Source: Bacteroidota bacterium
GTDB taxonomy: Bacteria > Bacteroidota > Bacteroidia > JAADEI01
DNA length: 44,435 bases
Direction: 5' to 3'
NCBI GenBank assembly: GCA_026992635.1
Contig: JALWYU010000080.1
Location: 1-44,435, forward strand
In this document: piece by piece, positions 1 to 44,435 of the stretch
Layout: the number at the start of each line of letters is the position of its first letter
Position numbering within the stretch: the first letter of the stretch is position 1
The notes under the pieces: generated by a model
Database searches by the model: none
What the model was told of the DNA's origin: nothing
The model's input: only the letters and a program-made list of their open reading frames with translations
Made by a program: the position numbers and the translations under genes

Positions 1-1
1 C

Positions 2-1948
2 CCCTACCCCCTTAAACTCCTCTCCTTGCGTTCCCTCCTCCAGATCCCAATCAGCGCACTGGCACTCCTCGCCTACTCAGCTTTCCTCCTCCTCTGGATC
101 TGGACCGACTTCTCGCCCACCCGTACCGAATTCATCCACTATACCAACCTCCTCGTCTGGACACTGGCAACCGAACTGACATTACTCACTGCCCGACGGA
201 TCTCCGCACCCCTCTCCCGATATCTCCACTATACAGTTGTGTTGTTGGGACTGGCTATCGCACTCTTTTGGTTCGGACAAACTCTCCTGAGCAATGCCAC
301 TACACCCTCCCTGAACACACTTTCCGCCTTCACTTTCCGCATCCTCTTCCTGTTGGCTGGACTCATCTGGTTGATCCGGGCTCTCACCCCCACCTGGCAA
401 ACCATCCCACAGATAGTCCTCTGCGGATTGACCAGTGGACTCATCTCCACAGTGATTTTCCTGAGCTTTCTCCTGACACTCTACGCACTCTATACCCTGC
501 TGGGACTCTTCCAGGAAACCCGGGACAAGTGGATACTCAGCGGTTTCGCAGTCTGCTTCACTGCCCTGATCGGCATCTCGTTTTTGCTGTGCTGGGTCAA
601 TGCTCAGAACCAGACGCAAGCACACAACACATCTGCCACCACACCTGTCCACCCCTTCTGGAAAGGTCTGACCATTGCCATGACCACCTTCGCACTCCTC
701 AATTTGTTGATTCTACTGGTGTACGCCAGCCAGCTCGCCCTATCCGGCAAATGGACGTCCAACATCGTGGGACGACATGTCCTCCTGTTTGGCGCCTATT
801 CATTACTCCTGTACATTGCTGCTTATCCCTACGTACAACAGAATCCGCGGATCCAGCGATTCGTCCGTATTTATGCAGTGCTTTTCTTGATGGGATTACT
901 CCTCGGATTCCACGCCATCAAACCGCGGATTGACGCATATGGCATTACCGTCCTGCGCTACCTGGCACTTGCCACCTGGCTCGCACTCACAACCCTCACA
1001 ATCCTCATCCTGATCCGACCCCAACAAACCCACCACACCATCCTGCTGATCACGTTTGGCTTCTTGATTGGCGCTATGACCACGTTTCGCCACCCCGTCT
1101 ACTGGTCCCTCCACCGCCGAATGCAAAACTGGTTCCTCACTTACGTCATTGACCCCGCCATCGGCCCTGCACGCCAGGACATCCAGCAACTGCACAGCCT
1201 CCTCCAGACTATATGCACGACCTTCGGACAGATTGACACCGCCTACATCCCCCAGCATGAAAACACACAACTCGTCCGAACACTCATTGCCAGCTTCCAC
1301 GGCACACCCTCCGAATGCAAACAACAGCTCGTACCCGACATCCTGGAAACCATCCAGAAAAACGAATTACCCCCACCCCAAATCACCCACATCGCTTTTT
1401 GCAACTGGCAACTCACCACCCGATCACCCTACCCTACACATCCCGTCCATTGCCCCACTTGCCTGCCCCTCTTCCTTAACCTGAAAACCTCCTTCGTAAA
1501 CCACCTTTCGGATACCATCTACTACCCCGACTCCCTGTCCATCATCCTCCACCTGGATACCCACCACACCCAGCTCCACTTATCTATCGCCTTACCCTCT
1601 GCAACTTTCAAATCTTTCACCATTCCCCTGCCACAACTGCACACCTTCCTACAGCAATGCATCCCCGAGAACCAGGACCAATCCACCAAACTCCACCAAC
1701 CCCAACCCCTCATAATCCAGAACAAACAGGATGGCTCCTACCTCTTTATCCACACCCTTGAAATCTCCTTTGATAAAATCAAACGAACCCAACCTCCTAT
1801 CTACCAGATTAAAGCCTTCCATATCCATCTGCTTGGTCTCACACTGCTTCCCCACCGGACTACTCAATCCGCCCCTCCCCCTCCCACACTACGCGAACGA
1901 ACCACCGCCTCCACGCGCAACGGCGTACGAAACCACACATCCCGCTGA
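2..1948 (+). CDS. Polytopic membrane protein of unknown function, 5' end cut by window edge
   Basis: The reading frame is open to the left edge with no in-frame stop, so the true start probably lies outside the window; the first start-like codon inside is TTG at 26. The N-terminal half (about residues 1-355 counted from 26) is a series of roughly ten hydrophobic segments separated by short polar loops. The C-terminal 280 residues are soluble and rich in Thr, His, Pro and Gln. I recognise no catalytic motif and no family. The last 28 codons overlap, tail to tail, the 3' end of the mscS-like gene on the other strand. That tail (Pro-rich, then Arg/Thr-rich) may simply be read-through into the neighbour's coding DNA. 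Coding is real (long membrane pattern); the function is unknown. Confidence 0.75.
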   Translation, partial: PYPLKLLSLRSLLQIPISALALLAYSAFLLLWIWTDFSPTRTEFIHYTNLLVWTLATELTLLTARRISAPLSRYLHYTVVLLGLAIALFWFGQTLLSNATTPSLNTLSAFTFRILFLLAGLIWLIRALTPTWQTIPQIVLCGLTSGLISTVIFLSFLLTLYALYTLLGLFQETRDKWILSGFAVCFTALIGISFLLCWVNAQNQTQAHNTSATTPVHPFWKGLTIAMTTFALLNLLILLVYASQLALSGKWTSNIVGRHVLLFGAYSLLLYIAAYPYVQQNPRIQRFVRIYAVLFLMGLLLGFHAIKPRIDAYGITVLRYLALATWLALTTLTILILIRPQQTHHTILLITFGFLIGAMTTFRHPVYWSLHRRMQNWFLTYVIDPAIGPARQDIQQLHSLLQTICTTFGQIDTAYIPQHENTQLVRTLIASFHGTPSECKQQLVPDILETIQKNELPPPQITHIAFCNWQLTTRSPYPTHPVHCPTCLPLFLNLKTSFVNHLSDTIYYPDSLSIILHLDTHHTQLHLSIALPSATFKSFTIPLPQLHTFLQQCIPENQDQSTKLHQPQPLIIQNKQDGSYLFIHTLEISFDKIKRTQPPIYQIKAFHIHLLGLTLLPHRTTQSAPPPPTLRERTTASTRNGVRNHTSR

Positions 1949-2994
1949 GGAAACGGAACCTCTATCCCCGCACGCTTCAACCGATCCCACGCCTCAAAAT
2001 AAATCTCACTGCGTAACGCCAACATCCGCCACATCCGACGCGCATTCACCCACACCAGCAAATGAAACACTAAGGCACTGTCCGCCATCTCATAAAAAAT
2101 CACTTCGGGCGCAGGATCCCGCTCCACACCAGGATGACCTCTCGCCACATCCAGCAAAACACGACGAACCACCAGCGGATCCGAACTGTACGCCACACCA
2201 AACGGAATGTGCACACGCACCAGCTCATCACTCAACGTGTAGTTGATGATCTTACCCGACACAAAATGCGCATTGGGTATCGCAATCTCCAGTCCATCCA
2301 CCGTATGAACACGCGTTGTCAACACGTTCACATCTACCACCTTCCCGTAAATGATATTCGTTTCATTCCCCACTGCCTTCCCCGCATTCCCCTCTATCTC
2401 TATCAAATCGCCCACCTTCACATTCCGGCTGATAATCAAAATAAACCCGCTGATGTAATTGTTGAAAATCGTCTGCAATCCAAAACCCAGACCAATGCCC
2501 AGCGCGCCCGCAAACGGCAACAACACCTTCCACGTAATCCCCAGCTCCAGCAAAAACATCATCACCACCACCAGAATCCCCAGATTCGTAATCAACGAAC
2601 GCCACGAACCCGCCTCCACCTCCGTACGCCAAACACACATCCATCCATACACCAGCTCACGAATAAACCGAACCAGATACCACAACACCAGCAATACATA
2701 CACCGCCTCTATCAACGAGCGCACAGAAATGCGAATCTCCTCCCAGTGGACCAGATACCACTCACTGAGCCAGCCCACTATGCGCGACCAGCCCGGCACC
2801 ACCAAACCCAAACCATGCACCACAACCCCGAAACCCACCAGCACCATAAACCGATGAAAATCCCGCTTCCACCCACCAGTCCGCACAACACGACGAATCA
2901 ACAACGGCAACAACAAATACACCAGACCATACAACACCACATACCCCAGAACACGCAACACCACCTGCCACTCACCAAACACTTCCCGGACCAT
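1864..2994 (-). CDS. MscS-family mechanosensitive ion channel
   Basis: The 376-residue protein is predicted to be an inner-membrane small-conductance mechanosensitive channel that releases solutes on osmotic downshock. About four to five N-terminal hydrophobic segments precede the MscS core: a glycine/alanine-rich pore helix (FAGALGIGLGFGLQTIF, about residues 180-196), then NNYISGFIL and the beta domain with KVGDLIEIEG and IAIPNAHFVSGKIINY. The stretch after KVGDLIEIEG carries a few extra residues (GNAGKAVGNETNIIYGKV) compared with the compact E. coli form. The ATG at 2994 is used; an AGGAGG-like sequence lies about 30 nt upstream, too far to be decisive. The lipoprotein gene ends 36 nt upstream on the same strand, so the two may be co-transcribed. 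The stop overlaps the opposing gene by 85 nt. Confidence 0.9.
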   Translation of the reverse strand: MVREVFGEWQVVLRVLGYVVLYGLVYLLLPLLIRRVVRTGGWKRDFHRFMVLVGFGVVVHGLGLVVPGWSRIVGWLSEWYLVHWEEIRISVRSLIEAVYVLLVLWYLVRFIRELVYGWMCVWRTEVEAGSWRSLITNLGILVVVMMFLLELGITWKVLLPFAGALGIGLGFGLQTIFNNYISGFILIISRNVKVGDLIEIEGNAGKAVGNETNIIYGKVVDVNVLTTRVHTVDGLEIAIPNAHFVSGKIINYTLSDELVRVHIPFGVAYSSDPLVVRRVLLDVARGHPGVERDPAPEVIFYEMADSALVFHLLVWVNARRMWRMLALRSEIYFEAWDRLKRAGIEVPFPQRDVWFRTPLRVEAVVRSRSVGGGGAD

Positions 2995-3030
2995 GACCCC
3001 CGCACCAATCTTGCTTTACCCTTTTCCTCC

Positions 3031-3996
3031 TTAACCACCCTGCCACCCTCCCCAGCACGGAAACCCCGGATTCACCCGCGGCCAACCACCCTCACCACGC
3101 AAATACGAATCCCCATACGCATGCAATACAAACCCTATGGGTATCACCACATCCATCCCCGAAAAATACGCCAGAACACGACCCACCTCATAATTCAACA
3201 CCCACTGCCCCTCCTCATAAAACGTAACATACTCAGGACCACATGCCGGCGCACAATCCCCCGTCTCTAAACCAATCAGCAAAGGCTTCCCAACACGCAT
3301 AGCATACGCCACCGAAGCCCACGACAAACACACAATCCCATTATCCGGACACAACCCACCAGCAAAATCCCGATACGCCATCACAATCGGTATATCCGCT
3401 AAATCTATAAGGTGCTGAAAAACGGGCTTCGCCACACCACCAAACACCACCGTATCCCGCCAGAACGCACGAAACGCCACACCCAACCACAAACCCCTCG
3501 CCACACACCACTCCCGAACACACGACACCAAATCCAGCAACGCCTCAAACGTATCCACCGAAACTGGCTCACCCGGCTCCACATCCAGCACCACACCCCT
3601 GAACGCCGTGCCCGAATCCAAATACACCTCCAGATACCCCGACAGCAAACCCATTAACCGCACCAGATCCGAATCACACCCCACACCACTTTGCAACCAC
3701 TGAGGCGAACCCCACACCGCCAGCAAACCCACACCCGCATCCAGCGACCTCCTGTCTAACACCCGAAGACGAGACCACGAAACCATTCCCCCTTCCTCAT
3801 ACACATCCACCAGCAACAGCGAAACTCCACTCTGCACCGCCGACACCACCAGCCGTTCTACACCCACACCACCCTCCGGAACACGCCAAACCCACATACC
3901 CTGCCAGCACAACCTGCCCCCATACCCACTTTGACCACCTCCCTCCCCACCACGACAACCCACCACCAGCACCATAAACCCGACCAGACCACGCAT
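3031..3996 (-). CDS. Lipoprotein, possible TIM-barrel glycoside-hydrolase-like protein
   Basis: The 321-residue protein begins with a short hydrophobic signal ending in LVVGC, a good lipobox, so it should be lipidated at Cys14 and anchored in the envelope after export. The mature part has alternating beta-strand-like segments typical of a TIM barrel. These include FRGVVLDVEPGEP (about 142-154), DIPIVMAYRDF and GKPLLIGLETGD, which recall the DxE and M-A-Y segments of chitinase-like GH18 folds. The fold assignment is inference; no family is certain. Eleven cysteines are unusual for this kind of protein and suggest disulfides. Base composition is strongly biased (coding strand very G-rich), like the surrounding spacer. 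It sits 36 nt upstream of the mscS-like gene. Confidence 0.7.
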   Translation of the reverse strand: MRGLVGFMVLVVGCRGGEGGGQSGYGGRLCWQGMWVWRVPEGGVGVERLVVSAVQSGVSLLLVDVYEEGGMVSWSRLRVLDRRSLDAGVGLLAVWGSPQWLQSGVGCDSDLVRLMGLLSGYLEVYLDSGTAFRGVVLDVEPGEPVSVDTFEALLDLVSCVREWCVARGLWLGVAFRAFWRDTVVFGGVAKPVFQHLIDLADIPIVMAYRDFAGGLCPDNGIVCLSWASVAYAMRVGKPLLIGLETGDCAPACGPEYVTFYEEGQWVLNYEVGRVLAYFSGMDVVIPIGFVLHAYGDSYLRGEGGWPRVNPGFPCWGGWQGG

Positions 3997-4354
3997 CCCT
4001 ACCGAACCCCACGACGAACACCCTTCTCACCACCTCCCGAACCCAGATTCATTCCACTCCGAAACTCTAAAAACTTCTTCCCCTTATTCCGCGGACCACA
4101 ACTTGTCCGCCACCGACCACAACCCCAAACCACCAACGCCAACACCAAACCCACTAGCCAAACACTCCGACCCAACCAAACCCACATCAACACAACATTT
4201 TCTCACCTGCACTTCTTTATCTTAAACATAAGTACACACAAACCAACAAATCTTTTGCCCTATCCCTTCAATCCTGCCCGTTTTCCTTCTACTACTACCA
4301 CCTAACCTGGACTCCCCCAAACAAATCCAAACAAATAACAAAACCAGTCCGCCC
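3997..4354. other. Gene-free, A/C-rich spacer
   Basis: The top strand here is almost free of G and dominated by A and C. Every reading frame in it gives low-complexity Pro/Thr/Asn/His or Gly/Trp/Val-rich translations. I see no gene. It must hold the promoter of the minus-strand lipoprotein gene starting at 3996, but no convincing box can be picked out in so biased a sequence. Confidence 0.5.
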
Positions 4355-5256
4355 ATGCCTCCCATTCCCTCGCCCAACCAGCCACAAACCATCCCCCACC
4401 ACTTCAAAACAAAAACAATACATCCTGTACTTCTCCACCCTCACTGCAACATTACTGATAAGCATCTTACTCACCTACCTTTTGCCCTGCCAGTGATTGG
4501 AGTACACCCTCAAAATACTTACACCCCCTATCCCCTGCTGTGCTCTGAAAGAAGCTGTCCGCAACTTCTGTACAGCCTCCTGATCTGTACTTTCTGGGAG
4601 ACCTTCTGGGCTTACTCCTTGGCAAATGGAGACTTTTTTCTTACCCTTTGTTCGCTACCTGTCCGACAAAACCCAAATCCCCCAATCCATCCACACAGAA
4701 CCCGCTTCCACAACCTCCCAACATCCAAATCCAAAACAAGCTCAAGCACATATCCAAAATCCGCCAATTCACACCGATCCTCCAGAAAAAGAAACTGCGC
4801 GTCACTAGTAGGCAATTATCCGAAAACTCGCCCAAACCCTCCCTGCCACCTTCATCTCTATGGTGGCATTCAGCATGGCTTCTGCCCTGACCATCGGTCT
4901 GTACCCTCTCGCTTTTCTCGGGCGCTACCGCATTCATGAGCGTCCGGCTACCGGTTTTCAGCGACTATGCCCGATAACCAGATCACCACACCCCTGAAAA
5001 GAACGCTAAAAAAAAACACACGGTCCGACAACTGCGTCGAGCCTGGGACCTCTTAGTACTCACCGCAACTCTACTGGGTGCCCAGTTCCTGTGGGTCATC
5101 CTTATGACTACCCACCTCCCCCAACACGCCCTGCTCTTTTCCCTGGATACCCCCACTGGCAGACTTTTTGCTTTCTCGCCTTTTTGTTACTGAGCATTCT
5201 TTATGCCTGACTCAAAATAATACGCCTACCTCAACAACACACCAATCCCATTCCCC
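4355..5256 (+). pseudogene. Decayed paralogue of the membrane protein gene at 18249-19139
   Basis: Reading across frames gives segments colinear with the intact protein at 18249-19139: a KQKQYILYFS start followed by LTYLLPCQ; then LLICTFWETFW; FFLPFVRY; RKLAQTLPATFISMVAF followed by MASALTIG; LFSGATAFMSVRLPVF; VRQLRRAWDLLVL; LLGAQFLWVILMTTHL; and HALLFSLDTPTGRL. Each matches its counterpart closely (for example LLVCTFWEMFM and LLGAQFLWVVHMTTHL). The frame changes several times, there are in-frame stops, and roughly 90 nt corresponding to live residues about 150-178 are deleted just before the LFSG segment. The gene is therefore dead. The similarity runs from about 4399 to 5256; the ATG at 4355 is only a plausible original start. 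No caspase gene precedes it here, unlike the intact locus. Confidence 0.85.
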
Positions 5257-5363
5257 ACACCCCACATCCCTCCCCAAACGTGAACCACTCACCACCTCCT
5301 GTTACCCTAAAACAAACCCGAGCACTAAACCAGAAACGTACAGCGTCAACTCGCCCCCTCCCC

Positions 5364-5391
5364 ATGGTATTCAGTTCTTACTTAATACCAT
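5364..5391 (-). terminator. Weak stem-loop at the end of the 5382-6839 gene
   Basis: ATGGTATT at 5364-5371 and AATACCAT at 5384-5391 are perfect 8-nt inverted arms around a 12-nt loop. They overlap the stop codon of the minus-strand gene. The stem is A/T-rich and there is no T-run after it on the minus strand, so it is at best a poor intrinsic terminator or an mRNA 3'-end structure. Confidence 0.25.
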
Positions 5392-6839
5392 GACAGTTTG
5401 CTGAGCATGAGTGTGTATCCTCTGGGATATGGGCGTATTGCAATCAATCTGATGCCCATATGGTCAGGAAGCAGGTACATTTGGGATGGCGTTGCCTGAG
5501 GCAGAAAATATCTTCTACGAACAGCCGCTGAAGAAGTTGAAGTGTGATAGAAAAGTACCATGCTATGCCAGATACCGGGTGGTGCTATCTGTGGACATGT
5601 TTGCCAAAGATATTTGCCAGCCACAACGAAGACACTGTCCGACAAGGGAAACAGGGTGAAATTATCAACGCCCGTCCACTCCTGAAGGTCTGCCTTTCCC
5701 TGACAGAGTAATCCTTTCTCTACATGACTGAAGGAAAAAGCAGGTGGTAAGTAACGAGGTACTGGTTCCGGAAGGATTAGCGTATCCTTTGCCGGGTATA
5801 GATAGATGCGAGGCAGGTATGGATCTAAGACCCAGAGTCTCCTGTGTGGTGAACACTTTCTGCATAAAGCAAACAGGCTTTTACCTCTCACATAGAGAAA
5901 AGAGAAAATAGAAGGTGTAGAAGGGATGGTGAAATGGTCAACAAGCCTTCCCTGCTGTTTTTCAAACAGAAATACGGTACTGTCAACGAGTACATAGATT
6001 GTGTCATTCATTTGTCCAAGAACTCTGATCACATACTTGGGCGAATCAGGAAGTACAAGATTTATCTTCTTCAAAGTGTTCGTGCTTGAACCAAACACTA
6101 TTCCCGTAAGGGATTTGCTTGCCCTTCGGGCAATCCATATGGTCAAGCTGCTGTCAATGTACGTTATGGCAACTACCCGACAGGTCGGATTAGTGCATGG
6201 TAAATAAAGCGTCTCTGACCTCATTAATTTATTCCTATGTAGCGTGTAGTGAATGATGGTTATAGTATCATTCATAACGTACTTGTAGTCTGTTACATAA
6301 AGATGATGATCAATGAGAAAGAGCTCGGGAAACCATGTGCGTGTATCGGGTCGCAAGAGTATCGTATCAGAAAATACGATAATTGACCGGTTCTGCACTT
6401 CTGAACAAGTGTGCCAGAGTGAAGTTATGGAATCAGGACAGATCAGTTTGACCTGCCGATAAGATGCACGCATATGCATCTCAATAGCGCAAACACTCCA
6501 CACAATTATTGTATCGGCTACAACACGGTTTTTGTGGATTAAGCTGTCTCGTATGCGCATCATATAATTCCATGCAGCACGATAAATAAGCCAGAAAGGC
6601 ACTAGCTGTCCGCGAACATACTCGGTCGTGTCCTCTGTCACTTTCCAGAAAGAGGTAGGTGAAACGATTACCAATGCTTGCTGATGTTGTCGTGCGAGCG
6701 AATCTACGATTTTCACAGCTTGCTCTTCAGAAAAGGCAAGAGTGGGGTAGAGGGGTTGTGCTTGTAGTTCCAGTTTTCCACCTCCTCCACCCCACATCAG
6801 GCTCATCAACGCAACAAGCACTCTAAAAGATGCCTCCAT
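5382..6839 (-). CDS. Exported protein of unknown function
   Basis: I chose the ATG at 6839 rather than the one at 6869 because it places a clean signal peptide (MEASFRVLVALMSLMW, cleavage near LQAQ) directly at the N-terminus and shortens the overlap with the upstream gene to 17 nt. The mature protein, about 460 residues, is rich in beta-strand-like segments with Thr/Ile/Tyr/Val. It contains repeated D-(S/T)-(I/V)-x-(I/V) strands such as NDTITIIHYTL and NDTIYVLVDSTVFLF, so a beta-propeller-like or all-beta fold is plausible. No family is recognised and no C-terminal sorting domain is clear. It is probably translationally coupled to 6823-7296. Unlike its neighbours, this region is A/T-richer and lacks the extreme C bias of the top strand, which hints at different ancestry. 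Confidence 0.65.
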   Translation of the reverse strand: MEASFRVLVALMSLMWGGGGGKLELQAQPLYPTLAFSEEQAVKIVDSLARQHQQALVIVSPTSFWKVTEDTTEYVRGQLVPFWLIYRAAWNYMMRIRDSLIHKNRVVADTIIVWSVCAIEMHMRASYRQVKLICPDSITSLWHTCSEVQNRSIIVFSDTILLRPDTRTWFPELFLIDHHLYVTDYKYVMNDTITIIHYTLHRNKLMRSETLYLPCTNPTCRVVAITYIDSSLTIWIARRASKSLTGIVFGSSTNTLKKINLVLPDSPKYVIRVLGQMNDTIYVLVDSTVFLFEKQQGRLVDHFTIPSTPSIFSFLYVRGKSLFALCRKCSPHRRLWVLDPYLPRIYLYPAKDTLILPEPVPRYLPPAFSFSHVEKGLLCQGKADLQEWTGVDNFTLFPLSDSVFVVAGKYLWQTCPQIAPPGIWHSMVLFYHTSTSSAAVRRRYFLPQATPSQMYLLPDHMGIRLIAIRPYPRGYTLMLSKLSWY

Positions 6840-7296
6840 GGAGCTGAATTGTGGCTGCAGGACGCACATCCCAGGTAACCACTCTGATTTTTCCGTCTGG
6901 GCTTTGTCCTTGCAGGGTTCCCTGGTCTATACTGTTGGCCGCCTGGATAAGCATATTGGAAAACACGACATCCGTGATCTCAGCGGCTTTGTCTCGCAAA
7001 AATTCAAATGCATGTTCAGATGTAAGTTCGGGAGGAGAAGGAAAGTGCAATGCAACTTGCCCAGTACATTGTAAGTCTCCACATCCTCTACATATTACGA
7101 TTTGACATGCTGGTCCACAGTCTCTTATTATGACTTCGGCATATCCTCTGCACTCTACCTGAGAGGGCAAGTTGTCGTCTTCACGACCGACGTTCACCGT
7201 AAAAGCCACGGACTGGGCGTAAACATGCACTGCAGCGAAAATCAAGGCACATGCTGGAAACACTACCCTTCTCGTTCTAAGCGAGAGACTGAGCAT
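6823..7296 (-). CDS. Small exported cysteine-rich protein of unknown function
   Basis: The 157-residue protein has a standard signal peptide (basic MLSLSLRTRR, hydrophobic VVFPACALIFAAVHV, cleavage after VYA before QS). The mature N-terminal part has a cluster of cysteines (VEC, IRDCGPACQIVICRGCGDLQC), which looks like a small disulfide- or metal-bound module. The rest is mixed alpha/beta with HAFEFLRDKAAEITDVVF. No family is recognised. It is the first gene of a two-gene minus-strand unit, and its 3' end overlaps the start of the 5382-6839 gene by 17 nt. The DNA upstream to 7904 has no gene, so its promoter should lie there. Confidence 0.6.
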   Translation of the reverse strand: MLSLSLRTRRVVFPACALIFAAVHVYAQSVAFTVNVGREDDNLPSQVECRGYAEVIIRDCGPACQIVICRGCGDLQCTGQVALHFPSPPELTSEHAFEFLRDKAAEITDVVFSNMLIQAANSIDQGTLQGQSPDGKIRVVTWDVRPAATIQLHGGIF

Positions 7297-7904
7297 GAGC
7301 AGAACCTAATAGGATAGCAGAAGAGCTAGGACTTTGACTGTCTTTTGGATAGCCCTCTTGCACAGGCTCTATCAACTTAGCGAAAAGTGCTTCTGCCATG
7401 CGCCATATACTTCTGTTTTTGTTTTAATTTTGTGCATAGCGTCAGAGAACTCAGGAGTGAATATGAGTCGTTTGCTCTGGTAATCCAACGCCATTTATAT
7501 TTACCCACGTGAAGAGAGAGAGCAAGGGTCGCTGTTCAAGTACAGCAGTGTTATATTGACGCTTAGCCATGCCTGATAAGGTAATTTTGTTGATGGGAGC
7601 CTTCAGACTATAAGTTATAGACTCTACGAAAAATTTTGTCAAGGGTTCGGTGATTGCCTGGCAAAATTTGCGAATAGAGCGGAATATGAGCGATTTCATC
7701 ACAATGAATACTGAATCTCCTAATTTTAAGTCCATAGGAATCATTGTTGCCTGACATAAATTTGCGACTATCCCAACACAAAAGTAATTTCATCATGACA
7801 AATAAGGAACCATGAAATTGCTCTTTTATTTTCTTGTCCTGCCTTACCCTATACACAAAAATAAGGCATCATGAAAGGAAAACACAACGCCAAAACCCAA
7901 GGAA
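7297..7904. other. Gene-free A/T-rich region upstream of the transposase
   Basis: About 600 nt with no convincing gene; the few 80-100 codon frames on the minus strand resemble nothing and contradict each other. It is more A/T-rich than the rest of the window. It carries two diverged copies of an approximately 93-nt unit (at 7654 and 7747) and possibly the left end of the insertion sequence. The sequence AATAAGG-N-(A/C)-TCATGAAA-like occurs just before the transposase frame. Confidence 0.4.
7654..7800. repeat. Two degenerate copies of a roughly 93-nt direct repeat
   Basis: TTGCCTGGCAAAATTTGCGA at 7654 and TTGCCTGACATAAATTTGCG at 7747 align with few changes. The downstream block ATTTCATCA follows at nearly the same offset in each copy (7693 and 7787). 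The copies lie 93 nt apart. It is too short and diverged to classify. Confidence 0.3.
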
Positions 7905-9233
7905 GTGCTGGAAGTCTTTCAGCAAGTCAAGAAAATCTACAGACCTGGCACGCAGCTGGTCAAGGTACGCAACTACTGGCATGTGCATAAGTACAAATCG
8001 GTCTGGGACAAAGAGAAGAAAAAAGCAGTGAAGAAATTTGTTGCGCATTTGGGTGTGATCAAAGATGGAAAATTTATTCCAGCCCGACGCCGGCACAAGA
8101 AACGCAGGAAAGCCGAACCTGCCCAGCCTGTTCAGAAAGAGACGAAACCAGTGGTAGAGGTGCGCCATGCGGGCTGGGAGAACGAGCGGAGTTATGTATG
8201 GGGAGCGGACAGAGTTGTTCGTCATGTTCTGGAGCCTTTGTGGGGACAGATAGAAGGTTTGCTGGAAGAGGATGTGTTCAATTCGGTGCGAGCGCTGGGT
8301 ATGGTGTGGGGTGTATGGGGCGTAGAGCCGTTGAAGCGTGTGACGAGGCAGTGGGAGCGGTTGTGGAGCAGTCGGGAGTTGCCTGCCCAGACCAACGCCA
8401 CGCATCTGAGCCGTGTGTTGGAGCACATTGGCAGGCGTCCCGGGTTGCGCACACGGCTTGCCACATGGTTCCTGAGCATGCACACTGGAAAACCACTCTT
8501 GTTTGATATGACGCATGTGTTCATGTACAGTCGTGGGATTGACAGTGCCTGTTATGGCTGGAATGCAGAGAAGAAATATCTGCCACAGGTTCGCATGATG
8601 CTTCTGAGTGCCCGAGAACGAATAACCATGATGGAGGTGGCAGGTGGGAACTTGCATGAGGTGCACATGCTGGCAGAGTTACAGGAGCGATTAAAAGACC
8701 AGATAGATGCCCCGCTGATTTTTGTTACAGACAGGGCATGTGCTTCACACAGCACGTACCGACAGCAATATTTAGAGGAACGAATCACCCGTGAGGAATT
8801 GCACAGGAAAGAGCAGCGGGCAGGGAAGATTGCCCTGGTAACCAATACGGACATGGAGCCATCAGAGGTGTATGAGGTGTACAAGATGCGCCAGCATGTG
8901 GAAGAAGTGGTAGATCGGTTTCGCAATCATTTGCTGGCAGAGCGGACGTATGCACGAACCGACGAACAGATACAGGGATGGATATGGGTTGCGTTGCATG
9001 TGTTGCAGGTTCACTGGTTTTTGCTGGATCGGTTGAAGGGTGCGGGATTATTGAAGAAGTGGAGCGTGGAGGATGTGCTGAAGGAGTTGCGGGAGATACG
9101 TCGTGAGCCCACGCCTACGGGTTGGCGCTTTACACCCATCAGTAATTCCGTCAAGAGGGTGCTGGCAAACTGGAATTGGATGGAATCATATTGGCTTCAA
9201 GATAGGAAATTCAGTCCAAACCCCAACATCTGA
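7871..9233 (+). mobile_element. IS4-superfamily (IS1634-like) insertion sequence, ends unresolved
   Basis: The element is defined by its transposase gene. I searched both flanks by eye for terminal inverted repeats and target duplications and could not identify a confident pair, so the coordinates are a minimum extent. It lies between two envelope-protein units inside the accessory part of the window. Confidence 0.45.
7905..9233 (+). CDS. IS4-superfamily DDE transposase (IS1634-like)
   Basis: The 442-residue protein catalyses cut-and-paste transposition through a DDE active site. Visible residues are D201 in FDMTHVF, D276 in FVTDRACAS, and E333 in the IS4 signature Y326-x2-R329-x3-E333 (YKMRQHVEEVVDRF). 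The N-terminal region EVFQQVKKIYRPGTQLVKV and the order of blocks fit the IS1634 group, which is usually somewhat longer (about 500-600 residues). The start is odd: the frame opens with GTG at 7905, whereas an ATG at 7871 begins a short basic peptide (MKGKHNAK) in another frame. A one-base change between them would join the two, so the N-terminus may be damaged. It is otherwise intact to its stop. Confidence 0.85.
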   Translation: MLEVFQQVKKIYRPGTQLVKVRNYWHVHKYKSVWDKEKKKAVKKFVAHLGVIKDGKFIPARRRHKKRRKAEPAQPVQKETKPVVEVRHAGWENERSYVWGADRVVRHVLEPLWGQIEGLLEEDVFNSVRALGMVWGVWGVEPLKRVTRQWERLWSSRELPAQTNATHLSRVLEHIGRRPGLRTRLATWFLSMHTGKPLLFDMTHVFMYSRGIDSACYGWNAEKKYLPQVRMMLLSARERITMMEVAGGNLHEVHMLAELQERLKDQIDAPLIFVTDRACASHSTYRQQYLEERITREELHRKEQRAGKIALVTNTDMEPSEVYEVYKMRQHVEEVVDRFRNHLLAERTYARTDEQIQGWIWVALHVLQVHWFLLDRLKGAGLLKKWSVEDVLKELREIRREPTPTGWRFTPISNSVKRVLANWNWMESYWLQDRKFSPNPNI

Positions 9234-9324
9234 CGATCCTCGCATCCATTCCCTCTTGCCTTGAACTACTCCCAAAAAACTACACACCACAACGCAAACA
9301 AACCCTGGCACTCCTACCACTCAA

Positions 9325-10524
9325 TCAATCCACCACACGCTCTATCCGAACCACCTCTCCCCTGTGCAGTAAAATCAACTGGCGAATCGGATCTTTATCC
9401 GGCGAAAGATACTCAAACACAAACTGCGGAATTGCCAAAGACATCTTCAGATCCTGCATACTTACCCTGGTCAGATTCTCCTCTATATACTCCTTCTCCA
9501 ACCACGATTCAAACGCGAGAAGAAGTCGCTTCACGTCTGGATCCTCCGCAAACTGGTACAAATACATCCCGGAATGATTATGAAACTCTCCTACAAACAA
9601 CATACCCTGCTTCAGCTTCTTCCGAAGCAGAATCAGTGCTTCCTGCCTGAAACTAAAGGTTTGAAAACCAATCATCTTCAGAAAAAACGATTTCCGCTTG
9701 GCATCCAGCCGATCAAAATTCGCAAGCGTCTGGTGAATATGCTCAGGAATAAAAGGCTCACACATGTACTTCACATATGCAACAACCTTCTTGAGCACAG
9801 AATCATCTACATCCCTGAACGCCTCGCGCGACCTCAAATGCGACGCGATGTCGTAGTGGTAGTAATACTTGTTTAAATTCCTGACTATGGGGGCGACAAA
9901 CTCCTCCAGAGCCACACGAAACTTCTCTTCCTTCTCAGTCTTCCATTTCGTAAAAATCGTCCAGAACAGGTCTATCTGATAATTCCTGACGGTATCAATG
10001 ACCAGAATATCCCTTTCAGGATCATAAAACACCAGACCCAGCTCCTCTGGCAACATCGCCGCCAGCGAATCATGAAACCCACGATGCGCCAAATAATGCG
10101 CTTGATACAACTCAAAAAAACGAGAATAAAACTTCTCCAGATCATAGTCAGCGAGCCGACGAAGCGCTTCCAGAAACGCTTCAAAAGCATAGACATAGTA
10201 AGTAGTATCCTGCTCTATCAGCCGACGAACCCGACCAATGATCGCAAGTGCACCTTCATACCGGCCCACAACAATAGAATCTTCTATCGCAGAAATCGCA
10301 TCGGCAATCCTGTTTGCCCGATTTACATAAATCGTTGACCGGCGCTCTTCCAGATAAGTTAATGGCACCTCCCGTATAATCAAATGCTTAACACGCGACC
10401 GACTGTATAAACTCAACAAATACTGGTCAAAATCAAAGCCCTTCTCAACAGCCTGACCCATTAACCCACAATAACCCAGAACAACACCCAGCAACACAGC
10501 GCCAAAACGCAACACCCCTGTCAT
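9325..10524 (-). CDS. Exported helical protein of unknown function
   Basis: I prefer the ATG at 10524 over the upstream GTG at 10563 because it gives an immediate signal peptide (MTGVLRFGAVLLGVVLG, cleavage near MGQA). The mature part, about 375 residues, is charged and mostly alpha-helical, with many aromatic residues and stretches such as DYDLEKFYSRFFELYQAHYLAHRG cut into helices. It has one DPERDILVIDT strand and a C-terminal region containing MLFVGEFHNHSGMYL. No catalytic motif is certain and no family is recognised. It starts 40 nt after the stop of the CAP-domain gene on the same strand, so the two are probably one operon of secreted proteins. Confidence 0.65.
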   Translation of the reverse strand: MTGVLRFGAVLLGVVLGYCGLMGQAVEKGFDFDQYLLSLYSRSRVKHLIIREVPLTYLEERRSTIYVNRANRIADAISAIEDSIVVGRYEGALAIIGRVRRLIEQDTTYYVYAFEAFLEALRRLADYDLEKFYSRFFELYQAHYLAHRGFHDSLAAMLPEELGLVFYDPERDILVIDTVRNYQIDLFWTIFTKWKTEKEEKFRVALEEFVAPIVRNLNKYYYHYDIASHLRSREAFRDVDDSVLKKVVAYVKYMCEPFIPEHIHQTLANFDRLDAKRKSFFLKMIGFQTFSFRQEALILLRKKLKQGMLFVGEFHNHSGMYLYQFAEDPDVKRLLLAFESWLEKEYIEENLTRVSMQDLKMSLAIPQFVFEYLSPDKDPIRQLILLHRGEVVRIERVVD

Positions 10525-10564
10525 CCCCGAACAATTTCCCACTGACAGCCCGTAACACCACACA

Positions 10565-11497
10565 CTACCGCTTCCCCAGCTTGATCACCACCCAGACATC
10601 CACAGACGTATCCCGCCGGTGAAAATCCTCGGGCAACGCCTTCGGCAAAGCACACACACCAACCCGGTTAAAACCCGGCGTAAGCAACGTCTCACGATGT
10701 CCATACCCCGGTATGCCCTCATCCAGCAACAACGACGCCACCGCCTCCCGTGCCAGCAAAAGCAACACCTCCTCACGTGAATATCCAGGAGGTACCGGCA
10801 TATCCAGCTCAGAACCGTATACCGCCTCCCCGACATCCCTCTCCTCTCTGCAAAACCGCTTTACACGGTCCCACGGCCAGCCCCCCTCCACATCTATGTG
10901 ATCAACATCCCCTTTTTCTTCCAGCGACGTCCGCATATGCCACTCACAAGCCTTATCCATACATCGCTCCGGATACAAAACTGACGCACCCGACAAATCC
11001 TCCAGATCCTCAAGAAGCGTGCCAATTGCCCGTCCCATCTCCTGCGCCTTCGCCGCAGAATCCCACTCAATCGTATCTACCCTGACCAAATTGCCCTCCT
11101 GATCGTAAACCCTGGTAATCGTCGGAGACCAGTGAACATTCCCAGACAACAACTCTCTTCGCTTACATTCCAGCCACGACACCAAAAACCGCGCATACGC
11201 CCGCGGATACCGCCTCACTAAATTCAACTCACGCACAATCAACTTCTCCAGCTCCGTCATATACGGCACATCCTGACCGGTATTCGCCGCACGCAACCAC
11301 GCCTCCGGAAAACTATCCTTCAACAAAAGAAGATCGCATTTCTGCATTTTCATCCACAACCGATATGCTACTTCCATCTCCAGACTCAGTGTATCGCCCC
11401 ATCTATCCCATTCCTCAACCCCATCCTGCGCAAACCCCTTACCAACCATCAACCAGAAAACCAGCACGCCCACACCTGCACACCTGACCACTTCCAT
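10565..11497 (-). CDS. Exported CAP/SCP-domain protein
   Basis: The frame extends to 11653, but the ATG at 11497 gives a proper signal peptide (MEVVRCAGVGVLVFWLMVG, cleavage after FAQ before DG), so I start it there (310 residues). The mature protein carries the CAP (SCP/PR-1) fold: the first helix ELEKLIVRELNLVRRYPRAY; then MDKACEWHMRTSLEEKGDVD followed by the H-I segment; GEAVYGSE; and the signature block GYGHRETLLTPGFNRVGVC near the C-terminus. Bacterial CAP proteins are extracellular and their biochemical role is mostly undefined; lipid binding and protease-like roles have been proposed. The conserved His/Glu of the cavity appear to be represented by DVDHI, GEAVYG and GYGHRE. It is probably co-transcribed with 9325-10524. 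Confidence 0.8.
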   Translation of the reverse strand: MEVVRCAGVGVLVFWLMVGKGFAQDGVEEWDRWGDTLSLEMEVAYRLWMKMQKCDLLLLKDSFPEAWLRAANTGQDVPYMTELEKLIVRELNLVRRYPRAYARFLVSWLECKRRELLSGNVHWSPTITRVYDQEGNLVRVDTIEWDSAAKAQEMGRAIGTLLEDLEDLSGASVLYPERCMDKACEWHMRTSLEEKGDVDHIDVEGGWPWDRVKRFCREERDVGEAVYGSELDMPVPPGYSREEVLLLLAREAVASLLLDEGIPGYGHRETLLTPGFNRVGVCALPKALPEDFHRRDTSVDVWVVIKLGKR

Positions 11498-11660
11498 CCC
11501 CGACAATCTTACCGCCTGTACCCCCTGTCCACCATAGGAAACGATTGCATGCCCGATTTCCTTTCCAGGAAAAATTAATCCTTTAATCCGGACTCCATCA
11601 ACCAGCTCATACCCGAACACGAACACCCCGCAATTCCGTCTAGATGAATTCATGCACTGG

Positions 11661-12474
11661 TGAGAAAATTACGCTTTGAGAAGGGTCAGAAGGCGCTCTG
11701 ATAAGAGACCGTTGACACGCCCAAAAGCAACAAGGAACACTTCCCAAAGGGTCAAATGGCACCCCCTAATGGGTCAATCGGCACCCACCAGTGGGTCAAT
11801 CGGCACCCCCTAATGGGTCAAATGGCACCCCCTAATGGGTCAATCGACACCCATCAATGGGTCAAATGGCACCCCCTAATGGGTCAATCGGCACCCACCA
11901 GTGGGTCAATCGGCGCCCCCTAATGGGTCAATCGGCACCCACCAGTGGGTCAATCGGCACCCCCTAATGGGTCAATCGGCACCCACCAGTGGGTCAAATG
12001 GCACCCCCTAATGGGTCAATCGGCACCCCCTAATGGGTCAATCGGCACCCACCAATGGGTCAATCGGCACCCCCTAATGGGTCAAACGACACCCCCTAAT
12101 GGGTCAATCGGCACCCACCAGTGGGTCAAACGGCACCCCCTAATGGGTCAATCGGCACCCCCTAATGGGTCAATCGGCACCCACCAATGGGTCAATCGGC
12201 ACCCCCTAATGGGTCAAACGACACCCCCTAATGGGTCAATCGGCACCCACCAGTGGGTCAATCGGCACCCACCAGTGGGTCAATCGGCACCCACCAATGG
12301 GTCAATCGGCACCCACCAGTGGGTCAAATGGCACCCAACAATGGGTCAATCGGCACCCCCTAATGGGTCAATCGGCACCCATCAATGGATCAAATGGCTC
12401 TCCAAAAAGAGTCAAACGGCGCTCTGAAAAGGAACAGGGGGCACCCTGAAAAGAACCAAAATGGCACTTTGAAA
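11661..12474 (+). repeat. 22-bp tandem repeat array, about 37 units in constant phase
   Basis: From 11749 to 12386 there are 29 units of exactly 22 nt, with no indel. Each starts GGGTCAATCGGCAC (or GGGTCAAATGGCAC, or GGGTCAAACGGCAC) and ends in one of two tails: CCCCTAAT (type A) or CCACCAGT / CCACCAAT / CCATCAAT (type B). Diverged units continue in the same phase on both sides: 11661, 11683, 11705 and 11727 to the left, and 12387, 12409, 12431 and 12453 to the right (for example GAGTCAAACGGCGCTCTGAA). In the middle the order becomes A-A-B with a 66-nt period. The blocks at 11991-12122 and 12123-12254 (132 nt each) differ by one base. There are no unique spacers, so this is not CRISPR. A 160-codon frame crosses it (11945-12427), but I do not call it a gene. 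Confidence 0.95.
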
Positions 12475-12524
12475 GAGAAAAGACATCCTTTGGAAACAAA
12501 AAACCAAACCCATCAAGCCTGCCC

Positions 12525-12850
12525 ACATCCATTATCCTCGCCCTCGCCTTCCTCACAACAACCATCCTGTATACCCAGCAAAAAACTGACCCACGCACGC
12601 GACCCCAAATACTATCCACACACTGGTGCAAGCCGGTGCCCAACTCAACGCCCAAAACCACACCTTCAACTTCACACCACTCCACTACGCCGTCCTGTAC
12701 AAACACAAACAAATTGCCGCATATCTGGTTGCAAAAGGCGCCAGACCAGACCTCCAGAATCTCCAGACCGCAGGGCACCCATTACCGCTTGGCGCTATGC
12801 CTGGGAACTTTCCTCCTGCATCGTCCTGTTGCCATACTAAAAACACCCAG
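12525..12850 (+). pseudogene. Broken ankyrin-repeat protein gene
   Basis: Pieces of an exported ankyrin protein are spread over more than one frame. One frame gives a signal-peptide-like run (TSIILALAFLTTTILYTQQK) around 12529-12588. Another gives NTIHTLVQAGAQLNAQN, then FNFTPLHYAVLYKHKQIAAY and LVAKGARPDLQN, a clear ankyrin repeat with the TPLHYA turn. A third gives GTHYRLALCLGTFLLHRPVA, resembling the next repeat. Frame changes are needed to join them, so it is a remnant. It directly follows the 22-bp array. The end is uncertain. Confidence 0.65.
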
Positions 12851-12982
12851 CACAACACTTCAATTCTGCGTGCAATGGCTATGAGAGCCTTTGTAAATAT
12901 ACCAGAAAGCCTGCTCCTTGCAATGACCTGCACAGATCACTCGTATGGCATACTTGAATAGCACACCCAAATTGAACAATGC

Positions 12983-14095
12983 ATGAATACTCCGTTTCAC
13001 ACACTCGCCAAGGAAGGGTTACCTCTACTGGATCATCAGTGGTACAACAAACTGATATATGGCGACAACCTCGCCGTGATGCAACACCTGATTCACGACC
13101 TTGACTTAGCGGGAAAAGTAACGCTAATCTATATTGACCCCCCTTTTGCCACGGGCGAAGCCTTCCGCGTAAGTACGCATCGGACAGCAACCATCAGTAT
13201 GCCTGCCACCAGTGAAATTGCTTACCAGGACTTCAAATTTGGTACCGACTACATCAACTTTCTCAAAGACCGGCTCATCTTATTGCGCGAATTACTCTCC
13301 GACGAAGGAACCATCTACGTGCATATTGGAGTGAGAATATCCCACTACGTGCGCCTATTGATGGATGAGATCTTCGGGTTTGACAACTTTATCAGTGAAA
13401 TCACCCGAATCAAATGCAACCCCAAAAATTTCAAACGTCGCAGTTTTGGAAACATCAAAGACACAATTCTGGTCTATTCCAAAACCAAAAACTACGTCTG
13501 GAACGAACCCCGCATCCCCTATACAAAAGAAGAAATAGAGCGACTCTTTCCCAAAGTGGACGCACAGGGCAGACGATACACCACAACCCCCTTACACGCA
13601 CCCGGTGAAACTTCCAAAGGCAGCACAGGTCAGCCATGGCGAGGACTGAAACCACCCGAAGGACGACACTGGCGATACCCACCCCACATACTGGATGAAC
13701 TGGACAGACAGGGATTAATTGAATGGTCATCCACCGGTAATCCACGCAAAAAATTATACGCCGACGAAGTAATATCCAGAGGTAAATTGGCGCAAGACGT
13801 CTGGGAATTCAAAGACCCCCCTCGCCCCAAATATCCCACCGAGAAGAACCTGGAAATGCTGAAACTGATCGTCGCCACCTCTTCCCGACCCGGAGATATC
13901 GTCCTCGACGCCTTCTGCGGATCAGGAACTACTTTGCTTGCCGCAGAACTGCTCGGTAGAAAATGGATTGGCATAGACAATTCATCACGTGCCATCCATA
14001 TCGCACTTGAACGACTGCGTTCTCTATCTCATAAAAAGCGACCTCCCGCACCTTACGAAGTCCTCGCTTTGCAGAATAATTGCCTTACACCATGA
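12983..14095 (+). CDS. Site-specific DNA methyltransferase (beta-class, N6-adenine or N4-cytosine)
   Basis: The 370-residue enzyme transfers a methyl group from S-adenosylmethionine to a base in a specific DNA sequence. Motif IV comes first (LIYIDPPFATGEAF, D52-P-P-F55) and the AdoMet-binding motif I comes late (DAFCGSGTTLLAAELLGRKW, D309 to T316 within it), the order typical of beta-class enzymes. The region between (about 130-280) should contain the target recognition domain. The start ATG at 12983 gives NKLIYGDNLAVM at the correct place in the N-terminus. The stop overlaps the next start as ATGA, and that gene encodes a nuclease, so this is most likely the protective methylase of a type II restriction-modification system. 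The recognition sequence cannot be read from the sequence. Confidence 0.9.
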   Translation: MNTPFHTLAKEGLPLLDHQWYNKLIYGDNLAVMQHLIHDLDLAGKVTLIYIDPPFATGEAFRVSTHRTATISMPATSEIAYQDFKFGTDYINFLKDRLILLRELLSDEGTIYVHIGVRISHYVRLLMDEIFGFDNFISEITRIKCNPKNFKRRSFGNIKDTILVYSKTKNYVWNEPRIPYTKEEIERLFPKVDAQGRRYTTTPLHAPGETSKGSTGQPWRGLKPPEGRHWRYPPHILDELDRQGLIEWSSTGNPRKKLYADEVISRGKLAQDVWEFKDPPRPKYPTEKNLEMLKLIVATSSRPGDIVLDAFCGSGTTLLAAELLGRKWIGIDNSSRAIHIALERLRSLSHKKRPPAPYEVLALQNNCLTP

Positions 14096-14910
14096 CCAAT
14101 CCCTGGGTACTTAAAAGCATCAAACTTGCCAGCTCAAAGGGCTACCTGGACCAGCTCCACGAGGTCTACCCCGTACCAACCCCCTCACCCAGACAGATTT
14201 CCCGCGAACAATACCTCACCCTGCAAAAACTATTTGAGTCTTCAGAGGATGTGGAACTTATCCAATACCTGCTGAAAAACTTTGAGAAATTCCCAATCAA
14301 TGACCCATATGTAGCCTGCCTCCGACGATCGGAAGACCTGATACACAAAAACCCCAGAACAGTACAGCGAATCGCCACACAACTCAGAAAACTGGGCTTT
14401 CAAAAAGTAATAGAAGCCCTCCAGCAACCCAAAGAAACCAACAGACGCATGGGCACACTCTTCGCACGATGGTTACGTGAAAAATTTCCCTTACCAGTTG
14501 TCGCATTATCCGAAAAGCCAAAACCTGACCTCTGCGTCATTCAAGGCACATCAAATGAACTGCTTACTTTCCTGAACACAGCCCTGGGTTGCAGACTCAG
14601 TAAAACACCCGACGTAATCATTAAAGTCCACAGGAAATTCATCGTCGGGGAAGCCAAATTCATTGCCGATTACGGTGGACATCAATATACCCAGCTGCAG
14701 GATGCCCTGTCACTTTTCTCCAAGGTAGATAGGCGACGGGTAATTCCCATTGCTGTACTGGACGGCGTCGTCTGGCTCAAGACCAATAGCAAAATGTATC
14801 GCATGATTACTGCTTTATCAAACGACACAGCACTCAGTGCCCTCCTCCTTGACGACTTCGTGAACACGCTCGCCAACAGCGCTACACACACTGCCCCACA
14901 CCAGAAATGA
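14092..14910 (+). CDS. Putative type II restriction endonuclease (PD-(D/E)xK)
   Basis: The ATG at 14092 overlaps the methyltransferase stop (ATGA), so I prefer it over a TTG twelve nt upstream. The 272-residue protein has a helical N-terminal half and a core with P-D174-VIIKV, then I-V-G-E187-A-K189-F, the spacing of a PD-(D/E)xK nuclease site. DYGGHQYTQLQDAL follows, with the Gln commonly found after the catalytic Lys strand. In this setting it should cut DNA that lacks the partner's methylation. I cannot assign it to a named restriction family or give a recognition sequence. The tight coupling of methylase before nuclease is a common arrangement for type II systems. It appears intact. Confidence 0.75.
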   Translation: MTNPWVLKSIKLASSKGYLDQLHEVYPVPTPSPRQISREQYLTLQKLFESSEDVELIQYLLKNFEKFPINDPYVACLRRSEDLIHKNPRTVQRIATQLRKLGFQKVIEALQQPKETNRRMGTLFARWLREKFPLPVVALSEKPKPDLCVIQGTSNELLTFLNTALGCRLSKTPDVIIKVHRKFIVGEAKFIADYGGHQYTQLQDALSLFSKVDRRRVIPIAVLDGVVWLKTNSKMYRMITALSNDTALSALLLDDFVNTLANSATHTAPHQK

Positions 14911-15228
14911 GCCTCCGCTTCATTATGGTACCCAGCCCTCTCCTCTTACTCCCTTATTGATTGCCTCCCCATCAGCAGGAAGTTGCGCAACCCGCTGGAC
15001 GTAATCCAGAACGCCCCAGTGCACTCATCCCCCCAATCCCAATAAAACCACCGCAACCACCACATCCAGACCCTGTACCCCTCCTCCAAAACCCACCGTA
15101 AAACACCCCCAACCCCACACCACTCCCATCAAAAAAATTTTCCCTGAAACCCATCTCCTCATTTCGGCGTAACTTTATATAATAAAAACCCTGGAGGAGG
15201 CTCGCACACCCAAAACCCCTCCAGCACC
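14911..15228. other. Gene-free spacer between the nuclease and WD40-caspase genes
   Basis: This 318-nt stretch is A/C-rich on the top strand with no plausible gene. It contains a perfect 10-nt palindrome GTTGCGCAAC near 14983. Close to its right end is an A/T-rich promoter-like box followed by GGAGGAGG at 15193-15200. That box is nearly 30 nt from the start codon of the next gene, further than a usual ribosome binding site. Confidence 0.5.
15170..15184 (+). promoter_or_regulatory. Possible promoter of the WD40-caspase gene
   Basis: TAACTTTA at 15170-15177 differs by one base from the Bacteroidota -7 consensus TAnnTTTG. It runs into TATATAATA at 15176-15184, which also resembles a standard -10 box. 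It is the only clearly A/T-rich block in this spacer. No good -33/-35 partner is visible. Confidence 0.3.
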
Positions 15229-18192
15229 ATGCGCAAAGCCAGACAAACACACCACCCGGTACGCACATACCTCTGGACAGCACTCCTGGCGATCTGCCTG
15301 ACCACCACCGCCCACGCACAGCAACCCCTCACCATCACCGAGCCTGTCGCCGTCCTCAAAGGACACACAGAGGATGTGTGGTCTGTAGCCTTCAGTCCCG
15401 ATGGCAGGTGGCTGGCTTCGGCAAGCGATGACAACACTGTGCGTGTGTGGGAGGTGGGCACCTGGAACACCATCGCCGTCCTCAAAGGACACACAAATTT
15501 GGTATGGTCTGTCGCCTTCAGTCCCGATGGCAGGTGGCTGGCTTCGGCAAGCGATGACAACACTGTGCGTGTGTGGGAGGTGGGCACCTGGAACACCATC
15601 GCCGTCCTCAAAGGACACACAGACAATGTGTGGTCTGTAGCCTTCAGTCCCGATGGCAGGTGGCTGGCTTCGGGAGGACGTGATTGTATTTTGATAATTT
15701 GGCAATCAGGGTCATGGCAGAAAGTAACAGCCCTTGAACATCCAGGTTGTGGGGCAGCTCCTCAAATGGTTTTTAGTCCAGATGGGAGATACCTCGTTGC
15801 TGACGCTAAGTATAACGGTGAATTTGTGATTATAGTGTGGAAAACAGAAAGCTGGGATAAAGTAGCAATGTTACACGGACATAGCAATTATGTAAATAGC
15901 GTTGCCTTCAGTCCCGATGGCAGGTGGCTGGCTTCGGCAAGCGATGACAACACTGTGCGTGTGTGGGATATGAAAGGTATAGAGGAACAGGTAGAGGCGT
16001 ACAGGAAAAAATACTATCGCTGGAAAAACACCATTGGCAAAGCTGATGCGGTATGGAGCACTGTTTGTGATACTCTTCCCCCGGAAGTGGTCATGAGAGA
16101 TACAACTTCTCTTTACCTTGTGCTCAACTTCCTGCTGGACAGTGTAAGAGCTAGGTATCAGGCGCAGTGGGCTCTGGTCAACCCGCAAAAAGGCGAATTT
16201 GAAAAAACCGCCGACTATCAGGAGCGCATGCGCAGGGCAAAGCCCTATGTATGTGGCGTGTGGAATGACTACTTGAAGCGAGCGAAAGAAGTGGTTGCCA
16301 CCCATTTCCTCCTCCCCTCCTGCCAGCCTGAGCCCGCCAAACTCACCAGCGTGGGCACCTACGACGCCGACCGCGAACAACTACCCCTCACCATTGACGG
16401 CAAACAATTCCAGGCAAACATCCCCATCAAAGAAGCACCCTCCTTCAAAGCGCACTGGCAACAGGCACAGGTGTGGCGCATCCGTGCCCTCACCTGGGAA
16501 AAGAAAACCGCCACAATCGGCTACATCGTCCAGCACCCCCAGACAGGCTCGCTCTACCCCGTACACGCCTACTTCAGCAAAGCCTACGGGACACACCCCT
16601 GCCTCCACACACAAAACCTGAAAAAAGTAGTTGAGCGTGCCCAAACCACCACAGCCCGCAAAACCCCTCAACGACAAACCCATCACTACCCACCCTTCCT
16701 CCGAATTGATTCTTTCTACATCCAGGAAGAAATCAGCAACGGACGAATTGAAGCCTATGAGCCCGCACACGTCCTCATCCACCTGCACAACTCCGGACGA
16801 GGACCCGCTCAGAACATCCAACTGTGGCTCGCCCCCGAAGACCCCACCACCAGCACATGCCTCACTACCGACACAGTCTCGGCAGGCACGCTCCAGCCCA
16901 ACACCCGCAAATGGGTCGCCATACCCGTGCGCGTCCCTCCCGAATATGCTGGCGAACCCTGCCAGACGACCTTCCGCATACAGGCAACCACCCGGCGAGG
17001 CTTCCACCTATCACGCACACCCGCCTTCGTCCTCCGGGGAATACCCTACCAGCAACCCCACCTCCAGCTCTCACTGATGAAAATCACCGAGCATGGCAAC
17101 CCCAACGACATTTTAGAACCCGGCGAAGAACTCACCTTCCACCTCCGACTCACCAACACCGGACAAACCACCGCACGCCAGCTCACACTCACCCTCCAGG
17201 CTCCCCAATCGCTGGTTACCGAACCGCTCTCCCCTTCCCAAATCGCCATCCTCCCACCCGGAACCGACACCTCACTCTCCTTCTCCATAATATGGCAACC
17301 CGAGCAAACCGCCAATCCTGGAATCCAGATCACCGACATCGCCCAATCCAGATTCTTCCTCCGCATAGACATCCAGAAACTCACGCCCTTTGAAATTGTC
17401 AACCTCCACCGCGCAGTTATGCAATTCACGCCCGCCACCACCTGCCACAACTGCTACGCACTCATCATCGCCAACCAGGAATACAACGCACCTGGCGCAA
17501 TGCTCCTCTTCGCCATGAAAGAAGGCACCTTAGTCAGAAACTACTTCCAGCGTATCCTGGGCATCCCCTACGAAAACATCTACTACTACGAAAACCTCAC
17601 ACACGCCCAGTTCCTCCGCATCCTCCAGGACTTCCAGAAACGCGTCCAGAACCCCTCACGCATCTACTTCTACTATGTAGGGCATGGCTTGCCCACTATT
17701 GACAACCAGCCCGGATTCGTTCCCATAGACGTAGACCCCTATAGCCCCTCTAAGGAAGTACTTCCTTTAGCATGGGTCGCCGAACAACTCCAGAAAACCG
17801 GTGCCAACCACCTGATCATGTTCGTAGACGCCTGCTATACAGGTGCACCACGCCAGGGTGCCTCGCCCGTCGCCGGTCCCCCCGTACGTCGTGCTGGCAA
17901 CTACCTGCCTCCCAACACAATCCTGTTCAGTGCCGTCAGCAAACAGGAACGAGCATGGTTCCCACCCGACCTCGGACACGGCATCTTCACCTACGCATTC
18001 CTCAACGCCCTCTACCACTTCCGACAAACCGGCACACTCACCGCACGCACCCTCTCCGACCTCTATAACCACATCCAGGCAACCATGAAAAAACTCACAC
18101 GCTTCTACCTGCCCACCAGCACCACACAAACCCCCACCATCGTCAGTACACACCCCCAGTGGAACAACCTGCCTATCGTGCCGGAAGAGTGA
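15229..18192 (+). CDS. Exported WD40-repeat protein with C-terminal caspase (peptidase C14) domain
   Basis: The 987-residue protein starts with a signal peptide (LWTALLAICLTTTAHA, cleavage before QQP), so it acts outside the cytoplasm. Five WD40 units follow (about 40-253); the core VWSVAFSPDGRWLASASDDN is repeated almost unchanged, and the fourth unit is degenerate. Residues about 254-500 are a mixed region with no family I recognise. Two Ig-like CARDB/APHP-type domains follow (about 510-615 and 628-730, with LHNSGRGPAQNIQLWL and LRLTNTGQTTARQLTLTL). The C-terminal domain (about 745-960) is caspase-like: YALIIANQEYN, catalytic His819 in YYVGHG and Cys869 in FVDACYTG, 50 residues apart. It should therefore be an active cysteine protease of the metacaspase group; Arg/Lys-type specificity is family knowledge only. 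A six-helix membrane protein gene begins 56 nt downstream. Confidence 0.88.
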   Translation: MRKARQTHHPVRTYLWTALLAICLTTTAHAQQPLTITEPVAVLKGHTEDVWSVAFSPDGRWLASASDDNTVRVWEVGTWNTIAVLKGHTNLVWSVAFSPDGRWLASASDDNTVRVWEVGTWNTIAVLKGHTDNVWSVAFSPDGRWLASGGRDCILIIWQSGSWQKVTALEHPGCGAAPQMVFSPDGRYLVADAKYNGEFVIIVWKTESWDKVAMLHGHSNYVNSVAFSPDGRWLASASDDNTVRVWDMKGIEEQVEAYRKKYYRWKNTIGKADAVWSTVCDTLPPEVVMRDTTSLYLVLNFLLDSVRARYQAQWALVNPQKGEFEKTADYQERMRRAKPYVCGVWNDYLKRAKEVVATHFLLPSCQPEPAKLTSVGTYDADREQLPLTIDGKQFQANIPIKEAPSFKAHWQQAQVWRIRALTWEKKTATIGYIVQHPQTGSLYPVHAYFSKAYGTHPCLHTQNLKKVVERAQTTTARKTPQRQTHHYPPFLRIDSFYIQEEISNGRIEAYEPAHVLIHLHNSGRGPAQNIQLWLAPEDPTTSTCLTTDTVSAGTLQPNTRKWVAIPVRVPPEYAGEPCQTTFRIQATTRRGFHLSRTPAFVLRGIPYQQPHLQLSLMKITEHGNPNDILEPGEELTFHLRLTNTGQTTARQLTLTLQAPQSLVTEPLSPSQIAILPPGTDTSLSFSIIWQPEQTANPGIQITDIAQSRFFLRIDIQKLTPFEIVNLHRAVMQFTPATTCHNCYALIIANQEYNAPGAMLLFAMKEGTLVRNYFQRILGIPYENIYYYENLTHAQFLRILQDFQKRVQNPSRIYFYYVGHGLPTIDNQPGFVPIDVDPYSPSKEVLPLAWVAEQLQKTGANHLIMFVDACYTGAPRQGASPVAGPPVRRAGNYLPPNTILFSAVSKQERAWFPPDLGHGIFTYAFLNALYHFRQTGTLTARTLSDLYNHIQATMKKLTRFYLPTSTTQTPTIVSTHPQWNNLPIVPEE
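15352..15674 (+). repeat. 126-nt near-identical direct repeats encoding WD40 units
   Basis: The units start at 15352, 15478 and 15604 (exactly 126 nt, 42 codons). They are nearly identical at DNA level, differing mainly in the few codons after the GGACACACA block. About 65 nt of the same sequence (CCTTCAGTCCCGATGGCAGG onward) reappears at 15905-15969 in the fifth WD40 unit, across a diverged fourth unit. Identity at silent positions points to recent duplication or gene conversion. Confidence 0.9.
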
Positions 18193-18248
18193 GCGAAGAA
18201 TTGAAATGACAAACTACTCACCACCAGCATGGAATTATCCCTTTCATC

Positions 18249-19139
18249 ATGGCACAGAATAGCCCAAATTCTCAGACTTATGCTTCACAACCAAACAACA
18301 AGAAGAAACAAAGGAAATATGTCATCTATTTTTCAATCCTGAATGGTCTTCTGTTGCTGGGGATTGTGATGAGTTATCTTGTGCCGTGTAAAATGTGGTT
18401 TGTAGAATGGCTGAAACGGTTCTTCAAAATAGAAGATTGTTGCTCCTTTGCCGAAGCACTGCGCAACTTCTGTGCTGTATTACTGGTATGCACTTTTTGG
18501 GAAATGTTCATGGGATGGCTACACCACATTAAAATCTCTGGTATTTTCTTTTTACCGTTTGTCCGATATTATGAGAAGGAGAAAAGTCCCAGACAAGAGG
18601 CAACAATCGCCCGGAAGCTCTCACAAACACTCCCAGCCGCCTTCATCTCAATGATTGCTTTCATTATGGCGTCTGCACTCACTATTGGCGTAGGCTATCG
18701 GGGCTCAGCGCTCCTGCCCAATACCGATCATTACGCTTCCTTTGCCATAGAGCTCGTCTTTCTTTATGTTTTCCTCACGCTTGTCTGTGCCCTCTCACTT
18801 TTCTCCGGGGCTATGGCTTTCATGAGTGTCTGGCTACCGGTGTTTGGTGAGCGTGCCGAAACAAGGGCGCTGAGTAAACGGCTCAAGGACCAGTCCATGA
18901 AGCAACTGCGTCGTCTCTGGGACCTGCTGGTCCTCATCGCGATTCTTCTGGGTGCCCAGTTCCTGTGGGTCGTTCATATGACCACCCATCTTGAAAAGTA
19001 TGCCTTACTCTTTTCACTGGATACGCCTATGGGCAGGCTCTCACTCCTGCTGGTCTCCTGCCTGCTGGGAATTCTCTACCGGTGGCTCAAGATTATGCAT
19101 ATCCCCAGAGACGCAAGAACAACAAACACCAGGAAATAA
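18249..19139 (+). CDS. Six-helix membrane protein of unknown function next to the WD40-caspase
   Basis: The 296-residue protein has a polar Asn/Lys-rich N-terminus and about six hydrophobic segments (roughly 24-46, 73-90, 128-149, 163-196, 223-243, 262-279). Conserved-looking aromatic motifs are CTFWEMFMGW, FFLPFVRYYEK and LGAQFLWVVHMTTHL; all three are also preserved in the decayed copy at 4355-5256, so they probably matter for function. I recognise no family and no catalytic residues. It lies 56 nt after the caspase gene in the same direction and is probably co-transcribed, so a partnership (anchor, channel or substrate) is possible but inferred only from position. Confidence 0.75.
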   Translation: MAQNSPNSQTYASQPNNKKKQRKYVIYFSILNGLLLLGIVMSYLVPCKMWFVEWLKRFFKIEDCCSFAEALRNFCAVLLVCTFWEMFMGWLHHIKISGIFFLPFVRYYEKEKSPRQEATIARKLSQTLPAAFISMIAFIMASALTIGVGYRGSALLPNTDHYASFAIELVFLYVFLTLVCALSLFSGAMAFMSVWLPVFGERAETRALSKRLKDQSMKQLRRLWDLLVLIAILLGAQFLWVVHMTTHLEKYALLFSLDTPMGRLSLLLVSCLLGILYRWLKIMHIPRDARTTNTRK

Positions 19140-19225
19140 TGAGATGTATTCTTAGCGCAAAAAGTTTTGACACAATAGAAAGGTAACCGCATTTTGCTTT
19201 AACTTCGTGTAAAAGTGAGGGTGCG

Positions 19226-19387
19226 ATGAGGGATGGGCATGCCCTGCGCAGGTGGCTGCGCGAGACATCACTGCGCTACGGCTTCCACTCTTTGCTGGAA
19301 CACTCCTCCTGTCCTACGCCCAGCAATCCATCACCATCACTAAACCCATAACCACATTCAACAGGAAATCCCGAATGCCTTCTTAAA
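19226..19387 (+). pseudogene. 5' remnant of a second WD40-caspase-type gene
   Basis: An ATG at 19226 opens a short basic peptide (MRDGHALRRWLRE). After a frame change the sequence reads LPLFAGTLLLSYAQQSITIT then KPITTF. This matches the signal peptide and first mature residues of the intact protein (ICLTTTAHAQQPLTITEPVAVL): cleavage site AQQ, then the (P/S)-(L/I)-T-I-T-(E/K)-P block. Nothing of the WD40 repeats follows, so it is a truncated, frameshifted remnant. It lies 86 nt after the membrane protein gene, the position a tandem second cassette would take. Confidence 0.6.
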
Positions 19388-19511
19388 TGATTTATACGCA
19401 GCAATATACGCTTAGGCGCAATTATAGAAAATAAACAGAAAACCCGCCCACCCATCCTGACCTGCCACAACCGAACTGGCTCCTCAATGCATGCAATGGT
19501 GAAAAACGGAA

Positions 19512-20234
19512 TTGAACTTCCATGGCAAAAACTTCGTTATCCATTACACAGATTACACAGATAACTCTACTGAGCGTGCAGAACAGAGATGGATGGGGCA
19601 AGCCAATCAGTACTCCACGGCTCTATTGTTTGAGATTCATGACAGCCGATTCGCTAACCTTCTGGAGGAATGCCTGAAAGAATCAGAACACCTGACAGCA
19701 CCGGAGGGAGACACAACCTTTGGCTTCTGGATGCAAACCCTTGCCGACCTCCACCTCCTGGATATGGAACTGAAGGGACTCGCTGAAACCTATAAGATTG
19801 ACCCCCTGACAAGAACCGTGGAATTCACCGGCGACGAAACACGCATCCAGTACCGAATTGCCCACCTGGAAAAAGTCAGAGGAAAAAAGACACTCTATGC
19901 TGAGCTGGTGGACGCCTACGGCGATACCAACGCCTATGCATTCCACAATCTCTATCCCTACAAGGGTAAGTTTTACCCCAGGGTCGTCCGCACCCTGATC
20001 AACGCGTTCAACCTGGACAAAGACGCTTTGCTCCTGGACCCATTTAACGGGTCTGGGACAACCACGCACGAGGCTTCTCTGATGGGCATTCAGAGCGTGG
20101 GCGTAGACATTACGCCGATTGGCGTGATGCTTGCCCGCCTCAAAGACGAACTGTTATTCCTGTCCGAAGACGACCTGGCATTCAGTCTGGACGACCTGAC
20201 CGATATCCTGCGAGCAATTGAAAACCGGCGCTAG
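19512..20234 (+). CDS. DNA methyltransferase, N-terminal half (ends at an in-frame TAG)
   Basis: The 240 residues hold the AdoMet-binding half of a DNA methyltransferase: the motif X-like LYPYKGKFYPRVV and motif I LLLDPFNGSGTTTHEA (D176 and the following GSGTT), then GVDITP for motif II. There is no catalytic motif IV in this part. The frame stops at TAG (20232-20234) just after AIENRR. The same frame then continues without another stop into the catalytic half at 20265-20933. This is therefore one gene interrupted by a single amber codon, or a split enzyme whose two chains assemble. The start at 19512 follows a short spacer; a few residues could be missing. Confidence 0.8.
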   Translation: MNFHGKNFVIHYTDYTDNSTERAEQRWMGQANQYSTALLFEIHDSRFANLLEECLKESEHLTAPEGDTTFGFWMQTLADLHLLDMELKGLAETYKIDPLTRTVEFTGDETRIQYRIAHLEKVRGKKTLYAELVDAYGDTNAYAFHNLYPYKGKFYPRVVRTLINAFNLDKDALLLDPFNGSGTTTHEASLMGIQSVGVDITPIGVMLARLKDELLFLSEDDLAFSLDDLTDILRAIENRR

Positions 20235-20264
20235 CACCATCCCAACCCAACTATCCACAACCTT

Positions 20265-20933
20265 ATGCTCATACTCTATTTTGACACAATTGACGCCTTT
20301 GCACGCACTTCACGTTATAACCGAAAGGGAAAAACCGGCCTGTTTATTGAAAAATTCAACTATGTTCGTACCTGCCACCGGAAACTCAAAGCGATTCAGG
20401 AACGGTACAGCCTGCAGTTTGCCCGGGCAACAATTCTGGAAGATGACGCCCTGAACCTTAACACATATTCAGACTTCAAAGAAAAGTTTGACGCCATCAT
20501 CACCAGCCCACCCTACTACTTCTCCATAGACTACGTGGGGAAAGACAAACTTGCCTACGAATATCTTGGCATAGACATGAAACACATTGAATCCAGGTAT
20601 TTGGGTATGAAGGGTTCGGGCACGGTCCGCCACAGCGGACATGGACTGCTACCGGCAAAAGTACTCCAGTACTACGAAGACCTTTACACATCAATCCAGC
20701 ACATGTACTGGGCGTTGAAGCCTGGTGGCTGGCTGGCAATCATCGTTGGCGACAGTACGGTCAATGGCAGGAAGATCCCCACGACAGCCATGACCAGGCG
20801 CTTTTGTGAAGAGGTAGGTTTCCGGTTTAAGTGCTTAGTGTTCAATCCACTGCTGGGCACCAGAAACCGGGCAATCCGTGGCGAAAGTATTATTGTTTTC
20901 AGGAAGGAACTTAATTTCAAAAAGTTTTGCTAA
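20265..20933 (+). CDS. DNA methyltransferase, C-terminal catalytic half
   Basis: The 222 residues continue the enzyme begun at 19512, in the same frame, after one TAG and ten sense codons. They contain motif IV, I-I-T-S-P-P-Y-Y (TSPPY, residues 331-335 if numbered through the stop), then DYVGKDKLAYEYLG and LKPGGWLAIIVGDSTVNGR. The TSPPY form is common among N4-cytosine enzymes, though N6-adenine cannot be excluded. Together with the N-terminal half it would make an enzyme of about 473 residues with motif I before motif IV. The ATG at 20265 has no clear ribosome binding site. No restriction partner is recognisable next to it. Confidence 0.8.
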   Translation: MLILYFDTIDAFARTSRYNRKGKTGLFIEKFNYVRTCHRKLKAIQERYSLQFARATILEDDALNLNTYSDFKEKFDAIITSPPYYFSIDYVGKDKLAYEYLGIDMKHIESRYLGMKGSGTVRHSGHGLLPAKVLQYYEDLYTSIQHMYWALKPGGWLAIIVGDSTVNGRKIPTTAMTRRFCEEVGFRFKCLVFNPLLGTRNRAIRGESIIVFRKELNFKKFC

Positions 20934-20957
20934 CCTGTAACAGATTCATCAGCAGGA

Positions 20958-21164
20958 ATGCCAATCCTGCACTGTGATGACATCCAGTTCGCCCAATTGC
21001 TCAGTATTTTGGAGCACGCCTTTTGGCAATATGCTCCAGTTCATGGACACTGCAGAAGCGTAGATTATCCAAGCCTGAACAGCAAGCAACAGAAAAAACG
21101 CATACATGTGACAAAAGATAAATTCAATATAGCAAACCCATTCATCAGAACCAAGCCAAACTAA
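20958..21164 (+). CDS. Short open frame of unknown status after the methyltransferase
   Basis: The 68-codon frame begins 24 nt after the methyltransferase stop and ends inside the opposing gene's stop region. The first part (DDIQFAQLLSILEHAFWQYA) could form a helix; the rest is basic. It resembles nothing I know. It could be a small partner, the remnant of a restriction gene, or chance. Confidence 0.2.
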   Translation: MPILHCDDIQFAQLLSILEHAFWQYAPVHGHCRSVDYPSLNSKQQKKRIHVTKDKFNIANPFIRTKPN

Positions 21165-22807
21165 TCCATCGTAAACACAACCCTGTGCCAGACACCCTGA
21201 GCCGTACTGACGCGAAGCGCATAAGTGCCGGAAGGTAAGGAAACGGCAATGGGCAACCGACGCACAACCCCTACTAGTGCACGCCGGTAAACCACCCTGC
21301 CCACCATATCGTACACCTCTACCACCACATTTTTCTGGGGCTTGGCAAATACGACCTGCCAGCCCTGTGGACCACGCCAGACATGCAGGGCATCACTGGA
21401 TAACGCCTGAAACACCTCACCTGTATACCCGCCACCACCAGTACTATCACTTCCTGTGCCGCCACCACTGGCAATAGACCCGCATGTGTCTATCGTACCG
21501 CCCGACGACACCTGCCCACTGTCTATAACCACACGCCCACTATCTACTACTATACCCAGCACCGAATCATACGCTGCCGTACCCCCTGGAACCATCACAC
21601 CATCTTGCGTGACCAGGTCAGGACAACCCGACACCGTCAGATTCCCCAATGAATCAATCTTGACCAGCCAAACCTCTATTAAGTTGACGGCATGATTGGT
21701 ATACCCCGCCAGCAAAAAGCCATGGTCCCTCGTCTCCACCACCGAGTAAAACACATCGTCCGAACCCCGACCAATAGACCGTACCCACTCCAGGTTTCCA
21801 CTGGCATCCAGCTTCAACACATAGCCATCGGGCGAAAAGGGCGCACCATGTCCAAAGGACTCCGTCATGCCTGCAACCACATACCCGCCATCATGGGTTT
21901 CTATCACGGCATACGCTCGCTCATCGCGACTGCCACCGATCGCACGCGTCCACTGCACATTCCCACTGCCATCCAGCTTGACCACAAACACATCCTCTCC
22001 TCCCTGACCATAGGAATACGTCCAGCCCGCAACCACATATCCCCCATCACTCGTCTGAATAATATCCGCGCCCACATCCACCGAATCACCCCCAATGAAC
22101 TTCGCCCATTGGACAAAACCACTGGCATCCAGTTTCACCACAAGCACGTCCGAACGAAGCGTATACGACCGACTGTATCCCACTATGGCATATCCCCCAT
22201 CCGTCGTCTGCACAATAGATGCGGCTTCATCAAAAGAAGTGCCCCCAATCGTTCGTGTCCACTGAACGTTCCCACTGGAGTCCAGTTTAATCACATAAGC
22301 ATCCCGGTAACCTGGACCATACGAAATGGTGTAGCCCACTGCAACATACCCTCCATCTGTGGTCTGGATGATTTTCCAAATCCGCTCCTCGTTAGTCCCG
22401 CCAATGACTCGCGTCCACTGGATATTTCCACTGGCATCCATTTTTACCAGGTAGGCATCGCCCTGACCACTCCCATAAGAATATGTCCATCCAGCAAGGG
22501 CATATCCACCGTCCGTGGTCTGAATCACACAGCTCACCGCATCATTGTTTGCTGATCCGCCAATCGTTCTCGTCCACTGGATATTGCCCAGCGAATCCAG
22601 CTTGATGAGATACGCATCCACCGCTCCCTGCCCAAATGAAGTTGTATAACCTGCTATGGCATACCCACCATCCCGGGTTAAAACCACCGAACGCGCCCAC
22701 TCATTACCGGGACCTCCGATCGTAGCCACACCCTGCGCGTACCCCACCAGGAGCGTTGTTCCTGAGGTGAGGATCAGTCCTAGGACCTGCCATTTCGCTC
22801 TTGCCAT
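21161..22807 (-). CDS. T9SS-exported beta-propeller-like surface protein
   Basis: I use the ATG at 22807, ten codons into the frame, because it gives a standard signal peptide (MARAKWQVLGLILTSG, cleavage after GYA). The mature protein has seven repeats of about 50 residues, each with an IQTTDGGYAIAGYT-like strand, a (D)AYLIKLDSSGN strand and a W-(T/A)-(R/K)-x-IGG turn. Seven units suggest a closed propeller. After a Ser/Gly/Thr linker, the last 85 residues form a type A T9SS C-terminal sorting domain (VVVEVYDMVGRVVYRR, then LPSGTYALRV and a terminal VVFTMD). The protein is thus expected to be exported by the Por system and attached or released at the cell surface. Ligand and role are unknown. 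The gene is divergent from the alpha-2-macroglobulin gene. Confidence 0.85.
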   Translation of the reverse strand: MARAKWQVLGLILTSGTTLLVGYAQGVATIGGPGNEWARSVVLTRDGGYAIAGYTTSFGQGAVDAYLIKLDSLGNIQWTRTIGGSANNDAVSCVIQTTDGGYALAGWTYSYGSGQGDAYLVKMDASGNIQWTRVIGGTNEERIWKIIQTTDGGYVAVGYTISYGPGYRDAYVIKLDSSGNVQWTRTIGGTSFDEAASIVQTTDGGYAIVGYSRSYTLRSDVLVVKLDASGFVQWAKFIGGDSVDVGADIIQTSDGGYVVAGWTYSYGQGGEDVFVVKLDGSGNVQWTRAIGGSRDERAYAVIETHDGGYVVAGMTESFGHGAPFSPDGYVLKLDASGNLEWVRSIGRGSDDVFYSVVETRDHGFLLAGYTNHAVNLIEVWLVKIDSLGNLTVSGCPDLVTQDGVMVPGGTAAYDSVLGIVVDSGRVVIDSGQVSSGGTIDTCGSIASGGGTGSDSTGGGGYTGEVFQALSSDALHVWRGPQGWQVVFAKPQKNVVVEVYDMVGRVVYRRALVGVVRRLPIAVSLPSGTYALRVSTAQGVWHRVVFTMD

Positions 22808-22942
22808 TCTCCTTGGGTTTTCAGAGGCGCAAGCCATACTTACTATACAAACAAGCCAGACAGACAGAAAAGTTCCTCAATTGACTCTTACTGCCAACAC
22901 GATACGCTCAAAATCCCTTAAGTTTACTACAAAAAGTTTACA

Positions 22943-25900
22943 ATGGCAAGGTCAGGCATGCCCGCCACTGCAACCAATCCTGTAGCACGCAATTCACTGC
23001 TTTTCAAATTGTTTTGCCGACATGCGTCTTTCTTCCTCCTGCTCTTAGCAGGAATCCTGATCGGTCCACGGCAAACAGGGTGCGGCAAAGCACGGTCGCG
23101 ACCCACAAGCCCCCATATCGCCCAAAAGTACTTCGTTGCCTATCCCGAAGGCATCGTCTCACGCGCCGCACCCCTTGTGTTCGTCTTCCGCAAACCCCTT
23201 CCAGAAAAAATCCTCGCCAACAACGAACTCCTTGACAAAATCCTTTCCTTCTCCCCAACAATTCAAGGACAAGCCCAGTGGGTCAATGCCACTACACTGC
23301 GCTTCACACCCGATACGTTCCTCCCTTCCAACCAGCAATTTGAAGGAACCCTCCACCTGAATTTGCTCTTTCCCAACCTCCCCGACGAAGAGCAGGAATT
23401 ACACTCTCTGTTCGCCACACCTCCCCAGGATTTTGAAGTTCTGTACGAGGGATTGCGCACCTTCCCGGATAACCGCTATTACATCCAGTACACTGGCAAA
23501 GTGATTCTGCGCGATGCCGAAGCCCTACCACGAGTCCAGCAAATGCTTCACGTGCATGCCGACCAGTTCTCCATCCCCATCATCTGGGAAGAAATAGAAC
23601 GCCACCGAATCTTCCGGTTTGTGCTGGACAGCATCCCCCGGCAAAAGACAGCCACAAACCTGATCATCAGCTGGAAGGGACAACCCATCGGCGTCAAGAA
23701 AACCCAGACCGATACACTCCTGATTCCGGGCACCGCCTCCTTTACAATTGTCTCCGTTAAGGTCATTGCAGAACCCCAACGGACTATCCAGATCCTGTTC
23801 TCTGACCCCGTAGATCCAAACCAGGACCTGAAAGGCTTGGTCCGACTGCGTACACTCAACGATGAGCACATACGGATCCTTGCCGACGGAAACGCCATCT
23901 ATGTGTATCCCTCCGAACAACTCGTTGGCACCTACACCCTGGAAATCGCGCCGGCAATCCGCAGTGTCTATGGTGATTCCCTGCATCTGCCCGACCCCCA
24001 CCAGAAAGTGTTCCTTACAGAAGTCCACTTGGACGACTACAAACCCCAGATCAAAAAAGCCACTGAAGGATTTATCCTGCCCACAGGCTCGGGACGCGTC
24101 CTCTACCCGATCCTGACCATGAACATCCGCAAGCTCAAGGTTACGGTTCTCCGTGTGTATTCCCATAATGTCCTCCAGTTTCTGCAAGAGATGAATTATG
24201 ACGACCTGAAAGCCGGATACTATTCATCGTGGGTCGTCCCTCGCGTCGCCGACACAGCCTTTCACGGCACCATTGACCTGACTACCCTGAACCCAGTACG
24301 TAACCAATGGCAACGCTACTACCTGGACATGAAAAAGCTGGTGGACATAGATCCGGGCGCCATTTACTTCCTGGAAATCGCCATGGACCCCTCAGGAGCA
24401 CTCTACACCTGCCCTAATGGAATTCAACACCACGCCACATCCACTTCGGACGAAAACGATGAAGACGACGAATACGACTACTATGACGACTACTATGACG
24501 ACTACTATGACGACGATGAGGGCTGGCTCTGGTACCGCATAGACAACCCTTGCGACCCGCGCTATTACCGCTATCGCAAACGGCGCATCCGAACCTATTT
24601 GCTGGCAACCAACATTGGCGCCATCGCCAAAAAAAACCCTACCGACTCCCTGTGGGTCGCCGTCCTCTACCTGAATAATGCCACACCCGTCCCCCAAGCC
24701 CATATTGAAGTCTTCAACTACGCCCAGCACAAAATCGCAGAAGGCTACACCAACAACCATGGAATTGCACGCATCCTGGCAGACCCACGAAAAGCTGCAT
24801 TCCTCATCGTACACAAAGGCAAACAAACCACTTATCTGAGTTTGCGCCATCCCCTCCCCTTAGAAATGTTTGACATCCGCGGAAACCAGGTCAAGAAAAA
24901 CCTCCAGGTCTTTATCTACGGGGAACGCGGTGTGTGGCGTCCGGGCGACACCCTCCACCTCACATGCATTGTACGCGACCTGCACAGCCCCCATCCACCT
25001 GAATACCCCCTGAAACTCGCATTGTACGATCCCCGGGGAAAACTCCGCTATCAGCAGGTCAACACGACACCGGTCAATGGCTTCTACACCTTTCATATTG
25101 GCACGGCACCCACGGACCTTACTGGCGTCTGGGAAGCCCGTGTCCACATAGGCGGTGCCACCTTCTCGCAAACACTGCGTATTGAAGCCATCAAGCCCAA
25201 CCGACTCATGATTGACATCAACCCCTCAAAAGAACTCATCCTCCCCAGCAAACAAATTCAGTTCGCCGTGAAATGGCTGTATGGCGCACCCGCCGCCAAC
25301 GTATCCATCACAGTAGAAGGACGATACACGGTCCTTGCCCATCCCTTCAAAAAGTTCGCCACCTACTTTTTTGCCGATCCATCCGCACCCTGGTATAAGG
25401 GAAGACACCTGATTTTTCAGGGGGAAGCCAGCGAACAGGGTACCGGCACCTTTGAACTCCCCCTCCAGAAAGCCAATCTCCCTGGCATCATTGACTACCA
25501 CCTGACCTTCACCATGCACGAGCCAGGCGGCGGGACTTCCATAGAGGGTAGAACCCTCCGTATCTATCCCTATGACAAGTACGTGGGCATACTGGCAGGG
25601 AAAGAATACTGGTGGGGACGTGCCCTGTCCGCCGGAAAAACCAATACCATTTCACTGGTCGTCCTCAACCGACGGGGTCAGCCCACGACCGCCCGCGTCA
25701 AACTGGAAATCTACGAACTGGAATGGCACTGGTGGTGGGAAGAAAACACTATGGGTACTGGCTTCACATTCCGTGAAGGCACGGGCACAACCAAACTCCT
25801 GGACACAATCCTGACCGTACACAAACCCACAGACGTCCTGTTTCGGGTTCCTCCTCGCTGGGCAAAATACTATATTCGTGCCACCTGCTTAGAAAGCGGG

Positions 25901-28617
25901 CACACCGCCGGACTCGTCGTCTACGGCGAATGGTTCTGGAGCTCCCTGCCTGGAGACGAAGTCAAATCCGCCAGACTCCTGATGTTTTCCGCAACCCGGG
26001 AAAAATACCATGTGGGCGAAACCGTTCGCGTCCACATCCCCTCCGAAGACACTGCCCTCGCACTGATTACCATAGAACAGGGGAGCCGAATCCTCCATAC
26101 GTGGACAATGCCTGTCTTTCCACCCGGGAAAGACCTGACTTTTAAAGCCACACCCCATATGGCACCCAATATCTATGTGTCGGTCTGGCTGGTCCGACCC
26201 CACACGCGCCACACCGCATCCGTACCCCTGCGCCAGTATGGCATACTCAATATCCTGGTAGAAAATCCGGATACGCGCCTCCATCCCGTCATTGAAGCAC
26301 CCGAAAAGGTCAAGCCTGGCTCAACCCTCCGTGTCAAAATTCGCGAGCGATCCGGAAAACCCATGACGATTACGCTTGCTCTCGTGGATGAAGGCTTATT
26401 GCGCCTCACAAACTTTCAGGTGCCTAACCCCTGGAACTACTTCTACGGCAGACAGGCATTGAACGTCTCCACTTACGATCACTACGACTATGTAATGGGA
26501 TGGTTCCACCTGGACCAGACACGGACCGTGCGCATCGGTGGGGGTGCACGGACTCCCACTGCACCTGGCAAAGACCAGCTCCGCATACGATACCTGGTTC
26601 GCTTCCTTGGACCCATTACGATTCCTGCCAACCAGCAAGTTACTTTCTCTATTCCCATACCCGATTGGTACTTTGGAACGGCACGCCTTATGGTGGTCAG
26701 TGGCAATGCACAAAGCGCCTATGGTAGCGCCCAAAAACAAGTGCGTGTCGTCCAGAAGTTCATGGTAGACATGACGGCACCCCCTGTTGTTGCACCGGGC
26801 GAGCGCCTCCTCCTGCCCGTCAACGTATTCGCAATAGAACAAGGCGTGCGGCAGGTTCACGTCTCCCTCCAGATTACGGGACCCGCTACGCTGGAAAAAA
26901 ACTCCATCCAAACCGTACGCTTCACCCAACCAGGCACCCAAACCATCTATTTCCCCATGCAGGTGAAGAAACGGGAAGGGACTATCCGGATCACAGTCCG
27001 TGCCACAGGCTATGGAGAACACTTCACGCGAACCCAGACGATTACCGTCAAAGCCAAAGCGCCATCCATAACCCATGTCTACAGTCATCGGATTGCCCCC
27101 GGTGAAACTTGGACGACACCTGTGGAAGTCTTTCCCTATGGGGCAGACCGCAGTATCCACCTTGAACTCACCGCTTTCCATCCACTACGCCTCGCACACC
27201 ACTTAGGATGGCTGCTGGCTTACCCCCACGGATGCCTGGAACAAATCACGTCCCGCGCCTTCGCCGTACTCTACCTGGACCAGCTGACCAATCTGAACTC
27301 CCGGCAACGACAAGCACAAACCCGTGTCATCACAACCGTCCTTCAACGACTGGGTGCTTACCAGACACCTGCCGGTGGATTCGCACTCTGGCCGGAAGAC
27401 CCCTCCATCAATGACTACTTGAGCATCTATGCAGGGCACCTGATGGTAGAAGCCCAGCAAAAAGGCTTTCAAGCGCCAGACGCCGTTTACCACTCCTGGG
27501 AAAGCTATGAGCGACGCCAGGCAATAGAATGGTACATTGGAAAAGGGAAAGCCGACCTCCAGGCATATCGGCTTTACGTCCTTGCCTTAGCCGGTAAGCC
27601 ACTGTACACCGCGATGAACTACCTGCGAAGTGTAGCGCAAACGCTCTCTCCACTGGGCAAATGGCTGCTTGCCGCCGCCTACGCCTTGGCAGGCAATTCA
27701 CGGGTAAGCCGCCTGATCACCACTTCACTCTCAAGCAATTACGACTCCCGGGACTTCCGGCACTACACCTATGGAGGGAAAATCCGCGACCGCGCAATGA
27801 TGGTTCAGGCAATGGTACGCAGTGGCTTCGCTATCCAGGCAATCGCACCCCATGCCCAGGCACTCGCCACATCCCTGAATGAAACACCCTGGATCAGTAC
27901 GCAAACCCTTGCCTGGACACTCTACGCCCTCGCCCTCTACGCCCAACAATGGTATGCCCATCAACAACAGACCGCCTTCCAGATCGCCATCACCTACGAC
28001 AGACAACCTATTCCCCTGCCCCAGTATCCGGAATCCTGGATTGTGAGCCTGCCCCTACCTGTACACACTGCCCGGCACCACACACTAACCCTTTCCAACC
28101 ACAGCACCACACCCGTATATGCCCAGGTGATTGTCCGGGGTATCCCCGACAATTTCTACGAAGTGCCCATGCAGCAGGAAGGGGTTGTCCTCCGGGTCAC
28201 TTATGAGACCCCCGAGGGGAAATCCGTCAAACCCTCAGCGGTTCCCGTGGGAAGAAACCTGCTTGCGATCGTGGAAGTGCTCCGCACGCGTTCTCCCACT
28301 GGCAACCAGTACGAAAATATGGTACTGGAGTTTGTCGTCCCCTCAGGATGGCAAATCCTGCCCGAACGCCTCCTCAACCCCACAACCCATTCTGACGCCA
28401 ACGCCGCCACCTACCGGGATATCCGCGACGACCGCGTGTACATCTACTTCAGCATGCGTGCAAAAGAAACCATGCGTTTCGTCATTCCTTTAGCAGTCGC
28501 TTACTCTGGTACTTTCTACCTGCCGCCAGTCCGCGTGGAAGACATGTATCACTCGCACGAGATCCATGCCAACACTTCGGGCAAGTGGCTCACCATTGCC
28601 CCACCTACTCCAGTGCC

Positions 28618-28621
<4 letters not shown>
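22943..28621 (+). CDS. Bacterial alpha-2-macroglobulin family protein with thioester
   Basis: This 1892-residue envelope protein is expected to trap attacking proteases through a reactive thioester after bait-region cleavage. The N-terminus has a hydrophobic signal (FFLLLLAGILIG) followed by RQTGC; the Cys could be lipidated, but Gln at -3 makes the lipobox imperfect. MG-type beta domains fill the first two thirds, including YGERGVWRPGDTLHL and the domain around LALVDEGLLRLTNF. The thioester motif C1431-L-E-Q1434 lies in YPHGCLEQITSR, followed by the alpha/alpha-toroid (about 1410-1700). A striking Asp/Tyr tract occupies about 503-529. Length is typical of the YfhM group. The stop overlaps the PBP1C start (ATGA), the conserved pairing of protease trap and cell-wall repair enzyme. 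Confidence 0.93.
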
Positions 28622-31062
<2,441 letters not shown>

Positions 31063-31072
31063 CGCCGACTGA

Positions 31073-33706
31073 TTACCTGCCCGGACGAACCCCCCGAACA
31101 AAACCGATTTGGGCAGTTACCTCGCCAACCCGCAAGAAGTACACACCCTCTGGCAAATCTGAAAGGTTAAGCCGAACTGTGTGTCGTCCCTGTGGAATGG
31201 GAATTTGCCTGACGCGTTCCCCCGCCAGATTGAACACCTCTATTCGTCCCGAACCCGCCACCTGAACTGTAAACCAGCCTGTCCCCGACACAGCAGGATA
31301 CACTTGCAAAACTGGATGGGATGACCCAGAAGAATCTGTCAGGGATGCTGAAACCGGTGGAACCTCAATCAGGGGGCGCATCCACATACCCCGACCATGC
31401 GTCGCCGCCACCACAACCTTCAAATCCTCCTGAATCGCAATGTCAAACACTGCGACGTTGGGCACGTCCTCCTGCTTAATCCAGTGGCTCCCCCCATCTA
31501 TAGACACCCAAACCCCATAGTCGGTACCCAGATACAGAACAGGCGGATCCTGCGAGAAATCCACTGCAAGACTCTGTGCGCGCAATCCTTCGGGTAAATC
31601 GCCTGTAATGTCTATCCACGTAGTACCTGTATCCTGGGAGAGGTACACGCGCCCGCCCGAATTCCTGTCCACGCTCAAATACACAATGGCAGGATTGGCA
31701 GGATCCATCCACAGATCGGTAATGGCAGATCCGCCAAACAGGGGAAGTGCCGAGTCCAGTCGTGTCCAGGTTGTCCCGCCATCTACCGTCCGGTAGAGCA
31801 TTCCGTTGGAGCTGCCTGTCAGGATCAGATTGGAATTGCCCTGGGCGATCGCGATCGCCAGCAGATAACCTGCGCTACCGGTCAGGTCGTCACTGATTAC
31901 CGTCCACATATTGCCGCCATCAGGACTCTTCCACACACGATGCGTACCCACGTAGATGACGTGCGGCTGGTTGGGATCCATCACGACTGGCGCATTACAC
32001 CAGCTGACACGGTCGGCAGCCCAGCCACCCGTTACATCTCCAATGTACACGCCGTTATCCCACTTCGTAAAGTACTGCATCAGTGCGTAAGTGGTGTAAT
32101 AAATGTTTGGGGATGCCCAGTCATAGAGGACGGGTCCGCCATCGCCGATGTCGCGTTGATGCCAGGCGAGGGAACCCGACCAGTAAACCGTTCCATTATC
32201 CTGGGTTCCACCTAAGATATCATCCGGCATAGATACACTGGTATCGGGTGAGATCGCCACTGTGTAAAACTGGGTGATGCCCAGTGTCGCATTCATATTG
32301 AACCAGGTATTGCCCAGATCATGGGATTTCCACACGCCGCCATCTGTTCCCACCCACAGTGTCCCATCCGGTCCAAAAGCCAGTGTATGAATATCGGGAT
32401 GGAGCTGAACGCCATTGAGTCCAATCGTAACATCCTGCCAGGTGTTCCCGCCATCCATAGACCGGATTAAACCATAATGGTCGGAATCAAAAGGAAAAAC
32501 ACCCCCTGCAAACACAATATCCGGATTCGTGGGATGGACAATGATACAGTTGTCATACCAGCCCTGACTCCCTACATAATTAGGCGTATTGGGCAGGAGA
32601 AACCAGGTGTTACCACCATCTGTGGACTTGTACAAACCCAGCAACGAACCATCGTTGGCAATGAAGCTGGCATAAAGGATATTAGGATGGCTGGGCGAAA
32701 CCGCTATGTTAATTCGCTGGAAGCCAGAAGAAGGCAAGCCACTGGTCAACTGTGTCCAGGTTCTCCCCGTATCGGTACTTTTCCACAAGCCCGAACCCAT
32801 AATTGCCACAAGGAGCACTGCCGGATTGTTGGGCATCATAACGAGGTCGGTACCCCAGCCCACAGTCAGCGTTGCCTCCCAGGTATCGCCGCCATCCCGA
32901 CTGCGCAGATACCCGCGGTCACTGACCAGATGAACCAGGTCTGGATCATTAGGGTCTACCAGAACCTTTGCAATATAGGCACCCACTGTATCTTTGCCAG
33001 CAATTTTGATCCAGGTGTTCCCGCCATCCGTGGATTTGAACAGACCATCGCCATAATAGCATACTGCGCAGAAATGCTGTTCGCCAGTGCCATAGTAGAT
33101 AATGTTGGGATTCCCCGGAAAAATCGCAATAGAACCTGTGGCAAGCGACGAAAGGTGGTCTGTAATAGGCTGGAAGGTCGCTCCGCCATCGGTGGATTTC
33201 CAGATCCCACCCTGGGCACCCCCTATGTAGACGATGCTGGGATTCGTGGGGTCAACGGCAATGGCAGTAACCCTACCCGAAGCACTGGCAAAACCCGTCC
33301 AGAATTCATCCACAATGGGTTGCGGACCCAGAAAAGTCCACTCTGGCGGACGTTGCCAATTGAACGCCTCCCGAACAAAGACAGTACGGGCAGGCACTCT
33401 ATCGGGTCGGCTGTATGCCTGTACCACGAGTTCCTCAAGGGACAGGCGAGGAGGAGGAAGAAGAACCGGTGAAGACCATAGCGAGGAAGAGCGTAGCGTG
33501 TGCTCCGGGGCATAACTGTGTCCTCCTTGAAAAGCCCATACATGCCCAGGTATACCAGATAATATCCAGACCAAGAGCTGGCACCATCCAGTCAGTCCTC
33601 CTGGACATTTTGCGCACGCGGCTTGCCCACATGATGCAATGGCTTTTTGGCTTTCCGCTAATGAGGCGTCTGACGTAGAGTAAAGTACATGCACTCTATT
33701 AATCAA
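31073..33706 (-). CDS. T9SS-exported BNR/Asp-box repeat protein
   Basis: The 877-residue protein is dominated by Asp-box (BNR) and sortilin-like propeller repeats: GGIWKSTDGGATF, DGLFKSTDGGNTWIKI, GYLRSRDGGDTW, SGLWKSTDTGRTW, GLYKSTDGGNTWFL and more through about residue 740. These repeats build multi-bladed beta-propellers found in sialidases, Vps10 proteins and photosystem assembly factors; no sialidase catalytic set is apparent. The last 80 residues are a type A T9SS sorting domain (RIEVFNLAGERVRQIPIP, then LPEGVYFLRV). The N-terminus is unsure: the first 40 residues are not a signal peptide, though QLLVWILSGIPGHVWA at about 43-58 could be its core. Only 10 nt separate it from the convergent pbpC gene. 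Confidence 0.85.
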   Translation of the reverse strand: MINRVHVLYSTSDASLAESQKAIASCGQAACAKCPGGLTGWCQLLVWILSGIPGHVWAFQGGHSYAPEHTLRSSSLWSSPVLLPPPRLSLEELVVQAYSRPDRVPARTVFVREAFNWQRPPEWTFLGPQPIVDEFWTGFASASGRVTAIAVDPTNPSIVYIGGAQGGIWKSTDGGATFQPITDHLSSLATGSIAIFPGNPNIIYYGTGEQHFCAVCYYGDGLFKSTDGGNTWIKIAGKDTVGAYIAKVLVDPNDPDLVHLVSDRGYLRSRDGGDTWEATLTVGWGTDLVMMPNNPAVLLVAIMGSGLWKSTDTGRTWTQLTSGLPSSGFQRINIAVSPSHPNILYASFIANDGSLLGLYKSTDGGNTWFLLPNTPNYVGSQGWYDNCIIVHPTNPDIVFAGGVFPFDSDHYGLIRSMDGGNTWQDVTIGLNGVQLHPDIHTLAFGPDGTLWVGTDGGVWKSHDLGNTWFNMNATLGITQFYTVAISPDTSVSMPDDILGGTQDNGTVYWSGSLAWHQRDIGDGGPVLYDWASPNIYYTTYALMQYFTKWDNGVYIGDVTGGWAADRVSWCNAPVVMDPNQPHVIYVGTHRVWKSPDGGNMWTVISDDLTGSAGYLLAIAIAQGNSNLILTGSSNGMLYRTVDGGTTWTRLDSALPLFGGSAITDLWMDPANPAIVYLSVDRNSGGRVYLSQDTGTTWIDITGDLPEGLRAQSLAVDFSQDPPVLYLGTDYGVWVSIDGGSHWIKQEDVPNVAVFDIAIQEDLKVVVAATHGRGMWMRPLIEVPPVSASLTDSSGSSHPVLQVYPAVSGTGWFTVQVAGSGRIEVFNLAGERVRQIPIPQGRHTVRLNLSDLPEGVYFLRVGEVTAQIGFVRGVRPGR

Positions 33707-33921
33707 CGACGCAGCCCACCAGCCACCAGAAGATCATCAACAAAGACACGACTTGACCGGTACACTTGCCTGTCTGGCTTTGCCATCATATCTTCTCCCG
33801 CACAATAAAATAGGGACCCAAACCTTCAAAACTCGCACTGTACTCTCCTCCCCTTATTCGGTCCCAACAATCAACAAGTGATAACCAATCTCCTGTGGCT
33901 CCACACCACACACCCACACAC

Positions 33922-34929
33922 CTACTTCTTCAGGAACTTGTACTTTTTGTTGTCCACGAAAAGATAGTAAACCCCTGGCTTCAGATCGCGCACGTCAATT
34001 TCCTGACCTCGTCCCTCCTTAACTTTGTTGCCATAGGAATCATAAATCATGTACTCGGCAGGACGCGACAGCCGAATTTTCGTAGAGACCCGCTGCGGAT
34101 AGAAGGTAACCGGGGGCTTCCGAGACCGATAAACCAGAATAATGTCGCCATAGCGCCAGCCCATGGCGGCATCCCGCTGCTTGATTCGGTAACGGTTCTC
34201 GCCGGAAAAATGATCTACACGCACCACATAAGTGTTAAAGCCACCTGGACCTTTGCCCTTCACCTTGGCAATGACTTTCCATTTGCCATATTCCTCACGT
34301 TCAATGTAAAAAGGTTCTTCAGAGATTTCGTTTCGGGTTGTAAAGCGAATGGAGTTCTCGTCGGCAGTAAAGGAAACCAGTTCAAACGTGCTTTTTGCCA
34401 CCAGTGCCCCCGGGTTCAGGACGCGAGGACGACATCCCTTCCTGTGTTTGATGACGATTTCCACGTACTGCCCTTTCTTCAGCCCTAACTGCGCAAAGTC
34501 AATCTCAAAGGCACTGGACTTGTACAGGTTACTGGGCAATGCCTGTCCATTCACCTGAACCTCCACCACACAAAAATTCCGCGTCCGAACATCGTAAGGA
34601 TTCTGGATGTAAAGCACCTGACCCTGATAAGTCCCATCAATGGTAACGATTTCCAGATCCTGGGCAAGCACAAGGTCTGCAGTGATGGTTGTGATGGTTG
34701 CAACAAAGGCAAGCCAAAGCCATTTAAGGAGGCGTGCCCATTCCCAGTGCCAACGGAAATCCTTCTGTTCTGACAGGGAGCCCGCCGTACCCACACCGTG
34801 AACATGATGAATCATCTTCTTCGTAGCCATGACCATGTCCGGAGCTTTTTCGCTGATTGGCATTGCTGGTGGATGCCCTGATTCCGGAAACAAACCTTTA
34901 ATTAAAGGTAGCGTATCCGGATTAAACAA
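33922..34929 (-). CDS. Exported protein with T9SS-like C-terminal tail
   Basis: The frame gives 335 residues, but the hydrophobic export signal (LLKWLWLAFVATITTIT, cleavage near VLAQ) sits around residues 67-90. The true start is therefore probably one of the inner ATGs (34836 or 34830) or later; the outermost is reported because none has a clear ribosome binding site. The mature protein has a beta-sandwich-like N-terminal part (DGTYQGQVLYIQNPY, RNFCVVEVQVNGQALPS, SSAFEIDFAQLGLKKGQ, HRKGCRPRVLNPGALV) and a C-terminal part ending YMIYDSYGNKVKEGRG, DLKPGVYYLFVD, KFLKK, which resembles a T9SS sorting domain. I recall this arrangement in uncharacterised Bacteroidota proteins but can give no function. 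Confidence 0.7.
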   Translation of the reverse strand: MFNPDTLPLIKGLFPESGHPPAMPISEKAPDMVMATKKMIHHVHGVGTAGSLSEQKDFRWHWEWARLLKWLWLAFVATITTITADLVLAQDLEIVTIDGTYQGQVLYIQNPYDVRTRNFCVVEVQVNGQALPSNLYKSSAFEIDFAQLGLKKGQYVEIVIKHRKGCRPRVLNPGALVAKSTFELVSFTADENSIRFTTRNEISEEPFYIEREEYGKWKVIAKVKGKGPGGFNTYVVRVDHFSGENRYRIKQRDAAMGWRYGDIILVYRSRKPPVTFYPQRVSTKIRLSRPAEYMIYDSYGNKVKEGRGQEIDVRDLKPGVYYLFVDNKKYKFLKK

Positions 34930-35000
34930 AATGCATTTTTGGAAACCGGGACGGGCAGATTCCGTTTTCTATCAAAACCACAGCAACGTTTCTGGCTGGT

Positions 35001-35516
35001 TTATCGGGGATTGCGCACCCACACTTCAAAAGAGACCACAGGCATAAGCGCAGTGTGGGGTGAGACCCACAGGGTCCGCACGATGCACCGCCACTGATGC
35101 CAGTCCCAATCAGGAAAATAAGTATCGCCTGTAGCGGACCTGTGAATCCGTGTTAGGTAAATGCGCTGAACCCACTGCCGAAACAACGCATAGATCTGGG
35201 CACCCCCTCCTACGAAGATCTCCTGGACACGGCGATGTGCCAGCCATTCGTGGGCGCGCGCGAAAGCCTCCTCCACCGAATGCACCACAGTACATCCTTC
35301 AGGTACCTGCAGACTTTTTCGCGAAAGAATAATCAGATGTCTGCCTGGCAAAGGACGCTGGATACTTTCCCAGGTACGCCGTCCTATGATCAGTGGGGCG
35401 CCCCAGGTGAGCCGACGAAAATACCGGAGATCCACAGGCAGATGCCAGGGAAGCGTATTGCGATTGCCAATCACGTGGTTTTCCGCCATCGCCACCACAT
35501 ACGCCACGATGGGCAT
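35001..35516 (-). CDS. folA: Dihydrofolate reductase
   Basis: This enzyme reduces dihydrofolate to tetrahydrofolate with NADPH, restoring the cofactor consumed by thymidylate synthase. The ATG at 35516 is chosen over 35543 because GGAGG lies 11 nt upstream and the protein then starts MPIVAYVVAMAENHVIGNRN, as in the family. Visible landmarks are LPWHLPVDLRYFRRLT with the catalytic acidic residue (D in the LPVDL helix), IIGRRTWESI, LPGRHLIILSR and the nucleotide-binding IFVGGGAQIYAL. Length (171 residues) is normal. It follows thyA by 39 nt on the same strand, the usual thyA-folA pair. Confidence 0.96.
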   Translation of the reverse strand: MPIVAYVVAMAENHVIGNRNTLPWHLPVDLRYFRRLTWGAPLIIGRRTWESIQRPLPGRHLIILSRKSLQVPEGCTVVHSVEEAFARAHEWLAHRRVQEIFVGGGAQIYALFRQWVQRIYLTRIHRSATGDTYFPDWDWHQWRCIVRTLWVSPHTALMPVVSFEVWVRNPR

Positions 35517-35555
35517 AGCCTGTTTCGCCTCCTTTGCCTTCATTGGTGAATGAAA

Positions 35556-36356
35556 TTACACGGCAACGGGTGCGCGAATCCAGGGATGGGGATTGTAATC
35601 CTGAATCTGGATATCGTCCGGCTGAAAGTCGTCAATGTTTTTGATATGGGGGTTGAGCCACAGGCGCGGTAACGGGCGGGGTGTCCGTGCCAGTTGCGTC
35701 CGTGCTTGCTGGAGATGGTTCTGGTAAAGGTGGAGGTCCCCATAACTGATGATGAGTTTCCCTGGCTGAAGACCCGTCACCTGCGCAATCATAGAGGTAA
35801 GCAGTGCGTATCCGGCAATGTTAAAGGGCACGCCGATAAATACATCGGCACTGCGCTGATAGAGGTGGCAGTGAAGTCGTCCATCCTTACTGACGTAGAA
35901 CTGGAAGAGGACATGGCAGGGAGGGAGGCGCATCTGATGGAGCTGTGCCACATTCCAGGCACTGACGACGAGCCGCCGCGAATGGGGATTCTGCCGAATC
36001 TCGTCAATCACCGCCTGAATCTGGTCTATGTACCCCTGATCGCTGTATCGCGGCCATCGTCGCCACTGATAGCCGTAAATGGGTCCCAAGTTGCCCTGTT
36101 CGTCTGCCCAGGGATCCCAGATGTGCACGCCATGCTCGTTCAAATAGTGGATAGAGGTGCCCCCGCGCAAGTACCATAAAACCTCAATTTTGACGGCGTG
36201 AAAATTGATTTTTTTGGTTGTGAGCAAGGGGAATCCTTCCTGGAGGTCGTGAACAAACTGGTAACCAAAGACAGAGAGCGTACCCACGCCAGTTCGGTCA
36301 GGGCGTGCTTCTCCATGCTCCAGAATGTATTTCAGCATGTTCAGATAAGCGTGCAT
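35556..36356 (-). CDS. thyA: Thymidylate synthase
   Basis: This enzyme methylates dUMP to dTMP using methylenetetrahydrofolate, the folate step that needs the folA product downstream. The 266-residue protein matches the E. coli enzyme along its length: [37 protein letters not shown], the catalytic Cys147 in [27 protein letters not shown] and [11 protein letters not shown]. The C-terminus [11 protein letters not shown] has the conserved ending. It starts 35 nt after trmD, so it probably belongs to an ABC-trmD-thyA-folA transcript. Confidence 0.97.
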
Positions 36357-36391
36357 GACAGTGGGCTTTGCCAGAGATTCTGGATAGGAAG

Positions 36392-37141
36392 TTAGTGATT
36401 GCTGGAAGATTTACGTCTCTGCTGCTGTTGTTGCTGTAGAGGTGAAGCTTCCATTCGCTGGAGAAAGCGCTGATAGAGGTCGGGGCGCCGTGCTTTTGTT
36501 CTGGCGATTGCCTGTTCCCACCGCCACTGGGCGATTTTTTTGTGGTCGCCCGACAGAAGAACGTCCGGAACACGTAAGCCACGAAACTCGGCAGGACGTG
36601 TGTATACGGGGGGTGCTAAGAGGTCGTCCTGAAACGAATCTGTCAGGACAGATTCTTCGTTGCCCACGGCACCGGGCACTAACCGAATCACTGCATCCAG
36701 CAGGATGCATGCAGCAAGTTCCCCACCACTCAGCACATAATCGCCAATGGAAATCTCCCGGGAGACGAACAGGTCAATCACGCGCTGATCCACACCTTTG
36801 TAATGCCCACACAACAGAATCAAATTGCGTTTGAGGGAGAGTTCATTCACGAGTGGCTGGGCGAGCAGTTCGCCAGCTGGGCTGAGCATGATGATTTCGT
36901 CGTAGGTGCGCTGTGCGCGCAGCTGGTCTAAGAGACGGGCGTACGGCTCGGGGCGCAATACCATTCCTCCCCCTCCTCCATAGGGGTAGTCGTCAATTTG
37001 CCGGTATTTGCCCAGTCCATAGTTACGCAGGTCGTGCACGACGACCTGAACAACCCCTTTCTGAATGGCACGTTTGGGAATAGAATACTGCAGGAAGCAG
37101 TGGATGATTTCCGGGATGACCGCTACTACGTCAATGCGCAT
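36392..37141 (-). CDS. trmD: tRNA (guanine-37-N1)-methyltransferase
   Basis: TrmD methylates G37 next to the anticodon using S-adenosylmethionine, preventing +1 frameshifting. The frame runs to 37252, but the family start [12 protein letters not shown] lies at 37141; the upstream 37 residues are Pro/Thr filler overlapping the ABC gene, so I start at 37141 (249 residues). The trefoil-knot motifs are [28 protein letters not shown] and [17 protein letters not shown]; the C-terminal part has YTRPAEFRG and [13 protein letters not shown]. The extreme C-terminus carries a short run of six Gln and a Ser-rich end. It overlaps the 3' end of the ABC gene by 11 nt. Confidence 0.95.
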
Positions 37142-37931
37142 TGCGGGTTGGGTGGTGGGTATGCTCCTCGTGGTCGGTTGTGGTGGCTGTGGTGGCTGTG
37201 GGTTCTGCACCATGACTCTGACGAATTCTTTCAATTCGCTGAACCTGTCCATTTTTCAGGTGGAGGATCCGATCGCAGATCTGTTCCATTTGCTGGCGAT
37301 TGTGCGACACAAAAATCATTGTCACGCCCTCCTTGCGCAGTGCATCCAGTTTTTTCAGGCATTTTTTCTGGAAGGCTTCGTCGCCCACTGCCAAAACCTC
37401 ATCAATCAGCAGGATGTCCGGATCCGTATGGATTGCAATGGCGAAGCCTAAGCGTGCGAGCATTCCCGAGGAGTAAATCCGGACGGGTTCGTCAATAAAG
37501 GGTTCCAGTTCGGCGAACGCAATGATGTCATCCAGTTTTTTCTGGATTTGTCGGCGCGTCATTCCCAGGAGTATACCGTTCAGAAAGATGTTTTCCCTTC
37601 CGGTGAGATCATACTGGAAGCCTGTGCCCAGCTCTAAGAGTGGGGCGATTCGTCCGCGCACTGTAACTGTTCCGGCAGTGGGTTTCATCACGCCGGCGAT
37701 CAACGCCAGCAGCGTGCTTTTTCCTGCGCCATTGTGTCCCATGATGCCGAATACCTCGCCCCGATACACCTCAAAGGATACGTCTTTGAGGGCGAGGAAG
37801 CGTGATTCACGCAGGCGCCTTGCCAACCTCGGTAAATGCAACACCACTTCCTTCAAAGAAGTGAGGATGTGATGATAATGGATGTACTCCTTCCACACGT
37901 GCTGGACTGACACCACGACATCCTGTGCCAT
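37131..37931 (-). CDS. ABC transporter ATP-binding protein, polysaccharide-export (Wzt/TagH-like) type
   Basis: This is the ATPase half of an exporter of the O-antigen/teichoic-acid group. It has Walker A GHNGAGKST (about 65-73), the signature YSSGMLARLGFA, Walker B PDILLIDEVLAVGDEAF and the H-loop FVSHNRQQM. The long segment before Walker A (SLKEVVLHLPRLARRLRESR) and the phrase LLELGTGFQYDLTGRENIFL are typical of Wzt/TagH/RfbB-type proteins. The C-terminus has a Thr/His-rich tail in place of the glycan-binding Wzt domain. No permease gene is in the window, so its partner is elsewhere. The ATPase may serve lipid-linked polysaccharide export; substrate is unknown. It leads the trmD-thyA-folA run. 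Confidence 0.9.
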   Translation of the reverse strand: MAQDVVVSVQHVWKEYIHYHHILTSLKEVVLHLPRLARRLRESRFLALKDVSFEVYRGEVFGIMGHNGAGKSTLLALIAGVMKPTAGTVTVRGRIAPLLELGTGFQYDLTGRENIFLNGILLGMTRRQIQKKLDDIIAFAELEPFIDEPVRIYSSGMLARLGFAIAIHTDPDILLIDEVLAVGDEAFQKKCLKKLDALRKEGVTMIFVSHNRQQMEQICDRILHLKNGQVQRIERIRQSHGAEPTATTATTTDHEEHTHHPTRNAH

Positions 37932-38018
37932 TCATTCCGGGCATTTGCTGTTGTTGCCATCGTCTCCTGAAACGTACAACACAAATCTGGGTAGATTCGT
38001 TCACGGCACGGTTATGAG

Positions 38019-39377
38019 TTACCAGGTCAGGTGGTACTCAGCGAGCCAATCGCTTTCGTAGCGGATATACAGCGTGTTTTGAATGGGGTTCAGGGCAGGT
38101 GGAAAAGGCATGCTGGATTCAGGGGAAGCGCCCCATGGAATTGTGCACTGGGTGGTTTGGGCAGGAAACTGGACACGTTGAATTGTGAGGTGGATACCTG
38201 CTTCATGGTAGGCATACCAGATCACAGTCGTGGCTGTACTGAACAGGACCTGCTCCCCAGGATAGGATAACATCTGCGTATGCAGGCAATATTCGGGATA
38301 GGAAGGTTTCGGATGCAGCGCGTGCACTCTAATGGCTGGTCGGCCAGATTGGAGTAGTGCGTCTACGGACACTGCCAGAACCAGTTCAACCCACTGGACG
38401 TTCAGCGAGACTGCAGCGGAATCAGGGCTGGCTGACTTGCCTGCGTGAGCAACGGTAGTGCAGGCAATACATCGTCCGTGAAAAACAAGCAGTACTCTGT
38501 TTTGCCTGTCCAGACTGGTATGAATTTGTGTCCAGGTACAGGGCGGAAGGCTCACCATTGCCAGTTTACGGGTTAGTTCCTGACAGAGTTCCTCCTGATT
38601 GCTACAGGTGTGTGCCGAGATTGCCGGAAAAATTTCCGAACAATACAGGGAGGTGAGCAGGTTCGCAGCCCAACGCAATTTTCCTTCCTTCATAAGGTCA
38701 ATGAGATACAGCATAGAGGTGGAGCGATCAAAAAATATACAAACGGAGTCCGTACACATTACTGGAAAGGCACTGACAATGGTTCGGAGGGCTTCGGGTG
38801 CAAATGTTGTGATTCGTTGCTGGCGAATAGCACATAAGGAGATAGGCGCCACTGCAGGCATTTTCTGCAGGCAAGCAGCTAACAAAGACTCTGGCATGAG
38901 CATAGAAACCGAAAAAGTTGAATGGGTATCTGAATCGGCACGTACAATCAGTAGAATGTGAAAGGGTTGCGAAGAGGGAAACAGGCGCTTGTCCGACCAA
39001 AAGGTATCTACTACATTGCCAAACATCACGACTTCGTTTGGTAAAGGACCACTGCCGGAAAGCCGCCAGAGCACATAGGCGGGTCCCTCCATGGAAGTTT
39101 CCCACTCATAGGGAAAGACATAGAAGACGGGCAAATGGGGAAAAAGATTCAGAAGACATGTCCGGATCTGAGTGAAGCGAATGCGAAGTGCGGAATACCG
39201 GCTCACTGGATAGGAAATTGACCAGACAATGGCAGAATCCACATCGGCAGATTGCATAAATGCCAACACCTGATGCCAGGAACTATACGCAGAGGTATCA
39301 CCGTGCTGGGAAGGAATCCGGGCAATAGAAACTGGCAGAGTGCAAAGATAAGCTATAATCACTATGCATTGCCACAT
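38019..39377 (-). CDS. Exported protein of unknown function
   Basis: I start at the ATG at 39377 (452 residues), which gives a signal-like N-terminus (MWQCIVIIAYLCTLPVSI, cleavage near SIA). The ATG at 39410 would add eleven residues with an Asp and an Arg. The mature protein is mixed, with many Cys and Ser/Thr residues and beta-type segments (FHILLIVRADSDTHSTFSVS). No motif is recognised and no T9SS tail is clear. It resembles 5382-6839 in size, export and composition, but I could not align the two. It lies 87 nt upstream of the ABC gene on the same strand. Confidence 0.6.
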   Translation of the reverse strand: MWQCIVIIAYLCTLPVSIARIPSQHGDTSAYSSWHQVLAFMQSADVDSAIVWSISYPVSRYSALRIRFTQIRTCLLNLFPHLPVFYVFPYEWETSMEGPAYVLWRLSGSGPLPNEVVMFGNVVDTFWSDKRLFPSSQPFHILLIVRADSDTHSTFSVSMLMPESLLAACLQKMPAVAPISLCAIRQQRITTFAPEALRTIVSAFPVMCTDSVCIFFDRSTSMLYLIDLMKEGKLRWAANLLTSLYCSEIFPAISAHTCSNQEELCQELTRKLAMVSLPPCTWTQIHTSLDRQNRVLLVFHGRCIACTTVAHAGKSASPDSAAVSLNVQWVELVLAVSVDALLQSGRPAIRVHALHPKPSYPEYCLHTQMLSYPGEQVLFSTATTVIWYAYHEAGIHLTIQRVQFPAQTTQCTIPWGASPESSMPFPPALNPIQNTLYIRYESDWLAEYHLTW

Positions 39378-39448
39378 ACCGAACCATCCGTCGATCCGAC
39401 ACACCGCCACGCCACATTATTATGTTAACCTGCCTAAGTCCCCACTTT

Positions 39449-41236
39449 TTACATATCCTGCTTTACCAGGCGGAGGCGTGCCACAGTCGTACCTGTCGTG
39501 GGGGCAACGATGTGGAGGAAGTAGTTGCCCGGTGCAAGCATCCTTAGCGGGATGGGAAGTGGTGGATAAGTAGCACCCACCGGCTGCCAGGTAATCTGGT
39601 GAACGAGTCGTGCGCGTGTATCGTAAATCTGGACCAGAAGCGTCTGACCCTGCAGTGTTTGGGGCAGGTCCCCTATCATGTGCAGTTCGGCATAGTATGT
39701 AGCGGGCATGGGTGTCACGGCAACCTGGACTGCCCCCTCACCCGTTAGAAATGCCTGGACGACAGGACTGACCAGCTCGGACCCGTCAATCAGCCGTGCC
39801 CGCACGCGATAGTAGTAAATTGTTGCGGGCTGGACGTTCCTGTCGTCATACGTTTGTGTGGTTTGGGAGGTGGCAATGGTGGTTAGGGGTTGCCAGCCCT
39901 CCGGCTGATCCGCACGTTCCAGAGTGTATTCCGAGACAGGTAAGGGTGCTTCCACCTGCCAGCGCACTTCAATATATGTGTTTTCGCGGGGCGTCGCCTG
40001 GATGCGAATGAATGCCAATGGAAAGATATTGTCAGTTTCGTTGGTGATGGTGAAGTACCAGGAACCGTCTTCGGGACCCGTCGTGGCATTGTTGTTATTG
40101 GGTGTGGGCACGGCATCGTAGTAGAAAACAAAGGTGTCGGAGACGGCGTCCATTCCTGCTGCATAAGCAGTTACCGCAAAGGAAGCACTGACCGGGATGT
40201 TCCAGTTGTTGAAGGAGCGGGGGCTCCATGCTGGCGGGACATTGGTGTTGGGTGGGGGTGTCACGTTGCCTGCATCGGGTCGGTCTTCCCGCCAGTGGAG
40301 AATTGCATTGGCGGCTTCGCCTGCGGCATCGTCAAAGAATATCGTAATGAGGTCGTTTGCCTGGTTGGTGGTTTTATCGGTGATGACGTGGTACCACAGG
40401 TTGTTGGGTGCATTGTCCACGTTCAGGTCTGTGCGCACTACATCGCACCAGGTGAGTGTTCCGCCGGCATCATTGTTGTCAGGGTTGTCGTTAATGAACC
40501 GGACGTACATACGTCCGCTGGCACCTAAGCGTTTAATGCCCACGGGTCGGAACCGGTCCGTGGCGCTCCATGCCGAACCATATTCGCCTACAGGAAAATA
40601 GTATTGCTGTCCGACTGTGAGTTGCCAGGCAACGAATCCGCCATTGAGGGCGTGCGTGGTTGCCGTGGAAATAAACATTCCCTGTTGTGTAGATGGGGAG
40701 AAGGGAGGTGTCATCCCGCCTGCCCGGTTGACTGCCGTGGGCGCCGAGTTGTCAATGAACAGGGTTCGGTTGTTGACGTCAAAGAGCTCGTGCGTAAGAT
40801 TGATCTGGTTTTTGATGTAGGCGTCCACGCCGGAGAGGCGAACGATTGCCCCGTCATGGGCACCGGCATTGGGTCCGCGCACCACCAGATTGTAAAAATT
40901 AGTGGGGAAGGTGCCGGTAATGAGTGAGAGGGGTGTTTCAAAGTAGACGGTTCGGAGTCCAGCGCCCGTCCACGTGTGGGCAGTTGCCGAAGCGTTGTTA
41001 ATCCAGTCTTCGGTGCCGGGTGCCGGATCTTGCCGGATAAAGATTTCACCATCGTTACGTAACAGTGCGTTGTTTCCGCTCAGCTGAATTCCTCCGTAGA
41101 TGTAGACCTGTGCGCCATTCTGAATGTAAACGTCCCCATTATTGATGTATACCAAGGTTTGGGCGGACAGGTTCAGGATTGCACTCCAGCCCAGCGCAAG
41201 GAATGGGAACACGGTGGTGCGCCCACTTTCCCGCAT
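39449..41236 (-). CDS. T9SS-exported surface protein with Fn3-like domain
   Basis: The ATG at 41236 (eight codons into the frame) gives a signal peptide (MRESGRTTVFPFLALGW, cleavage after LSA before QT). The mature N-terminal part is a beta-helix-like run of Asn/Gly-rich strands (NGDVYIQNGAQVYIYGGIQL), followed by a region with FPVGEYGSAWSATDRFRPV. A fibronectin type III-like domain lies at about 430-510 (VSEYTLERADQPEGWQ, YYYRVRARLIDGSE). The C-terminal 85 residues form a T9SS sorting domain (LLVQIYDTRARLVHQITWQP, then LAPGNYFLHIV and a terminal LRLVKQDM). It is probably a cell-surface protein of large, adhesin-like type; ligand unknown. Confidence 0.82.
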   Translation of the reverse strand: MRESGRTTVFPFLALGWSAILNLSAQTLVYINNGDVYIQNGAQVYIYGGIQLSGNNALLRNDGEIFIRQDPAPGTEDWINNASATAHTWTGAGLRTVYFETPLSLITGTFPTNFYNLVVRGPNAGAHDGAIVRLSGVDAYIKNQINLTHELFDVNNRTLFIDNSAPTAVNRAGGMTPPFSPSTQQGMFISTATTHALNGGFVAWQLTVGQQYYFPVGEYGSAWSATDRFRPVGIKRLGASGRMYVRFINDNPDNNDAGGTLTWCDVVRTDLNVDNAPNNLWYHVITDKTTNQANDLITIFFDDAAGEAANAILHWREDRPDAGNVTPPPNTNVPPAWSPRSFNNWNIPVSASFAVTAYAAGMDAVSDTFVFYYDAVPTPNNNNATTGPEDGSWYFTITNETDNIFPLAFIRIQATPRENTYIEVRWQVEAPLPVSEYTLERADQPEGWQPLTTIATSQTTQTYDDRNVQPATIYYYRVRARLIDGSELVSPVVQAFLTGEGAVQVAVTPMPATYYAELHMIGDLPQTLQGQTLLVQIYDTRARLVHQITWQPVGATYPPLPIPLRMLAPGNYFLHIVAPTTGTTVARLRLVKQDM

Positions 41237-41403
41237 GCCCCGAGGATTTCCGCAAGGCATCCCTTCCCTACATAGTATAACTTAAGGCATGCGGATCAAA
41301 CAGACAAGCAGATGCCCAAAATTCCGCCAGAAATTTTCTTTATGGCTGATTTTCTGTTGATTACGTGCGACGTCTGAATCTGACGAACATTGTGGGGGTT
41401 AAG

Positions 41404-43476
41404 TTATCGGATGGATGCCCCGGGTACCGTGGGCTCATCCGTAGTGAGCAGGATAACCTTTCCTGAGTTTGGGTCTTCGGCAGCCAAGAGCATACCCTCT
41501 GAGCGGACGCCCCGAATCTCTTTGGGTTCCAGATTCAAAACCAGAATGACGGTCTTGCCCTGGAGTTCTTCCGGGGTATAGTAGGGGCGGATGCCCGCAA
41601 CGATCTGACGCCGCCCGTACTTACCCACATCCACCTGGAGAATGTACAGGCGCTGTGCCCGTGGATGGTTCTGTACGTGCAGGATTCGTCCTGTTACCAG
41701 CTGGATTTGCTGGAACTGGTGGATGGAAATCGTCTGGTGGGACGAAGTAGGAGGTTGTTCCCGAGCTTCTTCAGGTTGGGCTTGCTCTTTCAGGTGATGG
41801 ACCTCTTGCTGGATCATGGACTCGTGCACCCTGGGGTAAGGGATCCGTGGAGGTGGTATGGGCTGTTCACCATGGAAAAGCGGTTGCTCGCCTATGCGAA
41901 GGAGTTGTTCCCATCGGATATTCGGGATGTTCCACTGTTGCCAGATCTGGGCAATCGTGAAGGGTGTGATGGGTTCAATCAGTGCAGTGAGCAAGAGGAA
42001 TCGTTCCAGATGCGTACGCAAGATGGTAGCGGCGCGTTCCCTGTCCGATTGCAAGTACTGCCAGGGTGCTTCTAAGGCGAGGTGTTGATTCCCTTCCCGG
42101 GCAATTTGCAGGATCAGGTTGAGGGCTTCCCGAAACCGAAAGGTATGGATTGCCTGCGCAATTTGCCGGATTGTGGGTTGTAACTTGCGGAGTGTTTCTC
42201 TATCTACAGGCAGGGTTTGCCAACTGGTGTGTACGTCCAGTCGGTAGGCTAATGTCCAGATACGATGGAGGTAGTTACCCAGTGTTCCGACCAGTTCGCC
42301 CTGAACCAGATCGTGAAAGTCGCGCCAGGTAAATTCGCTGTCGCGGGTTTCCGGCAAGAGTCTGGTCAGGACAAAGCGCATTGCGTCAATGTAGTCGGGG
42401 TGGCGCTGAATGAATTCGTGGATCCAGACTGCCCAGTTTTGCGATGTGGAGATTTTGCGCCCTTCCAGATTCATAAATTCGTTTGCTGGCACGTTTTCTG
42501 GCAGGATATACTCGCCATGGGCTTTTAACATTGCCGGGAAAATAATCGCGTGAAAGACAATATTGTCTTTCCCAATGAAGTGGATGAGTGCTGTGTTGGG
42601 GTCCTGCCACCATTGGCGCCAGTCTAAATTGTGCTCCTGACAATAGTACTGGGTTGCGGAGATGTAACCGATGGGTGCCTCAAACCATACGTAAAGGACT
42701 TTGCCCTTGGCTTGGGATAGCGGGACAGGTACACCCCAGGGCAGGTCGCGTGTAACCGCCCGGGGTTGCAATCCGATGGTGAGCCAGCTCCGACACTGCC
42801 CAATCACGTTGGCTTTCCAGGTCTGGGCTTTTTCTTCCAGGAGCCATTGTCGGAGCCAGGAGGTAAATCGTGGCAGGTCAAAGAACCAGTGGCGCGTTTT
42901 CCTGCGAACGGGTGGTTTGCCCGTCAAAGCAGATCTGGGGTTTTTGAGTTCGTCGGGCGAAAGGGCGGTACCGCATTTTTCGCACTGGTCGCCATACGCG
43001 TTTTCATAGCCACAGTAAGGGCAGGTGCCCAAAATATACCGGTCTGCTAAGAACATGTCAATTTCGGGATCGTAGAACTGTTCAATTTCCCGCTCTATGA
43101 GATAGCCTTTCTGATGCAGGGTCAGAAAAAAGTTCTGGGCAATCTGATGATGGAGGGGATGCGACGTCCGAAAATACACATCAAACCGGATGCCAAACTG
43201 CTCAAAAGTTTGCTGGTTCAGGGTGTGGTAATAGTCCACGATTTCCTGGGGTGTTTTTCCTTCCTGGCGTGCGCGCACTAAAATAGGCACGCCATGTTCG
43301 TCACTTCCACAGACAAACAACACTTCTTTGCCCATGCGCCGGAGAAAACGCACGTAGATGTCTGCCGGTAGGTAAGCACCCGCCATATGCCCAATGTGCA
43401 GGGGTCCGTTTGCATAAGGAAGTGCGGCTGTCACCAGAAAGCGTTGTTTGCGCGTGGGTTCGTCGGGTCCACTCAT
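41404..43476 (-). CDS. metG: Methionine-tRNA ligase
   Basis: The 690-residue enzyme charges tRNA-Met. The HIGH motif is exact at residues 27-30 (GPLHIGHMAGAY), and the KMSKS motif appears as K341-ISTS in LEGRKISTSQNW. A single knuckle of four cysteines (C152, C155, C165, C168) is placed as in the zinc-binding E. coli type. After the anticodon-binding helical domain, the last 110 residues form a Trbp111/EMAP-II-like OB-fold tRNA-binding domain (VTGRILHVQNHPRAQRLYIL, IRGVRSEGMLL), which dimerises the enzyme in many bacteria. It starts at 43476, 85 nt from the divergent LD-carboxypeptidase gene. Confidence 0.97.
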   Translation of the reverse strand: MSGPDEPTRKQRFLVTAALPYANGPLHIGHMAGAYLPADIYVRFLRRMGKEVLFVCGSDEHGVPILVRARQEGKTPQEIVDYYHTLNQQTFEQFGIRFDVYFRTSHPLHHQIAQNFFLTLHQKGYLIEREIEQFYDPEIDMFLADRYILGTCPYCGYENAYGDQCEKCGTALSPDELKNPRSALTGKPPVRRKTRHWFFDLPRFTSWLRQWLLEEKAQTWKANVIGQCRSWLTIGLQPRAVTRDLPWGVPVPLSQAKGKVLYVWFEAPIGYISATQYYCQEHNLDWRQWWQDPNTALIHFIGKDNIVFHAIIFPAMLKAHGEYILPENVPANEFMNLEGRKISTSQNWAVWIHEFIQRHPDYIDAMRFVLTRLLPETRDSEFTWRDFHDLVQGELVGTLGNYLHRIWTLAYRLDVHTSWQTLPVDRETLRKLQPTIRQIAQAIHTFRFREALNLILQIAREGNQHLALEAPWQYLQSDRERAATILRTHLERFLLLTALIEPITPFTIAQIWQQWNIPNIRWEQLLRIGEQPLFHGEQPIPPPRIPYPRVHESMIQQEVHHLKEQAQPEEAREQPPTSSHQTISIHQFQQIQLVTGRILHVQNHPRAQRLYILQVDVGKYGRRQIVAGIRPYYTPEELQGKTVILVLNLEPKEIRGVRSEGMLLAAEDPNSGKVILLTTDEPTVPGASIR

Positions 43477-43496
43477 CCTGCCGGATTTTTTCTTCA

Positions 43497-43519
43497 GTAA
43501 GGTAAGGTACCTACCTTAC
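43497..43519. promoter_or_regulatory. Inverted repeat between metG and the LD-carboxypeptidase gene
   Basis: GTAAGGTAAGGT and ACCTACCTTAC form an inverted repeat meeting at the GGTACC centre. It is perfect except for one extra A in the left arm. It lies in the 85-nt divergent spacer, about 20 nt upstream of metG and about 40 nt upstream of the other gene, where an operator or an RNA hairpin could affect either gene. No known regulator is implied. Confidence 0.4.
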
Positions 43520-43561
43520 ATGCAAGAACCCGTTGGGGCAGGGATAAATGGCAGGTCGTAG

Positions 43562-44435
43562 ATGGGTGAGATTGTTGTTCCGCCGCCGGTGAAGCCATCC
43601 ACCTGTATTGGTTGTTTTGCACCGGGTTGGGGCTATCGCCAGTCAGAAGTAGCCTGCCTGCCAGCAATAGACTGGTTACATGAGCAAGGTTATCGGGTGC
43701 ATATTCAACCTGAGTTGCTGGAGGGTAACTGGCGGTGCCGTGCCCATGCGTTTGTGAAAGCCTGGCTTTCTGAAGCGTGTTCGTTCTGGTGGGCGGTTCG
43801 CGGCGGCTGGGGCACTGTACATTTTGTTCGGGAGATGGAATCTGCCGGATGGCAGGTTCGTCCAATCTGGGTGATGGGCTACAGTGATGCGACTTACTTG
43901 CTCTTTCGCTGCTGGCGTCATGGTCTGATCACACTTCATGGTCCCGTGCTGAAAGAGTGGCGCCATACGGTTCACGGTGTCTACCTGGATCTGGAACGGG
44001 TTACGTGGCATGCGCCGGGCTATCGGTGGGCATGTGTACGGGGTTCACGGCGTGGTCGTGCGGTTGGTCCACTGGTTGGGGGCAACCTCTCTACACTCAC
44101 GCTGCTGTCAGATGCCGACATAGAAGCCTTAGAAGGGACGATCCTGTTTCTGGAAGACGTAGACGAGCCCCTTTATCACATAGATCGGCTCCTGACGATC
44201 TTAGGGATTCGCGGGGTTTGGCGTCGTGTAGCGGGCGTGATTGTGGGTTGTTTCACGCAGGTGCGTTCAGGTGGCGACCACCGAACTTTGCAGGAAATTC
44301 TGCTGGATCACCTGAGTGCGGTCAGGGGTCCGATAGTCATCGGATTTTCGGGGGGGCACGTTCCAATGCACCTGCCCTTCTGGTACGGATACCCCTATGT
44401 GCTGGAGGTTGGTGGTGGGGAGGTGGTTTTGGAGG
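43562..44435 (+). CDS. ldcA: LD-carboxypeptidase (peptidase family S66), 3' end cut by window edge
   Basis: The enzyme cleaves the L-Lys/Dap-D-Ala bond of muropeptide tetrapeptides during cell-wall recycling, usually in the cytoplasm; no signal peptide is visible here. The frame is open to the right edge, giving at least 291 residues. The nucleophile is Ser108 in MGYSDAT. The conserved acidic motif is FLEDVDEPLYHIDRLL (about 196-211), and the catalytic His266 lies in GFSGGHVPMHLP. RGGWG at about 80-84 is the usual loop. Upstream ATGs at 43520 and 43548 are followed by in-frame stops, so 43562 is the start. It is transcribed divergently from metG. The gene name is by family assignment. Confidence 0.88.
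   Translation, partial: MGEIVVPPPVKPSTCIGCFAPGWGYRQSEVACLPAIDWLHEQGYRVHIQPELLEGNWRCRAHAFVKAWLSEACSFWWAVRGGWGTVHFVREMESAGWQVRPIWVMGYSDATYLLFRCWRHGLITLHGPVLKEWRHTVHGVYLDLERVTWHAPGYRWACVRGSRRGRAVGPLVGGNLSTLTLLSDADIEALEGTILFLEDVDEPLYHIDRLLTILGIRGVWRRVAGVIVGCFTQVRSGGDHRTLQEILLDHLSAVRGPIVIGFSGGHVPMHLPFWYGYPYVLEVGGGEVVLE

Follow-up and report, generated by a model that had tools for sequence, protein, structure and literature searches.

A 22-nt unit is repeated head to tail in one intergenic region of a Bacteroidota contig without losing phase, and the locus raises the question of what keeps the units in step: a protein bound along the DNA, a structure in a transcript, or the copying by which tandem arrays grow. 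The contig (C80, 44,435 nt, called the window here) belongs to a draft genome (G000) whose 114 contigs total 2,130,337 bases and which is 82.55% complete. In our reading the array probably belongs to a small family of intergenic minisatellites, non-coding and lineage-restricted, whose unit measures 21-22 nt. The family is most likely old, and its confinement to the lineage most likely holds as far as tested. A literature search found no account of these arrays among the papers listed.

The core of the window array (11749..12386; no array feature has an assigned strand) consists of 29 consecutive units, each exactly 22 nt and without indels, with ten distinct sequences, the consensus GGGTCAATCGGCACCCCCTAAT and a mean pairwise identity of 0.88. 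This is as an earlier note on this DNA had counted them, and TRF on the window likewise reports period 22, 28.7 copies and 0% indels (11749-12380). The note was also right that no unique sequence intervenes, as there are no spacers between units of the ten near-identical types. A pattern spanning two units matches the window 22 times and shuffled sequence 0.00 times, which excludes chance for this array, and no ORF of at least 80 aa runs through the whole of it on either strand. Three decayed units on the left (11683..11748, units -3 to -1) and three on the right (12387..12452, units 29 to 31) keep the register in a scan against the core profile; further right are weak traces with shifts of +1, -2 and -1 (12453..12518). 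The note had extended the phase over about 37 units, from 11661 to 12453. No register is seen for unit -4, at 11661, and unit 32, at 12453, is displaced by +1, so the phase is held over 35 units (11683-12452).

The centre of the array is uniform and its edges are decayed. The longest exact repeat within it is a 130-nt block in two copies (12000-12129 and 12132-12261, together 12000..12261) at a shift of 132 nt, or six units; an exact repeat as long turns up in 0.2% of 2000 shufflings of the unit order (p 0.002). This duplication indicates that the array was enlarged by copying multi-unit blocks, and with the uniform centre and decayed edges it bears out the long history of expansion that had been proposed from the units.

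On the left the array is bordered by the gene for a 362-aa protein (10565..11653, minus strand), named a CAP protein in the earlier note; the protein has no Pfam match at E≤1 and no NCBIfam match at E≤0.1. On the right lies an ORF with an ankyrin-repeat fragment (12626..12961, plus strand; PF00023, E 4.7e-7), in agreement with the dead ankyrin gene that the note had placed there. Genes for an N6/N4 DNA methyltransferase (12983..14095, plus strand; PF01555) and a Tsp45I-type restriction endonuclease (14080..14910, plus strand; PF06300) follow. A tie between the array and this restriction system was considered and found no support: the Tsp45I-type gene is also present in G002, a genome of the same family and another genus, with no tandem repeat within 1.5 kb, and the window array contains no GTSAC site. 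In the window as a whole GTSAC occurs 16 times against 101.7 in shuffles, and GTCAC and GTGAC stand at about 0.4 of expectation genome-wide. The genome also strongly avoids TCGA (229 seen, 5546 expected), GGCC (659 and 9429) and CTAG (251 and 2435).

Two other features of the window may be recorded: a DDE transposase gene (PF01609, 7905-9233) about 2.4 kb from the array, with relatives elsewhere in the genome, and a 987-aa WD40 gene with 126-bp repeats (15229-18192). Distinct from it is a large family of beta-propeller-type repeat genes, which occupies about 45 places in the genome, many with 156-bp repeats. A link between arrays and these genes at first seemed strong, being seen at 8 of 12 places and at 12.7% of random positions. 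L205, among those places, proved to hold no array, and the strong stretches gave 3 of 7 against 21.7% of intergenic points (p 0.18), so the link was dropped.

The earlier note had proposed a search for the unit elsewhere. The exact unit is confined to the window array (25 of 25 genome pattern matches lie there, and BLAST recovers the array alone), whereas similar arrays do occur in the same genome, which holds at least six intergenic ones, the window's included. TRF was applied to 155 stretches (2,127,921 bases, three stretches wholly N) and finds period 22 on contigs C99 (19.7 copies), C69 (22.5 copies), C40 (17.1 copies), C55 (15.3 copies), C14 (10 copies) and C54 (6.8 double units), the last three at contig ends. 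The unit and direction on C14 match those on C55; the two are possibly one array split by assembly and are counted as one. There are further short or weak period-22 runs on C109 and C25 and a 21-nt run on C48. A scan of periods 15-30, with N stretches removed, gives eight runs at period 22 and nine at period 21, several of the latter apparently coding, and from none to nine at the remaining periods (nine at period 18, five at period 15). Palindromic sites are strung into chains of at least eight only where they are 20-23 nt apart, in six stretches. Chains of at least six are absent at 16-19 nt, and number three at 24-27 nt and two at 28-31 nt, all of exactly six sites; shuffled sequence contains none.

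The window matrix finds no solitary units beyond control (27 against 26) and the pooled matrix of all arrays finds 44 against 34, while two single matrices exceed the control in matches outside arrays (26 to 11 for C69, 108 to 86 for C54); there may be a few solitary copies of the C69 and C54 unit types. At L260 2840-3110 and L262 16230-16660 there are 21-nt runs, much decayed, that follow the form TTCCC-N5-AGGGCA. A degenerate-unit matrix built from two weak 21-nt stretches suggests that the genome has further pairs of this kind at 20-22 nt: its first round counted 34, with 3 in reversed sequence, and among the places contributing to this count two are the matrix's own seeds.

Units of different arrays align in a common register, GGCACYYC..AGTG. 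Unit pairs were compared as the best over all rotations and strands (36 comparisons, with p given per single comparison). The window unit, in two variants, matches the C55 unit at 14-15 of 22 positions and the commoner (first) C40 variant at 15 of 22, in the GGCAC-first register (p 0.0007-0.009), and the second C40 variant at 13-14 of 22 (p 0.01-0.04); weaker pairs are those with C99 (p 0.05-0.48), C69 (p 0.04-0.14) and C54 (p 0.36-0.86). Twenty-three three-unit rows align over 66 columns without a gap, with C3, C5 and G14 invariant in each unit. Variation falls in the same columns from one array to another (p 0.0009-0.009, rotation test), and paired columns carry 23% of the heterozygosity against 45% under rotation (p 0.018). 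A neutral satellite would predict neither this avoidance of paired columns nor the variation at the same columns; shared ancestry of the variants could produce both.

The flanks of some arrays are related as well. DNA directly to the right of the arrays on C55 and C69 is homologous, with 85% identity across 274 nt, and 19 of the 22 positions are the same in their two consensus units; for C40 and C69 the flanking DNA is 70% identical over 322 nt and the units agree at 13-15 of 22. Unit identity thus tracks flank identity: units diverge about as fast as their flanks, with each array homogeneous inside. The arrays on C40, C55 and C69 would have spread by duplication of a segment containing them. 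No homologue of the flanks of the window array was found elsewhere in the genome, so that common descent with the other arrays is argued from the unit by itself, and the window array may derive from the same seed as the others or from a convergent one.

Unequal exchange or replication slippage would grow and homogenise such arrays in place by copying whole units, and phase would be a by-product. The block duplication, the decayed edges, the uniform centre and the joint divergence of units and flanks together form the pattern expected of either process. As whole-unit copying keeps phase, the even spacing can be explained without a bound protein; candidate functions such as folding, protein binding or gene buffering would not be needed for it, and in-phase repeats by themselves are poor evidence of protein binding. 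With its shared ancestry, kept unit length and register, and turnover at about the rate of the flanks, the family would make a clear bacterial case of satellite-like concerted evolution.

The shared flank contains a gene for a 186-aa protein, which has three copies in the genome, each adjoining an array; it is intact on C40 (50829-51386, minus strand; also L258 10826-11386) and interrupted or partial on C69 and C55. Array matches to covariance model R1 lie at about 50388-50782 on C40 (plus strand). A homologue with 67% identity is encoded in G002 (C225:7124-7582, plus strand), and about 130 nt past it, on the same side and the same relative strand as on C40, are six R1 matches (C225:7715-8080, minus strand; each E 0.001-0.013), known as model matches. 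Their starts are spaced 43, 43, 43, 65 and 107 nt, 43 nt being two units. Model matches beside the same gene in a sister genus indicate that at least that branch of arrays is old and inherited. Pfam, NCBIfam and PHROGs contain no match to the protein, and the PDB yields nothing better than E 0.16; its predicted structure is helical and of low confidence (mean pLDDT 61). A relative with 33.7% identity is encoded on a Candidatus Thiodictyon plasmid, with no array near it, and searches of phages and viral contigs gave none.

Persistence beside the same gene across genera could reflect selection. The arrays, or at least the branch beside the 186-aa gene, might then be a working gene-array unit in which selection keeps the geometry (unit length and GGCAC..GTG core) while the sequence changes, the array serving a lineage-specific factor as a platform of DNA or RNA. 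The adjacency at all three places in G000 and the matches in the one gene-bearing genome of a sister genus suggest this idea, which we regard as unlikely; should the pair prove functional, bacteria would have an array system of a new kind.

The pattern GGCACN6GTGCCN6GGCAC has 98 matches in G000 and none in the other 118 of 119 genomes or in reversed sequence, and a window-type pattern is found in one of 395 genomes of the class, the window's own. Among viral contigs the window-type pattern hits three stretches, none related, and the GGCAC pattern none; plasmid and phage collections return only 30-33-nt matches at E 0.8 or worse. With at most 150 candidates per genome scored, at least six of 30 genomes have an R1 match at E≤0.1: at least 78 in G000, the source of the model, at least 15 in G002, where contigs C225, C236 and C4 carry candidate arrays, and at least one each in G003, G004 and G021. 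The matches in G003 and G004 are weak, and both genomes lack the 186-aa gene, as does G001, which has no R1 match among the candidates scored. G005 has at least nine matches, at least partly at about 29-nt spacing (contig C73 24177-24345), perhaps another kind of tandem array.

A platform for protein is an unlikely alternative to the minisatellite reading. A dimeric DNA-binding protein would coat the array on GGCAC and GTGCC half-sites 11 bp apart, with a part in nucleoid structure or gene insulation, and the core common to all arrays, the coincidence of conserved columns, the position of variable columns mostly in the gaps between half-sites and a period near two helical turns in every array would all suit it. 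In the window array, however, GTGGG stands in place of GTGCC at the right half-site, and the palindrome is weak (4-bp stem, p 0.32, against p 0.009-0.033 for pairing in C55, C69 and C40). Clear solitary sites are lacking, and the orientation of arrays to genes is mixed. The earlier note took the phase to place a bound protein on one face of the DNA and irregular indels in related arrays to speak against its reading. The first of these finds no support, as copying alone keeps phase, and related arrays with indels were in part found: C69 mixes 21- and 22-nt units (21 nt in 7 of the 18 that were parsed), and in G002 the matches are 43 nt apart for every two units. With a helical repeat of 10.5 bp per turn, moreover, 22 bp make 2.1 turns, so that over three units the exposed face rotates by roughly one third of a turn.

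Strings of stem-loops that stabilise, terminate or process mRNA when transcribed are improbable too. Measured against column-permuted arrays, a control that preserves tandemness, folding is more stable for C40, C55, C69 and one strand of C99 (fraction as stable 0.000-0.035), but not for the window array (0.105-0.205). A selected hairpin in the window array finds no support: dinucleotide shuffling gave z -3.85 for the minus strand, with +0.37 for the plus strand, and the effect is gone under column permutation. Covariation within this array is weak, a 3-bp stem being paired in 88% of cells over 14 units including edges, which 11 of 500 shuffles reach; across arrays the GGCAC/GTGCC stem shows none (68.6% paired against a shuffled mean of 69.4). 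No Rfam family matches the window array at the gathering threshold, and the genes on either side of an array may be divergent, convergent or co-directional.

That the array is a relic of the repeated ends of a mobile element (IS21-like) or a mobile repeat of REP/SDR type is very improbable. IS21 ends carry GGGTCAA-type direct repeats. No IS21 transposase match was found in G000 (NF033546), and two IS21 transposase genes of another genome have no tandem 22-nt GGGTCA repeats in their 1.5-kb flanks, so IS21 ends were rejected as a source. PF01695 has four partial matches in G000, one of them over the cut-off, in a 502-aa frame that we take to be DnaA-like. An excerpt of PMC2884548 raises the possibility that short dispersed tandem repeats of about 20 bp are mobile. 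The Y1 transposase (RAYT) has no match in the 82.55% complete genome and the window matrix has no solitary units above control, which argues against a mobile repeat and led us to reject a REP/RAYT identity.

It is least probable of all that an assembler made the array or its length, although the draft is fragmented, the C14, C54 and C55 stretches lie at contig ends and an exact repeat of 130 nt is long for short reads. Ten unit sequences with graded decay at both edges are beyond an assembler's making, and there are independent arrays elsewhere and matches in another genome; the copy number of the window array may all the same be wrong.

As a minisatellite, the window array resembles bacterial VNTRs (MIRU-VNTR) in being non-coding and tandem head to tail, with a uniform centre and block duplications, and the family differs from them in that several arrays share unit register and length and one branch is gene-linked in two genera. 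Cyanobacterial small dispersed repeats have solitary copies, which are not clearly present here. REP/REPIN systems with RAYT are likewise built of short extragenic repeats; theirs are palindromic, as the units on C40, C55 and C69 may be and those of the window array doubtfully are, and tandem REP arrays exist (excerpt of PMC3116915); they differ in their Y1 transposase, in their singlets and in lacking the spacerless 22-nt spacing. The array is also comparable to plasmid iterons, which in R6K are 22-bp direct repeats. The contig here is chromosomal, judging by its genes for methionyl-tRNA synthetase and tRNA (guanine-1) methyltransferase, and no replication initiator gene is among the window ORFs scanned (20, plus direct neighbours). 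A CRISPR-like nature was rejected for the window array, as it has no variable spacers and its units are near-identical. A CRISPR-like array does lie on contig C109 (L275 about 9954-12188), with the repeat GTTTTCAGCCTACCTATGAGGAATTGAAAC.
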